The translations under genes were made by a program, and so were the position numbers. The notes below the pieces were generated by a model. The model was not told the DNA's origin and did no database searches. It saw only the letters and a program-made list of their open reading frames with translations. From Candidatus Terraquivivens ruidianensis (lineage in GTDB: Archaea > Thermoproteota > Nitrososphaeria_A > Caldarchaeales > Wolframiiraptoraceae), in assembly GCA_023267975.1 (NCBI GenBank), contig JALNLA010000006.1, forward strand, positions 1-64,000: a stretch of 64,000 nt of DNA, given 5' to 3'. Each line of letters begins with the position of its first letter. The stretch's first letter is position 1. This document shows, piece after piece, positions 1 to 64,000 of this stretch.

Positions 1-680
1 CAGGCGCGAAGAACCTTGCAATAAAGCCAGAATGGCTGGGAGCAGGCCCAGACCTTGCATTCCTAATCTGCGAGAACCAGTGGGAAAGGCTAAAGTGCTA
101 CGGAGAGGCTGCGATGGACGCAGCCAGGAGGAAGATAGTTTCGCCGCAGCTCGAGGCGATCATAGAGACGAACGTATTGTTCAGCGGATTGGGCTTTGAG
201 AGTGCAGGGCTTGCTGCAGCCCATGCTGTCCATGACGGTATGACGTTAGCGGAACACTTAGTCCCTGAAGAAAAGAGGCCAGTACATGGTGAGATGGTAT
301 TCTGGGGAGGCTTTGTCCAGCTGATATCCGAGGATGCGCCCATGGGCGAGATACTCGAGTATGCAACGTGGGGCCACAAGGTTGGATTACCATTGACTTT
401 CGAGGAGATGGGATTCAAGCCTGGTGAGCCTGATGACGAGCTACTATGGAAGTCGGCAGAGAAAGCTCTAGAACCCGTTAGAACAATACACACAGAGTTC
501 TACATGAACATGGGCGCCAAGGAGATAGGTCCTTACAAGAACATCGTAGACCAAGTGGAACTCATATTTTACTCGATGAAGGCAGCCGACGAGATGGGCA
601 AGAGGATCGCATCCCAAGTGCCTAGGATACCTTACGAGACTAAGTGGGTACCATACGACGCCTTCATGAAGAAGCACTGA
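1..680 (+). CDS. gldA: Glycerol dehydrogenase family (iron/zinc alcohol dehydrogenase), C-terminal part
   Basis: The reading frame is open from base 3 with no start inside the window, so the 5' part is missing; about 225 residues remain. The fragment holds the segment FSGLGFESAGLAAAHAVHDG followed by HGEMVFWGGFVQL, which carries the two metal-ligand histidines of glycerol dehydrogenases. The family oxidises glycerol to dihydroxyacetone with NAD; the real substrate cannot be decided from a C-terminal fragment. It ends with TGA and is followed by a T-rich tract. The next gene (herA) has its own TATA box, so they are probably separate transcription units. Confidence 0.85.
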   Translation, partial: GAKNLAIKPEWLGAGPDLAFLICENQWERLKCYGEAAMDAARRKIVSPQLEAIIETNVLFSGLGFESAGLAAAHAVHDGMTLAEHLVPEEKRPVHGEMVFWGGFVQLISEDAPMGEILEYATWGHKVGLPLTFEEMGFKPGEPDDELLWKSAEKALEPVRTIHTEFYMNMGAKEIGPYKNIVDQVELIFYSMKAADEMGKRIASQVPRIPYETKWVPYDAFMKKH

Positions 681-697
681 GGCTGTAAACAAAAAAC

Positions 698-714
698 CTC
701 ACTTTTATTTTTGT
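698..714 (+). terminator. T-rich archaeal-type terminator after the dehydrogenase
   Basis: The stretch reads CTCACTTTTATTTTTGT, 18 bases after the stop codon. Archaeal RNA polymerase terminates at oligo-T tracts without needing a hairpin. A very similar tract follows the second AOR gene at 23971-23985. Confidence 0.5.
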
Positions 715-748
715 ACTCTAACAAGTTTTGTTTGGCCGGCCTCAAAGG

Positions 749-756
749 TATAAAAG
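749..756 (+). promoter_or_regulatory. TATA box of herA
   Basis: TATAAAAG lies 32 bp before the ATG at 788. The expected transcript start, about 26 bp downstream, leaves a leader of roughly 9 nt. This supports ATG 788 over the upstream TTG at 728, which would precede the promoter. Confidence 0.65.
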
Positions 757-787
757 ACTCCTTAACATACGAAAGTATGCAGTATTC

Positions 788-2248
788 ATGAAAACGATAG
801 GCATAGTGGCAAGCCATGCGACGGAATCCCGCGTAACCATGATACTTAATGAAGGCATGGAGAAAGAAGTAGAGAACGAAAGTCTAGTCTTGGTGGAGAA
901 TAGGAACGGAGGCAAGATACTCGCCGTCTGCAGGAGCGGTATCGGCATAAACGACGTACTGAGGGCAACGATCTACTCTCCCGGCGTTGCTTACGCGAAG
1001 ACAGGCAGGCAACCGAGTACTGCCAAGGAGTTCTTCGGCTTTAATCTCGTGATAATCGGTGATGTGTCGAAGGGAAGGATTGAGCAGAACAAACGCATAA
1101 TAGCGCCAACATCGCCCGTAAAGCTTTTCGAAAAGCACGACGACCCATTCTCTTACTTCGGCCCTCATAACCTAAAGATGGGACACTATAAAGACGTCGT
1201 AAGCTGGCAAGTGCCCGTACGCGATGAGTACATACCGTTCCATATAGGCGTCTTTGGTGTAACGGGTTCGGGAAAATCCTTCTTTTGTAGGTATGAGTTG
1301 ATTCCGCTACTCAGAAAGGCCGGTTACGATGTATTGGTTTTTGATTGGAAAGGTTCGGACTATGCCCCCTATTTTGGCGATAGGATGTCGATGCGGGACA
1401 TAGAGATGGATGATGAGGCGATAATATCCTTCCTATGTTCAAAGGCAGGGAACTTCGGCTCTGGTAAAATAGCAGATACTATGAGGGCCTATCTCGAAGA
1501 GGCTCTTGCTGATGGCGAGTGGAAGTTATATTCTCCTGAGGAGGCAAAGGACGTACTCTGCTCGAAAATAAGAAAAGCGATAGAGGACGAGAATAGGGAT
1601 AAACAGGGCAACGTCACACAATGGGGCAGGCTTTACTTACGCCGGCTGGAGAAAGGGTTCAAGCGGATTAGCGTAGAAGACTTTGCAACGGTCCTTGGTA
1701 AGATGGGGCCCGAGCAGATAGTGGAAAGGTTGAGGCAACAGCACATTCTCGTTATAGACATGAGCCTCGGAAGCAAAGAGCAGAAGCTTTCGGTATTCCT
1801 TTCGATAGCGAGGTACCTTAAGGACCTAATGGAGAAGAAGAATCGTTTAAACATAGCCCTCCTTATAGACGAGGCCCCGCAGTATTGCCCCTATTCACCC
1901 AGCGACCTAGAAGAAGAAACGACCGAGATGATAACCTCCTTATGCGCCCTCGGCAGGACCTATGGCCTTTCAATAATCCTTTTGTCCCAAGGCATTGCTG
2001 GTGAGATAGGAATAAACGCTGCCGTGAGAAGGAACCTAAACACGCAATTCATAGGGCGTATACACCCTCTGGACTTGGATGAGGCATCAAAGCTATTTGC
2101 AATGTCTGGAGTTGACCCAGAGAACCTCCTAAGGCTTCCAGAAGGGTACTTTTACTTCATCGGTAAGATGAATCCATCGCCCATTCCGCTACTTCTGAGC
2201 TTCCAGATAAGGGAGGATGAAAAGGTTGGGCATTCGACCAGAACTTGA
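788..2248 (+). CDS. herA: HerA-type hexameric DNA translocase/helicase
   Basis: HerA is a ring-shaped FtsK/HerA-superfamily ATPase that works with the NurA nuclease and Mre11-Rad50 to resect DNA ends for recombination. The 486-residue product has an N-terminal beta-barrel-type region, a Walker A motif GVTGSGKSFF near residues 157-166 and a Walker B region ALLIDEAPQY near residue 357. The start at 788 is chosen because a TATA box lies at 749-756 and the preceding 20 in-frame residues look unlike protein. The 3' end overlaps nurA by about 30 bp, so the two are translationally coupled. Confidence 0.9.
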   Translation: MKTIGIVASHATESRVTMILNEGMEKEVENESLVLVENRNGGKILAVCRSGIGINDVLRATIYSPGVAYAKTGRQPSTAKEFFGFNLVIIGDVSKGRIEQNKRIIAPTSPVKLFEKHDDPFSYFGPHNLKMGHYKDVVSWQVPVRDEYIPFHIGVFGVTGSGKSFFCRYELIPLLRKAGYDVLVFDWKGSDYAPYFGDRMSMRDIEMDDEAIISFLCSKAGNFGSGKIADTMRAYLEEALADGEWKLYSPEEAKDVLCSKIRKAIEDENRDKQGNVTQWGRLYLRRLEKGFKRISVEDFATVLGKMGPEQIVERLRQQHILVIDMSLGSKEQKLSVFLSIARYLKDLMEKKNRLNIALLIDEAPQYCPYSPSDLEEETTEMITSLCALGRTYGLSIILLSQGIAGEIGINAAVRRNLNTQFIGRIHPLDLDEASKLFAMSGVDPENLLRLPEGYFYFIGKMNPSPIPLLLSFQIREDEKVGHSTRT

Positions 2249-3446
2249 AGAATATCCCGATTGGAGCAGGATGCCCAAGGTATTGCAGACCAGGTTTTTC
2301 GAGCTAGCTGAGGCGGAGGCTCAAAAGTTTATTCAGGCCAATGTAGTCAACGCGAACGTTATCAATAAGCTAAGGAGCATGCTGAAGATAAAGAGGCTCG
2401 ATAGCTACGAAGGCTGGGAGGAGCTTCTAGTCGCTTGCGTCGATGGTTCCGATACTCCTGTCTGCAACGAACGCATAAGCTTGAGGTATGCTTTATTCGC
2501 AAGCGCTTATAAGCTCTTCAAAGGTCTGGACGGGCTTGAGGAGGAATTCATGAGCGATTACTATAGCGACAGACAGATCATATCGCACGATAAATTTTCC
2601 AAGATTGTCGAACTTTTCATGACGTATTACGAAAGGTTAATGGCCCATCGAGCGTTAGAAAAACATTCACCGGACATATTGATGCTGGACGGTAGCTTAT
2701 TCGGTTACAGGGCCAGATGCAGCGAAATTCTTGATGAGGAGGTCGACTGGACACCTTTCGGCAAGAGCACCGGGTTTAAAATCGGCAAAGAGCTGGTAGA
2801 GGAGGTAACAAGGCTAACGGTTGAGTTGGTAAAATCTGGTAGGGCATTGGGCATAATAAAGAGGGTGAACACTGCTTCGATAGACGGCTGGATTGCTTAC
2901 AAAGAGCCGTTAAGTAGACCGATAGGTCTGAATGACCGTACGCTCTTAAGCATGATTATGGAAACATGTACGTTTTTCTCATACGATGAGGCTTTTGATG
3001 TAAATTTTAACATACTGAACTGGTACAGGAGCGTGTCAAAGGAATTAAAAGGAAAGGGCCCGGAAGATATTTTAAAAGAGACCGAGAGGAGGTTTAAAGT
3101 TCAAATTAAAGCGGACTTAGGCGACGAGTCTTACTTACAATACATCATGGGTATGAGACGTTGCTATGTTAAGACCATGTATGAATATCCGCCAGTATGT
3201 GTTGAGTTTTGGAAAGGAAGCGACCCCGAGTGGGTTAGGAAGGCTCTCCGGTACGTCTATGCATCTAGGGACCCTGCAACAGGTCTCCCATTTCCGCTCG
3301 ATATCGTCGATAACCTTGTAAGCTTACCTAAGGGCGTCGCAAAAGAGTTCGCCGAAGAGGTGGAGGCACGACTTCTCAGAGCGGGCATAGAGCAAAACGT
3401 ACTCCTCACTCTGTTTAGCAGATTTAACCCCCAGAAGGAGGAATAG
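2217..3446 (+). CDS. nurA: NurA 5'-3' nuclease, partner of HerA
   Basis: NurA nucleases form a dimer that docks on HerA and degrades the 5' strand during end resection. The sequence shows the metal-binding aspartates expected for the family: VDGSDTP near residue 75 and MLDGSL near residue 157. At about 409 residues the length fits. The gene overlaps herA by 32 bp. ATG 2217 abuts the Shine-Dalgarno-like GGGAGG (2211-2216), whereas the in-frame TTG at 2226 has a 9-nt spacing to it, so translation may really begin at 2226. The assignment rests on motif, length and its place directly after herA. Confidence 0.85.
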   Translation: MKRLGIRPELEEYPDWSRMPKVLQTRFFELAEAEAQKFIQANVVNANVINKLRSMLKIKRLDSYEGWEELLVACVDGSDTPVCNERISLRYALFASAYKLFKGLDGLEEEFMSDYYSDRQIISHDKFSKIVELFMTYYERLMAHRALEKHSPDILMLDGSLFGYRARCSEILDEEVDWTPFGKSTGFKIGKELVEEVTRLTVELVKSGRALGIIKRVNTASIDGWIAYKEPLSRPIGLNDRTLLSMIMETCTFFSYDEAFDVNFNILNWYRSVSKELKGKGPEDILKETERRFKVQIKADLGDESYLQYIMGMRRCYVKTMYEYPPVCVEFWKGSDPEWVRKALRYVYASRDPATGLPFPLDIVDNLVSLPKGVAKEFAEEVEARLLRAGIEQNVLLTLFSRFNPQKEE

Positions 3447-3448
3447 AG

Positions 3449-4174
3449 ATAACGCAGCATTCAGAGCTTTCCCTGAATGGTTTACTCGATGTTTATCGGA
3501 GTAGGTTGATGAAAGTCCTGCCGTCTTTTGATTGGTATCCATGCGATGCCCACTCACCAAAATGGTGGGGAGGTTTAGAAAGCCCGGAAGAAGTCGCTAT
3601 CACTGCGGTGCTCGTCCAACAAACCAGATGGGAGAACGTAAGGAAAGCGTACGAAAACTTAAGGGTAGCACGTCTAAACAGATTTGTTGCCATTAAAAAA
3701 TCAAGCTTATGCTCAATAAAGAGCTGCATAAAGTCCGTTGGTATGTATGCTAGCAAATCTAAAAGGCTGAAAGAGTTAGCTGATGCTGTTATTAAAGCGG
3801 GTGGTTGGAAGACTTTCATAAACAGGGACGCAAGAGAAATCAGGACAGAGCTTTTAAGGCTGAATGGCATAGGGTATGAAACGGCAGATTCTATTCTTCT
3901 TTTTGCAGGCAACCACTTAATATTTCCAGCGTCGAGGCTGATCGCTAGAGTTCTAGAACGCATAGGCTTTAACGTTCCTAAGGGTTATGAAGCGTTTAGG
4001 AGGTTTGTCGAGTTGGGGCTGCCAAGGGACCTCTTCAGCTATAAGCTCTTTTATGCATCCTCGCTCGTCACGACAAAGGTTGCGTGCCACTCCTCAGAGC
4101 CCGAGTGCCAAAAGTGCTACCTTAGCAACATCTGTCGTACGTTTGCATACAAGCAGGCATCAAACATTCTTTAA
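3449..4174 (+). CDS. Endonuclease III-like HhH-GPD DNA glycosylase, catalytic residues replaced
   Basis: Helix-hairpin-helix glycosylases of this family remove damaged bases. The protein has the hairpin LNGIGYETAD and a C-terminal iron-sulfur motif CX6CX2CX5C (from about base 4085), identical in spacing to endonuclease III. The usual catalytic Lys is Glu, and the essential Asp, 18 residues further on, is Ser (codon 3932-3934, in FPASRLIARV). The only standard starts are TTG 3506 and ATG 3509, but the family-like segment LLDVYRSRLMKV lies before them. An ATA at 3449, 7 nt after GGAGG (3437-3441), is the best-placed initiation codon. It follows nurA by two bases. It may be a DNA-binding or altered-activity protein rather than a working glycosylase. 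Confidence 0.75.
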   Translation: MTQHSELSLNGLLDVYRSRLMKVLPSFDWYPCDAHSPKWWGGLESPEEVAITAVLVQQTRWENVRKAYENLRVARLNRFVAIKKSSLCSIKSCIKSVGMYASKSKRLKELADAVIKAGGWKTFINRDAREIRTELLRLNGIGYETADSILLFAGNHLIFPASRLIARVLERIGFNVPKGYEAFRRFVELGLPRDLFSYKLFYASSLVTTKVACHSSEPECQKCYLSNICRTFAYKQASNIL

Positions 4175-4882
4175 CGATACTAGGTTATGCGGCTTTTCCC
4201 TTAAAATAATGTAACCTGCGAGGTCAAAGAACCTATCCGCTTTATGTATAACGACCGAGTCGCTTGATATAACCAATCGTTTATCTCTAAGAAGAGCAGA
4301 GTCAACGCTTTTCTCGGTATCAGCCGAGCCCTCCATTCCCTCTTCCTGTAAAATCCTCCTCGTGAGGGCAGATATTTCACCGCTCTTACTTATCTGGCTT
4401 TCATAGTAGAAGAAAGCTTCTGCGACCTTAAGCTCCTTTAACGTCTTAACAATTAATCTTATTAACTCCTCAGTCGTACTCGTAGACCTGAATTCTCCAT
4501 GAACTTCTGAAACATCCCTTACGACACCGTCGTCGCAAAGCACCAGCAGCCTGCCATCCCTGAACGATTGCAAGGTATTTAACACGTTGAAACCATCTAC
4601 AGCAACCTTCTCATCCTTTAATTCGCTCGGACCTATGGCTCTTTCCCTTACCCTCTTAACGCATTCTGAGGAATAGATGCATCGATATAGTATGCTCCTA
4701 GCCATTCTGTCAAGGACATACCTGTTTGCTACGAAGTCGACGGCCGATTCTCTTTTGTATCCCCTATTCAGGAGATACCTCAGGTCCTCGGCTGCCCTAA
4801 TCAACTTATCCCAAACACTCTTTACCCATTGAACGTCGTCCATTTGAGTTCGTCCACTCATCTCAAGGAAGCATCTCGACAA
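4160..4882 (-). CDS. DUF434/DUF5616 family protein of unknown function
   Basis: The N-terminal part (AAEDLRYLLNRGYKRESAV, about residues 31-49) matches what I recall of the DUF434 family, and the rest resembles the linked DUF5616 domain, with an acidic VDGFNVL segment reminiscent of nuclease-like folds. No activity is known. It begins inside the last bases of leuS (20 bp overlap from the first ATG; ATG 4861 or ATG 4843 are alternatives) and so probably forms an operon with it. Its 3' end overlaps the convergent glycosylase-like gene by about 15 bp. Confidence 0.7.
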   Translation of the reverse strand: MSRCFLEMSGRTQMDDVQWVKSVWDKLIRAAEDLRYLLNRGYKRESAVDFVANRYVLDRMARSILYRCIYSSECVKRVRERAIGPSELKDEKVAVDGFNVLNTLQSFRDGRLLVLCDDGVVRDVSEVHGEFRSTSTTEELIRLIVKTLKELKVAEAFFYYESQISKSGEISALTRRILQEEGMEGSADTEKSVDSALLRDKRLVISSDSVVIHKADRFFDLAGYIILREKPHNLVSLKNV

Positions 4883-7769
4883 AGATACCAGGTCTGAGTG
4901 GCAACGCTTGCTTAGATTTTCCTATGGGGTCGTACGCTTTTTGCTCATCTTCCATCCAAATGTTGAACGGGCATCCGATCTCCGACTCTAAGAAACTTTT
5001 AGCGTCTTCGTATATCTTCTTTTCTTGTAGTGCTAATTCAAGCAAGACCTTTTTGGGGATTTCCATCGGGAATGAAGAAATATATTCAACGATTTTTCTA
5101 ACGAGAATGGGCATATCTTTTCTCTTCTCAGGAAACATCTTCAACGACTCCTTGATTGCCGTGCTCGGGTCCCTCATAACTTCTTTTAAATCAAAGCTCA
5201 ACATGATGGATAACACGTTCAGCTTCCACGCCGAGGGAGTATATACGTGAACCTTAATCGGTTTCCTTTCGGTGACACCCATTATCTCCCTTACATCTAC
5301 CAGTAATTTTGCCAGCAGATCCTCTGCCACCTCGGCAAATTCGTCAACTTCTTCTGGATGGTAATCGGGCCATTTGGCTAGAGATACAAAACCGTTGTTA
5401 CCGAGTTTAGACCAAGCCTCTTCAGCGGTGAATGGCGCAAAAGGTGCTAATAACCTTACCCATGTATCCAAGAACCTTAGCGCCGAGCGTGTTAACTTTT
5501 TCCTCCTTCTCACATACCATTTCCAATCGTTGTACATCCCATATAGAGCTTCATGACAGGCAGTCCTGGTCTTTAACGATTCCATAGCCTCGGTTATGTT
5601 CTTTACTTTTTTAACCATCTTGCTGATGAGCCACCTGTCCAGTCTATTTTCACTCGCTTCCAACCCCGAAGATAAGACCTCATCCACTATTTTGAGAAAT
5701 AGGTCCAGCATTCTTCTAGTCTCTTGAGCATTCTTATCCCTCCAATCAGGGTCGTCCATATCTTCTGCGGCAAGAAGAAGCGTGCACCTAGTCGCATCGA
5801 CTCCATACTTCGCCAAAGCTGCTTTTATCGGTATCATGTTACCTTTACTCTTGCTCATCTTCTCCCCTTCGACCGTTATCATGCCGTTGGCACCTATGCA
5901 TCTAGGCCAGAGATTCTCATCGAAAAGGGCAACGTGCTGGAAAAGATAAAACGTCAGGTGATTGGGTACGAGTTCCTTCGCTGATATCCTGCAGTCAACA
6001 GGGTACCAGTAAAGAAATTCGTCCCTCATGTTTTTTAGTGTCGTTTCAGGAATGCCAGTTTCTTTTGAGATTACTCTCGGGTTACCAATACCTATAAAGA
6101 CGTAATCAAGAACCTCTAACGTGAGTTGTTCAGGTTTAACCGTTCCTTCATTCATGTATTTGCTTATCGTGTACAGGGCAGGATATATCGTCGAGTCGCT
6201 CAACGTTTCGACTATCCATGAGCTGTCCCATGGTAACGACGTCCCCAATCCTGTCTTCCTCGTACAAGCCCAATCATGGAGCCAATCCACGACGTTTAAA
6301 AACCACTGCCTTGCCTCCTCGGGGAATATGCCCATTTTCATTATATGCGTCTTTACTTTCTCCTTCCATTTAGGGTCAGAGTATGTGAGGAACCATTGAT
6401 CTTTCACAATCTTTACCAAACACTCATTGCCACAACGACAAACAACTTTACCGGATAGGTCATACATTATATCCCCTAAACCTGTCGAAATGAGTCTTGC
6501 TTTGACGGCATCTCTTGCTACCCTTACGGGTAAGCCCGAGTATTCACCGCAGTTATCTTTCATGACACCTTCATGAAACTCTTTGGAGTATACTTCCTTG
6601 GTTGCATCTTCTAATCTTGCATCTTCTTGGCTCGATATACCCATTTTCTTCACAACATCTAATGCAGGGAATTCGCTGTATCCTGGGACGCTTATTATTG
6701 ATATTGGCTTCAGCTCTTTAAGAAGTTTAGCATCTATGCCCGTGCTTTTTGATAAGTCTCTTTGAAGTTCCAAGAGAGCTACATAGTCGTAAGGCGCGTG
6801 GGCCGGTACGCTATACACAACACCGGATACGACGTTTGGGTCAACGAAATTTGCAGGAAGTATGGGCAACTCTACACCAGTGATAGGAGCCTTACATTTT
6901 TTGCCAATGAGTTCTTTAGCATTAAGTAGCTTTACGACGTTAATATTATGTTTTTGTTCAATTAACTTTTCTGCTGCCCTTCTACTTACCAAAATCCTTT
7001 TGTTATCGTACTCTAACAGCGCATATTCTACATCAGGGTTAAGCCAGACGTTTGTGGCGCCGAATATTGTTTCAGGCCTTAGCGTACCAGCCGCTAGATA
7101 AAACTCATCGTATTTGAAGAAGACGAGCGTATATTCTTCGGGGACTATGCCCTCGCCGACTAGCCTATCGTGGTCGCCCGTTGCACTTTGACAGACAGGA
7201 CACCATACTACGGGGTGCTCACCTTTGCTGACGAAGCCTTTTTCACGGAGCCTCAGGTACTGCCAATGAATGAACTTGCTGTAGTAAGGATGCAAATCCG
7301 TCGTATAAAACTCCCTCCTCCAGTCGACGGAAAAACCCATAGCATCAACAACCTTCCTATTTTCAGCAGTATAATATTTGCAGATGAAGGCAGGGTCCGT
7401 GAAGCGCGGTATCAAATCTTCTGGTACGTTGTCAATGTCCCTCAGCAGCCTTATTATAGCTGGGTCGCCACGTTTTAATCGCTCGCTCGTACCGGCAACT
7501 GCCTCTCCCGTCCAATGCCAAGACCAAGGAAAAAGCACGTTGAAGCCCTGCATCCGCTTAAACCTTGCGTAGCTGTCGCCCCGTGTAAATGTGAAGGCAT
7601 GCCCAAGGTGTAGAGGACCGTTTTGGTATGAGTAAGGGACGCATATGAAGAACTTTGGTTTATCCTTAACCGGGTCAGCTTCAAATATCTTGGCCTCTCG
7701 CCATAACTTAGCCCATTTTGCCTCGTAAGTTATTGGGCTCTCTATGGATCTGTTATTCGGTTTTGACAA
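4863..7769 (-). CDS. leuS: Leucyl-tRNA synthetase, archaeal type
   Basis: This class I synthetase charges tRNA-Leu with leucine. The 968-residue product has the HIGH signature as HLGH in GPLHLGHAFTF (about residues 51-61), a large CP1 editing insertion, a zinc-type segment CPVC, and the KMSKS loop in GEKMSKSKGN near residue 640. The length fits archaeal/eukaryotic cytosolic LeuRS. It starts with TTG at 7769; an ATG seven bases upstream is out of frame. Upstream on this strand, AAGTTAAAATAC (about 7822-7833) is a candidate TATA element. Confidence 0.95.
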   Translation of the reverse strand: MSKPNNRSIESPITYEAKWAKLWREAKIFEADPVKDKPKFFICVPYSYQNGPLHLGHAFTFTRGDSYARFKRMQGFNVLFPWSWHWTGEAVAGTSERLKRGDPAIIRLLRDIDNVPEDLIPRFTDPAFICKYYTAENRKVVDAMGFSVDWRREFYTTDLHPYYSKFIHWQYLRLREKGFVSKGEHPVVWCPVCQSATGDHDRLVGEGIVPEEYTLVFFKYDEFYLAAGTLRPETIFGATNVWLNPDVEYALLEYDNKRILVSRRAAEKLIEQKHNINVVKLLNAKELIGKKCKAPITGVELPILPANFVDPNVVSGVVYSVPAHAPYDYVALLELQRDLSKSTGIDAKLLKELKPISIISVPGYSEFPALDVVKKMGISSQEDARLEDATKEVYSKEFHEGVMKDNCGEYSGLPVRVARDAVKARLISTGLGDIMYDLSGKVVCRCGNECLVKIVKDQWFLTYSDPKWKEKVKTHIMKMGIFPEEARQWFLNVVDWLHDWACTRKTGLGTSLPWDSSWIVETLSDSTIYPALYTISKYMNEGTVKPEQLTLEVLDYVFIGIGNPRVISKETGIPETTLKNMRDEFLYWYPVDCRISAKELVPNHLTFYLFQHVALFDENLWPRCIGANGMITVEGEKMSKSKGNMIPIKAALAKYGVDATRCTLLLAAEDMDDPDWRDKNAQETRRMLDLFLKIVDEVLSSGLEASENRLDRWLISKMVKKVKNITEAMESLKTRTACHEALYGMYNDWKWYVRRRKKLTRSALRFLDTWVRLLAPFAPFTAEEAWSKLGNNGFVSLAKWPDYHPEEVDEFAEVAEDLLAKLLVDVREIMGVTERKPIKVHVYTPSAWKLNVLSIMLSFDLKEVMRDPSTAIKESLKMFPEKRKDMPILVRKIVEYISSFPMEIPKKVLLELALQEKKIYEDAKSFLESEIGCPFNIWMEDEQKAYDPIGKSKQALPLRPGIFVEMLP

Positions 7770-7921
7770 TGTTCATCAGTCCTCTGAATGTTTCCCGCAA
7801 AACCGTCCATTTAGTGTATTTTAACTTTTTACGCTTAATGGGGCGGTAGCACTATCGGTATTTTGGATGTTACAAAAAGGTTAAAGTCTGGCCAATTGAT
7901 GCAATTCGTAAGAATTCACCT

Positions 7922-8010
7922 GGGCCCGTGGCCTAGAATGGACAGGGCGTCGAGTAAAGTGCGTATGCCTGCGGAGCCGAAAGTCGCGGGTTCAAGTCCC
8001 GCCGGGCCCA
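7922..8010 (+). tRNA. tRNA-Arg (anticodon GCG) with an apparent 14-nt non-canonical intron
   Basis: The acceptor stem GGGCCCG pairs with CGGGCCC (8003-8009), with discriminator A at 8010. The D stem is 7931-7934/7945-7948 and the T arm is GCGGG-TTCAAGT-CCCGC. The 89 nt are too many for an uninterrupted tRNA. Removing 7953-7966 gives a perfect anticodon stem TCGGC/GCCGA (7950-7952 plus 7967-7968, with 7976-7980), loop CTGCGGA and anticodon GCG at 7971-7973. That places the intron between positions 29 and 30, outside the canonical 37/38 site. The mature tRNA would be 75 nt; CCA is not encoded. I could not draw a textbook bulge-helix-bulge, so the exact splice points are provisional. Confidence 0.85.
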
Positions 8011-8075
8011 TTAACTCATGGCATATTCTTCGTTTTATGAAAGCAAATATACCAGCACGAAGTCAGCATGATTAA

Positions 8076-8628
8076 ATGAACGTCATACTTGCATTCATCA
8101 CGGCTATCGGTTTGGCTATGGACTGCTTTTCCGTTTCAGTTGCAAGCGGGATGACGGGAAGGCCGTGTATAAGCACCGCTTTTAAGGTAGGCGCATCTTT
8201 CGGCTCGTTTCAGATGCTCATGCCCTTTGTGGGCTGGCTTTTGGGTAAAAGTTTGATAGACGTTGTATCGACCTTTGACCATTGGTTGGCCTTTCGGTCT
8301 CCTCACCATCGTGGGTTGCAAAATGATTTATGAATTTTTTCAGAAAGAGTGCAAAAGTACGACCCTAAACTTTCGAAACTTACTCATGCTTTCAACGGCT
8401 ACGAGCATCGATGCATTTTCCGTTGGGGTAGTCATTGGATTTTTAACAACATCGATTGTGATGCCAATACTCGTATTCGGATTCGTGACGTTTCTACTTT
8501 CGTTTCTGGGCATATTCATCGGGGATAAGCTCGGACATATGTTCGGTAGAAGGGCACAATTCGTAGGAGGAATTATTCTCATATTCATTGGGATAAAGAT
8601 ATTATTGGAGCATACAGTTTTCGCTTAA
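8076..8628 (+). pseudogene. mntP: MntP-family manganese efflux pump, broken by a +1 frameshift
   Basis: MntP pumps are small membrane proteins that export Mn(II). The first frame (from ATG 8076) reads AIGLAMDCFSVSVASG and runs to GWLLGKSLIDVVSTFDHWLAF. The family sequence then continues in the next frame from GGT at 8296 as GLLTIVGCKMIYEFF and ATSIDAFSVGVVIGF to the stop at 8628. Joined, they give about 183 residues, the normal length, with both conserved membrane Asp motifs. The shift lies at GCC-TTT-CGG-TCT (8289-8300): one extra T in a T run would explain it, as would a slip from TTT to TTC. It is either a real lesion, a sequencing indel or recoding. Confidence 0.8.
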
Positions 8629-8651
8629 CTTAGTAAAATAAAAAGGGAAGT

Positions 8652-8948
8652 TTAGCTGGAACTCGTTTTGAGTCTCCTCTCGACTTCCTCGGCCGTAATT
8701 TCCGCCAATATTTTAAAGAACGTAGCCATCATTCCTAAAATGACAATGACATAGCCTACTATAATGAATGCAACAGACACTAGAGGATTAGCTATAGTAG
8801 GTATAGGAACACCAAACGGTCCGGGCTGCACGCTAATCCCTCCAACGGCGAATCCAACACCAATAATCACACCACCTATGATTCCCCATATTATCAGAAA
8901 GACGATATACATTATTGCTTTTTTAAAAGCCGTACCCCATGAAACCAT
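8652..8948 (-). CDS. Small membrane protein of unknown function
   Basis: This 98-residue protein has two strongly hydrophobic stretches (about residues 10-40 and 52-80), separated by a Pro/Gly-rich loop, and a charged C-terminal tail (AEEVERRLKTSSS) expected in the cytoplasm. I do not recognise a family. It stands alone between the mntP remnant and iscU, and no neighbour suggests a function. Base composition resembles the surroundings, and start and stop are clean. Confidence 0.6.
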   Translation of the reverse strand: MVSWGTAFKKAIMYIVFLIIWGIIGGVIIGVGFAVGGISVQPGPFGVPIPTIANPLVSVAFIIVGYVIVILGMMATFFKILAEITAEEVERRLKTSSS

Positions 8949-9058
8949 ACGCTCACAACTTTATCTTTTTATAATTGAAACATGTTTATATCCTTATCTG
9001 AGTCTTATGGAATGCTCTTATGTTATAATGCTGAACTCGTTGTCTCTTTGTCGGCATA

Positions 9059-9460
9059 TCATCCCTTGCTTAGATAAGATTCGATGCCTTTCTTTAAAGT
9101 TTCAAGCGGTAACGTGGCACACTTTATTCTTACAGGGCCGAGTTCCAAGCCTAGCATCTTCAGCAGCTCATGCTTTGTAAGCCTTAACGCCTCTTCTATC
9201 TCCTTACCCTTCACAAGCTCTGTTAACATCGATGCCGAGGCTTGGCTTATCATGCACCCCTGACCTTTAAAAGATATTGCAGAAATCTTGTTCCCGTCGA
9301 ATTTTAGGTAAAATTCCACATAATCGCCGCATAGCTTATTCGAGCCCTTTACCGTAATATCTGCATCCTTCATTTCTCCATAATTTCGTGGCTTTCTGTA
9401 GTGATCGAGAACACCCTTTGGGAAATTTTCTGACAAACGTATTCCCAAATGCTGATGCAC
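9059..9460 (-). CDS. iscU: IscU/SufU-type iron-sulfur cluster scaffold
   Basis: The scaffold assembles Fe-S clusters from sulfur supplied by a cysteine desulfurase. Its three conserved cysteines are visible: NKLCGDYVEF (Cys44, with Asp46), GQGCMISQAS (Cys69) and RIKCATLPLETL (Cys114). The GTG at 9460 gives 133 residues; a TTG at 9448 would match homologues that begin close to the HYRKPRNYGE segment, and a TATA-like TTATAAAA on this strand (about 9470-9477) favours the later start. It is divergent from sufS, its likely sulfur donor. Confidence 0.88.
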   Translation of the reverse strand: MHQHLGIRLSENFPKGVLDHYRKPRNYGEMKDADITVKGSNKLCGDYVEFYLKFDGNKISAISFKGQGCMISQASASMLTELVKGKEIEEALRLTKHELLKMLGLELGPVRIKCATLPLETLKKGIESYLSKG

Positions 9461-9546
9461 ATGGCCATTTTATAAATGTAGCAGGCATCATCTTCGTGAA
9501 TCAAAACCTTAAAAACATCAAAACAAAAACCGTTCTTCAGACCGTG

Positions 9547-10785
9547 ATGAAAGAAGTTTTCGAGTTGGGTAACAGAGTAAGGGAAGACTTCCCGATACTG
9601 AAAAGGCTAGTAAAAGGCAAGCCCCTTGTCTACCTAGATTCTGCAGCGACAACGCAAAAACCTATACGGGTAATTGAGGCTATAAAAAATTATTATGAGA
9701 AGTTTAACGCGAATGTCCACAGAGGGGTTTATAGCATAGCCGAGGAGTCTACCGCTGCTTATGAAGAAGCCAGGGAGAAGGTTGCACGCCTCATAAATGC
9801 TAGGAGCCCTCGCGAGATCGTATTCACTAGGAATGCGACTGAGGCAATAAACCTTGTGATGTATGGTTGGGGACAAAAGAATGTACAACAAGGCGATGTA
9901 CTACTAACGACCGAGATGGAGCATCATAGTAACTTGTTACCGTGGCAAACTCTCTCTAAACTGAAGGGAGCAGACCTTAGGTTTATTGGCTTTGACGAAG
10001 AAGGTCTTTTGAAGCTTGAAGAGCTTGATAACTACAAAAACAAAAGCGTAAGATTGTTCGCGTTCACACTAGCCTCAAACGTTCTTGGGACAATTAATCC
10101 AGCATACGAGCTTGTTAAATACGCTAAAGAAGTGGGAGCAATAACTGTTGTTGATGCCGCTCAAGCCGTACCCCATATGCTAATCGACGTACAACAACTG
10201 GACTGCGACTTCATGGCTTTCTCGGGACACAAGATGCTCGGCCCGATGGGCATAGGAGTGTTGTATGGAAAAGAAAAGCTCCTTGAAGAGATGGAACCTT
10301 TCATGGTTGGCGGCGAGATGGTTAAAGCAGTGAACTTTAGAAGCTCAGAGTGGAACGATATACCTTGGAAGTTTGAGGCCGGTACACCGAACGTTGAGGG
10401 CGCGGTAGGTCTGGCTGCGGCTATCGACTACCTGCAACGGATAGGCATGGATGCCGTCAGAAAGTATGAGATTAAACTAACAGAGTATGCTTTGGATAAG
10501 CTCGTGCGTATAGATGGGGTTATATATTATGGCCCAAAATCTCCAGAGCAAAGATGCGGACTAGTATCCTTTAACCTTAAGGGCATACATTCACACGATA
10601 TAGCAACGCTTTTGGATAAGGATGGGATTGCTATAAGAGCTGGACATCATTGTGCGATGCCCCTACATAATAGACTCGGCATACTCGCGTCTGCCAGAAT
10701 AAGCTTCTACATCTATAACATACCATCGGAGATTGATTTGCTAGCTAAGAGTCTAGAGAAGATAAAGAAGTTATTAGGGACCTGA
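9547..10785 (+). CDS. sufS: Cysteine desulfurase (SufS/CsdA group)
   Basis: This PLP enzyme converts cysteine to alanine and passes the sulfur on as persulfide. The PLP lysine is in FMAFSGHKMLGPMG (about residue 227) and the active-site cysteine is in RAGHHCAMPLHN (about residue 368), the pattern of the SufS class. The frame is open upstream to 9388, but that part overlaps iscU antisense; ATG 9547 gives the usual length (412 residues) and lies just after a TTAAAAAC element (9509-9516). Together with the divergent iscU it would serve the many Fe-S proteins of the window. Confidence 0.92.
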   Translation: MKEVFELGNRVREDFPILKRLVKGKPLVYLDSAATTQKPIRVIEAIKNYYEKFNANVHRGVYSIAEESTAAYEEAREKVARLINARSPREIVFTRNATEAINLVMYGWGQKNVQQGDVLLTTEMEHHSNLLPWQTLSKLKGADLRFIGFDEEGLLKLEELDNYKNKSVRLFAFTLASNVLGTINPAYELVKYAKEVGAITVVDAAQAVPHMLIDVQQLDCDFMAFSGHKMLGPMGIGVLYGKEKLLEEMEPFMVGGEMVKAVNFRSSEWNDIPWKFEAGTPNVEGAVGLAAAIDYLQRIGMDAVRKYEIKLTEYALDKLVRIDGVIYYGPKSPEQRCGLVSFNLKGIHSHDIATLLDKDGIAIRAGHHCAMPLHNRLGILASARISFYIYNIPSEIDLLAKSLEKIKKLLGT

Positions 10786-10821
10786 ATCAATACGTTAGAT
10801 AGATATACCGAAGAAAAGAGG

Positions 10822-11250
10822 CTAGATTTTTCTAATACTACTCTTTGCTCCACAAATATCACATTGTAAAAACCTAAACCTTTTCTCCGCCTCAATTTTT
10901 GTGTCAATACCACCACACACTGGGCACTTAACAAACTCCTTCAGGTATATCTCGAGCAACCTCCTAATTTCGTCGTTTGAAAGCTTACCTTGGATTGTTA
11001 ACCTTTCACCTTCCAAAACACCAGCTTTGCCAGATTCTTTGAATATGAACCTAGCCAGGTGCTGCGGGTCTCTGTTTAAGGTTTCGGCAAGGTGTCTGAA
11101 GTTAGTTATTATCGTATGCTTGGCCGTTTGCATTATAGTTGGCCTCAGCTCCAATACCCTATCACCAGACTTGCCGGTAACCGTCTTAACTTCAGCCATT
11201 ACCCTTTCCAGCATTCTAAGGTAGGCCTCTTTCGTACTAATGTCCACCAT
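10822..11250 (-). CDS. Translation initiation factor aIF2, beta subunit
   Basis: aIF2 carries initiator tRNA to the small ribosomal subunit. The 142-residue protein has the alpha-beta core (TNFRHLAETLNRDPQHLARF) and a C-terminal zinc ribbon with CPVCGG and CDICGA, followed by the typical SSIRKI tail. Size and architecture are those of archaeal aIF2-beta. It converges with sufS, leaving 36 bp between stops. Confidence 0.93.
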   Translation of the reverse strand: MVDISTKEAYLRMLERVMAEVKTVTGKSGDRVLELRPTIMQTAKHTIITNFRHLAETLNRDPQHLARFIFKESGKAGVLEGERLTIQGKLSNDEIRRLLEIYLKEFVKCPVCGGIDTKIEAEKRFRFLQCDICGAKSSIRKI

Positions 11251-11302
11251 ATCTCACTTCTGAAAGCTTAATGTAGGGTAGATTTAACTATTTGATTTTT
11301 AG

Positions 11303-12625
11303 CTACTGCTCTTCTAAGCGTTTCACAATAAGCACATGTCCTTCCTTGCCGATAACTAAGGCCTTACTTCCAGGTTTTATCGCCTCTTGTGACTTTGCCA
11401 TCCAATACTCGCCCGAGTGCTTAACAAAGCCATGCTTATCCGGCCCTAACTCATCTACTACGTAAACTATTTCGTTAATTATATCCTTAAGCAACGGCCT
11501 CCGTCTCCTTGCCCTTACAACTTTATACACCATGAACAGCGTAAAACCGCCTATCACTAACGCTGAGCCGATGACCGCACCAAAGAAAATCCTGTAAAAA
11601 TCCTCGCTTGCTAACCATTGTGCGCTACCGAGGGGTATTAAAAGCAGGCTTCCGATAATTATGAATAAGAAACCAGAACCACCAAGGATGCCGAATCCTG
11701 GTGTATAGGCTTCCGCTATCATAAGAATCGAGCCCAGTATCAAGAACAAAAGGGCCGCTATGTTAACGTTAAATCCTAACCCTATTAGGCCGAGTATAAG
11801 CAGGAAAGCACCAATTATTTCCGCGAAATGACCGGGGGCTGATATGCCGAATATCAATGCGTAAAGACCTATGAGAAAAGCTAAGGATGCGATTATAGGG
11901 TCACTCATCACACTCAGCAACATCGTCTTTAGACTTGGCCCATATTGATGCACTACGGCTCCCGTGGTATCCAGCACTATGTTCTGACCTAGTACCTCTA
12001 CACTTCTTCCATTTATTTTTGCTAACAACTCATCTATTCCCGATGCTATAACCTCTACTACCCCATACCTTAGCGCTAACTCCTCGTTTAGGTTTAGGTT
12101 GTGCGTAACGAAGAGTTTCGCTGCAGTCTCGTTTCGTCCATGCATCCTAGCCCTTTCTGCGATGTAAGCCGTAAGGGCGTTTATCGTCTTTTCGTCCTGA
12201 ATAGGTTCAGAGTTACCAAATGGCGAGTAGCTCACAGGTTGGCTCGAGCCGATAAGGGTGTAAGGCGCCATTGCTGCAACGTGCGATGCCAAAAGTATAA
12301 GAGTCCCTGCGGACCAGCTTTTACCCCCGGACGGATAAACATAAACGATGACGGGTATCTGGGAGTGCTCTATCATATTCACTATCTCAAAAGTTGCAGA
12401 AAGCAAACCACCTGTCGTATCTATCGTTATAAGGAGCGTACCATACCCATTTGCATTCGCATACTCCAAGGCTTCCTTGACTAAATTTGATGTGGCGGTA
12501 GTTATTGTACCCTCTATCTTAACAGCAAGCACTTTAGGTTGTTCAGAGTTAGCCGAGTTTATCTGAAAGAAAAAGAGAGCAACTAACAATAACGTTAGTA
12601 GAATTGGAATAATTCTATGTTTCAT
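11303..12625 (-). CDS. NfeD-type membrane-bound ClpP-class serine protease
   Basis: The protein (440 residues) starts with a signal/anchor segment (RIIPILLTLLLVALFFF), then a ClpP-like protease domain with SGGKSWSAGTLILLASH, where the Ser of SAGT is the expected nucleophile, and a Lys in KTINALTAYIAERAR as probable general base (Ser-Lys dyad as in the Pyrococcus stomatin-operon protease). Several transmembrane helices and a C-terminal OB-like NfeD domain follow. Its ATG overlaps the stop of the stomatin gene by 4 bp, a widely conserved pairing. These proteases are reported to cleave the stomatin C-terminus. Confidence 0.88.
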   Translation of the reverse strand: MKHRIIPILLTLLLVALFFFQINSANSEQPKVLAVKIEGTITTATSNLVKEALEYANANGYGTLLITIDTTGGLLSATFEIVNMIEHSQIPVIVYVYPSGGKSWSAGTLILLASHVAAMAPYTLIGSSQPVSYSPFGNSEPIQDEKTINALTAYIAERARMHGRNETAAKLFVTHNLNLNEELALRYGVVEVIASGIDELLAKINGRSVEVLGQNIVLDTTGAVVHQYGPSLKTMLLSVMSDPIIASLAFLIGLYALIFGISAPGHFAEIIGAFLLILGLIGLGFNVNIAALLFLILGSILMIAEAYTPGFGILGGSGFLFIIIGSLLLIPLGSAQWLASEDFYRIFFGAVIGSALVIGGFTLFMVYKVVRARRRRPLLKDIINEIVYVVDELGPDKHGFVKHSGEYWMAKSQEAIKPGSKALVIGKEGHVLIVKRLEEQ

Positions 12626-13449
12626 TCTTTAGATCCTTTCTCCTCCTTACTCATCCCTCTTACAATACCAACCATGCTTGCCAACGAAGATGCGTCTGTA
12701 GTCGTTGTTACCACGACAAGGTTTCGCTCCCTAGCAATATCTGTTAAAGTCTGCAACTCCCTTAGACGTAACGAAATAGGTTGCTCGCTATATTGTTTCG
12801 CTGCTGCTGCTAACTTCTCAGAGGCCAGCAATTCGCCCTCGGCTATGATGATCCTAGAGCGCTTCTCCCTTTCTGCCTCTGCTTGCTTGGCTATTGCCCT
12901 AACCATCGTTTCGGGCATCGTTATATCTTTTAACGCAACCATGCTAACCTTTATTCCCCAAGGTTCTGTAAGTTCATCAACTATGCCGCTGATTCTCTTC
13001 CCAAGCTCCTCCCTCCTAGTAAGCAACTCATCGAGTTCAACCTGCCCAAGCACGTCCCTCAAAGTTGTTTGGGCTAGAAGGTTAGTCGCCGCCACATAGT
13101 TCTCAACTTGGAGGACAGCTTTTGCTGGGTCGATGACACGGTAATAAACAGCGGCATCCACATCAACGCTCACGTTATCTTTGGTCACAACCTTCTGCCT
13201 TGGAATATCAACAACGACTGTTCGTAAGTCTACTTTAACGAATCTGTCAACTATTGGAATCAAGAAAAATAGACCCGGACCTTTAGCCCCAACAAAACGA
13301 CCTAACCTGAAGATGATACCGCGCTCATATTCCCTAACAACTTTAATGGAGGCGGATAAAATTATGATGATGAGCATTACGACAAAGAAGTATGCGATAG
13401 CTTCTGCAGGACCTAATTGTAGCGTAACTATTTCTGATAGGTTGCTCAT
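12622..13449 (-). CDS. Stomatin/prohibitin-like SPFH protein
   Basis: An N-terminal membrane helix (AYFFVVMLIIIILSASI) is followed by an SPFH domain with the typical YERGIIFRLGRFVGAKGPG and the VDAAVYYRVIDP region, then a charged helical tail. SPFH proteins oligomerise on the membrane and organise partner proteins. At 275 residues it is normal length. It is the first gene of a two-gene operon with the NfeD protease and probably its substrate. A TATA-like element lies upstream at 13481-13488. Confidence 0.9.
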   Translation of the reverse strand: MSNLSEIVTLQLGPAEAIAYFFVVMLIIIILSASIKVVREYERGIIFRLGRFVGAKGPGLFFLIPIVDRFVKVDLRTVVVDIPRQKVVTKDNVSVDVDAAVYYRVIDPAKAVLQVENYVAATNLLAQTTLRDVLGQVELDELLTRREELGKRISGIVDELTEPWGIKVSMVALKDITMPETMVRAIAKQAEAEREKRSRIIIAEGELLASEKLAAAAKQYSEQPISLRLRELQTLTDIARERNLVVVTTTTDASSLASMVGIVRGMSKEEKGSKE

Positions 13450-13480
13450 ATTAAATTGAATCTTAATCGCACTACATAAA

Positions 13481-13488
13481 GTTTATAA
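13481..13488 (-). promoter_or_regulatory. TATA box of the stomatin-NfeD operon
   Basis: On the minus strand the sequence reads TTATAAAC, about 32-39 bp before the ATG at 13449, so the transcript would begin about 10 nt before the start codon. The same bases could be read as TTTATAAG for the divergent ahcY. Confidence 0.45.
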
Positions 13489-13557
13489 GAGCCGTACCAC
13501 AAAGTCTTTAGGCCAGCGATTGTTTAAAACGTAAGCAAGAACGGAGGCTTCAAGCGT

Positions 13558-14871
13558 TTGCGGGAATTCTGGATAAAAGACCCGAGCTACGTAAGCGAAG
13601 GCAGGAAAAAGTTGGACTGGGCAGAAGGACAGATGAAAGTGTTAATGAAAATTAGGGAGAGATTTCAGAAGGACAAACCGCTTAAGAATCAGAAGATAAG
13701 CGCCTGTCTGCATATCACAAAAGAAACGGGTGTCTTAGTAAAGACGTTAGTAGAGGGTGGTGCTCAGGTTAGTTTATGTCCCTCCAACCCGCTCAGTACC
13801 CAAGACGAAGTAGCGGCAGCGTTAGTTGAAGATGGGGTAAAGGTTTATGGTTTTAGAGGCTTAACCTCTAAAGAATACTACGAATGCATAGGGTATGCGC
13901 TTCTACATAAGCCTGTGATAACTATGGATGATGGTGCCGATTTGGTATCCACTCTGCACAAGCTAACGTACGGCATTAGGGGTATAGATGTAGAATATGT
14001 GAAGGGAGTTCTCGGAGACCTTGGTGAAGATTTGATCAACGGAGTTATTGGTGGTACGGAGGAAACCACGACAGGTGTCATAAGGTTAAGAGCCCTCGAG
14101 AGAAAAGGTATGCTGAAGTACCCAATAATTGCCGTCAACGATGCTAAATCAAAAAACTTATTCGATAATCCTATCGGAACAGGTCAGTCAGCTCTAGATG
14201 GCATCATGAGGGCTACGAATGTACTTTTTGCGGGTAAAGACGTTGTCGTCGTAGGTTTTGGTCAGGTAGGCTCCGGTATAGCTGAAAGGGCTAGGGGCTT
14301 GGGAGCTAGAGTCACCGTCGTCGAGGTTAATCCTATAAGGGCTTTAAAGGCCGTAATGTATGGTTTCAACGTTAACACCTTATCAAAGGCTGCAGAATAT
14401 GGTGACATATTCATAACGGCTACCGGAAACATTAACGTCGTTAGGGGCGAACATTTTGAGAAGATGAAGGATGGAGCAATCCTTGCAAACGCTGGACACA
14501 TGGATGTAGAAATTTCAAAGAGAGAATTGGAGATGTTAGCAAAAGAAAAAGTGGAGGTTAGTAAACTCTTAACATTTTTCAGAATGATGGACGGCAGGAG
14601 GATATACTTGCTTGGTGATGGAAGGCTGGTCAACCTCGTGTGCGCCGAAGGTCATCCATCGGAGGTCATGGACCTTTCGTTCTCACTTCAAGCACTATGT
14701 GTAGAGTTTATCATAAAAAATAAAGATAAGCTGGAGAAAAAGGTTACGGTAGTTCCAGAAGACATTGACAAAGAAGTTGCGCGGCTTAAGCTTGATACTA
14801 TGAATATCGCAATCGAAGAGCTTACTGAGGAGCAGAAAAGATATCTAACCGAATGGCAAGTCGGTACATAA
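13558..14871 (+). CDS. ahcY: S-adenosylhomocysteine hydrolase
   Basis: The enzyme splits S-adenosylhomocysteine into adenosine and homocysteine, relieving product inhibition of methyltransferases. The sequence shows LVKTLVEGGAQVSLCPSNPL, the NAD-binding loop VVGFGQVGSGIAERARGLG (about residues 229-247) and the C-terminal CAEGHPSEVMDLSF. At 437 residues it is the archaeal length. The start is TTG 13558, with GGAGG at 13542-13546 eleven bases upstream. Several SAM-dependent methyltransferases (Trm1, FtsJ, fibrillarin) lie elsewhere in the window but are not linked. Confidence 0.95.
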   Translation: MREFWIKDPSYVSEGRKKLDWAEGQMKVLMKIRERFQKDKPLKNQKISACLHITKETGVLVKTLVEGGAQVSLCPSNPLSTQDEVAAALVEDGVKVYGFRGLTSKEYYECIGYALLHKPVITMDDGADLVSTLHKLTYGIRGIDVEYVKGVLGDLGEDLINGVIGGTEETTTGVIRLRALERKGMLKYPIIAVNDAKSKNLFDNPIGTGQSALDGIMRATNVLFAGKDVVVVGFGQVGSGIAERARGLGARVTVVEVNPIRALKAVMYGFNVNTLSKAAEYGDIFITATGNINVVRGEHFEKMKDGAILANAGHMDVEISKRELEMLAKEKVEVSKLLTFFRMMDGRRIYLLGDGRLVNLVCAEGHPSEVMDLSFSLQALCVEFIIKNKDKLEKKVTVVPEDIDKEVARLKLDTMNIAIEELTEEQKRYLTEWQVGT

Positions 14872-14872
14872 G

Positions 14873-15232
14873 TTAAAGACGTTCGTAGTTTTCCTTAAGC
14901 CATTTTGCGACCTGTCTGAGCGTTGGACTGCTTGAAACGTTTATAACACTAGCCTCAGGACCTTTCTCAATTAAAATCTTATCCTGATATCCAGGCATAA
15001 GCGTGAACGATATGGACGTCCAATACATCCTACCCTTCGTCAACTCCTCAGCAAAGAACTCCGCTGAAGGCGATAGAGGGGCTGGTAAAAATAGCACACC
15101 TTCAGCCCAGAAAAGGACGGCGGGTTGACCGGGAGCAAGTATCAGACTTTGTAACAACTCTGATGGTGATTTGTATTTTATGCATTCCAGTATTATAAGC
15201 TGCTGAATTGGTCTGTATATTATTTCAACCAT
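14873..15232 (-). CDS. Conserved-looking hypothetical protein
   Basis: A 119-residue soluble protein, without membrane segments, beginning MVEIIYRPIQQLIILE. A hydrophobic core stretch (PAVLFWAEGVLFLPAPL) and a C-terminal helix (SPTLRQVAKWLKENYERL) suggest a compact alpha/beta fold. I do not recognise a family. It converges with ahcY with one base between the stops and lies just downstream of the hydroxyacyl-CoA dehydrogenase fusion, with which it does not share a strand-specific overlap. Confidence 0.6.
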   Translation of the reverse strand: MVEIIYRPIQQLIILECIKYKSPSELLQSLILAPGQPAVLFWAEGVLFLPAPLSPSAEFFAEELTKGRMYWTSISFTLMPGYQDKILIEKGPEASVINVSSSPTLRQVAKWLKENYERL

Positions 15233-15268
15233 ATTAAAAATTTACCATGAGATCCTAAAGATAAACGT

Positions 15269-17245
15269 TTATTCCCCTATAAAGTTTGTTTTCCTTTTAT
15301 TCAAAAAGGCCGATATACCTTCGACAGCATCTTTTGTCATGAACAACGATGCAAAGGACGATGCCTCGAACGCTAATCCCTCCTCAAGGAAGCCGTGACG
15401 TGTAAGCCTAATCACGTTCTTCGCCGTCATGATAGCGATTGGCGGTGCTTCAGCCAATTTTTGGGCAAACTTCCTTACCTCCTCATCCAATCTTTCAGGC
15501 TGCACAACGTAATTGACTAAACCGATTCTTAACGCTTCTTCGCTCTTCAACCTTTCACCGAGCATTATGAGCTCCTTCGCTTTAGCTTCGCCTATAATCT
15601 TTGGAAGCCTCTGCGTTCCACCCCCTCCCGGGATTAGTCCTAATCTTATTTCAGGTAATCCAAGCTCCGCTCTATTGCTTGCAATCCTAAAATCACAGCC
15701 CAAAGCTAATTCGAACCCACCACCCAACGCATAACCGTCTATGACGGCCACAACAGGTTTTGGAAACGTCTCCAATTTGTTAACGACTTCTTGCAATCTT
15801 TTTGAGACACGTAATGCATCCAACGGCTTTAAGTTAACGAATGTCGATATATCAACACCTACGCAGAACGACTTACCATCAGGACTTCCTTTTATGAGTA
15901 CGACCCTTACATCTCTATCCGTCGATAACTCTTCAAGCACACTCGAAAGCTCATCCAGCATCTTTAACGATAACGCATTTAACTTTTCTGGTCTGTTAAG
16001 TACAATCCATGCGAGGGGCGGTTCCAAAATTATTCTTATCTCTTCTAAAATTTTACAATCGCAGGCATACTCATAAAAACCTCTACGTGTCTTTACACCG
16101 AGCCTGTTGCTAGCTACCATCTCCTCCAGAAGAGGGTTAGGCGCATAATATTCACCGTACTTTGATTGTTTTGTCTTTAAAACTTGCACGAGCACGTCTA
16201 TGCCCCATTTGTCAGCCATCTGCAAAATTCCCTCAGGAAAGTTTAACCCTAAAACGACCGCTTTGTCAAGCTCTTCTTTATCAACGACATCATTCCTCAG
16301 CAACCAAGCAGCGGCATTTACTGCAGGTGCAAATATTTCCTCGAGCCTAACCTTATCTGCAAGTTCGGAAGGAATTTTTGGTTTTTCCCATAGACCCTCA
16401 GCATAATTATAGAACCCCTTACCGCTCTTTTTGCCATACCATCCATTCTTATAGTACTCTTCAAAAAGCGGGGACACGATAACGCCTTTATCTCTGTCTT
16501 GGATCGCTTTACCAGCAGAATAAAGGACGTCGATACCAACATAGTCCGATAATTCGAACAAACCCATAGGAAGCTTAGCCTTGTACTTAGTCGCAGAATC
16601 TATTTCAAGTATCGAGGCCTCGCCACGGTATACAATCCAAGCGGCCTCCTGAATAAGAGCTTCGAGCACCCTATTCACGACGAAACCTGGTACGTCCTTC
16701 TTGCATAATATTGCATGCTTACCTAAAGTTTTAACGAAGGCCAGAACAGACTCCACGGTTTGCCTTGAAGTTCTATCACTGGACACTATTTCGACCAAAG
16801 GCATGAGGACTGGAGGGTTGAAAAAGTGTATCCCAATCACTTTATCAGGTCTAGATGTAACAGCCGCTATTTCAGAGATAGGTAAAGAACTCGTATTCGT
16901 ACCCAAAATAGATTCAGGATGTGCTATTTTGTCAAGTTTTGAGAAAATTTCCTTTTTTAATTCTAAGTTTTCAGGGATAGCCTCTATTATCAATTTAGAA
17001 TCCTTCACTGCCTCTGCCAAGCTTGTTGTCGTCTTGAGTCTGTTAAGCGTTAAGGTTAAACCAGCGCCGTCCAGCTTTCCCTTTTCCACCATCTTTCGTA
17101 AGCTCCATTCTATCTTCTTAACGGCTTCCTGAAGGATTTCGTTACTTATATCGCACAAAAAAACATCGTATCCGTTGAGTGCTGCAATCTCGGCAATCCC
17201 ATGGCCCATTGTGCCTGCCCCGATAACAGTAATTTTATCGAACAC
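15269..17245 (-). CDS. Bifunctional 3-hydroxyacyl-CoA dehydrogenase / enoyl-CoA hydratase
   Basis: The N-terminal half has the NAD motif VIGAGTMGHGIAE (residues 7-19), HFFNPPVLMPLVEIV and tandem C-terminal dehydrogenase domains. The second half, from about residue 405, is a crotonase with GGGFELALGCDFRIASN and LGLPEIRLGLIPGGGGTQRL. This domain order, dehydrogenase first, is the archaeal one; such fusions convert crotonyl-CoA to acetoacetyl-CoA in the 3-hydroxypropionate/4-hydroxybutyrate cycle, or act in beta-oxidation. The other cycle enzymes are not in this window, so the direction in vivo is open. It starts with GTG at 17245 and is divergent from citrate synthase. Confidence 0.92.
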   Translation of the reverse strand: MFDKITVIGAGTMGHGIAEIAALNGYDVFLCDISNEILQEAVKKIEWSLRKMVEKGKLDGAGLTLTLNRLKTTTSLAEAVKDSKLIIEAIPENLELKKEIFSKLDKIAHPESILGTNTSSLPISEIAAVTSRPDKVIGIHFFNPPVLMPLVEIVSSDRTSRQTVESVLAFVKTLGKHAILCKKDVPGFVVNRVLEALIQEAAWIVYRGEASILEIDSATKYKAKLPMGLFELSDYVGIDVLYSAGKAIQDRDKGVIVSPLFEEYYKNGWYGKKSGKGFYNYAEGLWEKPKIPSELADKVRLEEIFAPAVNAAAWLLRNDVVDKEELDKAVVLGLNFPEGILQMADKWGIDVLVQVLKTKQSKYGEYYAPNPLLEEMVASNRLGVKTRRGFYEYACDCKILEEIRIILEPPLAWIVLNRPEKLNALSLKMLDELSSVLEELSTDRDVRVVLIKGSPDGKSFCVGVDISTFVNLKPLDALRVSKRLQEVVNKLETFPKPVVAVIDGYALGGGFELALGCDFRIASNRAELGLPEIRLGLIPGGGGTQRLPKIIGEAKAKELIMLGERLKSEEALRIGLVNYVVQPERLDEEVRKFAQKLAEAPPIAIMTAKNVIRLTRHGFLEEGLAFEASSFASLFMTKDAVEGISAFLNKRKTNFIGE

Positions 17246-17336
17246 GTTTTTTGTCTTTATATCGGCAAATATAAGGCTTTGAGGGGAGTTTCTTGAATTA
17301 TTAAATTTTGCATAAAAAATTGTGTAAATATTAAAA

Positions 17337-17344
17337 TTTTATAC
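17337..17344 (+). promoter_or_regulatory. Probable TATA box of citrate synthase
   Basis: TTTTATAC lies 33-40 bp before the TTG at 17377, in a very AT-rich 131-bp divergent intergenic region. Another TATA-like run (TTATATAA, 17358-17365) is too close to the start codon to give a normal leader. Confidence 0.4.
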
Positions 17345-17376
17345 GTCTCTTTATCATTATATAAGTTTGACGGAAG

Positions 17377-18516
17377 TTGTCCGAAGTTATAATTCATAAA
17401 GGGTTGGAGAACATAGTGATAACAGAAACGAAGCTCTCTTATATTGATGGCGACAAAGGGATACTATATTACGCAGGCTATCCAATAGAGGATTTGGCAA
17501 AGCATTCATCGTTTGAGGAAGTATGTTTCCTTCTTTGGCACAACAGACTTCCGAGTAGAAAAGAGTTGGATGAGTTAAAGAGGAGTATTAGAGAGAGTGC
17601 AGAAATACCTTGGGAAATAATCGACTTAATGAAGAAGACTCCCAAAAAGGCACATCCTATGGACATCATGAAGACGGCGGTCTCAGCCCTCGGTCCCTAT
17701 GACCCCGAACTCGAGGATAACTCAAGAGATGCAAACATAAGAAAGTCCATCAGGTTGCAGGCAAAAGTCGGAACAATAACGGCATACGTATACAGAATCA
17801 AAGAAGGGCTTGAGATAATACCTCCGAGTAAAAAACTTGACTATGCTGCGAACTTTCTCTACATGATGTTTGGAAAGGAGCCCGACGAATTGAGCAGTAG
17901 GATAATGGACGTAGCTTTAATTCTTCACGCAGAACACGAACTACCTGCATCGACGACCGCTGCCTTAACCACGATATCCACTTTATCCGACATATACTCT
18001 GCTGTAGTTTCAGGCATAGCCGCACTGAAAGGTCCTCTGCATGGCGGAGCGAATGAGAAGGCTCTGGAGATGTTAAAGGAAATCAAAACCCCAGACAGGG
18101 CGGAGGAGTACGTCAAGAAAGCGTTGGCGGAGAAGAAGAGGATAATGGGCTTCGGGCACAGAGTGTATAAAGCATACGATCCTAGGGCTAGGATATTCAA
18201 GGAATACTTTAGGAAATTATGCGAACAAAGGAGGGATTGGACGATGTATCGGACGGCGGAGAAAGTCGAGGAAGTAATGATTAACTTACTTGGTAAGAAA
18301 GGTATATTCCCAAATATAGACTTTTACTCGGGTGCAGTTTACGACATGCTGGGTATTCCGTCATACCTATTTACACCGATGTTCGCGATGGCGCGAACTT
18401 CCGGATGGACTGCTCACATAATAGAATACCTTCAGGACAACAGGCTCATTAGACCAAGGGCTCACTATACAGGTCAGCTCGACCTTAAATACATTCCGAT
18501 AGAACAAAGAGGGTAG
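17377..18516 (+). CDS. gltA: Citrate synthase
   Basis: The enzyme condenses oxaloacetate and acetyl-CoA, the entry step of the citric acid cycle. Active-site elements are clear: LHGGANEKA (about residue 221), GFGHRVYKAYDPRA (about 258-271) and NIDFYSGAVYDMLGIP with the catalytic Asp (about 314). At 379 residues it is the short archaeal/2-methylcitrate-synthase-like form, so some 2-methylcitrate activity cannot be excluded. The start is TTG 17377, which gives the normal N-terminus SEVIIHKGLENIVITETKLS. Confidence 0.94.
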   Translation: MSEVIIHKGLENIVITETKLSYIDGDKGILYYAGYPIEDLAKHSSFEEVCFLLWHNRLPSRKELDELKRSIRESAEIPWEIIDLMKKTPKKAHPMDIMKTAVSALGPYDPELEDNSRDANIRKSIRLQAKVGTITAYVYRIKEGLEIIPPSKKLDYAANFLYMMFGKEPDELSSRIMDVALILHAEHELPASTTAALTTISTLSDIYSAVVSGIAALKGPLHGGANEKALEMLKEIKTPDRAEEYVKKALAEKKRIMGFGHRVYKAYDPRARIFKEYFRKLCEQRRDWTMYRTAEKVEEVMINLLGKKGIFPNIDFYSGAVYDMLGIPSYLFTPMFAMARTSGWTAHIIEYLQDNRLIRPRAHYTGQLDLKYIPIEQRG

Positions 18517-18560
18517 CGGTCTACATAAAAAATTAATTGAGGCTCCGCTAATATCAGTTA

Positions 18561-19355
18561 ATGGTCGTGTCTCCAGGCAAAGAGCTAGGGTTAATAATAA
18601 AATCACCTACGGTGGCTTCGTCAGTAGAGGCAGCAACCTATCTCAAGAGTCAGAAGTTTGAGTCGCTTTTTTTAAACCTGCCAAGGAGTCTAGATGAGCT
18701 TGTGGCCGAGTATGTTATGGGAATGAGGTACGAGGATCTTGTAGAAGAAGTTAGAAAACGTAAGCTTCTGCCGGAGCCCGTGGAGTCTTGGCTGAGAGAG
18801 CACGAGCCATTACTCAAAAACCTAAGGGAAGAAGGCGTTGAGGTTTGCACTTTTTGCTACAGAGACGACAAAGCCTTCGAGGTCGAGACAAAAAACGCTA
18901 TAGAAACAGCGTTGCTCGTATTAAGAGATTCCATCACTGAGAAGGTAAGCGTTGACAGATGGTTAAAGTTGTTAGCTTCACAAGCCCGCACCGCTAACCT
19001 CACACGTCAAGAAGCTGATTACATACTCGATGAATCATCCAATTACAATAAGAACATATGCATAGCAAGTTTTGAAGGGAGGGAGTTAAAGAGGTATTTA
19101 GAACAAGAAATGGAGACATGGGTCAAGTGCATCGGCCTACCATACCACTTTACACCGCTCGATATTCTTAGAAGAGAGGTGCTATTAGGAAAGGCCTCAG
19201 AAGAAAGGATTAGACAACTCGTAAAGGAGCATGTAAAATTCATCAGGGAAATGGTGGTGCCAAAAGATCTAGAAACTGCTATTTTTGAATGGACAAAAAG
19301 AAGGTTATACTGGCATCCCAGTATCTTTACTAAAAAAGAGAGTGAAGGTTTGTAG
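18561..19355 (+). CDS. Hypothetical protein, possibly TraB/ChaN-like
   Basis: The 264-residue protein shows no membrane segments. The beginning (ATYLKSQKFESLFLNLPRSL) and the following region ending in REEGVEVCTFCYRDD recall TraB/EreA-like proteins, where a short acidic motif follows a strand such as this; here Asn replaces the usual Glu, so the likeness is weak. The rest is alpha-helical and charged. It follows citrate synthase by 44 bp on the same strand and could be cotranscribed. Function unknown. Confidence 0.6.
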   Translation: MVVSPGKELGLIIKSPTVASSVEAATYLKSQKFESLFLNLPRSLDELVAEYVMGMRYEDLVEEVRKRKLLPEPVESWLREHEPLLKNLREEGVEVCTFCYRDDKAFEVETKNAIETALLVLRDSITEKVSVDRWLKLLASQARTANLTRQEADYILDESSNYNKNICIASFEGRELKRYLEQEMETWVKCIGLPYHFTPLDILRREVLLGKASEERIRQLVKEHVKFIREMVVPKDLETAIFEWTKRRLYWHPSIFTKKESEGL

Positions 19356-19356
19356 C

Positions 19357-19584
19357 CTATGTCACGATAGCCGTTTCTGTTGATTCGATGCCTTTAATTT
19401 TATGGAACTTAGTAGTTATCATCTTACCAAGGTCCGCGACATCCTTGGCCTCTACAAAGGCTATCAAGTCAAACGGTCCCGTCACCGCACACACCGATTT
19501 AACGCCTTTTACCCTACAGAGGGCTCCGGATACCTTAGACACCTTTCCAACCGCCGTTTTAATGAGTACGTATGCATCCACCAC
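19357..19584 (-). CDS. Stand-alone Lrp/AsnC ligand-binding (RAM) domain protein
   Basis: This 75-residue protein is a complete alpha-beta RAM domain without a DNA-binding helix-turn-helix: AYVLIKTAVGKVSKVSGAL, then GVKSVCAVTGPFDLIAFVEA and the terminal IKGIESTETAIVT. Such single-domain members bind amino acids and form oligomers, sometimes with full-length Lrp regulators. The start is GTG 19584 (a second GTG follows immediately). It converges with the preceding gene, with one base between stops. Confidence 0.8.
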   Translation of the reverse strand: MVDAYVLIKTAVGKVSKVSGALCRVKGVKSVCAVTGPFDLIAFVEAKDVADLGKMITTKFHKIKGIESTETAIVT

Positions 19585-19636
19585 ATTGATTCACCCATAA
19601 TCCATATTATGTTAACATTAGTAATATCACGAAAAA

Positions 19637-19644
19637 TTTAAAAT
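19637..19644 (+). promoter_or_regulatory. Probable TATA box of the first AOR gene
   Basis: TTTAAAAT predicts a transcript start near 19665, which keeps the Shine-Dalgarno GAGGTGA (19674-19680) in the message. A second element, TTATAAAAA (19655-19663), would start transcription after it. Confidence 0.4.
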
Positions 19645-19688
19645 TTACTCATGATTATAAAAAGATTTACCAAGAGGTGAATAGTGCT

Positions 19689-21608
19689 TTGGGTGAATTT
19701 CCTGGATATAATGGAAAAATTTTACGCGTAAACCTGAGCGAGGAAAAAATAACGACTCAAGACCTAAACCCTGAGATGGCTAAGATGTGGATCGGCGGAG
19801 TTGGCTTAGCAGTCAAGTTAATTTATGATGAAGTTCCTGCTGGCACTGAGCCCCTTAGTCCGGAAAACGTCTTTGTCTTTGCCGTTGGCCCATACCAAGC
19901 CACTAACATTCCTGGAAGTGGAAGGTTCGCAGTATGCTCAAAGTCTCCGCTAACGAATATATGGGGTGAATCAACGGGTGGGGGTTACAACGCGCACGAG
20001 CTTAAGCGAGCGGGGTTCGATGCAGTAGTTGTAACGGGTAAGGCCGAGAGGCCGGTTTACCTTTGGGTCCATGACGGAAAAGCCGAATTGATGGATGCAT
20101 CACGCATGTGGGGTAAGGCGGATGCCTTTGAGACAGAGACTCTTATCAAGAAGGAACTAGGAGACGAAAAGATTCAAGTCGCACCGATAGGTCCCGGAGC
20201 TGAAAACCTCGTTCGATACGCAGGGCTGATTTGCAACTATGGTCACGGCTGTGCTGGTAGAACAGGAATGGGAGCGGTTATGGGGTCTAAGAGGCTGAAG
20301 GCGATCGCTTTTCGTGGCACCAAAGAAGTAAAGGTTGCACATCCAGACCTTTTGAAAGAGTACCTAAGAGAGCTCTTGCCGATAATAAACAAAGCAGAGT
20401 TCACAAAGTTGAACAGAGAGTACGGTCAAGCGATGGCGATTATCCCTCGAGAAGAAAACGGTCTTCTGCCGATAAAGAACTTTGCACAAAGTCGATGGAA
20501 GGATGGCGCTATTAGGATAGGAGCCCCAGTAGGCGGACCAGGAAAATTTAACGAAGTCCTGAAACCCAAGCCCGAGGCCTGCTCCTACTGTGTGATGGGT
20601 TGTCACAGAAGGGTGACGGTCACTTCTCCACAGAAGTATGCTATGGATAGCTACGGACCAGAGTATGAGTCTCTCGCTATGATAGGGTCCGATTGTCTGA
20701 TCGACAACCTGTTGGCTATAAATAAGGCTAACGAGCTTTGTAATAAATGGAGCATAGACACGATAGAGTTTGGCGGAGTTTGTGCCTTCGCCATGGAAGC
20801 TTTCGAGAAAGGTAAGATAACCAAAGAAGACTTAGGAGGGCTTGAACTCAGATGGGGAGATGGCGACGCTATGCTGGCCCTACTTGAAAAGATCGTAAAG
20901 AGGGAGGGAAGAGTTGCTTGGCTTCTAGGAGAGGGGCTGAGGGTTGCCGGAAACGCGCTGGGCTGCCCGGAGATAGCGATGCATGTTAACGGTGCTGCGG
21001 TTCCAGCTCATGATCCTAGGGCATTCTTCTCCATGGCGGTCGAAACGGCAACATCCACGAGGGGTGCTTGCCATCTCCATGGATTCCCAGAAGCTATAGA
21101 GTTAGGTGTCCCATTCCCGGAGGCTGGACCAGAGCTAAGCCAACCGCTTGACAGGTTCGCGGTAGATAAGAAAGGACTGGCTCAAGCTAAGTACCAAGAT
21201 AGGCAGGCTGTGAACAATTCTCTTGTATGGTGCTTCTTCTACGAATTCTCGGGCATAGACTTCACTTGGACGAGCAAACTACTGAATGCGACGACCGGGT
21301 GGGAATTGACTCCACAAGACCTACTTAAGATCGGTGAACGCATCATAAACATGCAGCGGATGTTTAACCTAAAGCACGGTCTGATACCGAGGAGAGATGA
21401 CTGGCTTCCAAAGAGGTTCTTCGAGCCACGTATGGAAGGAGGAGCTGCCGGCAAGGTTCCGCCTTTGAAGGTCATGCTAGAGGAGTACTATAGGGTTAAA
21501 GGCTGGCCTGATGGGATACCAAGCGAGACTAAGCTTAGGGAATTGGGGCTGGACTTTCTGATAAAGGACCTAGAAGTCATAAGAGAGGCGGTAAAAGCCT
21601 CTCAGTAA
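19689..21608 (+). CDS. Tungsten-dependent aldehyde ferredoxin oxidoreductase family (copy 1)
   Basis: AOR-family enzymes use a bis-pterin tungsten cofactor and a [4Fe-4S] cluster to oxidise aldehydes with ferredoxin. The cluster cysteines are in ACSYCVMGCHRR (CX2CX3C, near residue 298) with the fourth in NNSLVWCFF (near 513). The pterin-binding region includes GPEYESLAMIGSDC and PAHDPRAFF. The TTG at 19689 is preferred because a perfect Shine-Dalgarno GAGGTGA (19674-19680) lies 8 nt before it; GTG 19677 falls inside that sequence. It faces a MoaD-like gene, an arrangement repeated with copy 2. The substrate cannot be told from the sequence. Confidence 0.92.
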   Translation: MGEFPGYNGKILRVNLSEEKITTQDLNPEMAKMWIGGVGLAVKLIYDEVPAGTEPLSPENVFVFAVGPYQATNIPGSGRFAVCSKSPLTNIWGESTGGGYNAHELKRAGFDAVVVTGKAERPVYLWVHDGKAELMDASRMWGKADAFETETLIKKELGDEKIQVAPIGPGAENLVRYAGLICNYGHGCAGRTGMGAVMGSKRLKAIAFRGTKEVKVAHPDLLKEYLRELLPIINKAEFTKLNREYGQAMAIIPREENGLLPIKNFAQSRWKDGAIRIGAPVGGPGKFNEVLKPKPEACSYCVMGCHRRVTVTSPQKYAMDSYGPEYESLAMIGSDCLIDNLLAINKANELCNKWSIDTIEFGGVCAFAMEAFEKGKITKEDLGGLELRWGDGDAMLALLEKIVKREGRVAWLLGEGLRVAGNALGCPEIAMHVNGAAVPAHDPRAFFSMAVETATSTRGACHLHGFPEAIELGVPFPEAGPELSQPLDRFAVDKKGLAQAKYQDRQAVNNSLVWCFFYEFSGIDFTWTSKLLNATTGWELTPQDLLKIGERIINMQRMFNLKHGLIPRRDDWLPKRFFEPRMEGGAAGKVPPLKVMLEEYYRVKGWPDGIPSETKLRELGLDFLIKDLEVIREAVKASQ

Positions 21609-21610
21609 CC

Positions 21611-21626
21611 CCCTTTGTATTTTTTT
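21611..21626 (+). terminator. T-rich terminator after AOR copy 1
   Basis: CCCTTTGTATTTTTTT follows the AOR stop directly and ends where the convergent MoaD-like gene stops, so AOR transcription probably ends before running antisense. Confidence 0.45.
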
Positions 21627-21627
21627 A

Positions 21628-21918
21628 TTAGTGTTTGCCGCCCACTATAGCGGGCACTATTGCTACCTCGTCGCCTTCCTTTAGCTCTGTTTTCAACCCA
21701 TTAAGAGTACGCACGTTCTTTCCGTTAATCAACACTTTCACATAAGGAAGAAGTTCCGCATCGTTAAGCAAAACTCGACTCTTGAGGTCGCTCCCATATT
21801 TTTTTATCAAAGCCTTCAGTAGGGCGTCAAGGTCACAGCCGTCTTCAAGTATGACCTCCGTTTGACCCGTGCCCATGAATTCCCTTACCGGTCCGAAAAC
21901 CTTCACAGTTATCTTCAT
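21628..21918 (-). CDS. MoaD/ThiS-like ubiquitin-fold protein with residues after the Gly-Gly
   Basis: MoaD is the sulfur carrier of molybdopterin/tungstopterin synthase and must end in Gly-Gly to be adenylated and thiocarboxylated. This 96-residue protein has the beta-grasp sequence ITVKVFGPVREFMGTG and ends VPAIVGGKH, that is, two residues beyond the Gly-Gly (bases 21631-21636 encode Lys-His). The second copy at 23991 ends exactly in GG. It would need trimming to act as a sulfur carrier, or it has another role. It is convergent with AOR copy 1. Confidence 0.85.
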   Translation of the reverse strand: MKITVKVFGPVREFMGTGQTEVILEDGCDLDALLKALIKKYGSDLKSRVLLNDAELLPYVKVLINGKNVRTLNGLKTELKEGDEVAIVPAIVGGKH

Positions 21919-22096
21919 TCTCCTTCAACCTCTTGTATCCAGCCAAAAATATTAAGTTTAAGTAACACTAATGAGTAAAAACAGCGCGTTTAGTCTGACA
22001 AAAACGTAACGATTATTTCAAAATATACATAATATTATGAGATTTATTTCACAAAAGATTCATAAACCTTAAGAGTGCTTCATTAATGAGACAAAG

Positions 22097-23953
22097 ATGG
22101 TAAAAGCGGGAGGTTATGCTAACAGGCTCGCTTGGGTTGACTTAGCGAACAAGAAAGTCGATTATCAGGAGCTTGACGAGGACGTAGCAAGGAAATATTT
22201 GGGTGGTAGGGGGCTAGGTGTAAAGCTCGTTTACGATAAGGTCAAGCCTGGCACTGACCCCTTCTCGCCTGACAACATATTGGTCATAGCCGTAGGACCA
22301 TTAACGGGTACGCTTACGCCAATGAGCGGAAGGATTTGCTCTATTACAAAGTCGCCACTCACGGGTGGAGTTACAGATAGCCATGCAGGCGGCTGGGCAG
22401 GAGCTGCCCTAAAGTGGTCAGGCTTTGACGCGATTATACTTCAGAACAAAAGCGATAAACCAGTTTATCTCGTGGCGAAGGACGGAAAGGTAACGTTCGA
22501 GGATGCATCGCAGCTATGGGGGAAGGACTTATTCACGACGACGCGTATGCTAAGGGACAAGTATGGGGACGCGCGCGAGCTGACAAAGCTAGGGTCTACG
22601 GGCGTTCAAGTATATGCGATAGGTCCGGCGGGCGAGAATCTCTGCAGGGAGGCTTGCATAGGCCATGACGCCGGCAGGTTTAGTGGAAGGGGTGGAACTG
22701 GAGCCGTAATGGGCTCGAAGAAGGTCAAAGCCCTCGTCATAATGGGCGAGGAAAAGAATATACCGAAACCCGCCAACCCAGAAAAGTTCGAGGAGGCCAG
22801 AAGGACTGCGCTTAAACATATAACTGAGAGTCCTGTGACCTCGCCCGGTAAAGGAGGCCTTTCCGTATACGGAACTAGTGTCCTAGTCAATACTGTGAAC
22901 GAACTTGGCGCATTTCCAACGAGGAACGCGAAGCAAGTCCAGTTCGAGTTTGCATACTTCATAAGCGGTGAGAACCAGAGGGGTACGATACTCAGAGAAA
23001 CACCTACGTGTCATGCATGCCCAGTCCACTGCAAGAGGCTTACTGAGGTGACAGACGGCAAATACAAGTACAAATCAGAGGGAGTTGAGTACGAGACATG
23101 CTGGTCCCTAGGCGCCATGGTAGGTGTCGGTCATATAGAAGGCGCAGGTTATCTGAACTATCTTGCCAACTATTACGGTCTCGACACGATAAGCTTGGGT
23201 GTAACGCTGGCTACTGCATGTGAAGCCACGGAGAAAGGCTACATACCTGAGGCAGAGGGCGTTAAGTTCGGTGATGTGGACAAGCTGGCTGAGTTCATAA
23301 AGAAGATAGCACTAAGGGAGGGTATAGGCAATCTCTTCGCAGAAGGAGGGTACAGGGCAGCTCAGGCCCTTGGCGACGTAGATCTATCAATAACTGTAAA
23401 GAAGCAGGGCATACCCGCCTACGACCCGAGAGGTCTAAGAGGCTTTATTATAGGTTATGCGACGAGCAACAGGGGTGCATGCCACCTAAGAGGTTATACG
23501 CCCGCATCTGAAATAATGGGCATACCATACAAGACCGACCCCCTCGCCTTAGAGGGCAAGGTAGACTTAACCATAATGCTCCAAAACATGTTTGCGGCGC
23601 TCGACAGCCTAGATATATGTAAATTCAGCTCGTTCGCCTACACCGTTGAAGACTATGCTGCCCTACTTTCAGGCATGACAGGCTGGGATGTCTCTCCAGA
23701 GGAATTCATGAAGATAGGTGAGAGGGTATGGAACCTAGAGAGGTACTTTAACCAGCTCAACGGCTTCGACAGGAAGGATGACATGCTACCAAAGAGGCTC
23801 GTAGTAGAGCCCCCGACCTCCGGTCCTGCGAAGGGCTGGAGACTCGGATGGGACACCTTTAACAAGCTCTTGGACGAGTATTACGAAAAGAGAGGCTGGA
23901 CTAAGGACGGAAAGGTACCGGAAAAGAAACTGCGAGAACTGGGCATAATCTAG
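22097..23953 (+). CDS. Tungsten-dependent aldehyde ferredoxin oxidoreductase family (copy 2)
   Basis: This 618-residue paralogue of the gene at 19689 has cluster cysteines in TCHACPVHCKRL (near residue 304) and DICKFSSF (near 506), and pterin-region motifs GVEYETCWSLGAM and AYDPRGLRGF. The start region (GGYANRLAWVDLANKKV) is typical of AOR. The two copies are clearly diverged, so they probably have different substrates. A TATA-like CATAAACC lies about 30 bp upstream. The gene ends with a T-rich terminator and converges with a second MoaD-like gene. Confidence 0.93.
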   Translation: MVKAGGYANRLAWVDLANKKVDYQELDEDVARKYLGGRGLGVKLVYDKVKPGTDPFSPDNILVIAVGPLTGTLTPMSGRICSITKSPLTGGVTDSHAGGWAGAALKWSGFDAIILQNKSDKPVYLVAKDGKVTFEDASQLWGKDLFTTTRMLRDKYGDARELTKLGSTGVQVYAIGPAGENLCREACIGHDAGRFSGRGGTGAVMGSKKVKALVIMGEEKNIPKPANPEKFEEARRTALKHITESPVTSPGKGGLSVYGTSVLVNTVNELGAFPTRNAKQVQFEFAYFISGENQRGTILRETPTCHACPVHCKRLTEVTDGKYKYKSEGVEYETCWSLGAMVGVGHIEGAGYLNYLANYYGLDTISLGVTLATACEATEKGYIPEAEGVKFGDVDKLAEFIKKIALREGIGNLFAEGGYRAAQALGDVDLSITVKKQGIPAYDPRGLRGFIIGYATSNRGACHLRGYTPASEIMGIPYKTDPLALEGKVDLTIMLQNMFAALDSLDICKFSSFAYTVEDYAALLSGMTGWDVSPEEFMKIGERVWNLERYFNQLNGFDRKDDMLPKRLVVEPPTSGPAKGWRLGWDTFNKLLDEYYEKRGWTKDGKVPEKKLRELGII

Positions 23954-23970
23954 AGGCTCAGTTTAACCTC

Positions 23971-23985
23971 CTCTTTTTATTTTTG
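23971..23985 (+). terminator. T-rich terminator after AOR copy 2
   Basis: CTCTTTTTATTTTTG lies 17 bases after the stop codon and ends just before the stop of the convergent MoaD-like gene. It is nearly the same as the tract at 698-714. Confidence 0.5.
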
Positions 23986-23990
23986 TATAG

Positions 23991-24281
23991 TTAGCCACCA
24001 GCTACGGGCGGAATTATCGCAACCTCATCGCCATCTTTCAGCTTCGTTCCCATTCCGTTGAGATAATCTATATCCCTTCCGTTAACTAACACCTTCACAT
24101 ACGGCGCAAGATTCTCCTCACTTGCTAAGATTTGGTTTCGAAATGCATCCCCAAACTTTTTTGTTAAAGCTTTCAGTAGTATTCGAACGTCGCTTCCATC
24201 TTCGAGCAAGATTTCCGTGTGACCCGTACCTAAGACCTCCCTTATTGTTGCAAAAGCCCTTATGATAATTTTCATCTCCAT
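23991..24281 (-). CDS. moaD: MoaD-like sulfur carrier (second copy, ends in Gly-Gly)
   Basis: A beta-grasp protein of 96 residues ending PPVAGG, the exact C-terminus needed for adenylation and thiocarboxylate formation in pterin dithiolene synthesis. It is homologous along its length to the copy at 21628 (shared APYVKVLVNG/LPYVKVLING and LKDGDEVAI/LKEGDEVAI). It lies 38 bp downstream of the MoeA-fusion gene on the same strand, so moeA-moeA-moaD probably form one operon for tungsten or molybdenum cofactor maturation. ATG 24281 or ATG 24275 could start it. Confidence 0.9.
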   Translation of the reverse strand: MEMKIIIRAFATIREVLGTGHTEILLEDGSDVRILLKALTKKFGDAFRNQILASEENLAPYVKVLVNGRDIDYLNGMGTKLKDGDEVAIIPPVAGG

Positions 24282-24319
24282 AATATTATTTAACGGCGTA
24301 ATTTTTAAGTATTATGCGA

Positions 24320-26266
24320 TTAGCCGTACACTCTTTGTCCTGTTTCCGGGAGTATGGCATACCCCTTTAAAGACTGAATGCCTGAGCGGAAAGCCTCGCT
24401 AGAAAGCGCTTCCAGAAACCTTCGTACTGTCGCCTTTTTCAGCCTATCCTTCCTTACAACGAAGTCGAAAATCTCCTCACCTAACGGCATGAACTCTAGT
24501 CCATAAATATCTGCAACGTATTCTATGGCAACGCCTACGTCCGCCCTGCCTTGTGCAATAGCCGATGCTACTGCCGTGTGCGTCTTCGCCTCGTAGGTGT
24601 AGCCCTTTATAGTATCCTCGGGCTTAGTTACACCAGCTTCCCTGAGCAATTTATCTATGAGCGTCCTTGCGCCCGAGCCCCTCAGCCTATTAACGAACAC
24701 CACATCCTTTCTCGTCAGGTCCGCCATGGAGCGTATGTTCTTAGGGTTATTTTTCTTAACGAGTAAACCTATTCTGCGCACGTATCCCCTGTATATCTCT
24801 ACGAGCCCCTCTAACCCCATCTTCTTGGGCATGTGGACGTTGTACTTGCCAGTCTCCTCGTCAAGAAGGTGCGTGCCGCAGATGTCTGCCTCACCTCTCT
24901 TTAACGCCCTCCAGCCACCCAACGAACCGACGGTTACTACCTTAGATGCCGTCAAGCCTGAAGCTTGTAGAAGCACCTCTATCCCTGGACAGTGGCTACC
25001 TATTACGTTGAGCGGATGGGGCCTAAACAATGGGCTAAGCAGCTTAACATCAACAACCTCATCCTCCTCAACGTACTGTTTATCTTCAGGAATCTCAACG
25101 AAACCGTCTGCCATCGTGATGGCGGAGGCAGAGCCTGAGCCTAAAACTATTGGGTAGGCAACCAAACAATCTTCAGTCTCAACTAGCTGGACAGGCATGA
25201 GTTCTCTGACACCTTTTCCAACATCCATCCTGTAGGCCATCCTAGCCTTTATTAGTGTAAACCTATCGCTTTCTTCTATTCCGCACATTTTCGAAATTAA
25301 TGGTTTTGCCACATTCAGGAATACCATCATGGCGGATAACGGAAAGCCTGGAAGACCTACGAGGAGTTTACCGCGACTAACGGCCATAACAGTTGGTTTG
25401 CCGGGTCTCAATTTGAGGCCGTGAACGACGACTGCGCCATGTTCCGCGAAGACTTTGTATATTGCATCGCCGAATCCAGCAGACGTGCTTCCAGATGTAA
25501 CCACCACGTCATATTCTCGAAGACCATGCTCTATCCTCTGCTTTAGCGCTTGATAATCATCGGGCACTATTCCAAAGAACTCGGCATCAGCTCCAGCCTC
25601 CCTTAGCATGGCCGTTATCGCATAACCGTTTACGTCGTAGACCTTTCCATGGGATAATGGTTGACCCGGTTCAACAAGTTCGTTGCCCGTCGATAGGACT
25701 GCTACTCTTGGCTTACGATAAACCTTGACCGATTTGTAACCTAACGCAGCCAGTACGGCTATATCGCTCGGTGATATGACTTTACCTTTTCTTATCACTA
25801 CGTCCCCTGCAGTTATATCTGAGCCAGTTTGGGAAACGTTTTCACCTGGAGCAACCGGTTTGTACACGTAGACCTTATCACCCACCCTTTTTGTGTACTC
25901 CACCATGACTACGGCGTTTGCACCCCTCGCTAACGGCGCGCCCGTCGCTGTCTCTACACATCGTCTACCACCAGCTTCAGCCGTGGGTATGGAACCGACC
26001 TCAGCTTTCCCGGATACCGTTAAGCAGGCAGGCTCTGACTCGCTAGCACCGTAAACGTCCTTTGCATCAACCGCATAACCATCTACGGTAGACCTATCAA
26101 AGGGCGGCGAGTCCACCTTTGCGTATATTTCTTCGGCAAGCACACGTCCAGGCGCTTCAATCAACCCTACCTCTTCTACGCCCAAAGGTCCTATGCGTCC
26201 AAGATTTTCCCTAACCAGATTTAGAGCGTCCTCGACCGAGACCATTCTATGAAATATTAACGCCAC
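24320..26266 (-). CDS. moeA: MoeA molybdenum/tungsten insertase fused to a periplasmic-binding-protein-like domain
   Basis: MoeA inserts the metal oxyanion into adenylylated pterin. The first ~400 residues are MoeA (SPPFDRSTVDGYAV; VVTSGSTSAGFGDAIY; GLPGFPLSAMM). The last ~240 form a binding-protein-like domain (GSLGGWRALKRGEADICGTH; VNRLRGSGARTLIDKLLREA), a fusion known in archaea and bacteria; it may sense or deliver the oxyanion. The GTG at 26266 is chosen because AAGGTGG (26273-26279) lies 6 nt upstream; GTG 26275 lies within that sequence, and ATG 26245 is another option. It follows the other moeA almost without a gap. Confidence 0.9.
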   Translation of the reverse strand: MALIFHRMVSVEDALNLVRENLGRIGPLGVEEVGLIEAPGRVLAEEIYAKVDSPPFDRSTVDGYAVDAKDVYGASESEPACLTVSGKAEVGSIPTAEAGGRRCVETATGAPLARGANAVVMVEYTKRVGDKVYVYKPVAPGENVSQTGSDITAGDVVIRKGKVISPSDIAVLAALGYKSVKVYRKPRVAVLSTGNELVEPGQPLSHGKVYDVNGYAITAMLREAGADAEFFGIVPDDYQALKQRIEHGLREYDVVVTSGSTSAGFGDAIYKVFAEHGAVVVHGLKLRPGKPTVMAVSRGKLLVGLPGFPLSAMMVFLNVAKPLISKMCGIEESDRFTLIKARMAYRMDVGKGVRELMPVQLVETEDCLVAYPIVLGSGSASAITMADGFVEIPEDKQYVEEDEVVDVKLLSPLFRPHPLNVIGSHCPGIEVLLQASGLTASKVVTVGSLGGWRALKRGEADICGTHLLDEETGKYNVHMPKKMGLEGLVEIYRGYVRRIGLLVKKNNPKNIRSMADLTRKDVVFVNRLRGSGARTLIDKLLREAGVTKPEDTIKGYTYEAKTHTAVASAIAQGRADVGVAIEYVADIYGLEFMPLGEEIFDFVVRKDRLKKATVRRFLEALSSEAFRSGIQSLKGYAILPETGQRVYG

Positions 26267-26276
26267 AATAACCACC

Positions 26277-27548
26277 TTAAGTAGCAGCCTCTATCGGCTG
26301 AAATAGTTCGACCTCAACCTCCTCGCCTTCATCGTAGCCCTCGATATCTTCTGGAACGATTAGCATACCGTTAGCTTTTGTAAGGGTTGAAATAAGACCT
26401 GAGCCAGTAAGCATAAGCGGTTCGACGTAATAGGCATCACCTTGCCTTATAACCTTAACCCTGATGAAGGACCTTACACCATGCGGGTTGGCAACCCTTC
26501 TGGTCAGCTTCCCCCTTATCGTAAGCTTAGGCTCCTCGGGCAGCCCAAGCATCATCTGAATTGAGGACTTCACAAAGTTCTGAAAACCTATAAGCGCGGC
26601 TACCGGGAGGCCAGACAACATGAAAACCGGCTTACCATCTATCATGCCGAATCCCGTGGGCTTAGCGGGTCTCATCATTATACCGTGAACCACCAGACCT
26701 GGCTTGCCTAAAGAGTTGATTGCATCAGGGACGAGGTCCAATTCACCAACGCTCGTACCTCCTGTGACTACGATGGCATCGGCCATCTTTAGTCCATTCT
26801 GTATGGATTCCTTTATACTCTCCAAATCATCAGGGATTGTTCCTAAATCCAAGACCTCACAGCCGATTTCTTTTAGAAGGGTCTTAAGTAGGGGTTTTGA
26901 ACTATTCACCACACTGCCTACCTTGAGCTCCGAGCCAACCTCGACTAACTCGCTACCGGTTGACAGAACTGCCACTCTCGGCTTACGTAACACCTTTACC
27001 TTTGGAATGTTTAATGCAGCAAGCGCACCAATATGCCACGGCCTTATTCTCGTTCCCTTCTTGATTACCAAATCGCCTTTTTTATAGTCCTCGCCTTTCT
27101 TTGACACATTTTGATATGGCGAAACGGGATACAATACCTCAACGAAGTCGCCTAATTTGTTCGTATGCTCAACCATAACGACCGCATTGGCACCATCGGG
27201 CAAAGGTGCACCCGTGTATATCTCGACGGCCTCTCCCCTACTGACCCTCGGTATGTCTGATGGGTTCATGCCTGCACATGCTTTACCTACGAGCTTTAAC
27301 TCCACGGGATTGTTCGGGGATGAACCGAAGGTATCTTCTGCGACCGCGGCGTAACCATCGACGGCACTCCTATCAAACTCGGGTAAGTCCATCGGCGCAT
27401 GTACGCCCTCAGCACATACCATATTTAAGGCATCCTCGAGCGTAACTTCAATTGTTTCGACTATGCGGTATTTAATAATCTCAGCCAGCTTTCGCCTGCT
27501 TTCTTCAAAGCTAACGAGCGTTGGGAAACCTTCCATACGTTTACGCAT
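26277..27548 (-). CDS. moeA: MoeA molybdenum/tungsten insertase (stand-alone)
   Basis: This 423-residue MoeA has LPEFDRSAVDGYAAVAED, the MogA-like domain VVTGGTSVGELDLVPDA, GLPVAALIGFQNF and a C-terminal domain IV. It is the first gene of moeA-moeA(fusion)-moaD. Archaea with both metals often carry two MoeA proteins, thought to be specialised for Mo or W; which is which is unknown here. It begins with ATG 27548, 94 bp after the end of the his operon. Confidence 0.92.
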   Translation of the reverse strand: MRKRMEGFPTLVSFEESRRKLAEIIKYRIVETIEVTLEDALNMVCAEGVHAPMDLPEFDRSAVDGYAAVAEDTFGSSPNNPVELKLVGKACAGMNPSDIPRVSRGEAVEIYTGAPLPDGANAVVMVEHTNKLGDFVEVLYPVSPYQNVSKKGEDYKKGDLVIKKGTRIRPWHIGALAALNIPKVKVLRKPRVAVLSTGSELVEVGSELKVGSVVNSSKPLLKTLLKEIGCEVLDLGTIPDDLESIKESIQNGLKMADAIVVTGGTSVGELDLVPDAINSLGKPGLVVHGIMMRPAKPTGFGMIDGKPVFMLSGLPVAALIGFQNFVKSSIQMMLGLPEEPKLTIRGKLTRRVANPHGVRSFIRVKVIRQGDAYYVEPLMLTGSGLISTLTKANGMLIVPEDIEGYDEGEEVEVELFQPIEAAT

Positions 27549-27641
27549 AAATTATCCAGCCAGCTATATTAATAACATCAGAGATAAAGCTTTTTGTAAC
27601 AACGCAGTGCTGATTTCCTAACCTAAAAAGCTCGAATATTT

Positions 27642-27974
27642 TTAAAGAAAGAGTTTCCTGAAGAAACAGGTTCTGTTCCCGGTGTGGCAAGCAACACCTT
27701 CCTGCTCGACCACATAAACCAACGAGTCGTTATCGCAATCAACAAGCACTTCAAAAACTCTTTGTACATTACCAGACGTCTCACCCTTCATCCATATTTT
27801 GTTTCTTGATCGACTAAAGTAATGTGCGTAGCCGGATGCAAGCGTCCTCTCGACCGCCTCTTTGTTGGCATAAGCAAGCATCAACACCTCGCCTGTCCTC
27901 CTGTCGTATGCTACCACAGGGATAAGTCCTCCGGATTTCTCGAAATCCAACTCGTCAATCTTTACACGATTCAT
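27642..27974 (-). CDS. hisI: Phosphoribosyl-AMP cyclohydrolase
   Basis: HisI opens the purine ring of PR-AMP, the third step of histidine synthesis. The 110-residue protein has [33 protein letters not shown] and the metal-binding [10 protein letters not shown] and [13 protein letters not shown]. It lacks the HisE (PR-ATP pyrophosphatase) domain often fused to it, and no hisE lies in this operon. It is the last gene of the operon and overlaps hisF by 4 bp. Confidence 0.94.
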
Positions 27975-28735
27975 AGCCTTACGTGTACCCCTCTCTCCTT
28001 AAGATATCTCTTCACAACAGGAATCGGGTATTCGTCATAGTGGAATATGGAAGCTGCAAGGGCAGCATCGGCGCCGGCCTCGAATGCTTCAAGGAAATGC
28101 TCGGGCCTCCCACATCCACCGCTCGCAATAACGGGTATAGAGACGTTGCTTGATATAGTGTGCGTCAGTACAAGGTCATAACCATCCTTCGTGCCGTCCA
28201 TATCAATTGAAGTTAGCAAAATCTCACCAGCCCCCAGCTCCTCTACTCTTTTTGCCCATTCCACAGCATCGATGCCAGTAGGTTTCCTACCACCGTACGT
28301 GTAAACTTCAAACCACAAACCATCTTTAGTGTAGGCCCTTTTGGCATCTATAGCGACGACGACGCACTGGCTCCCGTAAATGCCCGAGAGTTCCCTTACG
28401 AATTCTGGGTTCTCTACGGCCGCCGTGTTCACGGCCACCTTATCGGCACCGTTGGTCAATATATCGTGAGCATCTTTAACAATCCTTATGCCTCCCCCTA
28501 CAGTAAAAGGTATGTCAAGCACCTCGGCGACCCTCCTAACCACATCTAACAATATTTTTCTTTTTTCAAAAGACGCTGTTATGTCCAAGAAGACGAGCTC
28601 GTCGGCTCCATCATCCCTGTACTTAAGGGCAAGCTCTACGGGGTCTCCTACATCCCTGAGTCCTACGAACTTCCTGCCCTTCAGTACCCTTCCGTGGTCC
28701 ACATCAAGGCAGGGAATTATTCGTTTTGCCAGCAC
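27971..28735 (-). CDS. hisF: Imidazole glycerol phosphate synthase, cyclase subunit
   Basis: HisF is the TIM-barrel subunit that joins ammonia from HisH with PRFAR to make imidazole glycerol phosphate and AICAR. It begins [18 protein letters not shown] with the catalytic Asp, and shows [15 protein letters not shown] and the second catalytic Asp in [15 protein letters not shown]. Its 254 residues are the family length. It is separated from hisA by one base. Confidence 0.96.
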
Positions 28736-28736
28736 G

Positions 28737-29465
28737 CTAAGACCCCCTTACTACGGATAATAAGTCTTCCACGTTAATTGTACCTTCATATATAGCTCTT
28801 CCGAGTATTATGCCCCTAGCGCCCAACCTGTAAAGGGCAACCACATCTTTTATGGAAGAAATGCCTCCGGCCGCATATATTGAGACATCCTTCACACTTA
28901 CCGCTTCTATCACCGTTTCTAGATTCGGACCTAATAACGTCCCATCCCTCTCAACATCCGTTAACAGGAATGACCTGATACCCTTATCCCTTAACCGAAA
29001 GATTGTGTCTACCACTTTGGCACCCGTATTGCTCTTCCAACCCTCGACGACGACGCTATCACCTTTAAAGTCCAAAGCAACAATAAACTTTTCGGGTCCA
29101 AACCTCTTTAACATTTCGTGAAATACTTCTGTTTTTTTGAATACAACAGTGCCGAGCACAAACCTACCGATACCCGTACTCACGTACTCATTCAGTATTT
29201 CAACGTCCCTTATCCCGCCGCCAACCTGTATCGGTAAGCTGACGTTGACGGCAATCTTTTTAATGTGCTCGAAATTATTGCCCCTACCTAAGGCTGCATC
29301 AAGGTCAACTACATGAATGCCGTCAAACCCTAGCCGCTCCCATCTCTGCGCTACAAAAACTGGGTCGTTACTGTACACTATAGCCTGGTTTGGGTCGCCC
29401 TTAATAAGTCGAACAACCTTGCCTGACATTATATCGACGGATGCCCATATCTCCATCGTATTCAC
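28737..29465 (-). CDS. hisA: ProFAR isomerase
   Basis: HisA catalyses the Amadori rearrangement of ProFAR to PRFAR. The beta-alpha barrel (242 residues) shows [17 protein letters not shown], with the usual catalytic Asp, [19 protein letters not shown] and the second Asp in [15 protein letters not shown]. It overlaps hisH by 4 bp and precedes its paralogue hisF, the standard order in his operons. Confidence 0.94.
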
Positions 29466-30058
29466 GCCCTACACATTCTTAGAAAATTCTTTAGTATAGC
29501 AAAACCCGCGCTTGAAGATTTCTCTGGATGGAATTGTGTTCCAACGACATTTTTCTCTGCCACTATTGAGGGGAACCTTATGCCGTATTCTGTCTCCGCT
29601 ATCGTCGTTGATGTGCTTTTTGTTTGTGGGTAATATGAATGTACAAAGTATGCCCAAAACTCGTTGCTTAAACCTTCAACGATTTCGTGATATGATTTGA
29701 CCTCAACAACATTCCAGCCGATTTGAGGTACTTTGACGTTGCTCGGAAGCCTAACGATTCTACCTTTTAAGAAACCAAGCCCCTGGCCCTCACCTTCCTC
29801 GCTAGATTCGAAAAAGAGCTGCATACCTAGGCAAATCCCCATAATCGGTAGGCCGGTTTCTTTTAGCTCTTCCAGCACGTGACTTAGTCTTTTGAGCAAC
29901 TTGGAGGCTGCGACGAAATTGCCAACGCCAGGCAAAATCAGAGCGTCTAGCGGTGCTCTTATCTCGTACGATATCTCCGGGTTAGCGCCGACCCTAATCA
30001 AGCTATGCTTTATGCTGTAAAGATTTCCCACACCGTAATCTAATATAACCACCCTCAA
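29462..30058 (-). CDS. hisH: Imidazole glycerol phosphate synthase, glutamine amidotransferase subunit
   Basis: HisH hydrolyses glutamine and channels ammonia to HisF. The class I amidotransferase triad is visible: Cys in MGICLGMQLFFE and His-Glu in GTQFHPEKSS. The N-terminus VVILDYGVGNLYSIKHSL is typical. The gene (198 residues) overlaps both neighbours by 4 bp. Confidence 0.95.
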   Translation of the reverse strand: MRVVILDYGVGNLYSIKHSLIRVGANPEISYEIRAPLDALILPGVGNFVAASKLLKRLSHVLEELKETGLPIMGICLGMQLFFESSEEGEGQGLGFLKGRIVRLPSNVKVPQIGWNVVEVKSYHEIVEGLSNEFWAYFVHSYYPQTKSTSTTIAETEYGIRFPSIVAEKNVVGTQFHPEKSSSAGFAILKNFLRMCRA

Positions 30059-30630
30059 AGCGTTCCCTTCACGCTAACCCGTCCTCTTCCTTCATCAAAC
30101 GAGATGGCTTGTCTCAAGGATATCGCCAACGCTTTCGTGGCCGCCTCAACTTTGTGGTGGTCATCCTCGCCGTAAAGCACCAGCATGTGCGTCGTAGCCT
30201 CCAGCGAAAACGTAAGCGACCTGAAGAAGTGATATACGTCTTCTTTCATGATGTCCTCTATTTGCAAACCGTCTATCTTAAGCTTCACAACCGCATAAGG
30301 TCTTTTAACTAAGTCAACGCTTACGACCGCCAAGGCGTCATCCATGGGCACGAGAGCATAGCCAAATCTCCTGATGCCTTCCCTATTACCCAAAGCTTTT
30401 GATGTAGCTGAGCCAAGTGTTAGGGCCACATCTTCGACGACGTGATGTGTAAGGTCGCCCGTTGCTTCTACGACTATATCCACCATACTGTGTGCTGCCA
30501 ACGTCGCTATCATGTGGTCGAGAAATTTTATACCGGTCCTAGATTTTGCAGTACCCCGTCCATCTAGGAGTACGTCTACAAAGATGTTCGACTCCAGTGT
30601 CCTCCTTTCAACGGATGCCCTTCTCTCCAT
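30055..30630 (-). CDS. hisB: Imidazoleglycerol-phosphate dehydratase
   Basis: HisB makes imidazole-acetol phosphate. It is the short, dehydratase-only form (191 residues), with the manganese-binding motifs FLDHMIATLAAHSM, HHVVEDVALTLGSA and GEDDHHKVEAATKALA. The histidinol-phosphatase domain fused in some bacteria is absent; the HAD gene directly upstream may supply that step. Confidence 0.95.
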   Translation of the reverse strand: MERRASVERRTLESNIFVDVLLDGRGTAKSRTGIKFLDHMIATLAAHSMVDIVVEATGDLTHHVVEDVALTLGSATSKALGNREGIRRFGYALVPMDDALAVVSVDLVKRPYAVVKLKIDGLQIEDIMKEDVYHFFRSLTFSLEATTHMLVLYGEDDHHKVEAATKALAISLRQAISFDEGRGRVSVKGTL

Positions 30631-30632
30631 AC

Positions 30633-31811
30633 TTAACTCCCCTTAGCATATACAAGTAGGTCTGGAAGCTCGTTCGCGGTTGGTATTATGACGTCCGCAC
30701 CCTTCTCTGCAAAATACTCGACTTTTAGGTCCGGTGTGTTACTGCTTGCATACACGCCGGCGAATACAAACCTATTCATTATCTCGTTGGCATTTTTCGT
30801 TGCCAAGAGATCCTCCGCCGAGTCTCCGACATATAAAACGTTTCTCTCCGGTAGTAAGTAAGATACTGCCTTAAACAGGCAATATGGGTCCGGTTTTCCC
30901 ACTTTCTGAGCTTCCGAACCTATGACCCGGACCTCATCGGCCAAGAACACGGCTGCCTTTTGGTTAAAGTACTCAAAAAGTTTTCCTAAGACCTTCTTCG
31001 CCGACCACCTGTCTCTACCGGAGGCAATCGTCAAGTTGGAATGACCGACTATCCTCTGTAGTTTTATCAAAGCCTCTTCTTCAACTAAGGGTTTCTCATT
31101 TTTAAATAAACCTAGTGTGTTGAAGAAACTCGGTTTTGTACCGTATACAGCCTCCACACCATCCGCACCATAGAAGAGTTCATCAAAGACCGTCACGAGG
31201 AGACATTCTCCAAACCTTCCTGGATAACCTAGCAACCTCCTAAACTGGTGAAGGCCGTTTATGAGGCCTTTTTTAGTCGCGGCCTCATCTATCATGGCAT
31301 CAATCTCATATCTCTCAAGCTGGATTCTACCCTTCATAACCCTCCTGAGCGTCTCTATGAACTCATTTTGATGTTCTTGGAAAGATACCTTACATTTTGT
31401 TCCTTTAAGGTTATTAGACAGGAAATTTATGACATCGACCAACGGTTCTTTTACTTCCAAGTTAGTCATTATATCTGAAAAACGCTTGACGCATTCTTCG
31501 GGCATGCTTAGAAACGCCCACTCACTCAGCACGTAAGTTGTATCCCAATCGTTGTTAAAACCACCGCACAATCTAAGGGCGTCGATCTGAGCATCTGTCG
31601 TGATTGGTTCACTAACATCCCCCAATATTATTGAGAAGACATGTTCTACTGTTTTGTGTATAGCTTTGTTGTACGAGTCCCTGATGTCTATAAGAACACC
31701 GTCGCAGTCAAAAATTATGGTATCGATGTTTGCTAACAGGTCTTTAGACCCCTCTTTTATCTTAATATGCTGACCGTTAATCTCCAGCGTGTTATAGGCT
31801 GACTTTTTCAT
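30633..31811 (-). CDS. HAD-superfamily phosphatase in the his operon; candidate histidinol-phosphatase
   Basis: The 392-residue protein has the HAD nucleophile motif IIFDCDGVLIDI (about residues 33-44), a long helical cap of about 200 residues, the Thr/Ser motif TIASGRDRW and the acidic motif VLYVGDSAEDLLAT. It lies between hisC and hisB, 2 bp from hisB, and overlaps hisC by 4 bp. No other histidinol-phosphate phosphatase is in the operon, so I infer this step; the large cap and general HAD motifs do not prove it. It is longer than typical HAD phosphatases. Confidence 0.8.
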   Translation of the reverse strand: MKKSAYNTLEINGQHIKIKEGSKDLLANIDTIIFDCDGVLIDIRDSYNKAIHKTVEHVFSIILGDVSEPITTDAQIDALRLCGGFNNDWDTTYVLSEWAFLSMPEECVKRFSDIMTNLEVKEPLVDVINFLSNNLKGTKCKVSFQEHQNEFIETLRRVMKGRIQLERYEIDAMIDEAATKKGLINGLHQFRRLLGYPGRFGECLLVTVFDELFYGADGVEAVYGTKPSFFNTLGLFKNEKPLVEEEALIKLQRIVGHSNLTIASGRDRWSAKKVLGKLFEYFNQKAAVFLADEVRVIGSEAQKVGKPDPYCLFKAVSYLLPERNVLYVGDSAEDLLATKNANEIMNRFVFAGVYASSNTPDLKVEYFAEKGADVIIPTANELPDLLVYAKGS

Positions 31812-32908
31812 ATCAGTGCCTTCAGCTCCTCGACCAATCTGCTGTTCATCTCTGGCAAGCCTACCGTTATCCTATAAGCATAACCCTTGGTAAAAATTTT
31901 ACCAATCTTTCTTATGTAAATTCTTCTGGACGCGAGCTTATCTCCTAGCGAGCCGTCGTCGGTTAATACATTAACAAGTATAAAGTTAGTTTTGGAATCA
32001 AATACCTCGATGCCGCTTAGACCATTCAGTGCCCGCTGAAGCACTTTCCTTTCCTCTTTCAATCCTTCAATGTAAGGCATGAGCGTATCATGGTTCTCAA
32101 GCAATTTTAGGGCAACCCTGAGCGTAACGCTAGAAACGCTATACGGCCGGAGCACCCTACTCCTCAATAACTCTGCCAGCTCGGTGTTCGCTACTAAGTA
32201 ACCAAGCCTTCCGCCTGCGATACCATAGGTCTTTGAGAAACTTCTGAGAACCACTAAGTTTTGATACTCAATAATCTTTGTTATGAGCGAAAAGTCCGCA
32301 AAGTCCACGTAAGCCTCATCGAGGACGACGAGGCCCGGAAAAGATTCCACTATGCTAAGCACAGATTCTTGGGGGAACTGGTTGCCGGTAGGATTATTCG
32401 GTGAACAGATGAAAATCACGCCCGACTTTCCCGCTGCCTTAAGTACGCTTTCACTGTCCATCGATAGGTCATCATTTAGCGGTACTTCGACAAATTTCAC
32501 ACCGTGTACCTTTGACCTCATGCGGTATAACGAAAAAGACGGCTTTAATGAGACCACTTTATCCCTCGGTTTCGCGAAAGAGTAAATGATAGCATCGATA
32601 AGTTGGCTACTACCGCTCCCCATTACGATTGACTCGGGAGGTACTTTTAGCTTTTTCGCAAGCACCTCCGTAAGTTGCTTATATTCAGCTACCGGGTAAA
32701 GTCTAAGGTCTACTTCAGAGGCTACCTCACGCAGTATCTTTGAGATAAGTTCCTTCGGGATGAAATAATTTTCGTTTGCGTCAAGCTTTATCAATGGTTC
32801 GGAATGTTCGATTTTGGCATTCCATAACTCGGGAAAGGTGTAAGGCTCCAGCATGCTTAGCCTCTTGAGCTTCCCTTCCAGCCAAGTTCCAGAATTTTTC
32901 TCTTTCAT
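31808..32908 (-). CDS. hisC: Histidinol-phosphate aminotransferase
   Basis: HisC is a PLP aminotransferase of fold type I that converts imidazole-acetol phosphate to histidinol phosphate. The PLP-binding Lys is in RSFSKTYGIAGGRLGYL; upstream are KLDANENYF, CSPNNPTGN and VVLDEAYVDF. The 366 residues and operon position support the assignment over other class II aminotransferases. Confidence 0.94.
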   Translation of the reverse strand: MKEKNSGTWLEGKLKRLSMLEPYTFPELWNAKIEHSEPLIKLDANENYFIPKELISKILREVASEVDLRLYPVAEYKQLTEVLAKKLKVPPESIVMGSGSSQLIDAIIYSFAKPRDKVVSLKPSFSLYRMRSKVHGVKFVEVPLNDDLSMDSESVLKAAGKSGVIFICSPNNPTGNQFPQESVLSIVESFPGLVVLDEAYVDFADFSLITKIIEYQNLVVLRSFSKTYGIAGGRLGYLVANTELAELLRSRVLRPYSVSSVTLRVALKLLENHDTLMPYIEGLKEERKVLQRALNGLSGIEVFDSKTNFILVNVLTDDGSLGDKLASRRIYIRKIGKIFTKGYAYRITVGLPEMNSRLVEELKALI

Positions 32909-32920
32909 GTGTATATCACA

Positions 32921-33886
32921 TCAGCGTGGAATATCTTCTAATGGAAGTATCAACTGAGGTTCATGAACGACGAGTCCTTGCGCCAACCTTCTTAGAACTG
33001 GCAGTAGTTTAAGAAACTCTTGCTTATCAACGATCGTGTTTACCGAGTACCAACCTTTCGCAGACAATGGGCTTATCGTGGGTTTCTTCAAAGCTGGAAG
33101 ACTATTAAGAAGTTGCTCGAGGTTTTCCTCCTTGACGTTGACGAAGATGTGTAGTTTCTTTCCACCGTCGATTACGCCTTTCAGCATGGTCATAACGTCC
33201 AGTATCTTCTCGCGTTTGTCCGGCGTATTTAAGGACTTTTTGTTTGCTATCAGAACAGCCGACGACTCGAGTATCACCTCCACTGGCCTTAGGTTGTTTT
33301 GCTCAAGGGTTCTACCAGTCTCGATAACGTCTATTATAGCATCAGCATCCTCGGGCGGCTTTGCCTCCGTGGCGCCAAACGATAAGAAGATGCTCACGAA
33401 GCGGTTTGTCCCTCTTTTCCACCAAGGCGTTATGACAAGTGGCTCCTCATCCTTAAACCATTTTTTGTATATCTTATAATTCTTTACATGCTGCGCCGAT
33501 ATGTTCAAGTACTCGGTAGAAATCCTTACACTCCTGCCGTCATTCCAGTAGCGTTCACAAAGTTCTGGCAAAGAGTTAATACCTATGCTCTCAGGAAGGG
33601 CGACAACGAGCTTAACCCTGCCATATTCTAAGTCCATCAGTACCTCAACGTCCGCGTTGGTCTCGCGTATCCAGTCGATGCCGGTTATGCCTAAATCCTG
33701 AGAACCTTCGGCGACGAATATCGGAATCTCTTGAGGTCTCAATATTTTAAGCTCGATTTCCGGGTCATCTACGATCGGCCTATACGTCCTCTCTTGGCCG
33801 CGTAATCTATACATGGCTTTTTCCAACAGCTCAAACGTATTCTTCTCGAGAGAACCTTTTGGTATGGCAAACTTTATCTTGGCCAT
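32921..33886 (-). CDS. hisG: ATP phosphoribosyltransferase, long form
   Basis: HisG commits ATP and PRPP to histidine synthesis. The protein (321 residues) begins IKFAIPKGSLEKNTFELL and includes QDLGITGIDWI, and its PRPP-binding loop is represented by ADAIIDVIETGRTLEQNNL. A C-terminal ACT-like regulatory domain (about residues 235-321) marks the long, HisZ-independent form, which histidine inhibits. It is the promoter-proximal gene of the operon. Confidence 0.94.
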   Translation of the reverse strand: MAKIKFAIPKGSLEKNTFELLEKAMYRLRGQERTYRPIVDDPEIELKILRPQEIPIFVAEGSQDLGITGIDWIRETNADVEVLMDLEYGRVKLVVALPESIGINSLPELCERYWNDGRSVRISTEYLNISAQHVKNYKIYKKWFKDEEPLVITPWWKRGTNRFVSIFLSFGATEAKPPEDADAIIDVIETGRTLEQNNLRPVEVILESSAVLIANKKSLNTPDKREKILDVMTMLKGVIDGGKKLHIFVNVKEENLEQLLNSLPALKKPTISPLSAKGWYSVNTIVDKQEFLKLLPVLRRLAQGLVVHEPQLILPLEDIPR

Positions 33887-33925
33887 ATAATGCCACCAAC
33901 TCTCATAAACCGTAGGGAAGGCTTC

Positions 33926-33942
33926 AGCCTAAATTTTAGGCT
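33926..33942. promoter_or_regulatory. Perfect inverted repeat upstream of the his operon
   Basis: AGCCTAAA-T-TTTAGGCT, two 8-bp arms around one base, lies 40 bp before the hisG ATG. Depending on where transcription starts it is either an operator at the promoter or, from the TATA at 34030-34037, a hairpin in a leader of about 120 nt. No known protein site is recognised. Confidence 0.5.
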
Positions 33943-34029
33943 AAGGATAAAGGCAAACGGCACGATGAACTTGACCAACCTCTTCGGCCAAGACCCTCCC
34001 CACGTTTGAACATGCTGAATAGCGGCCCG

Positions 34030-34037
34030 ATATATAA
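34030..34037 (-). promoter_or_regulatory. Candidate TATA box of the his operon
   Basis: The minus strand reads TTATATAT. A transcript beginning about 26 bp downstream (near 34008) would carry a ~120-nt leader to hisG and include the inverted repeat at 33926-33942. Read on the plus strand, bases 34031-34038 are TATATAAG, so this element could also fire the other way. Confidence 0.4.
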
Positions 34038-34135
34038 GATTTGCTCAAAGGGCAATTTGGCTTGTAACAACTCCATGAATTTTGTCAGCATGCAAGAAAA
34101 AATTTTTCCCGTTTGCGGACAGAATTGAGAGAGCA

Positions 34136-34255
34136 TTAATCGTAAGTCTTGGCGGCTTCAGCGATATTCGATACAGGGACATAGGGTCCGAGGGTACCAT
34201 CGTACGCTCCGATTCTGAGGTGAGAACCTGCAGGAAATTTTTCTGCGAACGTCAC
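34136..34255 (-). CDS. Possible 39-residue protein after thrS
   Basis: From GTG 34255 the frame encodes a protein-like sequence containing HLRIGAYDGTLGPYVPVSNI, with hydrophilic ends. It lies 27 bp after the thrS stop on the same strand and could be cotranscribed with it; TTG 34258 is an alternative start. I do not recognise it. It may be a real small protein or the remnant of a longer gene. Confidence 0.3.
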   Translation of the reverse strand: MTFAEKFPAGSHLRIGAYDGTLGPYVPVSNIAEAAKTYD

Positions 34256-34282
34256 CAATAAAAAGAGCCGTAAAATCCATAC

Positions 34283-36139
34283 TCATCTGAAGCTCGGCCT
34301 TTGGGATAACAGCTTGGGCAAGCTGAGCATTCTATACGGTTTTCCGGCATTCTTTGAGCTTACCTCCTCGACCAGCTCCTCGAACGTCATCTGCCTTATG
34401 CTGTTTGAGGCCCTTTCCCTTACGGAGAATAAGTTAGACTCCTTCTCCTTTTTTCCGAAGACTATTGTGTAAGGAACCCACTCCGTCTCCGCATCCCGAA
34501 CCTTCTTCTCCACGGTCTCCAACCTATCGTCCACATCAGCCCTTATTCGCTCTCTTTCTAACCTTTCACTCAACAAGATGCAATCCTCCGTGAACCTATC
34601 GGATATCGGTATCAACCTAACTTGCGTCGGTGATAGCCAAACCGGTAGCATCGGCTTGCCGCCTTCCTTGTAAACCTTGTAAGCCTTCTCCAACAGAGCA
34701 TAAACAACCCTTTCTATAGCACCGCTTGGCGAGCAATGTAAAATTATCGGGTACCTCTTGTTTCCAGACTGGTCAACGTAAGTTATACCATAACGCTCCG
34801 CATTCTCGACGTCTATTTGGTCAGTAGAAAGGGCCGAGGCTTTTCTTAAGTTATCGATAAAGTTGAATTCCCATTTCAGGATGAAGTAGAAGAACCTTTC
34901 ATCCCACATCTCCACTAACGCTGGTTTCCCAAACCTCTTAACCAAATCTGTTACAAACTCTTTGTTGGATTCGTAAAAATCCCTCGTAAACCTGATAGCC
35001 ATCTCATAATCGTCTTTAGCTAAGCCGATGCCTTCTAGAACTTCAATCGACAAATCAAACCTACGTAAAGCTTCTTCCTTAGCCTGCTGAACGTCAGCAC
35101 ATAACGCATGAACGTCGGGCATCGTGAACGCCCTCAATCTCTTTAAACCGACTAGCTCGCCGCTCTTCTCCCTTCTGAAGCTATATCTCGTTAGCTCATA
35201 GAGCCTAACGGGAAGTTGTTTGTAGGATATTTGCATATCGTGCGCCATAAGGAACTGACCGAAGCACGCAGCGAACCTTAAGAAGAACTCCCTCTCATCC
35301 GATTTTACTATGTACTGTCTAGCAGGAAACCTGTTTAGATAACTCTCCAAGCACGGGTGCTTTAGGTCGTACATTATAGGAGTTTCTATTTCCATTCCCC
35401 CATACTCTATGACTTTTTCAGTCACGTATTGCTCAATGAGGGATTTTATCAATTTCCCTTTTGCTGGCCATCTCATGTTACCAAGGTCACTTCCTGGTTC
35501 GTAATCCGCAATCTCTAACCTTTTCATCAAATCGACATGGGGAGGCATCTGCGAGACCGCTCTTGACTTTGCCATCTCATAAGTAGCAAGTGCCTTTAGA
35601 CCATCATTCCCTGAAAAGTCAAAGGACTCCACTGGCACTAATTCTCCAGTCGGCGTCAATACATACCAATACGACTTTATCCTCTCTTCCATAACCAAGG
35701 CCTTTGGGATATAACCAGCGCCGGCAGTTTCTGGTGTTATCGACCTGAATTGCTCGGCCAGCGGGTGCCCTTTAACCGACAACAAAAGTGCCTTGGTCCA
35801 ACCGAACGGTGAAGTATAGACCTCCATCCCCTCCACTTTACATTTTTCTCTAAAAAGACGGAGGGTTTCCAAGGCCTTTTCTGGGGCTGCAAGCTTATTG
35901 CTAAGGTGGGCATAGGGGTATATCAACACGCGCTTACTGCCAATCCTTGCGAGGTACTCCTTCAGCTCGCCCACGGCTTTATCTACTACGGTATCATCGT
36001 CTCCTTCTTCTATCGTCGTAAGGATTAGAACTATGTCTTCAAACCTCTTACGAGTCATCTCTGTTTCTTCGACAACCCTGCCTTCCCTCTCTACTGGCTC
36101 ATATTCGACGAAATCCGTATGGTATATGAGTAGCTTCAT
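34283..36139 (-). CDS. thrS: Threonyl-tRNA synthetase, archaeal type
   Basis: The first ~150 residues form the archaeal editing domain (MKLLIYHTDFVEYEPVERE start), related to D-aminoacyl-tRNA deacylase, which removes wrongly attached serine. The class II core follows, with motif 1 around LIEQYVTEKVIEYGGMEIET, motif 2 with YSFRREKSGELVGLKRLR and the anticodon-binding domain with PVWLSPTQVRLIPISDRF. At 618 residues it is complete. It starts at ATG 36139, divergent from metG. Confidence 0.95.
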   Translation of the reverse strand: MKLLIYHTDFVEYEPVEREGRVVEETEMTRKRFEDIVLILTTIEEGDDDTVVDKAVGELKEYLARIGSKRVLIYPYAHLSNKLAAPEKALETLRLFREKCKVEGMEVYTSPFGWTKALLLSVKGHPLAEQFRSITPETAGAGYIPKALVMEERIKSYWYVLTPTGELVPVESFDFSGNDGLKALATYEMAKSRAVSQMPPHVDLMKRLEIADYEPGSDLGNMRWPAKGKLIKSLIEQYVTEKVIEYGGMEIETPIMYDLKHPCLESYLNRFPARQYIVKSDEREFFLRFAACFGQFLMAHDMQISYKQLPVRLYELTRYSFRREKSGELVGLKRLRAFTMPDVHALCADVQQAKEEALRRFDLSIEVLEGIGLAKDDYEMAIRFTRDFYESNKEFVTDLVKRFGKPALVEMWDERFFYFILKWEFNFIDNLRKASALSTDQIDVENAERYGITYVDQSGNKRYPIILHCSPSGAIERVVYALLEKAYKVYKEGGKPMLPVWLSPTQVRLIPISDRFTEDCILLSERLERERIRADVDDRLETVEKKVRDAETEWVPYTIVFGKKEKESNLFSVRERASNSIRQMTFEELVEEVSSKNAGKPYRMLSLPKLLSQRPSFR

Positions 36140-36255
36140 GGTATTATTAAGGTTAGAAAGTCTTAATGATAATATAACTCTTTATTCTTCGATGATGAAA
36201 GAAAAAACCTGTTACTTACAGAAAACCCTCACTCGCATGCCTTTCTAGCGATTTG

Positions 36256-36263
36256 TTTAAATA
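36256..36263 (+). promoter_or_regulatory. TATA-like element upstream of metG
   Basis: TTTAAATA here predicts a start near 36287, close to the GTG at 36290. A second element, TTTTATAAC (36268-36276), predicts a start near 36298, beyond that GTG. Which one works decides how metG translation can begin. Confidence 0.4.
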
Positions 36264-36299
36264 AGCCTTTTATAACATGCGGTAGGAGGGTGTTAAGCC

Positions 36300-37958
36300 C
36301 TAAGGATTCTGATAACGGCGGCTTTACCGTATTCCTACGCACCAAGACATTTCGGCCACCTTAGCGGTGCATATCTACCGGCCGATATATTTGCACGTTT
36401 TATGAGAATGCTCGGGCACAAAGTCCTCTTCGTATGTGGAACTGATGAAAACGCCTCCAGCATCGTACTCGAGGCTATGAAGAAGGGTATGACACCGCAA
36501 CAATTGTGTGATACATTCTACCCAATCCAAAGGGATACCTTTGCTAAACTTGGAATAAGTTTTGATATATTCTCTAGGACTTCTAAAAAAATTCACTATG
36601 AGACGGTGCATGAGTTTTATGCTAAGTTATGGGAAAAGGGCTACATATATAGGAAGAGGATAAAGCAGTGGTACTGTCCAAAGGATGACAAAGTGCTGCC
36701 CGATAGATTTGTAAGGGGTACGTGTCCAGTTTGCGGAGCGCCAGACCAGTATGGCGAGGCCTGTGAGATATGCGCAAGCTGGTATGAAGCGTTTGAGCTA
36801 ATAGACCCCGTTTGTACTTTATGCGGTGGCAAGCCCATAGTTGTGGAAAAGGACCATTACTTTTTGAAACTGTCTGCTCTAACGCAGCAAGTGCTTACAT
36901 ACATAAAATCGAAAAAATTCTGGAGAAAATCGACGTATAACAAGACCGTATCTTGGCTAGAGAACGAGGGGCTAAGGGACAAGGATATAACAAGGGATTA
37001 CGATTGGGGACCGCCTGCGCCCTTCCCTGGAGCAGAGGGGCAAGTGCTCTACAACTGGGCTGAGAACCTACTGGGCTACGTATCAGCAACAAAAGACTGG
37101 AGCCTACAAACTGGGCAACCGGATGCCTGGAAGAAGTTTTGGCTAGACTCTGAAACAAAGCTCTATTGCTTTATAGGAAAGGACAACCTTTTCTTCCATA
37201 CAATCCTCTTTCCAGCCATTCTTATAGCCCATGGCGACTACGTATTGCCCTATAATGTCATCGTAAACGAGTTCGTAAACCTTGAAGGCCAAAAGCTGTC
37301 AACGAGTAGGGGTTGGGTCATTTGGCTTCATGAAATGCTTGAAACGTACGACCCTGACGTGATTAGGTACTATGCGGCGATAATAGCTCCTGAGACAAAG
37401 GATTCCGACTTTAGGTGGAAAGATTTTCAAGCAAAGATAAATAACGAGCTCGTAGCAACGCTTGGTAACTTTATCCATAGAGTGTTGCTGTTTGTTCATA
37501 ATAAGTTTAATGGTGTAGTGCCGGAGCCCGGTGAGCTTAAGCCTCGAGACAAGGAGCTTTTGGAAGAAGTGGATAGTGTGGCGGCCATGGTTAAGAACAA
37601 GTTAGAGAATTGTCGCTTTAAATCAGGTCTGAAACTTATTCTGGGACTAGCTCAGTCGGGAAACAGATACCTGAACGATATGAGACCATGGATGGTTATA
37701 GAGAACGCGCCTAGGACAACGTACACGGCTATGCAGGTAGTCAAAGCACTCTGCATCCTTATGACGCCTTACCTACCTTTTGCAGCCTATAAACTCATGG
37801 GAATGATGAACCTAAATTTAACACCCGAGAGCGTAAGGTGGGAAGAGTTTAGAATACCCATCAGACCGGGGCATAAAATCAATAAACCAGAGCCCTTATT
37901 CAGAAAGGTAAGCGACGAAGAAATAGCGCACCAGACGGCAAAGCTTAGCTTAACATAA
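36300..37958 (+). CDS. metG: Methionyl-tRNA synthetase; start codon unclear
   Basis: The class I core is complete: PYSYAPRHFGHLSGAYLPAD (HIGH as HFGH), paired zinc knuckles (CPVCGAP, CEICASWY, CTLCGGKP) and the KMSKS loop as GQKLSTSRGW. The first in-frame ATG is 36402, but this would delete the HIGH motif, so translation must start earlier. The frame is open back to 36297 with no ATG, GTG or TTG; the codons are GCC CTA AGG ATT CTG ATA. A GTG at 36290 in another frame reads LSPK and joins perfectly to ILITAALPYSY if one base in the GG at 36304-36305 is dropped. So either a non-standard start (CTA 36300, ATT 36306) or a 1-bp indel. I give 36300 as a compromise. Confidence 0.85.
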   Translation, partial: LRILITAALPYSYAPRHFGHLSGAYLPADIFARFMRMLGHKVLFVCGTDENASSIVLEAMKKGMTPQQLCDTFYPIQRDTFAKLGISFDIFSRTSKKIHYETVHEFYAKLWEKGYIYRKRIKQWYCPKDDKVLPDRFVRGTCPVCGAPDQYGEACEICASWYEAFELIDPVCTLCGGKPIVVEKDHYFLKLSALTQQVLTYIKSKKFWRKSTYNKTVSWLENEGLRDKDITRDYDWGPPAPFPGAEGQVLYNWAENLLGYVSATKDWSLQTGQPDAWKKFWLDSETKLYCFIGKDNLFFHTILFPAILIAHGDYVLPYNVIVNEFVNLEGQKLSTSRGWVIWLHEMLETYDPDVIRYYAAIIAPETKDSDFRWKDFQAKINNELVATLGNFIHRVLLFVHNKFNGVVPEPGELKPRDKELLEEVDSVAAMVKNKLENCRFKSGLKLILGLAQSGNRYLNDMRPWMVIENAPRTTYTAMQVVKALCILMTPYLPFAAYKLMGMMNLNLTPESVRWEEFRIPIRPGHKINKPEPLFRKVSDEEIAHQTAKLSLT

Positions 37959-37987
37959 ATAAAAAAGGAAGTTGGAATTTGTTAAAA

Positions 37988-39133
37988 TTAATGCGCATGC
38001 GTGCTTTCTATTGAAACTCTTCTTATACCGAGTTCGGCCACTATTTTCTCCAGCTCGTATTCCAATTCGTTGTCAATAGCGGGTTGAACAGGAACGGTAG
38101 GTTGTGGAATTTTGAATTCTTCTTTTAGCTTCGGTAAGCTAGCGGCATCCGCTTCCATGCTACTGCTGAAAGGATCGCTAAGACCAGTTAGTATAAGCGA
38201 CACTTGCATAGTTGAGGCGTAGTAGTTATCAATTCTTGCGCCCCATATTACCAGCGCATCCATGCCTATCAGCTCGGATATTATCTCCGCTGGTCTCGCC
38301 GCCTCGCTTAACTTCATATCCTCACCACCCGTAACGTGCACTATGGCACCAGATAGCCTATCGTAGGTGACATCGAGCAACGGCGATTGTAACGCGTTAA
38401 ACGTGGCCTCTTCTGCTCTGTTTGGTGATGAAGACCTGCCTATGCCTAAAGATGCTAGGCTACCTCTCTCGACAATAGTTTTGAAGTCTGCATAGTCTAT
38501 GTTTATCAAGCTTGGCTTCACTATCGATTCCGTTATGCTGAGCATCATATTGTTTATTACGTCATCCACCAACGAGAATGCCGTCCTGATCTCATACTGC
38601 GGATAAAAATCAAGCAACTTATTATTGTCTATGACCACTACAGTGTTACATACCTCTTTCAGCTTTTGTAGCCCTTGTATCGCTATCTTCTTTCGGACGC
38701 TACCTTCAAACCTGAAGGGTAATGTCGCTACACTAATAACCGTAGCTCCTAACTCCTTTGCTACTGACGAAACCACAGGTGCACCTCCGGTACCAGTACC
38801 ACCGCCCAAGCCTGTCGCCACAAAAACTATGTCAGCATCATCGAGCAGTTTTCTAAATTCTTCCTCACATTCCTCGGTTGCCATCCTACCCTTCTCCGGG
38901 TCTCCGCCGGAGCCCCTAAGTCTTGTCGTGTTTTTGCCCAGCAGGACTTTGTGGTGAGCCCTAACCATCTCTAGATGTTGGAAGTCCGTGTTTGCCGCGA
39001 TTGTTATAACGCCATTCAATCCCTGTGAGACCAGTCGGCTGATTGTATTGCAACCAGCTCCGCCTATACCAACCAGCTTTATGCGAACGCCGTCGTTCCT
39101 CTCAACACCGCTAAGAAGCGTATCCTCACTCAC
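37988..39133 (-). CDS. ftsZ: Cell-division tubulin homologue FtsZ
   Basis: FtsZ polymerises with GTP into the division ring. The nucleotide loop GGGTGTGGAP is at residues 110-119, and the N-terminal KLVGIGGAGCNTISRL and the catalytic-loop region (NIDYADFKTIV) are present, so this is a canonical FtsZ and not a tubulin-like CetZ or thaumarchaeal degenerate form. The 381-residue protein has a short variable tail ending THAH. It starts with GTG 39133, inside the end of the ribbon-helix-helix gene, so the two are translationally coupled. Confidence 0.95.
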   Translation of the reverse strand: MSEDTLLSGVERNDGVRIKLVGIGGAGCNTISRLVSQGLNGVITIAANTDFQHLEMVRAHHKVLLGKNTTRLRGSGGDPEKGRMATEECEEEFRKLLDDADIVFVATGLGGGTGTGGAPVVSSVAKELGATVISVATLPFRFEGSVRKKIAIQGLQKLKEVCNTVVVIDNNKLLDFYPQYEIRTAFSLVDDVINNMMLSITESIVKPSLINIDYADFKTIVERGSLASLGIGRSSSPNRAEEATFNALQSPLLDVTYDRLSGAIVHVTGGEDMKLSEAARPAEIISELIGMDALVIWGARIDNYYASTMQVSLILTGLSDPFSSSMEADAASLPKLKEEFKIPQPTVPVQPAIDNELEYELEKIVAELGIRRVSIESTHAH

Positions 39134-39272
39134 TTGCCGGTATCTCCTCCATTATGAAATCTCTAACAGCTGTCCTTATTGCTTCAGCCCTATTGGGGTA
39201 AAGCTTTCGCCTTACAAGCTCATCTATCACGTCAAGGTAAACTTCTGGAAGGTGAACTGTTACAACCTTCAC
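39126..39272 (-). CDS. 48-residue ribbon-helix-helix regulator upstream of ftsZ (CdrS-like)
   Basis: A GTG at 39272 follows a strong Shine-Dalgarno AAAGGAGGTGG (39280-39290) with 7-nt spacing. The protein begins KVVTVHLPEVYLDVIDEL, a beta-strand then two helices (PNRAEAIRTAVRDFIMEEI), the classic MetJ/Arc/CopG fold. It overlaps ftsZ by 8 bp. In haloarchaea and other Euryarchaeota the ~50-residue RHH protein CdrS lies beside ftsZ and controls division genes; this position and size match, though the orthology is inference. Confidence 0.85.
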   Translation of the reverse strand: MKVVTVHLPEVYLDVIDELVRRKLYPNRAEAIRTAVRDFIMEEIPASE

Positions 39273-39334
39273 CCATTATCCACCTCCTTTACTTGGAGCA
39301 AGCTAAAAGTGAAAGTATCAGAAATCCATTATTA

Positions 39335-39346
39335 ATACGGCCGTAT
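39335..39346. promoter_or_regulatory. Perfect 12-bp palindrome upstream of the RHH-ftsZ genes
   Basis: ATACGGCCGTAT is fully symmetric and lies 63 bp upstream of the RHH start, in an otherwise AT-rich promoter region. RHH dimers bind such short palindromes, so autoregulation is plausible but untested. Confidence 0.45.
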
Positions 39347-39474
39347 ATTCATAAGAGGTATCTATGAGCGATTTCTGTTCAGTAAAAGCTCATAAACTGA
39401 TAATTTCCATCGGAAAAACGTACCGATTTATTCAAAAAAAGATTTTTTAGGCTGAAGATAACAAGGGGTTTAAG

Positions 39475-39867
39475 ATGCAACGAAAGCAAGAACTGATTGA
39501 GAAGGTGCTTAAAGTCGTAAGCGACCTAAAGGCTGAGAGCGAGTCGGGTGCAGTCATACTGGTCGAGGGCGAACGTGACGAAGAGTGTCTTAAAAGGCTG
39601 GGTATAAAGGGTACGATACTCAAGTATACTTCCATGAGGGCCTTATTGAGTTGGGCTGAAAGCAACGGCATGGTAAGGCTGATAGTGTTGACCGACTTAG
39701 ACGCCGAAGGGAGGAGGATTGCCAGAAAGGTCGTCGCCAATCTATCGGGACGTACGAAGGAAGTCAACATATCATATATGAGAAGATTATCAATGTTAAG
39801 AAGAATGGGCATCAACGAGATAAAGGATATAGGTAATCTTGTGCCAGACAGCTGGCCGATTTGTTGA
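39475..39867 (+). CDS. Small Toprim-domain protein
   Basis: The 130-residue protein is a near-minimal Toprim domain: VILVEGERDEECLKRLG with the catalytic Glu and VLTDLDAEGRRIARKV with the DxD-type acidic motif. Related archaeal small Toprim proteins resemble DnaG and RNase M5 domains; a role in RNA or DNA processing is likely but not known. It converges with the aminotransferase gene, one base between stops. Confidence 0.82.
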   Translation: MQRKQELIEKVLKVVSDLKAESESGAVILVEGERDEECLKRLGIKGTILKYTSMRALLSWAESNGMVRLIVLTDLDAEGRRIARKVVANLSGRTKEVNISYMRRLSMLRRMGINEIKDIGNLVPDSWPIC

Positions 39868-39868
39868 G

Positions 39869-41194
39869 TCAACGCTTCTGCTTTAGGAATTCTTCCATAA
39901 CAAAGACTAGACGTTCTATGTCTTTTTCGGAGTGGGCTGCTGAAGGTGAGAACAACTGCTTACTGGGTTTCATGCATAGGATGCCGTTGTTCAGCATGAA
40001 ATAAAAGCAGTCTTTTGCAAGTTTTGGATCACCTATCGCAGTCCTGATGTCCCTTGGCTTTTCTTTTGTAAAATGGATTGCAAACAGGGACCCTACACCA
40101 GTTACGTGGGCGTCTACCCCATACCTACTGAATACGTCTTCTAATTCCTTCCTAGCTTTCCTCCCGAGTTCGTTTATCTTCGGATACACTTCGCCTTTCA
40201 TCAACTCGCTCAATAATGTGTAGCCAGCCCTGGCCGTGAGCGGGTTTCCAGCATAAGTTCCGCCGTGGAACGACATCTCGTAATGCCTCCTTTTCGTCTG
40301 GTCGAGTAATTCCATGATATCCTCCCTACCGCCAAACCCACCAGCGGGGAATATACCTCCGCCGAGAATTTTTCCGAAGACCGTTATATCCGGTAAGACG
40401 CCGTAGTACTCTTGCGCGCCACCCTTGGTTAACCTAAAGCCCGTTATCACCTCGTCGAATATCAAGAGGGCATCAAGCTTGTCGCAAAGCTCCCTGAGTC
40501 CCTTCAGAAACTCTTTATCGGCAGGTATCATACCGTTGGAACCCATGACGGGTTCTAGGATTATACACGCAAGGTTTTCACCCTTTATCCTCCGCTTCAC
40601 ACCTTCAAGATCGTTAAATGGTAAAACTATCGTGTCGTTCATAACACCATCCGTCAAACCTAACGAGGCAGGTTTGTCCAACGGAGGATTAACGGCCTTA
40701 TGTAGCGCATCATAGCCACCGTGCCAATGTCCCTCAAACTTTGCTATCTTGCTCCTTCCCGTGTACGCCCTTGCAAGTCTGATAGCATACATGTTGGCCT
40801 CCGTGCCGCTGTTTGTGGCTCTGAACGATTTTACACCCGGAACCATCCTTGTCACAATCCCTGCCAGCTTTACTTCCCACTCATGGCAGAAACCAAGATG
40901 GGCGCCCAGCTCAAGCTGTTCTCTTGCAGCTCTGATGATCGGTTCGTATGCGTGTCCCATTATAATCGCTGCATGTCCCATCCAGAAATCCAAGTATTCA
41001 TTCCCGTCAACGTCCCATATCCTGCTACCTTTAGCTCTGGAGACATAAATTGGATATGGTTCCCAGTATTTTATTGCGTACGTGACTCCCCCGGGTAAAA
41101 ACTTTCTTGCTTCCTCATGAAGAGTCCGCGACCTCAGTGTCCTAAGCTCGTAGGGTTCTTGGGACATACTGAAAACCTTTTCCGACTCATTCAA
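39869..41194 (-). CDS. hemL: Glutamate-1-semialdehyde aminomutase or a close class III aminotransferase
   Basis: A PLP enzyme of 441 residues with NSGTEANMYAIRLARAYTGR, EPVMGSNGMI, LIFDEVITGFR, the PLP lysine in VFGKILGGGIFPAGGFGG (about residue 273) and SFHGGTYAGNPL. This pattern is that of glutamate-1-semialdehyde 2,1-aminomutase, which makes 5-aminolevulinate, but several archaea have paralogues with other substrates and no other haem gene is nearby. The ATG 41194 overlaps the htrA end by 8 bp; ATG 41167 is an alternative. Confidence 0.78.
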   Translation of the reverse strand: MNESEKVFSMSQEPYELRTLRSRTLHEEARKFLPGGVTYAIKYWEPYPIYVSRAKGSRIWDVDGNEYLDFWMGHAAIIMGHAYEPIIRAAREQLELGAHLGFCHEWEVKLAGIVTRMVPGVKSFRATNSGTEANMYAIRLARAYTGRSKIAKFEGHWHGGYDALHKAVNPPLDKPASLGLTDGVMNDTIVLPFNDLEGVKRRIKGENLACIILEPVMGSNGMIPADKEFLKGLRELCDKLDALLIFDEVITGFRLTKGGAQEYYGVLPDITVFGKILGGGIFPAGGFGGREDIMELLDQTKRRHYEMSFHGGTYAGNPLTARAGYTLLSELMKGEVYPKINELGRKARKELEDVFSRYGVDAHVTGVGSLFAIHFTKEKPRDIRTAIGDPKLAKDCFYFMLNNGILCMKPSKQLFSPSAAHSEKDIERLVFVMEEFLKQKR

Positions 41195-42131
41195 GGGGCT
41201 TGAAGGCTAAAAGTTTAACCTTTACCCTTATCAAACTCAGACCCCTCACTAGGCTTATCTCTATCTCAGTTCCAACCTTTTTCGAATCAATTATCTTTTT
41301 TAGCATCTCAATGGAATTTACGCTTTCGCCATCAATCGCAACTATTATGTCGCTCTCCCTTATACCAGCTAAGTGAGCAGGGCTGTTTGGTGCAACTCTG
41401 TAGACCAGCACACCCTCATCAACTGGAAAATTATAGTAGGCTGATATCGTTGGGTTAAGGGATACACCGATGATGCCGAGCCACGGTCTCCTAACGTAAC
41501 CCACTGATATTATGTCTTCGGCCACCCTCTTTGCAGTGTTTATTGGTATTGCAAACCCTATGCCTTGGGCAAACGGTATTATAGCCGTTGTGAGTGCTAC
41601 AACCTCTCCAGCTAAGTTTACCAGAGGCCCGCCGCTGTTACCAGGATTTATCGCAGCATCGGTTTGAACGAGTCCTTCCATCAAACCAAAGCGAGTCTGT
41701 ATGTTTCTGTTTAGTGCGCTGATTACGCCCGTGGTTACCGTAGGGCCACCTGCTAAGCCAAACGGGTTCCCTATAGCTATAACAAACTGCCCGACCTTAA
41801 GCTTCGAGGAATCTCCAAGCTTAGCCGCCTGCAATCCTTCTCTGTCAACCTTTATGATGGCGATATCTGTTGAGACATCTTTACCGATAACCTCACCGCT
41901 TAGGACCTCTCCGTTATGGAGCGTAACGTTTATTCTCTGAGCTGCCTCGACTACGTGAGCATTAGTCATTACGTATCCATTTGGGTCAAACACGACCCCT
42001 GAACCTACGCCGCTTACCGGCGCAATTTCGAAAGGAGATACTTGGAGAAGGTGGACTACACTAACGTTTACCACAGAACTTATAATTTTTTCTATAGCAG
42101 ACGTTATTGTATCTTCATCTATTGCGACCAT
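41187..42131 (-). CDS. HtrA/DegP-type trypsin-like serine protease with one PDZ domain
   Basis: The catalytic triad is His59 (MTNAHVVE), Asp89 (STDIAI) and Ser166 (PGNSGGPL), followed by a PDZ domain (about residues 215-310, VYRVAPNSPAHLAGI). HtrA proteases degrade or hold misfolded proteins. The 314-residue protein lacks a signal peptide or membrane anchor, so it seems cytoplasmic unless the annotated start is wrong. TATA-like GATATAAACC (42163-42172) and AAAGGAAG just before ATG 42131 support the start. Confidence 0.9.
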   Translation of the reverse strand: MVAIDEDTITSAIEKIISSVVNVSVVHLLQVSPFEIAPVSGVGSGVVFDPNGYVMTNAHVVEAAQRINVTLHNGEVLSGEVIGKDVSTDIAIIKVDREGLQAAKLGDSSKLKVGQFVIAIGNPFGLAGGPTVTTGVISALNRNIQTRFGLMEGLVQTDAAINPGNSGGPLVNLAGEVVALTTAIIPFAQGIGFAIPINTAKRVAEDIISVGYVRRPWLGIIGVSLNPTISAYYNFPVDEGVLVYRVAPNSPAHLAGIRESDIIVAIDGESVNSIEMLKKIIDSKKVGTEIEISLVRGLSLIRVKVKLLAFKPLE

Positions 42132-42162
42132 CTTCCTTTACGCCTTAGTTAAACCAAGTTCT

Positions 42163-42172
42163 GGTTTATATC
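42163..42172 (-). promoter_or_regulatory. TATA box of the htrA gene
   Basis: The minus strand reads GATATAAACC, predicting transcription near 42140, 9 nt before the ATG at 42131. Confidence 0.45.
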
Positions 42173-42214
42173 ATTTATCTTTATATTATCATCGCCAGTC
42201 TCTTTACGTGAAAG

Positions 42215-42904
42215 ATGACGGTAAAGATGCCTGCCATCAGGTTCGATGATGTCTGGAAGGTCTACCGTATGGGAAACATTGAGTTTCCGGCATTGCGGGG
42301 CATCACGCTCTCTATTGAAAACGGCGAATTCGTCGCGGTTGTGGGACCAAGCGGTAGTGGTAAATCCACCCTGCTTCATATAGCCGGCGCATTAGATAAG
42401 CCAACGAGAGGAAAGGTCTTCATAGATGGAGTAGATATTTCCATGCTAGACGATGCCGGGCTAAGCGAGCTTAGGAACAGAACCATCGGGTTTGTATTCC
42501 AAGCATACAACCTAATCCCCAGATTAACCGCTAAACAAAACGTAGAGCTTCCGTTGATGTTAAGGGGCATTCCGTCAGATGAAAGAGATGAATTAGTAAT
42601 AAAAATGCTTGATCTCGTTGGGTTAGCCTCAAAGCTTAACAATAAGCCGACGGAAATGAGCGGGGGCGAGCAACAACGTGTAGCGATAGCTAGGGCCATA
42701 GTAACTAATCCGAAAATTCTATTATGCGATGAACCTACTGGCAATCTTGACTCAAAGTCTGCAGAAGAAGTTATGAGGGTAATAAAAGATATAAATAAAA
42801 GATACAGGTCCACGGTTGTGGTGGTAACACATAACATGGAGATTGCGGGGTCGGCTAGACGAATAATCAGGTTAAAGGACGGTATGGTCTATGAAGGCGC
42901 ATAG
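42215..42904 (+). CDS. ABC transporter ATPase, MacB/LolD type
   Basis: This 229-residue ATPase has Walker A GPSGSGKST (residues 44-52), the signature MSGGEQQRVAIARAI and Walker B ILLCDEPTGNLDSKS. The type pairs with FtsX/MacB-like permeases such as the one at 44870. It overlaps the next gene by 14 bp. The three genes form an exporter operon starting after a TTTATATTA element (42179-42187). Confidence 0.93.
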   Translation: MTVKMPAIRFDDVWKVYRMGNIEFPALRGITLSIENGEFVAVVGPSGSGKSTLLHIAGALDKPTRGKVFIDGVDISMLDDAGLSELRNRTIGFVFQAYNLIPRLTAKQNVELPLMLRGIPSDERDELVIKMLDLVGLASKLNNKPTEMSGGEQQRVAIARAIVTNPKILLCDEPTGNLDSKSAEEVMRVIKDINKRYRSTVVVVTHNMEIAGSARRIIRLKDGMVYEGA

Positions 42905-44912
42905 AATCCTTTTAGCGATATTGTCCATAACATTTGTGCTCGTGTTGATGAATTTAGCAGGCATACACTCAGAGAATATAATAGCCGTAGAGGCGTTCTG
43001 GGGTGATGTGAACAACAGGATCGAGGTTAATGCGGGCGATAAGAACGTGCCGCTAATTTTACAGATGGTTAACGCAAGAAAGGAACAGATCATAGGCGTA
43101 AGAGGCTATCTCGTACTTCCCGAGGGGTTCGAAGATTCTTTGACGAAATCCAGATTTACGCGTGAGTCCGTCTGTGTAGACTCTATACCAAGCGGTCGAT
43201 CCTTCACGCTCCGTTATCTCCTCGACATATCCGAGGGGGTAAAACCCGGCCTCTACAAAGCATATGCCGTTGTATATTACAAGTATTATGACGAAGATGA
43301 GGAAGATCTGGTCAGCTCATCATCATACGTTCATTTTGACATAAGGGTCACCGGGAAGAGCCTAGTTCTAGTCAAGACAGAACACAGCTCTCTGGTACCA
43401 GGTGTGCTGAACGAAGCTAAGATTGTAATCTCGAATGATGGTACGGCTGATATACATAATGTAATGATTTCGTTAGGTGACCCAGACATACCCGGCGTAA
43501 CTATAGTTAACACCAAACGCTCGTGGCAATTTAGCAGGATTTCGCCCGGTACTGACGTAGCGTTACCCATACTCTTACAGATAGAGGATTCCGTTACAAA
43601 CAAAGCTTTGCGTATACCGACGGACATTACATACCTAGACTCCTATGGACAACAGAGGAGGCTTCAGCATAACGCCATGTTTCGCATAGGTACGCAAATA
43701 AACGAGAGGATAAGAATCGAAGCGATGCTCGAGAACGACCTATTACTGCCAACGACGGTAAATCCGTTGAGGGTAACTATCCGGAATGAGGGCATAGAGC
43801 CTGCGTACTCTGTAGAAGTAGAGCTAATACTTCCGCAGAGCGAGCCCGCGTTCCTGACGTTCGTCAGCAAACCCGGTAGGTGGAGCTTGAACGAGCTGAG
43901 ACCTGGAGAGGAATACCCGTTGGATTTCAAGCTATTCACCAGCCAGTCAGCTTCTGGTAAATCGTTCTTGCTCTCGCTAAAAGCATCATACCGTGATCGT
44001 TACAACAATTCATACGAGGTGTTAAGGACCTTGGGTATAAGGGTAGCAGACCAGCCACTTTCTAGAGCATTTAAGATCACATCTGGGGCATATCTAACAT
44101 CTGGCTCCATAAACAACGTAGATATACGCGTAAAGAACTTGAAGCAAGACACGCTTAGGGACGTATCTATAACGTTAGAGTCCACCGCAAGCTGGCTAAC
44201 TCTGCTGGAGGGTACCAGAGAGTATTTTAAAGAAATACATCCAGACGAGGAGCTTGTGCTAAACGTTTCAGCCTTTGTCTCGGAACAAACTCTCGAGAAA
44301 GCATCTACCGTTGGATACTCGACGTACATAAACGTGAATGTCGAGTACACAGATTGGCATGGTATAACAAAAACAGAGAGCTACAAGCTGGGATACTACG
44401 TTAGAGGCATAATAGACCTAAAGCTCCAAGACCTTAGCTTTGAGGTCATAAATAAGCAACCGTATATCGTCGGTAGGTTGTTGAATGAGGGGAATGAGCC
44501 GGCATTCTTCACGAGAGTTTTGTTGGTTGATGCCAACAACGTTATACGTCCGGTTAGGTCCGTTTACCTTGGAGACGTAAACCCTAACGCTCCGTTGATG
44601 TTTAACCTGCCGATAGCTGTCGTTGGGAATCTTACGCCTGGCATCGTGCCAGTAAAAATCCTAGTTGAGTACAAGGATACGCTGAAGAATAACTTCTCGA
44701 AGACTTTTATACATGACATGACGGTCATGAGCAGCTGGCCGCAATCTCAAGAAAATACAAGCACAAGTCAAACTGATAGGGTTATTGGGTATCTGACTGT
44801 TACCTTAATCGGAATAGCTGCTGTCGTGGCTTCTGTCGTGTTGATAAGGAAGATAAGGGGGAGAAAGAGACGAAGCCTATCGATACAGTCTGGTATGCCT
44901 TCGGCGGCTTAA
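42891..44912 (+). CDS. Large extracellular protein with repeated beta-sandwich (CARDB/NEW3-like) domains and a C-terminal anchor
   Basis: The 673-residue protein starts with a signal or anchor segment (RILLAILSITFVLVLMNLAG), followed by a long extracytoplasmic region of repeated beta-rich units (recurring patterns such as VTIRNEGIEPAYSVEVEL and VDIRVKNLKQDTLRDVSI), and ends with a helix TVTLIGIAAVVASVVLIRK and a basic tail. Repeats of this kind are CARDB/NEW3-like sandwich domains. Lying between ATPase and permease genes of an ABC exporter, it is probably its outer-surface partner. No enzyme motif is seen. Confidence 0.8.
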   Translation: MKAHRILLAILSITFVLVLMNLAGIHSENIIAVEAFWGDVNNRIEVNAGDKNVPLILQMVNARKEQIIGVRGYLVLPEGFEDSLTKSRFTRESVCVDSIPSGRSFTLRYLLDISEGVKPGLYKAYAVVYYKYYDEDEEDLVSSSSYVHFDIRVTGKSLVLVKTEHSSLVPGVLNEAKIVISNDGTADIHNVMISLGDPDIPGVTIVNTKRSWQFSRISPGTDVALPILLQIEDSVTNKALRIPTDITYLDSYGQQRRLQHNAMFRIGTQINERIRIEAMLENDLLLPTTVNPLRVTIRNEGIEPAYSVEVELILPQSEPAFLTFVSKPGRWSLNELRPGEEYPLDFKLFTSQSASGKSFLLSLKASYRDRYNNSYEVLRTLGIRVADQPLSRAFKITSGAYLTSGSINNVDIRVKNLKQDTLRDVSITLESTASWLTLLEGTREYFKEIHPDEELVLNVSAFVSEQTLEKASTVGYSTYINVNVEYTDWHGITKTESYKLGYYVRGIIDLKLQDLSFEVINKQPYIVGRLLNEGNEPAFFTRVLLVDANNVIRPVRSVYLGDVNPNAPLMFNLPIAVVGNLTPGIVPVKILVEYKDTLKNNFSKTFIHDMTVMSSWPQSQENTSTSQTDRVIGYLTVTLIGIAAVVASVVLIRKIRGRKRRSLSIQSGMPSAA

Positions 44913-46102
44913 GGACACGTAGGGTAAGGACCGTCCTGACCATTTTGGGCATAATGATAGGGACGGCGTTGATAATATCCCTCATATCGAACACCGAGGG
45001 GCTAAACGTCTTAATAGATAATGCTCTCTCGAAGATAGGCGTTAACAACATATTCGTAGCACCTTCTGGAACAGTTTCCGTCCGAGCAGGCCCGAGGGAG
45101 ACCTTAAAACTAATGGATACGGACGTCATGTTGCTCGCAAACTTGCCAGGGGCGAAGGCGGCCAGTCCATTCTATCTCTCGAGGGGCACGCTTATAGGCA
45201 GCGGCTTTGAGCAATCCGTCTCCATAATAGGCCTAGACCCGACCCTGACCTATCACATACTGCCTGATTTAGAAATCTATCAGGGTGAGGACCTCTCACC
45301 GAACGACATGGCGATGATAGCCATAGGTTATGACGTGGCATTCCCACCCGGAGAGACCGGGAAGAGCATACCCCTGTATAGCTCCGTAACGTTAGAGCTT
45401 ACTGTTGATGGGCAACGCGTAACGAGGTCCTACATGGTCGGAGCGATATATAAGAAGTTTGGCTCGACGCCATACCTTGATGTCGATAAAAGCGTCATGA
45501 TAACCATACCACAGGCACGCAACATTTTCAAATCTACAAGCTACCCAAGCATAGTGGTGGTTGCCGAATCAACCGCTGCCGTTGACTCCATCACCGAGGC
45601 TTTGAACAACATTTATGGAAAAGACATAGAACTTATTAGCCCTCTGACGATAATCAAGCAGGTAAGGATAATCCTTAACAACTTCACGATTTTCCTCTTG
45701 GTAGTGTCCAGCATAGCACTGGTGGTCGCCGGCGTAGGTATCATGAACACAATGTTCATGACCGTCATGGAGAGGACAAAGGAGATCGGCGTTCTCAGGG
45801 CGTTAGGCTTTTCCCAAAAGGACGTTGCGAAGATTTTCCTAACAGAGTCAACGTTGATAGGCATTATAGGAGGACTGCTTGGTGTGGTTTTAGGAAGCTT
45901 ATTAGCCATGTCGCTTGGAGGGATGTTCTCGTCTTTCATAATTGGGATGAGCGGTACGCCGATAATTTACCAGCCAAACGTAACACCGATTGTGTTGGTC
46001 GGTAGTTTCTCCTTTGCCGTCGTCGTTGGTCTTCTCTCCGGAATATATCCGGCTTTAAGAGCTACAAGGCTAGACCCTGTCCAAGCACTTAGGGCCGAGT
46101 AA
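44870..46102 (+). CDS. FtsX/MacB-type ABC permease; start codon unclear
   Basis: The permease has an N-terminal amphipathic segment and first helix (LTILGIMIGTALIISLI), a large extracytoplasmic domain and three C-terminal helices, with the family motif VMERTKEIGVLRALGFS before the second. The first in-frame standard start is TTG 44945, which would cut off the conserved WYAFGGLRTRRVRTVL. The frame is open back to 44780, but without ATG/GTG/TTG; ACG at 44870 would give a well-shaped N-terminus beginning KPIDTVWYAFGG, 7 nt after GGGGGAG (44857-44863). Alternatively a 1-bp indel hides a fusion to the preceding gene. It forms the exporter with the ATPase at 42215. Confidence 0.85.
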   Translation, partial: TKPIDTVWYAFGGLRTRRVRTVLTILGIMIGTALIISLISNTEGLNVLIDNALSKIGVNNIFVAPSGTVSVRAGPRETLKLMDTDVMLLANLPGAKAASPFYLSRGTLIGSGFEQSVSIIGLDPTLTYHILPDLEIYQGEDLSPNDMAMIAIGYDVAFPPGETGKSIPLYSSVTLELTVDGQRVTRSYMVGAIYKKFGSTPYLDVDKSVMITIPQARNIFKSTSYPSIVVVAESTAAVDSITEALNNIYGKDIELISPLTIIKQVRIILNNFTIFLLVVSSIALVVAGVGIMNTMFMTVMERTKEIGVLRALGFSQKDVAKIFLTESTLIGIIGGLLGVVLGSLLAMSLGGMFSSFIIGMSGTPIIYQPNVTPIVLVGSFSFAVVVGLLSGIYPALRATRLDPVQALRAE

Positions 46103-46161
46103 AGTTCTAAGCTAGGTTATACATATAAGTTAACAAATGTAAACTTTGGGGAGCATAGGCA

Positions 46162-46923
46162 ATGTACACTTTGTTCATAACTGGAACCGCAGGTTCTGGT
46201 AAATCAACCTTGACTGGGTCGCTTAACGAGTGGCTTCGTGATCAAGAGCAATCGACTATAACGGTTAATCTAGACCCTGCAGTAACCGTTTTGCCATACG
46301 AGCCTGACGTGGACGTGAGAGACGTAGTTGACTACGAAAGGATAATGGTCACACGGAGGCTTGGACCAAACGCTGCGTTGATAGCATCTATAAGAGAGGT
46401 TGCGAGGCATATAGAGGGGCTAAGAGAAGAGGTTAATTCCTTTAACGTTGACTACGCGCTCGTTGATACACCTGGTCAGCTTGAACTTTTTGCATTCAGG
46501 AAGGAGGGTAAAATAATTGCCAGAAACCTTACCGATGGTTCTAAGGCGATGCTATTTCTTTTAGATCCGATGTTTTGTGTCAACCCAAAAAACTTTGCCG
46601 CAAGCATATTTCTTTCTGTCTCGATATACTTAAGCTTCGGCATACCCCTACTCATGGCGTTATCAAAAGTTGATGCAGTACCGAAGAGGTACGTAAGCAG
46701 GATACTCAGGTGGGCTGAGTCAGATGAAGCTTTCCTAGTCGATCTAGAGACTAAGCTCAAGGGAGCTCAGATGCTCCTTGCAAGGGATGTTGCAAAGGCT
46801 GTGTTTGACGTAAGCGCCTTTATACCCATAATACCCGTGTCAGCCCTTAATATGAGTGGCTTAGTTGAGTTACACAGTGCCCTCACAAGGATATTCAGTG
46901 AAGGCGAGCTAGAGCTTAGATAG
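46162..46923 (+). CDS. GPN-loop GTPase
   Basis: The 253-residue protein has a P-loop GTAGSGKST (residues 8-16), the family-defining LGPNAAL, the switch region DTPGQLELF and ALSKVDAV. Archaeal GPN GTPases are single homologues of the eukaryotic GPN1-3 proteins needed for RNA polymerase assembly; the archaeal role is less clear. It starts at ATG 46162, 59 bp after the permease gene. Confidence 0.9.
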   Translation: MYTLFITGTAGSGKSTLTGSLNEWLRDQEQSTITVNLDPAVTVLPYEPDVDVRDVVDYERIMVTRRLGPNAALIASIREVARHIEGLREEVNSFNVDYALVDTPGQLELFAFRKEGKIIARNLTDGSKAMLFLLDPMFCVNPKNFAASIFLSVSIYLSFGIPLLMALSKVDAVPKRYVSRILRWAESDEAFLVDLETKLKGAQMLLARDVAKAVFDVSAFIPIIPVSALNMSGLVELHSALTRIFSEGELELR

Positions 46924-47007
46924 AGAGAGTTTTGCGTCAAACCACTACGTAACGGTCAAAACGTAGAGGCTTATATAATCCTGTAAAGTTTCAAGGAAAA
47001 GAGTACA

Positions 47008-47847
47008 ATGGTATACGAGGATGCGGATATTAAGCAGCTTAAGGAAAAAATCAGGGAATTAGACGTTACGATAAAACAGCTCGGGACTGCGGTCAATGAG
47101 GCAATGAAAGAGCTGGGTTCTATCCATAAACAGAAAAAAGAGGTAAAACAGAGATTTCGGACAATGGTAGACGAAAAGAGGAAGATTTTAGAAAGTTACA
47201 AGAAATTGAAGTCTGACCTGAAGGCATGCTATGCTTCGAGAGGCGCTCTTATCAAACAGTTAAAAGCAGTCGAAAAGGAGATGGAATATCCAAAAGGCGG
47301 TATTAGCATAGATGCGATAAAAGAGAGAATTAAAAACATAGAGTGGACGATCCATACTTCGATACTAAAGCCTAGTGAAGAGAGGAGGCTTTTCCTCGAA
47401 TCCAAAAAGCTGGAGGAGGTTGCAGCATTGATCGAGAAGAGAGATAGCATCATCACATGCATTAAGGCTCAGGATGAAAAGATTAAGTCAATAGAAGAGG
47501 AACTGGATGTGATTGAAAACACGCTGAGGAGCATTAACGAAGAAATCAGTAAGTTAAAGGATGAGTATGAGAAGCTGAAGAATGATAGTGATGAAAAGCA
47601 TAAAAACTGCACACAACTCAGAGAGGGGCTCAACAGGGCGGAAGCCGAGCGAATACTGCTCCAATCGAAACTGACGACGTTAATAGAGCGGGTTAAGAGG
47701 GCGATGGATGACGTAGCAAAGCAAAGGGAAGAAGAGTTTAAAAAACGCGCCATTGCTGAGGCCAGACAGAAGTTATTACAGGGTAAGAAGCTAACATTCC
47801 AAGAATTAAAACTCCTACTCGAGAATGATGATGACTTTAAACTTTAG
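47008..47847 (+). CDS. Archaeal coiled-coil protein
   Basis: A 279-residue soluble protein that is helical almost throughout and rich in Lys and Glu with heptad spacing, similar in style to the uncharacterised archaeal coiled-coil group COG1340. A conserved-looking segment GGISIDAIKERIKNIEWTI breaks the coil near residue 96. There are no catalytic motifs. It may be structural or a scaffold; the neighbours do not tell. Confidence 0.75.
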   Translation: MVYEDADIKQLKEKIRELDVTIKQLGTAVNEAMKELGSIHKQKKEVKQRFRTMVDEKRKILESYKKLKSDLKACYASRGALIKQLKAVEKEMEYPKGGISIDAIKERIKNIEWTIHTSILKPSEERRLFLESKKLEEVAALIEKRDSIITCIKAQDEKIKSIEEELDVIENTLRSINEEISKLKDEYEKLKNDSDEKHKNCTQLREGLNRAEAERILLQSKLTTLIERVKRAMDDVAKQREEEFKKRAIAEARQKLLQGKKLTFQELKLLLENDDDFKL

Positions 47848-47946
47848 AATCCGGGGTGGGATAACACCTTCCGGTCGTAGTTAAATACTTTAGAATGGTT
47901 AAAATTATATTAAACCGGGTAAAGAAATTTACGATGGAAAAATAGT

Positions 47947-49128
47947 ATGGCAAGTTCGGAAAAAGAGCAAGAAAAGCTCCTTATCCTTGTGGTTGACAGA
48001 GATGATGATATTGGTAAGAAGACGGGCATAAAAACACCCATCGTGGGAAAAGAAAACAATTTGGAGGCGGCAAAGACCCTTGCCTTGGCAGACCCTGAAG
48101 AATCCGATGCTAACGCCATATTTGGCGCTCTTAAGCTCTATGATGAACTGGTTAGCAAGCATGGAAAGGAGAACGTTGAAGTTGCAACCATAGCAGGTAG
48201 CGAAGAAAGCGGTTATTGGTCTGACGAAAAGATAAGGCGTGAGTTAGATGAAGTTTTAAAAACCTTTCCGTCATCCGCCTGCGTATTCGTTAGCGACGGC
48301 GTTACTGACCAGCTCGTCTCCCCAATCATTTCGTCGAGGTTACCCATAGTTTCTGTTAAGAGAGTTGTAGTTAGACAAAGCGAGAGCATCGAGCGGACAT
48401 GGCTCTTGCTCGGAAGATACTTAAAGATGGCGATATTCGATAGTAGGTATTCTAGGGTTTTTCTGGGCATACCAGGAGCGCTATTAATATTCATAGGTAT
48501 CCTCTACGTCCTTGGTTTAATGAATCTACCAATACTTTTGCTGATTTTGGGCATATTACTGTTCATCAGGGGCTTTGGGATTGATAGCTCAATAGTGACG
48601 AAGTTCAGAATGCTATCGAAGTTTATATCTTCGCATCCATTAGTACAGCTGAGAATATTCGGCATAATTTCATCGCTGAGTATATTATTGATAGGCATTT
48701 ATTCGGGCTACATGGGTGCGTCATCTGCACTACCGAAGGATGTGAAATTACCATCACTTTCTGAGGATTTTTACTACTGGTTAGGGATGCTGCCCATGTT
48801 GATGGGACAATTCGTAGTGGGGAGCATAGATCTAATTTTTGTAAGCCTATTACTCATGACGCTTACATATAGCATTTATTACATAGTCCTGAAAAACCTA
48901 AGGTTCTGGAGAACAATACAAGCAACCGTTACACTGATATGGTTATGGGCCCTCTTAAAAAGAGTTGGAATGCTACTTTTGGAGGGTTTACCCGGTACGA
49001 TATTTGACTCTCAAACGCTAATACTGCTTACGATAGGGTTGCTAGGCGTTCCAGCCTTGACGATGACGTTCATAGTTACGAGGTACATGAGGAAAATATA
49101 CGCATCGTACTTTAAGAGGGCAAAGTGA
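47947..49128 (+). CDS. DUF373 family membrane protein
   Basis: The soluble N-terminal ~150 residues (LLILVVDRDDDIGKKTGIKT; DPEESDANAIFGALKLYDEL) match the archaeal DUF373 family, a recurrent unknown; the C-terminal half has about six transmembrane helices. The start at 47947 gives 393 residues. Its last bases overlap the prenyltransferase gene by 4 bp, a linkage that suggests a membrane or lipid-carrier role, but this is inference. Confidence 0.82.
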   Translation: MASSEKEQEKLLILVVDRDDDIGKKTGIKTPIVGKENNLEAAKTLALADPEESDANAIFGALKLYDELVSKHGKENVEVATIAGSEESGYWSDEKIRRELDEVLKTFPSSACVFVSDGVTDQLVSPIISSRLPIVSVKRVVVRQSESIERTWLLLGRYLKMAIFDSRYSRVFLGIPGALLIFIGILYVLGLMNLPILLLILGILLFIRGFGIDSSIVTKFRMLSKFISSHPLVQLRIFGIISSLSILLIGIYSGYMGASSALPKDVKLPSLSEDFYYWLGMLPMLMGQFVVGSIDLIFVSLLLMTLTYSIYYIVLKNLRFWRTIQATVTLIWLWALLKRVGMLLLEGLPGTIFDSQTLILLTIGLLGVPALTMTFIVTRYMRKIYASYFKRAK

Positions 49129-49922
49129 GGGGCGGGGAGATGCTCCAGAGGCTACTAAAATTATTTGGCGCATATTGGTTGTACGAAAAGTGGTTGATGA
49201 ATAGTGTTAAAAACGGCCCCATACCAAAGCATGTAGCGTTAATCTTGGACGGTAATAGGCGCTGGGCTAAGAGTAAGGGACTTAAGCATACTTTTGGGCA
49301 TAAAGTTGGAGCAGACGTTGCCGAGAGGGTTCTTGAGTGGTGCATCGATCTAAAGATTCAGACTGTGACGCTTTACGTTCTATCTACCGAAAATCTGAAG
49401 AGAGGCCAAGAGGAGTTATCGGAGATACTCAAGCTGATAAAAGAGCGCGCAGAAAAGCTTGTGAACGACCCGAGGATACATAGGAATTGTGTAAAGGTTA
49501 CGATCATAGGTAGAAGACAACTCATACCCGATGATGTTAGAGAGGCACTAGAGAGGTTGGAAGAGGCGACTAAAGAATATAGCAATTATTTCCTGAATAT
49601 CGCAGTAGCTTATGGTGGAAGAGCAGAAATAGTTGATGCTACCAAAAGAATAGCCCTCATGGTCAAGGATGGGTCTCTTTTCGTCGATGAGATAGACGAG
49701 AAGACCATCGAGTCAAATTTATATACCTACGGCATACCAAACTCCGATCCTGACCTAATCATCAGGACGTCTGGCGAAGAAAGGATAAGCAACTTCCTTT
49801 TATGGCAATCTGCATACAGTGAGCTTGTTTTTCTGGACATATTTTGGCCAGAATTTAGAAAGATAGATTTGTTACGAACGATTAGAACATACCAGCGACG
49901 CAATCGCAGATTTGGAGCTTAG
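49125..49922 (+). CDS. uppS: Cis-prenyltransferase (polyprenyl diphosphate synthase, UppS family)
   Basis: The enzyme builds long cis-polyprenyl diphosphates used as sugar carriers in glycan and S-layer glycosylation. Motifs: ALILDGNRRWAKSKGL with the catalytic Asp, LYVLSTENLKRG, and IIRTSGEERISNFLLWQSAY with the C-terminal SEL. The GTG 49125 overlaps the previous stop (GTGA); ATG 49140 would drop only five residues. Confidence 0.94.
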   Translation: MRGGEMLQRLLKLFGAYWLYEKWLMNSVKNGPIPKHVALILDGNRRWAKSKGLKHTFGHKVGADVAERVLEWCIDLKIQTVTLYVLSTENLKRGQEELSEILKLIKERAEKLVNDPRIHRNCVKVTIIGRRQLIPDDVREALERLEEATKEYSNYFLNIAVAYGGRAEIVDATKRIALMVKDGSLFVDEIDEKTIESNLYTYGIPNSDPDLIIRTSGEERISNFLLWQSAYSELVFLDIFWPEFRKIDLLRTIRTYQRRNRRFGA

Positions 49923-50986
49923 GGTATGTAAGGATAGAACGGTGCTTTAGATAACCGCACGACACCATCTTTCTTGATTAACAGAGTATCCTCAAGCCTT
50001 ACTCCGAATTGTTTTGGAATGTACACGCCGGGCTCACAAGTCACGACCATGTTTTCGGCAAGCAAGTCTTTGCTATTGGGTGACATTCTTGGCGGTTCGT
50101 GAACGCTTAATCCTATACCGTGTCCTAAGCTGTGGACAAAGTACTCAATGAGTCCATTAGTCTCTATAAGTTGCCTCGCAACCCTGTCGACGGATGAGGC
50201 AGAGACCCACGCCATCATATGCTCTTCGGCTAAATTTTTAGCCTCCTCTACCACCTTGTAAACTTTCTCAATTTTCTCTTGTACTTTATCCCCCACGAAA
50301 AACGTTCTCGTTACATCGGCTGAATATTCGTTTACCGAAGCGCCTAAGTCTATGACGACGACGTCTCCATCTTGGAGTTGTCTGTTGCCAAGCCCACCGT
50401 GAGGTAAAGATGACTTTGTACCCGATGCCACTATGATATCAAATGCAACTCTGTCCGCACCGCATCTTAGCAACTCCTCGGTTAATTCTACCTTTATATC
50501 ATGCTCAGTAACACCCGGCGATATTATATCTGAAGCAACTTCCATACCCACATCACATATTGCCGCTGCCTTCGCTATACTCTCCAATTCTTTTTCGTCT
50601 TTTATGGACCTTAACTTCCATACGAGGTCGGATGACGGAGTCAAGTGTAAAAACCTTAACTTGGATGTCATTTTCCAAAAAGTTTCAGCATCCATATAAT
50701 CGAATCCTATATCCCCAACCAGCTTACCCAATTCATCCATAAGTTCTTCTTTGAACATATCCTGAGTCTTTGTCTTGATTACATCAATGCCCTGTATGGT
50801 GTATAGAACGGCTGATTCGTAGTAAAGGGGCAACGTGTAAAGTTTGACGGAGCCGTCGGCCATTATTACGGCCATACCCTCACCCTTAAACCCAGTAAAG
50901 TAGTACAGATTCTCGGACGAGGTTAGCAAGTATGCGCTAAAAGCCTTCTCATCCATTAAGTCCAGGAGGCGTTTTATCCTCTCCAT
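49919..50986 (-). CDS. pepQ: Xaa-Pro dipeptidase/aminopeptidase (M24 family)
   Basis: A pita-bread fold metallopeptidase of 355 residues. The five metal ligands are visible: Asp in VIDLGASVNEYS, Asp in ADVTRTFF, His in HSLGHGIGLSVHEPPRM, Glu in TCEPGVYIP and Glu in GVRLEDTLLI. An N-terminal creatinase-like domain precedes it. It frees proline-containing dipeptides in the cytoplasm. It converges with uppS, overlapping by 4 bp. Confidence 0.93.
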   Translation of the reverse strand: MERIKRLLDLMDEKAFSAYLLTSSENLYYFTGFKGEGMAVIMADGSVKLYTLPLYYESAVLYTIQGIDVIKTKTQDMFKEELMDELGKLVGDIGFDYMDAETFWKMTSKLRFLHLTPSSDLVWKLRSIKDEKELESIAKAAAICDVGMEVASDIISPGVTEHDIKVELTEELLRCGADRVAFDIIVASGTKSSLPHGGLGNRQLQDGDVVVIDLGASVNEYSADVTRTFFVGDKVQEKIEKVYKVVEEAKNLAEEHMMAWVSASSVDRVARQLIETNGLIEYFVHSLGHGIGLSVHEPPRMSPNSKDLLAENMVVTCEPGVYIPKQFGVRLEDTLLIKKDGVVRLSKAPFYPYIP

Positions 50987-51136
50987 TTGTCCATCAGCTA
51001 CCTTTTAACCTAAGAGGAGAGGGGGGAAAACGACTAATATAACCTTTAAAAAATTCCTTAGAGCCTGCTGGGGAGTAACCTATTATCTTAGTAAGACGTA
51101 ACTGTAGCGCCGTGAATGTATATCCATTTCTGGCAA

Positions 51137-51144
51137 TATAAACA
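51137..51144 (+). promoter_or_regulatory. Probable TATA box of the smc operon
   Basis: ATATAAAC lies about 50 bp before the ATG at 51191 in a 204-bp divergent region, giving a leader of roughly 25 nt. I see no other conserved element there. Confidence 0.4.
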
Positions 51145-51190
51145 AATATTACCCATCTCCAAAGGTTAAGAAGCTGTAGGGCGTCGTGGG

Positions 51191-54100
51191 ATGGTTTACA
51201 TCAAAAAACTATCGCTCCATGCTTTTAAGTCATTTGGTCAAAGAAAATCTACGGTTGAGCTACCCAAGGGCTTGGTTGTGATTACCGGCCCAAATGGGGG
51301 CGGCAAGTCTAATTTGCTTGACGCGATCAGGTTTGTAACCGGCGAGCTAAGCCCACATGCCTTAAGGGTAGGCAGACTCTCCGAGCTAGTTCATGAAGAT
51401 GGTAAGGGAAAATCGACGTATGCAAGGGTATCGATAACCTTAGACAATTCAGAAAAAGCACTACCGATAGAATCGGATGAGGTTACGATTACTAGGAAGA
51501 TCTACCAGAACGGTGAGAGCGAATACTACATAAACGGAAGATCGGCATCGAGGGGAGAGTTGCTTACGTTGCTTTCGGCCGCTAACATAAGACCCTCAGG
51601 CTTTAACATACTACCCCAAGGCGCAATATTGAACTTGGCTGAGATGAGTCCTGACGATATGCGTAAGCTAATAGAAGAGGTTGCTGGCATATCAGAGTAC
51701 AACAGGAAAAAAGCTGAGGCGGAAGAACAGCTAGCACAGGCCGATAGGAACTTAGAGGTTGCCAAAGCCAGCACTGCCGAAGTAAGAACGAGGGTTAAAC
51801 AACTTGAGAAAGAAAGGAATCAGTATCTTAGGAGGAAAGCTGTAGAGATGGAAATTGTCAAGCTTAAAAAGCTTCAGTATAAACTGGAGGCAGAAAACGT
51901 CTCTGCATCCCTTAAGACAGTACACTCAAAAATTGCCAGCATCACTGAACAGATTCATGCGCTGGAAAGTGCAAAGCAAGAGATATCAACGAAGATTATG
52001 GAGCTTAGGTCTAGACTCCAAGCGACGGAAAATGAGATATCCGAGACCGAGCAAAAGTTGTCAGAGGTGACAAAAAAGCGTCAAGAAACTTTCGAGACAA
52101 TCATGAAGCTAAGGCTCGATATAAGGGATTCTGAGAACCGTATGGGAATTTTGGAAAAGGAGTCTACGCATCTACAGCAAAGAATTACCGAGCTTGAATC
52201 GGCAGCATTACTTTCTGAACAAGAGCTCGGTGAGTTTGACTCAAAGATCGCTGAATGTTTAGAGGAAAAAAGACGACTAGAGGAGGAGGCTAATAGACTA
52301 TCCGAAGAAGTGGATAAGCTGAGGGGCACGACCAAAGAGCTTGAAGAGAGGTTAGAAGAAATTAAACTTTCAGAAATTAAGGAAGAAAGGGCACGGTCTG
52401 AGGTATACTTAAAACTCGATAACATTGAAAGCAGCAAAGAGCAATTAATAAAAGAAAGAGAAGAGATATGTGAAGAGATCGCAGCAACCAGGAATAAGAT
52501 CGCTAACATTGACGAGAGGCTTGAAGGTTTACTCTCCGAGGTACGTAAAACAGAAGACGAGACGCTAAAGCTTAACCAAGAGTTGAGCGAGCATATGGCC
52601 TTGGTGAGGCGTTACTCTGACATAATAACACGTGCAAATGGAGTTGTTAACAAGACCGAGACCCTCATAACAGAATTAAAGATTCGATTAACGACTCAAC
52701 CTAAGGATGAGGAATCAAGAAAGGTCGAAGATTTCGCTAAGCTATTGGCTGATAAATTCGTTGAGGGTGTTGTAGGCTCATTGGATAATTTTGTTAAATC
52801 TTTACCTGATCATGAAGAAAAGCTAAGCGCTGCTCTCAACGAGTGGTCAAACGCCATTGTAATAGAAAACTATGCCGTGGCTCAACTGTTATCTGAAATC
52901 TTCGCATCCCTCGATTTTGAGTGTAAATTGTTAGCATTGAATGGTAATATAAGCGAAACGTGTCGCGATGGTTTAGAAAAATTCCGAGCGTGGGTTAGGA
53001 GCAATGTAGAGTTTGCGGATAATTTTGAGGACGCGTGTAAAAGCATGGCAAACGGTAAGCTGGCCATTTTGGGTAACGGTATCATTTGCTACCCGGGCGG
53101 TTTCGTTAAAGTCGTCGGGAATAAGAAAAACAAGATAAAAACGTTACGTGCTGAGTTAGAAAATCTAGAGGTCTATCTCGGGGCGGTAAAACCTAAGCTG
53201 GATGAAATAAGGTTAAGAAATAACACTTTCGTAGAGAAGATGGAATGGATAAAAAGCGAAATTCAAAAGCATCAGGCAAAACTTTCTTCTTTGAATACCG
53301 ACATTAAATCGCTTAATACAGAGCGCAAATTACTGGAAGAAGTTCTTTCACAGTTAACTGTGAAAGAGAAGAAAATAGACGAACGGATAGAGGCTCTTAC
53401 TAAAGAGGAGGAGCTCATCAAGAAGAAATTAGCTGAGATGAGTAGCATCGAACCAACCGGAGAGGAGCTAAAACCAAAGATAGAGGAGGAACTTAAATTA
53501 GCTTCGTTGAAGCTAAGATCCCTTGAATCAAGGTACACAGAGTTGAAAATACTATTAGCAGAGAAGTCTGCAGCTATTAAAAGTTTAGAGGAATCAAAGA
53601 AAAGAACCCTAAATTTGATAAACCGATACAGGTCAGAGATTGGGACGCTCACTCGCTCGTTAGAGATGGCTAAACTGAAGATGGAAGAAGAGAAAAAATC
53701 GAGGGCAGATCTTAAATCTAAGTTGAATTTGCTGGAGCCAGAGCTTTATGGAATGGACCAAGAGATAGAAAACCTATCAACAAAGTATAAAGAGCTTATC
53801 AAGATTAGGGATGAAATAAGACAATTGACATCCTCACATGTTGAGGAAGACAGCAGGGTATCTGAAAGATTAAAAGCATTATGGTCGGAGCAGCAAGAGG
53901 CTAAGCTCGAGAACGTAAGGTTAGAATCCCAACTTCAGGTTGTAATGGGAAAGTTGTCAGAGCTGGGCGACGTAGATACGACGGAGATATCGATATTTGA
54001 GTCCACATTCAGGGAACAACTGCTCATGGCTTTAGAGGTCGAAATGAACGAACTCTCGTTCGTGAACCAATTGGCTTCAGATCAGTATGAGGCTTTGATT

Positions 54101-54655
54101 GGAAACTACAAACTCAGATCTGTGAGAATAAGCGAGCTAGAACTGGAAAGGCAAGAGATCATCAACTTTATAAAGATGGTAGAGGGAGAAAAATTGAAAG
54201 CATTTTTTGCCACGATGGAAAAGGTTTCCGAAAAGTTTGCAGCGTACTTTAATAGGTTAACGGGAGGAGTAGCCTGGCTTAGGCTTGCTGATGAAAACAT
54301 TCCGAGTGAGTCGGGTGTTGAGGTTGTTGTGCAGTTTCTTGGAAAGCCCCAACGCTCTTTGAGAAGCGTAAGCGGAGGCGAGAGGTCCGTTGCGGCCGTC
54401 TCGCTTCTGATGGCACTACAAGGTCTCACGCCCGCCGACTTTTACATTTTTGATGAGATAGATGCTCACATGGACGTAGCCTACACCGTTGCATTGGCTG
54501 AGCTGCTGAAAGAGATGTCAGAAAAGACTCAGATAATAATCATAAGCCTTAAAGATGTATTGGCCGAGAAGGCTGACCAACTTATAGGCGTTTACATGGA
54601 TAAGGGCGAATCAAGGATAGTTAAGACAACGCTGGAGGGAATCAAGGCTGACTGA
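51191..54655 (+). CDS. smc: Chromosome condensation ATPase SMC
   Basis: The 1154-residue SMC has Walker A ITGPNGGGKSN at residues 31-41, long coiled coils and, in the C-terminal head, the signature SVSGGERSVAAVSLL and the Walker B region YIFDEIDAHMD. The hinge (about residues 510-640) is short and lacks the familiar glycine-rich end, ending PGGFVKVVGN. Walker B has HM where bacterial SMCs usually have AL. SMC with ScpA and ScpB forms the loop-extruding condensin. The next gene starts one base after its stop. Confidence 0.95.
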   Translation: MVYIKKLSLHAFKSFGQRKSTVELPKGLVVITGPNGGGKSNLLDAIRFVTGELSPHALRVGRLSELVHEDGKGKSTYARVSITLDNSEKALPIESDEVTITRKIYQNGESEYYINGRSASRGELLTLLSAANIRPSGFNILPQGAILNLAEMSPDDMRKLIEEVAGISEYNRKKAEAEEQLAQADRNLEVAKASTAEVRTRVKQLEKERNQYLRRKAVEMEIVKLKKLQYKLEAENVSASLKTVHSKIASITEQIHALESAKQEISTKIMELRSRLQATENEISETEQKLSEVTKKRQETFETIMKLRLDIRDSENRMGILEKESTHLQQRITELESAALLSEQELGEFDSKIAECLEEKRRLEEEANRLSEEVDKLRGTTKELEERLEEIKLSEIKEERARSEVYLKLDNIESSKEQLIKEREEICEEIAATRNKIANIDERLEGLLSEVRKTEDETLKLNQELSEHMALVRRYSDIITRANGVVNKTETLITELKIRLTTQPKDEESRKVEDFAKLLADKFVEGVVGSLDNFVKSLPDHEEKLSAALNEWSNAIVIENYAVAQLLSEIFASLDFECKLLALNGNISETCRDGLEKFRAWVRSNVEFADNFEDACKSMANGKLAILGNGIICYPGGFVKVVGNKKNKIKTLRAELENLEVYLGAVKPKLDEIRLRNNTFVEKMEWIKSEIQKHQAKLSSLNTDIKSLNTERKLLEEVLSQLTVKEKKIDERIEALTKEEELIKKKLAEMSSIEPTGEELKPKIEEELKLASLKLRSLESRYTELKILLAEKSAAIKSLEESKKRTLNLINRYRSEIGTLTRSLEMAKLKMEEEKKSRADLKSKLNLLEPELYGMDQEIENLSTKYKELIKIRDEIRQLTSSHVEEDSRVSERLKALWSEQQEAKLENVRLESQLQVVMGKLSELGDVDTTEISIFESTFREQLLMALEVEMNELSFVNQLASDQYEALIGNYKLRSVRISELELERQEIINFIKMVEGEKLKAFFATMEKVSEKFAAYFNRLTGGVAWLRLADENIPSESGVEVVVQFLGKPQRSLRSVSGGERSVAAVSLLMALQGLTPADFYIFDEIDAHMDVAYTVALAELLKEMSEKTQIIIISLKDVLAEKADQLIGVYMDKGESRIVKTTLEGIKAD

Positions 54656-54656
54656 T

Positions 54657-55295
54657 ATGGAAAACGGAAGGATTCAATGGATTAAGTCTCCATGGCGCGT
54701 ACTTTTCGACGTTACAAATTGGGATAAGTTAAGAGTTTGGGAGGTTAACCTAAAAGAGTTGCTGAGTTCTTTAGCCATGGTGTTAAAGGAGAGGGGATTC
54801 TTTGACTTTACTTCTTCAGGCGTTGCTGTATACTCTGCAGCAACCTTACATAGGTTGAAGAGTGAGAGATTACTCGTTGCTGATGATGTACCCATTATAA
54901 AGCAAAAGCAGGAATATCTCATACCCCCTCCGTTATCTCCACCATTGAGAGCCGAATTTATGACGACGACCATACTCGAGCTGATTGATGCTTTAAAGCG
55001 CGTTCTATCCGAGCCGCAACCGCGTAAACAAGACAGTGTTGAGCAACAATCGTTAAACGTTGAAGATTTTATCATAAAAATTGAGGAAAAGGTAGAGGAA
55101 TTCTACAATTTTATAAAGGGGTTGCTGGAAAGAAAGGGAACAATGACGTTAGATGAAATAATGAGTGGTATCGATAGATTGGAGGCAGTAAGACGTTTTA
55201 TATTACTGTTGTTCGCTGCATCAAAGGGTATGGTTACAATAATTGAAGATGACGGTGGAAGGGTCTTGATATCTTTGGGTGAGAGTTATGGATGA
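54657..55295 (+). CDS. scpA: Kleisin subunit ScpA
   Basis: ScpA bridges the two SMC heads. The 212-residue protein has an N-terminal helical region (WDKLRVWEVNLKELLSSLAM) that would bind the SMC neck and a C-terminal winged helix (VRRFILLLFAASKGMVTII). It is small for the family, as usual in archaea. It sits one base after smc and overlaps scpB by 8 bp or less depending on start choice. Assignment rests on domain pattern and gene order. Confidence 0.88.
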   Translation: MENGRIQWIKSPWRVLFDVTNWDKLRVWEVNLKELLSSLAMVLKERGFFDFTSSGVAVYSAATLHRLKSERLLVADDVPIIKQKQEYLIPPPLSPPLRAEFMTTTILELIDALKRVLSEPQPRKQDSVEQQSLNVEDFIIKIEEKVEEFYNFIKGLLERKGTMTLDEIMSGIDRLEAVRRFILLLFAASKGMVTIIEDDGGRVLISLGESYG

Positions 55296-55824
55296 GAAAA
55301 GAAAAACCTGGATTAGGGCAGTTGTTGAATCATTGCTTTATGCGTCCGACAAACCAGTTGAACTGCATAAGCTCATGTATGTTGTAGGCATTACATCAAA
55401 GAACGCTATCAGGGAAATTATAAATGAGATTTCTGCCGAGTACGAAAGCTCCAACCATCCGTTTAGGATTAAAAAACTAGAGGGCGAGAGATACTTTTTA
55501 TGTTTAGCCCCCGAATATTCAGATATAGTTAGGAAACATGTGAAGAGACCACTTTTAAGCACAGCTCTGCTCAAAACGTTGTCTTTCATTGCATACCACC
55601 AGCCGGTAAGCCAAGCAGTTTTGGCGGCGGCCAGGGGGAAAGAGGCATACAAGCACGTCAGGCAGCTGATCGAGAGGGGTCTCGTTGAGGCGGAGAAATC
55701 GGGCAGAACTCTCATACTTAGGACTACCCAACTGTTCGCAGATTACTTCAATCTCAAGAACAACCCCCATGAAATAAAAAGATATATGGAAAGCCTATTG
55801 GAAAAAAGCTCCGGTAAAAGTTAA
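55288..55824 (+). CDS. scpB: Kleisin-associated winged-helix protein ScpB
   Basis: ScpB binds ScpA as a dimer of two tandem winged helices. The protein shows RAVVESLLYASDKPVELHKL at the start, the second domain LLKTLSFIAYHQPVSQAVLA and ends with a short tail. ATG 55288 is chosen because GGGTGA (55277-55282) lies 5 nt upstream; GTG 55279 falls within that sequence. It completes smc-scpA-scpB. Confidence 0.93.
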   Translation: MDEKRKTWIRAVVESLLYASDKPVELHKLMYVVGITSKNAIREIINEISAEYESSNHPFRIKKLEGERYFLCLAPEYSDIVRKHVKRPLLSTALLKTLSFIAYHQPVSQAVLAAARGKEAYKHVRQLIERGLVEAEKSGRTLILRTTQLFADYFNLKNNPHEIKRYMESLLEKSSGKS

Positions 55825-55851
55825 AAGCTCCTACTTTTTAAGGGAGTAGAC

Positions 55852-56244
55852 ATGGTACAGTGGCACACTGACATACATAAGCGAAAATCAACAGGCGGTA
55901 AAAGGACCCCATATAGGAAGAAGAGAAGGTATGAGTGTGGAGGGGAGCCGGTGTTAACCATAGTGGGCGATAGGAAGATAAAGACTAAAGATACTTTTGG
56001 CGGAGGAGTTAAAGTCGCTTTAGTTTCCGAGAAGGTGGCAAACGTTTACAATCCCGCCACAAAGAGAGTCGAGAAGACAGCCATAGTTCGTGTCAAATCC
56101 AATCCTTCCAATAAAGACTACGAGAGAAGAGGCATACTCACTAAAGGTGCAATAATTGAAACACCGCTTGGAGACGCGAGGGTTACATCGAGACCCGGCA
56201 GGGACGGTGTTATAAATGCGGTTTTAATCGTTCCTACTAGCTAA
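55852..56244 (+). CDS. Small-subunit ribosomal protein S8e
   Basis: S8e occurs only in archaea and eukaryotes. The 130-residue sequence has the basic N-terminus HTDIHKRKSTGGKRTPYRKK and the family core VKTDTF-type segment here as KIKTKDTFGGGVKVAL, ending TSRPGRDGVINAVLI. A clear Shine-Dalgarno-like AAGGGAG precedes ATG 55852. Confidence 0.95.
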   Translation: MVQWHTDIHKRKSTGGKRTPYRKKRRYECGGEPVLTIVGDRKIKTKDTFGGGVKVALVSEKVANVYNPATKRVEKTAIVRVKSNPSNKDYERRGILTKGAIIETPLGDARVTSRPGRDGVINAVLIVPTS

Positions 56245-56278
56245 GTGTAGCAATATACTCCAAAAGGTGATGTTTAGC

Positions 56279-56575
56279 ATGATTAGGCGCAATGGATTCA
56301 TAATTTGGCCTATATACTTTGATAGAGCGCTGAGTTGGAGGGAAGGTAGGAGGGTTCCATTACGACTTTCGTCAAGGTCGCCCACTGTTGAAAAATTGAG
56401 CAGGGCTGCTAAGAAGCTCGGATGGCATGTTGAGGTTGAGGCTGCTACCCACCCTAGGATTTGTTGGAAAAAAACTGGAAGACTCATAGTTAAGCCAGAC
56501 AAACCAATTAGTAAGCAGGTCGTTGTCAAAACCTTAGCACAAGAATTGTTGGAGCAAGAAACAAAAGAACGATAA
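56279..56575 (+). CDS. srp19: Signal recognition particle 19 kDa protein
   Basis: SRP19 binds 7S RNA and helps load SRP54. The 98-residue protein begins IRRNGFIIWPIYFDRALSW and includes GRRVPLRLSSRSPTVEKL, typical of the archaeal family. ATG 56279 is preferred over GTG 56267 and ATG 56270, which lie inside the ribosome-binding sequence AAGGTGAT (56264-56271), 7 nt before it. Confidence 0.93.
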   Translation: MIRRNGFIIWPIYFDRALSWREGRRVPLRLSSRSPTVEKLSRAAKKLGWHVEVEAATHPRICWKKTGRLIVKPDKPISKQVVVKTLAQELLEQETKER

Positions 56576-56609
56576 AATCTTAAATGTAACCAATTATATA
56601 ATACTGGAT

Positions 56610-56849
56610 ATGTCTAGGCTGAAGCGCAGACCTGTAGCTTTAGGTATTCTACTTTATAGCGTGGGTAACGAGGTTATATTAAAAGGGGGGTCTGTTCCGA
56701 GGCTGGGGGCTAAAGTCTATGACGAGGAGCTTAACCATGTCGGCTACGTATCGAACGTTTTTGGACCAGTCGATTCGCATTTTGTGGCCATAAAGCTTAC
56801 AACAAACAAACAGTATTCACAAGACTCAAAGTTCTATACCATGGAGTGA
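56610..56849 (+). CDS. gar1: H/ACA ribonucleoprotein protein Gar1
   Basis: Gar1 is a core protein of H/ACA guide RNPs that make pseudouridine in rRNA. This 79-residue beta-barrel protein shows LGAKVYDEELNHVGYVSNVF and GPVDSHFVAIKL, the family pattern. It precedes and overlaps tfb by 4 bp, a neighbourhood found in many archaea. Confidence 0.92.
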   Translation: MSRLKRRPVALGILLYSVGNEVILKGGSVPRLGAKVYDEELNHVGYVSNVFGPVDSHFVAIKLTTNKQYSQDSKFYTME

Positions 56850-57790
56850 AGTTTTTGTCGCGAATGGTACATGACGAAACAGTAACGAGATGTCCTGAAT
56901 GTGGTAGCTCAAACCTATTATTTGACAAGCTTAGCGGTGAGGTAGTTTGCGTAGATTGCGGTTTTGTCGTAGTTCACCTTACAGCCGACTTAGGACCTGA
57001 GTGGAGAGGTCTTGACCAAGACAGGGATGGAAAAAGAGCTCGAGTTGGTGCGCCGATAACTTTAGTTATGTATGACATGGGTCTTTCAACCAAGATAGGA
57101 TGGAGAGATGGAAAGAGCTCTAACATTTCGGATTTGCAAGCTGAAGTGTTATCAGCCATCAAGCGATGCGATAGAATGGCAACAATGATGGCAAACGGCA
57201 TGGTAAGAAGTTCTGTGCGGGGTCTCTCGGAGATTGCAGCAATGTGCTTAAAGTTAGGTTTGCCTACGAACATTATGGAGACTGCAAGCCTCATATATAG
57301 AAGAGTGTTAAGGACGAGTGCTATGCGCGGTAGGTCGATAAGAAACATGGCAGCAGCCGCCATTTACCTAGCTTGTAAGCAATGCGGCATTCCGAGGATG
57401 CTGAGCGAGGTAGCCATGGCATTGAACCTAAACAAAAAGGAGATAACGAGGTGCTACAGGTTCCTTATTAATAAGTTAAACATGACTTCACCCTCGTCGG
57501 ATACTAGGTTGTATGTTTCGAGGTTTGTTAATAATTTTAGATTGAAAGGTGATGTTGAGAAGCTTGCGATTGAATTGTTGGAGCACGCAAGGAGGTGCGG
57601 CTTGATCGACGGCAGGGGTCCTATAGGTCTGGCGGCAGCTGCGACTTACTTGGCGGCCGTGCTCATGGGCTATCGATTAACACAACGAGAAGTTGCTGAA
57701 GTTGCAAGGGTGACGGAGGTAACCATCAGGAATAGGTATAAGGAACTATTGGTGAATACTAAAATACGTATTGAGTTAGAGACTGAGTAG
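56846..57790 (+). CDS. tfb: Transcription initiation factor TFB (TFIIB)
   Basis: TFB bridges TBP and RNA polymerase. The zinc ribbon is CPECGSSNLLF...CVDCGF near residues 16-38, followed by the B-reader region (GPEWRG) and two cyclin-like repeats, with IYLACKQCGIPRMLSEVAMA in the first. At 314 residues it is full length. GTG 56846 overlaps gar1 by 4 bp; TTG 56852 is a possible alternative. Confidence 0.96.
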   Translation: MKFLSRMVHDETVTRCPECGSSNLLFDKLSGEVVCVDCGFVVVHLTADLGPEWRGLDQDRDGKRARVGAPITLVMYDMGLSTKIGWRDGKSSNISDLQAEVLSAIKRCDRMATMMANGMVRSSVRGLSEIAAMCLKLGLPTNIMETASLIYRRVLRTSAMRGRSIRNMAAAAIYLACKQCGIPRMLSEVAMALNLNKKEITRCYRFLINKLNMTSPSSDTRLYVSRFVNNFRLKGDVEKLAIELLEHARRCGLIDGRGPIGLAAAATYLAAVLMGYRLTQREVAEVARVTEVTIRNRYKELLVNTKIRIELETE

Positions 57791-57875
57791 TGCTTAAATA
57801 GTGCCAATTCAAGACGTTTATTTTGAATAACAAAGGCCTATACCATGAAAGTCTTAAAACTGTGGTGCAATAAAT

Positions 57876-58247
57876 ATGCAAATGAAAATGACAAAGCTTG
57901 AGGAGAGGGCAATAAAACTTCTGTTGAAGTACGAAAACAGCGGTATGCTTCAATCTGAACTTTGGCATAAGCTTGGGGTTACGAGTAGAGAGGGTTCCAG
58001 AATAGCGATAAAGCTGGAGAAGAAAGGGGTAGTAAAAAGGGTTAAGGAGTTTGCGAACGACAGGTGGACTAGACGATTGGTTCCGCTTATAAAACAACTG
58101 AGCATAACACCCATTAAGGGCGCTCCATGCCCATCGTGCACGTACGATCACGCATGTGGCTTGGAAAGAGCCGTATCACCGTGCATATGCATAAGGTTAG
58201 AGGAATGGGTGCTGGGGCAAGATATCGATACCGGCATGTCTGGTTAG
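57876..58247 (+). CDS. TFE beta-like (RPC34/RPC39-type) winged-helix iron-sulfur protein
   Basis: A winged helix (LEERAIKLLLKYENSG; LWHKLGVTSREGSRIAIKLE) is followed by cysteines C85, C88, C94 and C105 in CPSCTYDHAC and AVSPCICIRLEEW. The CX2CX5CX10C spacing with the SP and EW pieces corresponds exactly to my memory of the human RPC39 cluster segment. Archaeal TFE-beta is the RPC39 homologue that joins TFE-alpha during transcription initiation. At 123 residues this is a short one-domain form. Its place just after tfb fits a transcription factor. The identification is by motif, not by search. Confidence 0.8.
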   Translation: MQMKMTKLEERAIKLLLKYENSGMLQSELWHKLGVTSREGSRIAIKLEKKGVVKRVKEFANDRWTRRLVPLIKQLSITPIKGAPCPSCTYDHACGLERAVSPCICIRLEEWVLGQDIDTGMSG

Positions 58248-58256
58248 GTATAACGC

Positions 58257-58856
58257 ATGTTCAAAGAACGCCCATCTAGAGACCACTATACTACCTTGGC
58301 AAAAAGGCTGGGCATGCTTTCAAGAGCCGCCTTTAAGCTCCAGCACGTCCAAAAGAGGTACGGTTTTCTAAAATTGGGCGATAAGGTAATAATCTTAGGT
58401 TCAGCACCCGGAGGGATGGCACAGTTAGCAGCCAAATACGTTGGTCCGCAAGGCCTCGTCGTTGCCGTAGATGTGAAGACCCAAGGTTTCAAAATCGCAG
58501 ACAACGTCGTAAACATAACCTCGAATGTTTTCGACCCAGACATAACGAGGAAGATTCAGGAAGTGCTGAAGGGTGAGCAGGCTGATAAACTGGTATCTGA
58601 TTTAGCATCAAACTTAACGGGCGTTAGGGAAGTTGATGTGCCGAGGCAGCTTGAGCTGGTTGGTACAGCCCTAAAGATTGCGGAAGGGTTAGTTCGTAAG
58701 GGCGGCAGTATTTATCTAAAACTTTTTGAAAGTCCCGAGGTGAAAAGCATCGAGGACAGGCTACGCCTGAGTTTTCAAAAAGTTAAGCGGATTGTTCCAA
58801 CGGCAACGAGAAAGCATAGCTCCGAGATATTTCTTTTAGCCATAGGTAAAAAATAG
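58257..58856 (+). CDS. rlmE: FtsJ/RrmJ family 2'-O-ribose RNA methyltransferase
   Basis: This SAM-dependent methyltransferase has the K-D-K-E type residues expected: Lys in SRAAFKLQHV, Asp in KLVSDLASNLTG and Lys in SIYLKLFESPE, with the SAM site LGSAPGGMAQLA. It modifies a U in the ribosomal A site of 23S rRNA in bacteria; the archaeal target is presumably rRNA or tRNA. It begins 9 bp after the TFE-beta-like gene. Confidence 0.92.
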   Translation: MFKERPSRDHYTTLAKRLGMLSRAAFKLQHVQKRYGFLKLGDKVIILGSAPGGMAQLAAKYVGPQGLVVAVDVKTQGFKIADNVVNITSNVFDPDITRKIQEVLKGEQADKLVSDLASNLTGVREVDVPRQLELVGTALKIAEGLVRKGGSIYLKLFESPEVKSIEDRLRLSFQKVKRIVPTATRKHSSEIFLLAIGKK

Positions 58857-58899
58857 AACGTACGCATGAAGGGTGAACTTAAAGACACCAGCCCGTATA

Positions 58900-60102
58900 C
58901 TATTGCGTCTTTAAAGATGTAAGCTCAGAAAATACTTGCTCAACAACCCTACGGGGAGCGTCGGTCTTAAAACCTTGCCCGTCAAAATGCGTTAGCGATG
59001 CGCTGAAGCCGATGGAGCGGAGCCTCTCTACCATACTGACAGGTTTTGGTGCGCTCGATTTAAGCTTCCTACCGATTTCGTCAACCCTATAGTAGAATGG
59101 GATGTTCTGCACCTCATCCAAAATCTTTCTTAACAAATCGCAGGCATCATTCATGTCGGCCTCGTATGCCTTTTCCATCGTCCTCAAAACGAAATTTCTG
59201 GATGCTAGTTCTCCGAGCCAGAGAGGGCCAAAAACATGCGGGATAGATTTGCAAACCTCACAGAGCGTAATGGGCTCAGCATAGCTTGACCATCGGATGC
59301 TACCGCATGATTCGCAATCAAACATCCATCCTACATTCTTAAGCGATTCCTTGGCCAAGGTTTTGCCGTACGTCACTTTAACAAATGTTCTAATGTAGTG
59401 CCTCTTATAGAACGTCAAGACTGGCGAGACACTCATCCCAACCCTTGCTGCTGTCCTGGCTACAAAGCCTAACAGAATCCTTGCAGCCGTCTCCTTTGAG
59501 TACGGCGATGCATAGGGTACTGCGTCGTACTTTCTCATGCATGAGGGAATGTTCCTTCCGCAAAGGGGTGCCAAATCCGTTGCCGTAACACCAATTAAGC
59601 CTCCGCTCTGGCATGCGCGTACCGCATTCTCGAGAAAAGGCGCAGGAGAGCCAGCAGGGTCCACGTCCACGTAGTCAAACCTGAGCTTTCCAGTAGAATG
59701 GGCAGCAAGGAGTGCGTTCGCATCCATGCTGTAAACTTCGGCCATGTCCATCAAGCCAGCCATCTTCACATTCTCTCTTATCAGAGAGTGGGCAAGCTTG
59801 TTTATGTCGTTAAGAACGAGTTTTGACACGAGACCCGTCTCGACGGCGAGCCTTATGCCCCTAACACCGCAACCAGCCAACGGCTCACAGACCCTTATGC
59901 CCTTCTTCTCGAAGTACGTTCTAACGACCAGAACCGCCATGTCGCGCGATAGCTTAGAATGTGGGTTAAAGAAAACAGGCATGCCGCTCGGCGAAGTAGC
60001 TTTTTCCCAACCTTCTGGAAGGGCAGGAGCTAAAAACTTGACCTTACCTTCCTCGTAAACCTTTGCTGGAAACTCGAGCGTTTTCTCATTCAATCCGTGC
60101 AC
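58900..60102 (-). CDS. trm1: tRNA (guanine-26 N2,N2)-dimethyltransferase Trm1
   Basis: Trm1 dimethylates G26 in tRNA. The sequence shows VFFNPHSKLSRDMAVLV, the SAM-binding EPLAGCGVRGIRLAVETG, the catalytic region VDVDPAGSPAPFLENAV and the C-terminal zinc knuckle CESCGSIRW...CEVCKSIP. The 400-residue size fits archaeal Trm1. It starts with GTG 60102 and overlaps the NTPase gene by 17 bp. Confidence 0.94.
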   Translation of the reverse strand: MHGLNEKTLEFPAKVYEEGKVKFLAPALPEGWEKATSPSGMPVFFNPHSKLSRDMAVLVVRTYFEKKGIRVCEPLAGCGVRGIRLAVETGLVSKLVLNDINKLAHSLIRENVKMAGLMDMAEVYSMDANALLAAHSTGKLRFDYVDVDPAGSPAPFLENAVRACQSGGLIGVTATDLAPLCGRNIPSCMRKYDAVPYASPYSKETAARILLGFVARTAARVGMSVSPVLTFYKRHYIRTFVKVTYGKTLAKESLKNVGWMFDCESCGSIRWSSYAEPITLCEVCKSIPHVFGPLWLGELASRNFVLRTMEKAYEADMNDACDLLRKILDEVQNIPFYYRVDEIGRKLKSSAPKPVSMVERLRSIGFSASLTHFDGQGFKTDAPRRVVEQVFSELTSLKTQ

Positions 60103-60646
60103 TTCCCTTTAGTATGCTCCTAATCTTCTCTGCCAGCTCTATGGGTAACCTATCCCGATTCTCAGGAGCCACCACTATGCTCTTTCCGCTTACAATCCTC
60201 CTCACTTCATCAAGTAGCTCGTCGCTTGCCCTGTAATGGATCGTGAGCACGGACGGCTTACCCGTCGCTAAAAGCTTCCTCACGGCTTCTTTAAACCTAC
60301 GACTTTTCAACTCCATCGGCCCAACTTCATCCACGACTATGACGTCAAATTGGCTGGCTGATTCTATAGCCCTAACGCCGACCTCATCCAAGTCCCTCAG
60401 GTTAACCAGATACTTGCCAACCTTCGGTCCAGAGCCGTACCCTACCCAGGCCAACGTGCCGATCTTCCCCGTAGCAACGTCTACTATCTCAAACCCTACA
60501 CGGTTCCCTGAAGACCTGACCTCCCTCGTGTACATTCCACCGACACTGAACCCCATGTGCTTCAAGATTTCAGCGAGTTTTAAGACCACAGTCGTCTTGC
60601 CACTCCCCGGAGCTCCTGTGATAACGAATAACCTTTCGTTACCCAT
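60086..60646 (-). CDS. Nucleoside-triphosphatase THEP1 family
   Basis: A small P-loop NTPase (186 residues) with ITGAPGSGKTTVVLKLAE (residues 9-26), RSSGNRVGFEIVD and the Walker B VVDEVGPMELKSRRF, exactly the THEP1/NTPCR pattern. These enzymes hydrolyse several NTPs in vitro; the biological role is unknown. It lies 3 bp after the RNase HII gene. Confidence 0.92.
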   Translation of the reverse strand: MGNERLFVITGAPGSGKTTVVLKLAEILKHMGFSVGGMYTREVRSSGNRVGFEIVDVATGKIGTLAWVGYGSGPKVGKYLVNLRDLDEVGVRAIESASQFDVIVVDEVGPMELKSRRFKEAVRKLLATGKPSVLTIHYRASDELLDEVRRIVSGKSIVVAPENRDRLPIELAEKIRSILKGSARIE

Positions 60647-60649
60647 ACC

Positions 60650-61306
60650 CTAACACTTTCTGCAACAATTCAACCTCGTTTGTAGGAGCCTATCAATAGT
60701 CTTCCATCCCTTTCTTACGCAAGATGGGACTTCACCCTTATCCATTAAGCATCTGCTTATGAACTCGATAGTTTTCTTGTCCGATGAGTATCCTGAGCCT
60801 AAGTCTCCGTAGACCTCGGACAGCTTAGCTATGGCGATGTCCCTCTTTACTTTTGCAACGATCGAGGCCGCTGCCACAACCTCATAACGTGAGTCGGCCT
60901 TATGCTCGCACACCACTCGGGGAGAGTAGTCCAGCATTGCCAAAACCCTTTTCGCATACCTGATGGGCTTAACGTCTGGAGAATCTATGTATACGACGTC
61001 GGGTCTAAGATTTTTTATGATCTCTGCTGCGGCGTTCGCCTCTAACGCGTTTATGCTGGGCCCGGACCTCCTTTTCAAGTATCTATCCACTTCAGCGGCG
61101 TCCACGACAACATCATAAACTCTGACATTCAATTTTAAGATTTTTTGACATAGTTCCTCCCTAACCTTTTTACTCAAGGTTTTCGAGTCCCTAACGCCCA
61201 TCTCCTTCAGTAAGGGAACATCTTTCTCGTGAATCGAGATACCCAAAACTACCAGCGGTCCGATTACCGAGCCCCTACCAGCCTCGTCTATACCGCAAAC
61301 TATCAT
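60650..61306 (-). CDS. rnhB: Ribonuclease HII
   Basis: RNase HII removes ribonucleotides from DNA and RNA primers. The catalytic residues are in CGIDEAGRGSVIGP (Asp7, Glu8) and VYIDSPDVKPIRYAKR, with HKADSRYEVVAAASIVAKVK. The C-terminus ends with CCRKC, unusual but short. At 218 residues it is the family length. Ten bases separate it from the fibrillarin gene upstream. Confidence 0.95.
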   Translation of the reverse strand: MIVCGIDEAGRGSVIGPLVVLGISIHEKDVPLLKEMGVRDSKTLSKKVREELCQKILKLNVRVYDVVVDAAEVDRYLKRRSGPSINALEANAAAEIIKNLRPDVVYIDSPDVKPIRYAKRVLAMLDYSPRVVCEHKADSRYEVVAAASIVAKVKRDIAIAKLSEVYGDLGSGYSSDKKTIEFISRCLMDKGEVPSCVRKGWKTIDRLLQTRLNCCRKC

Positions 61307-61315
61307 TTTCCTTTT

Positions 61316-62023
61316 TTACCTTTTCGGCAAATACCTTGCAAGGACCATGATATGGTCCTGTTCGTACTTTCCCAAGTCGACCTTTTCAAGCACTACAAAA
61401 TCGTTACTTTCCAACACGTTAATCTCTTGCTTGTAAACCCTGCTGGGTTCTTCAACGCTGTCGATGCTCCTTGCTTTTATCGCTATCATGACCAATCCCT
61501 CAACCTTCAGCATAAGCCTGGCATTCTCGACGAGTATCTTGGCCTGCTCCGGCTGGGCGATGTCGCAATATATGAACTCGGTCTGACCGACGACAAATTT
61601 GTAACTCATAGGGAACCTTGCATCCGCATATATCGCAATAGCATTCCTTCTCCTCTCGGCAACGTTACGCTTGAACTGGGCTAGCGCCATCGGTGCGAAG
61701 TCAACGCCATAAAGCATACCTTTCTCACCGATGATGTCGGAGACGTGACTTGCTGTAGTCCCCGATGCGATGCCCAAATATAGCACCCGGTACCCCGGCC
61801 TGATACCTATCTCCTTAATGCCGGAGAGAATCGCTGCTGCGAGCTTGCTCCTGTAAGGAATCCATTCTCTGTATTCCTCGTCGTTTACCCTGAATAGCCT
61901 TTCGCCGTAGACCCTAAAGCCTTTATCCAGGTTTCTGGTTGCCAGTATTCTCTCGCCATCTGAGTAAACCCAGTACACGCCGTCGAACCTACCGTGCTTT
62001 TCAACGCTTAACACCGTATCCAC
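61316..62023 (-). CDS. flpA: Fibrillarin, C/D-box RNP methyltransferase
   Basis: Fibrillarin is the 2'-O-methyltransferase of the C/D guide RNPs. The SAM site is VLYLGIASGTTASHVSDIIG and the conserved YCDIAQPEQAKILVENA follows. The GTG 62023 gives 235 residues; GTG 62014 has a better-placed Shine-Dalgarno AAGGGGTGG (62020-62028), 6 nt away. It is in the usual order after nop5. Confidence 0.95.
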   Translation of the reverse strand: MDTVLSVEKHGRFDGVYWVYSDGERILATRNLDKGFRVYGERLFRVNDEEYREWIPYRSKLAAAILSGIKEIGIRPGYRVLYLGIASGTTASHVSDIIGEKGMLYGVDFAPMALAQFKRNVAERRRNAIAIYADARFPMSYKFVVGQTEFIYCDIAQPEQAKILVENARLMLKVEGLVMIAIKARSIDSVEEPSRVYKQEINVLESNDFVVLEKVDLGKYEQDHIMVLARYLPKR

Positions 62024-62035
62024 CCCTTGGGACGC

Positions 62036-63226
62036 TTAGCCCTTCCGAGACCTCTTTATTTTTTTCACCCTTTCACGTCTAGGAGGTTCGGCGTATTTGG
62101 TTTTTATCTCCTTTATCCTATCCTCTAAAGCCTTCCTAAGCTCAGCGCCCCTGTCTTCACGGGAGAAGTAGTCTATGCGTGCAGCTATGGATATTTTTGC
62201 CGCAAGCGCCCTTGCTATCTTACCCCTTTGCCACTTAGGTGAGGCGTGCACGTATGGATGCTGAAATATCAGCCCGTGCTTGGGCGCACCCCTGCCCGTT
62301 TTAAAGAAGCGGAACAACGCCTTCTCCGCACCAAGCACCTGTATCGTGCTCGCAGGCATTCTAGCAAGCTTCTCCAACCCACCTACTAATGCCAGTAGCT
62401 TGGACCCAAGGATTGGCCCTGCTATAGCGGTTAGATTTGGTGCTTCGAGGCTCATGAGCGACTTGATGTAATTTTCTAAATCCTTTCTAAGCTGCATTAA
62501 CCTCAAACCTTCTTCGGCAAATCTTTTCAGATGTTCTTCGTCCTGTTTTAGTATGTTGGCACCCACGGATTTTTCTTTCGCCGTAACTATTTCTTTCAAC
62601 CTTTTATGGCCCGGAATGACCCTCGATAAAGTTTCTTCGTCTATTCTCTCTCTTGAGCCTATTTCCGTTATGATTCTTAGATAATCCTCCGCGTCGTCAA
62701 CTAAATCGTTCAACTCAGGAAAATGAATACCGTACCACTCTCTGCACCCCATGTAAATCGCGTTTACCTGCTTCTCGACATTTTCATGAGCGTGGACTGC
62801 TGGTATGATAAGCATGTCCCTTCTGCTTATGGCGACCCTGAGGCTGAGCGCTAAAGCCGCATCGCAAATAGTTTTCACCTTCTGCCCGTACTCTTCCCGA
62901 CTACTAACAAGCCTATGCTTCACGAATAGCGATTCTAAGTCTATAGGCTCCGGCTCTACACGTTCAACCGTCACGGACAAACCTTCCACTAGCTCGCTCA
63001 AGGGTTCCAGCATCTTTGGGTCTTCGACAGCCAACGAGGAATAACCTTTGTCCAACAACTCCTTAACAAATCCTCCCATGTTGGGAGGGAGTACTCCGTT
63101 CTGTACATTCGAGTAAACTCTTGCTACCTCGTCTGGGTCATCACCATAACTATGAAACCCTACAATCCTATCACCATCTAAAGCCACTATGCCCAGTGGG
63201 CTTACCAAGACACGTGCCATAACCAT
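62036..63226 (-). CDS. C/D-box RNP protein Nop5 (Nop56/58)
   Basis: Nop5 joins fibrillarin and L7Ae in the C/D guide RNPs. The N-terminal domain binds fibrillarin; the Nop domain shows ITAIAGPILGS-type sequence here as LTAIAGPILGSKLLALVGGL, then GAEKALFRFFKTGRGAPKHG and LIFQHPYV. A lysine/arginine-rich tail (RERVKKIKRSRKG) ends it. The length of 396 residues is normal. ATG 63226 or ATG 63220 could start it. Confidence 0.95.
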   Translation of the reverse strand: MVMARVLVSPLGIVALDGDRIVGFHSYGDDPDEVARVYSNVQNGVLPPNMGGFVKELLDKGYSSLAVEDPKMLEPLSELVEGLSVTVERVEPEPIDLESLFVKHRLVSSREEYGQKVKTICDAALALSLRVAISRRDMLIIPAVHAHENVEKQVNAIYMGCREWYGIHFPELNDLVDDAEDYLRIITEIGSRERIDEETLSRVIPGHKRLKEIVTAKEKSVGANILKQDEEHLKRFAEEGLRLMQLRKDLENYIKSLMSLEAPNLTAIAGPILGSKLLALVGGLEKLARMPASTIQVLGAEKALFRFFKTGRGAPKHGLIFQHPYVHASPKWQRGKIARALAAKISIAARIDYFSREDRGAELRKALEDRIKEIKTKYAEPPRRERVKKIKRSRKG

Positions 63227-63276
63227 TTTAATTCAAGATAAGGCATTATGCTTAGGATATAGCTGTTGTCATAAAG

Positions 63277-63283
63277 TATAAAT
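63277..63283 (+). promoter_or_regulatory. TATA box of the S30e gene
   Basis: TATAAAT preceded by AAAG lies 34-40 bp before the ATG at 63317, so the transcript would begin near 63305. The region is divergent with nop5. Confidence 0.5.
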
Positions 63284-63316
63284 GGACGAGTAGGCGCACA
63301 ATCTTGGGAATTCGAG

Positions 63317-63484
63317 ATGCCGAGCCACGGGTCTGTAACCAAGGCTGGAAAGGTCAGGTCCCAAACACCAAAGCTTGAGGCCAGGCCACGACGTAGCCCA
63401 GTCCCAAGAATCAGGAATAGGTATAATTACAAGCTGAGGGTTCTGGAGGCTAAACCATCGGAAGAGAGGGGTTTCCAAGAGTAG
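63317..63484 (+). CDS. Small-subunit ribosomal protein S30e
   Basis: This 55-residue gene begins PSHGSVTKAGKVRSQTPKLE and continues with PRIRNRYNY, the unmistakable pattern of archaeal S30e, a basic protein of the small subunit found in archaea and eukaryotes. It starts at ATG 63317 and ends with TAG at 63482. Its last 35 bases overlap the end of purB on the other strand. Confidence 0.93.
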   Translation: MPSHGSVTKAGKVRSQTPKLEARPRRSPVPRIRNRYNYKLRVLEAKPSEERGFQE

Positions 63485-64000
63485 ATAACTTCCTTTTTAC
63501 CTCGTCGACAACATGGTTTATTATAAGCTTCGATGCGCCTAACCAGGCATGCGGTCTCGTCACGTCTTCTATTTCCTTTTTCGATAGCTTGCGTGCTACT
63601 TCCGGTATATGGAGCAGGGCATCAACGAAAGAAACGTCTGTCATCTCCGATGCCTTCTGAACGAGCCTGTAAGCACTAACCCTAGGAAAGCCCTTCTTTA
63701 GCAGTAAGTCGAGTACGAATTCAGAAAATATCCTTCCGTCGGTCTTTTGGATGTTGGTCGCTATAGATTTCTCGTTAACCTTAAGCCCTTTTATTACTTC
63801 GACCATGGTTTTGAGGGCTTCATCGAGTAGGATGAGGCTCATAGGAATCATGAAGCGCTCGTTCGCCGAATTCGTCAAATCTCTCTCGTGCCATAGCGGT
63901 ATGTTATCAAGGGCAACTTGAACGAGGGGTCTTAGCAAGCGCGCTATCGAGGAGACCTTTTCGGATTTTATGGGATTCCTTTTCACGGGAACTGCGGAGC
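63450..64000 (-). CDS. purB: Adenylosuccinate lyase, C-terminal part
   Basis: The frame runs off the window at 64000, so the N-terminus is missing; about 183 residues are seen. It begins inside the signature loop (SAVPVKRNPIKSEKVSSIAR here, MPHKRNP in most homologues), then NIPLWHERDLTNSANERF and the helical C-terminal domain. The enzyme cleaves SAICAR and adenylosuccinate in purine synthesis. In this protein the usual His of PHKRNP is Val, which is known in some archaeal forms or may be a variant; this should be noted but the reading is direct. Confidence 0.9.
   Translation of the reverse strand, partial: SAVPVKRNPIKSEKVSSIARLLRPLVQVALDNIPLWHERDLTNSANERFMIPMSLILLDEALKTMVEVIKGLKVNEKSIATNIQKTDGRIFSEFVLDLLLKKGFPRVSAYRLVQKASEMTDVSFVDALLHIPEVARKLSKKEIEDVTRPHAWLGASKLIINHVVDEVKRKLSTLGNPSLPMV

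Follow-up and report, generated by a model that had tools for sequence, protein, structure and literature searches.

An HhH-GPD Glycosylase-Like Protein Encoded beside herA-nurA in Candidatus Terraquivivens Probably Belongs to an Archaeal Group Lacking the Catalytic Asp

Introduction

To our knowledge, Asp has long been taken as nearly invariant in the HhH-GPD glycosylases. In the genome of Candidatus Terraquivivens ruidianensis (1.3 Mb in 8 contigs; genus Candidatus Terraquivivens), a gene directly downstream of a herA-nurA pair encodes a protein of this superfamily that has Ser in the place of the Asp. The gene lies in a stretch of 64,000 nucleotides, hereafter the window (Table 1). This raises the question of what the protein does. 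It may be a working DNA glycosylase that manages without the Asp, or it may have lost its catalytic activity and now serve to scan or organize DNA. Alternatively, the Ser could reflect a sequencing error or the decay of the gene. Here, we weigh these hypotheses using profile searches, alignments, trees, a predicted structure, gene neighborhoods, and the published work on a relative from Saccharolobus.

Results and Discussion

The frame on the forward strand at 3449-4174 comprises 241 residues and contains no internal stop. It matches the Pfam HhH-GPD profile (8.4e-11), and its best profile, ahead of endonuclease III, is NCBIfam PRK13913 (MagIII 3-methyladenine glycosylase; 2e-21), with a score of 76.9 bits that lies below the curated cut-off of 192 bits. 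The endonuclease III profile TIGR01083 did not reach its cut-off either (50.9 versus 211.7 bits), and the best PDB sequence match was the MagIII of H. pylori (HpMagIII, 1pu6; 3e-15). The structure predicted for the protein (pLDDT 95.5, pTM 0.92) has EndoIII and MagIII as its structural matches. With the MagIII/MpgII/Mja-UDG family (COG2231, PRK13913), the protein shares the GxGxETAD hairpin with its Glu, the WW pocket motif, and the fold, although MagIII proteins have retained the Asp (VVDAYT) and a Tyr where the Terraquivivens protein has PASRL. It also resembles endonuclease III (Nth) in fold, in the HhH hairpin, and in the spacing of the Fe-S loop, but endonuclease III has a catalytic Lys and Asp, and the Terraquivivens protein has neither. 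The same genome encodes an ordinary Nth with both Lys and Asp (L002).

We confirmed the residues that had singled this protein out. The GIGYETAD hairpin carries Glu144 at the place of the endonuclease III Lys, Ser162 (codon TCG) stands exactly 18 residues on at the place of the Asp, and the Fe-S motif CX6CX2CX5C is intact (Cys213-X6-Cys220-X2-Cys223-X5-Cys229). A first-pass annotation of the sequence had read this pattern as the loss of both catalytic residues. The Asp is truly missing, but Glu144 does not mark the loss of a Lys, because Glu is the usual hairpin residue of the MagIII/COG2231 family and is present in 126 of the 126 relatives we aligned.

TABLE 1 Features of the locus, in window coordinates
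Feature	Position	Strand	Basis
herA-like ATPase gene, the genome's second HerA	782..2248	+	Pfam DUF87/HerA 4.3e-12; found paired with nurA throughout the order
nurA (409 aa), the genome's second NurA	2217..3446	+	Pfam NurA 1.8e-9; orthologues in most of the order's genomes
HhH-GPD glycosylase-like protein, probable Asp-less MagIII offshoot, Sis-HhH-GPD group	3452..4174	+	Translation, Pfam, NCBIfam, PDB match, trees
Trp61, counterpart of W57 (base stacking) of Sis-HhH-GPD	3629..3631	+	Invariant in Asp-less and Asp-bearing relatives; numbering match
Glu144 at Lys site, counterpart of essential E134	3878..3880	+	Glu in 48/48 S/T-type, 78/78 Asp-type; E134A inactive (PMC11754123)
Ser162 at catalytic Asp site, counterpart of dispensable S152	3932..3934	+	Alignment; S152A active (PMC11754123)
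Leu164 in place of Y154, essential in Sis-HhH-GPD	3938..3940	+	Alignment; Y154A inactive (PMC11754123)
Lys199, invariant in Asp-less group	4043..4045	+	60/60 Asp-less; 19% of 78 Asp-type
CX6CX2CX5C [4Fe-4S] loop, Cys213/220/223/229	4085..4135	+	Cys invariant in Asp-less group

A protein with Ser at the Asp site has been characterized in Saccharolobus islandicus. Zhang et al. 2025 reported that Sis-HhH-GPD (SiRe_0278), which has Ser152 at this site, is bifunctional even though it is without the EndoIII Lys, that it excises 1-methyladenine (1-meA) and MMS-induced lesions, and that a strain deleted for SiRe_0278 is MMS sensitive (PMC11754123). In the same study, S152A retained wild-type activity, E134A and Y154A were inactive, and W57, R157, R161, R200, and three of the four Cys residues contributed to activity (PMC11754123). 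We found that a Sulfolobaceae protein from our survey (L156, genome G392) matches all 11 residue numbers of that study (W57, E134, S152, Y154, R157, R161, R200, C203, C210, C213, and C219), and therefore the published enzyme belongs to the same Asp-less group; this protein also falls within the same tree group as the Terraquivivens protein. The Saccharolobus-type and Terraquivivens proteins are about 36% identical, and both carry Ser where the Asp would stand, Glu where the Lys would, and the four-Cys Fe-S loop. W57, R157, and R161 correspond to W61, R167, and R171, and R200 likewise has a basic counterpart, Lys210. In contrast, Sis-HhH-GPD needs its Tyr154, and the Terraquivivens protein has Leu164 there. 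Judging by this homologue, Asp-less chemistry has already been found experimentally, which would explain the missing Asp. The first-pass suggestion of a new chemistry was reasonable, but the chemistry had already been published (PMC11754123).

Our surveys show that the replacement of the Asp is no oddity of a single Saccharolobus protein. The first survey covered 398 genomes of the phylum and 80 loci of GTDB genomes. Among the distinct MagIII-like proteins it returned, 48 have the Asp replaced by Ser (88%) or Thr (12%) and are hereafter called S/T-type. All 48 are archaeal, from Terraquivivens, family f24, Sulfolobaceae (Metallosphaera, for example), and other groups, while 78 MagIII-like proteins with Asp came from bacteria and other archaea. 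A second survey, of 229 genomes, added more Asp-less proteins. In the genomes surveyed, many archaea of the phylum share the replacement of the Asp as a trait of the group. Even Ser is not universal: one protein, added by the second survey, has Ala at the site (L203 of G412; PIARL), and another has Thr (L206 of G411; PVTRL).

In a tree with an Nth outgroup, the Asp-less proteins formed one main group, which includes the Saccharolobus-type protein (44 rows, support 100/97); a second tree was rootless, and its branching order was less clear. A single overall loss of the Asp was not rejected (p-AU 0.43), yet it is not proven, because two Asp-less proteins (L021 of G072 and L170 of G213) sit on long branches apart from the rest. 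These two and a further divergent, long-branched pair (L012/L013 of G033 and G029) possibly represent independent losses.

Glu144, Trp61, Lys103, and Arg171 are kept by all 48 S/T-type and all 78 Asp-type relatives. In the alignment of these two sets, no new acidic column has become fixed among the Asp-less proteins, and a newly conserved acid standing in for the Asp could be discarded, as the only position that is acidic throughout is Glu144, which is already family-wide. Residue 200 is Glu in 87% of the Asp-bearing proteins, whereas the Asp-less ones mostly have Leu, Ile, Val, or Met. In the predicted structure, Ser162 directly precedes the helix spanning residues 163 to 172. Asp caps helices well, as do Ser and Thr, and on this model helix capping would explain why it is exactly Ser or Thr that replaces the Asp.

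Position 164 separates the Terraquivivens protein from most of this group. Tyr occupies it in 39 of 48 S/T-type proteins compared with 78 of 78 Asp-type relatives, while all six Terraquivivens proteins have Leu. Altogether, Leu or Gln takes the place of the Tyr in 17 proteins, which come from Terraquivivens, genus g148 of family f53, genus g159 of family f15 (Gln rather than Leu), genus g171 of family f70, and the MAG EvPrim.Bin14. In our careful tree, the Tyr-less proteins form one group (support 88/86); a quick tree, from which the longest branches were left out, requires two changes for the Tyr-less state. All 17 proteins retain Trp61, Glu144, Arg167, Arg171, Lys199, and the Cys residues. 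The literature we found reports no activity for any member of this branch, and both the branch and the invariant Lys199 go beyond what PMC11754123 covers.

We consider it likely that the Terraquivivens protein is a [4Fe-4S] HhH-GPD DNA glycosylase of the Asp-less, Glu-dependent Sis-HhH-GPD group, an offshoot of MagIII/COG2231 that acts by the mechanism outlined here. The protein most likely still works as a glycosylase, but with an altered base pocket; its activity and its substrate are both inferred. The HhH and the Fe-S loop would hold the DNA, Trp61 and the WW pocket would take up a flipped, probably alkylated, base, and Glu144 would fill the catalytic role that the Asp has in other families. 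Ser162 would do no more than cap the following helix, and Lys199 may act as a lyase nucleophile. Since the second stacking residue has changed from Tyr to Leu in this branch, the pocket and probably the substrate would differ from those of Sis-HhH-GPD. The same change counts against this explanation, given that Leu164 stands where Sis-HhH-GPD has the Tyr that could not be mutated to Ala without loss of activity. The low identity to the Saccharolobus-type protein, about 36%, counts against it as well.

Alternatively, the protein may have become catalytically dead, losing the Asp and then the Tyr, and may now scan DNA or play a structural part as a damage sensor or accessory of the second HerA-NurA. 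The first-pass annotation had named such a role as one of its options, and the absence of both the Asp and the essential Tyr from 17 proteins of several genera is consistent with it. So is the gene order, as herA, nurA, and the glycosylase gene, facing the DUF434 and leucyl-tRNA synthetase genes, follow one another in six of six Terraquivivens genomes. However, Glu144, Trp61, the WW pocket, both Arg residues, and Lys199 are all invariant in this branch, although a mere scaffold would have no use for them, and within the flanks covered (about 1.5-7 kb) we found no herA-nurA beside relatives outside the genus. Catalysis in the related Sis-HhH-GPD and the evidence from the group favor chemistry, and we regard a noncatalytic protein as unlikely.

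The neighborhood also bears on the proposal that the protein is linked to HerA-NurA end resection. Within the genus the linkage holds as a conserved gene order, but it concerns the second herA-nurA pair only and was found at no locus outside the genus. When we looked for herA-nurA near Asp-less and related genes at 92 loci (some of them repeats, with flanks of about 1.5-7 kb), the sole match was Terraquivivens itself (L044), and within this distance we rejected a linkage extending beyond the genus. The herA-nurA pair of the window, which has no mre11-rad50 with it, is found throughout the order in the absence of the glycosylase gene, and in the two Sulfolobaceae we examined, the neighbors of the gene are succinyl-CoA ligase genes and others in place of the herA-nurA of Terraquivivens. 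The canonical nurA-herA-mre11-rad50 operon lies on another contig (G000 C3, around 109 kb; L227), with mre11 and rad50 named by eye from the sequence, and the glycosylase gene is linked to the second pair and not to this operon. Cooperation of the glycosylase with HerA-NurA is possible, and the gene order supports it weakly. As to a possible role in defense, PADLOC gave the HerA of the window matches to mad8 models and to generic HerA models, and the window's NurA none. A NurA-like match elsewhere in the genome, at C4:71061, was weak (13.7 bits) and fell below the cut-off.

A more specific proposal is that the Tyr-less branch acts with neither the Asp nor the Tyr, that it uses Glu144 together with Lys199 to process some lesion that is not 1-methyladenine, and that in Terraquivivens the product is passed to a dedicated second HerA-NurA, which we hold to be quite improbable. 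We also consider improbable an active enzyme in which Lys199, rather than Glu144 alone, is the key residue, for instance as the lyase nucleophile; such an enzyme would be a bifunctional glycosylase whose Lys has moved to another position. This position is Lys in every Asp-less protein and in a minority of the Asp-bearing ones (Table 1), alongside the change at residue 200, and the bifunctional activity of Sis-HhH-GPD without the EndoIII Lys (PMC11754123) points the same way. Nevertheless, the Asp-less proteins mostly form one tree group, so that the co-occurrence may be simply inherited, and some Asp-bearing relatives have Lys199 too. On its conservation, Lys199 is a candidate lyase nucleophile. 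It corresponds to K189 in Saccharolobus numbering, which is absent from the mutants made (PMC11754123), and nobody in the literature we found has mutated it. How the Asp-less enzymes work is thus testable with a few point mutants.

A sequencing error or a decaying gene almost certainly does not account for Ser162: the non-canonical start codon is the sole point in favor of this, whereas each of the six genus members has the Ser, dozens of other species have Ser or Thr, the frame is open in all six Terraquivivens genomes, and dN/dS is well below 1. Because all six share the residue, Ser162 is not the sequencing error for which the first-pass annotation had allowed, and the conservation of Ser or Thr at the Asp site across species refutes error and decay alike. 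The dN/dS of the glycosylase gene within the genus, about 0.07-0.16, is a rough estimate with dS near saturation, and by this measure the gene is under purifying selection.

The start codon is uncertain, the candidates being ATA at 3449, ACG at 3452, and TTG at 3506. ATA is no normal start, and the first in-frame ATG, GTG, or TTG is the TTG at 3506. Four of the six genus members, including the source genome, have ACG at 3452-3454, and the other two have ATG there. The absence of a normal start suggests either a non-canonical start or coupling to the stop codon of nurA, which lies at 3444-3446. In one genus member (L006), the first 30 or so codons of the gene contain no ATG, GTG, or TTG. At its other end, the gene is overlapped by 15 bases by a convergent gene on the reverse strand (4160-4882), which encodes a DUF434/DUF5616 protein and is found in all six genus members.
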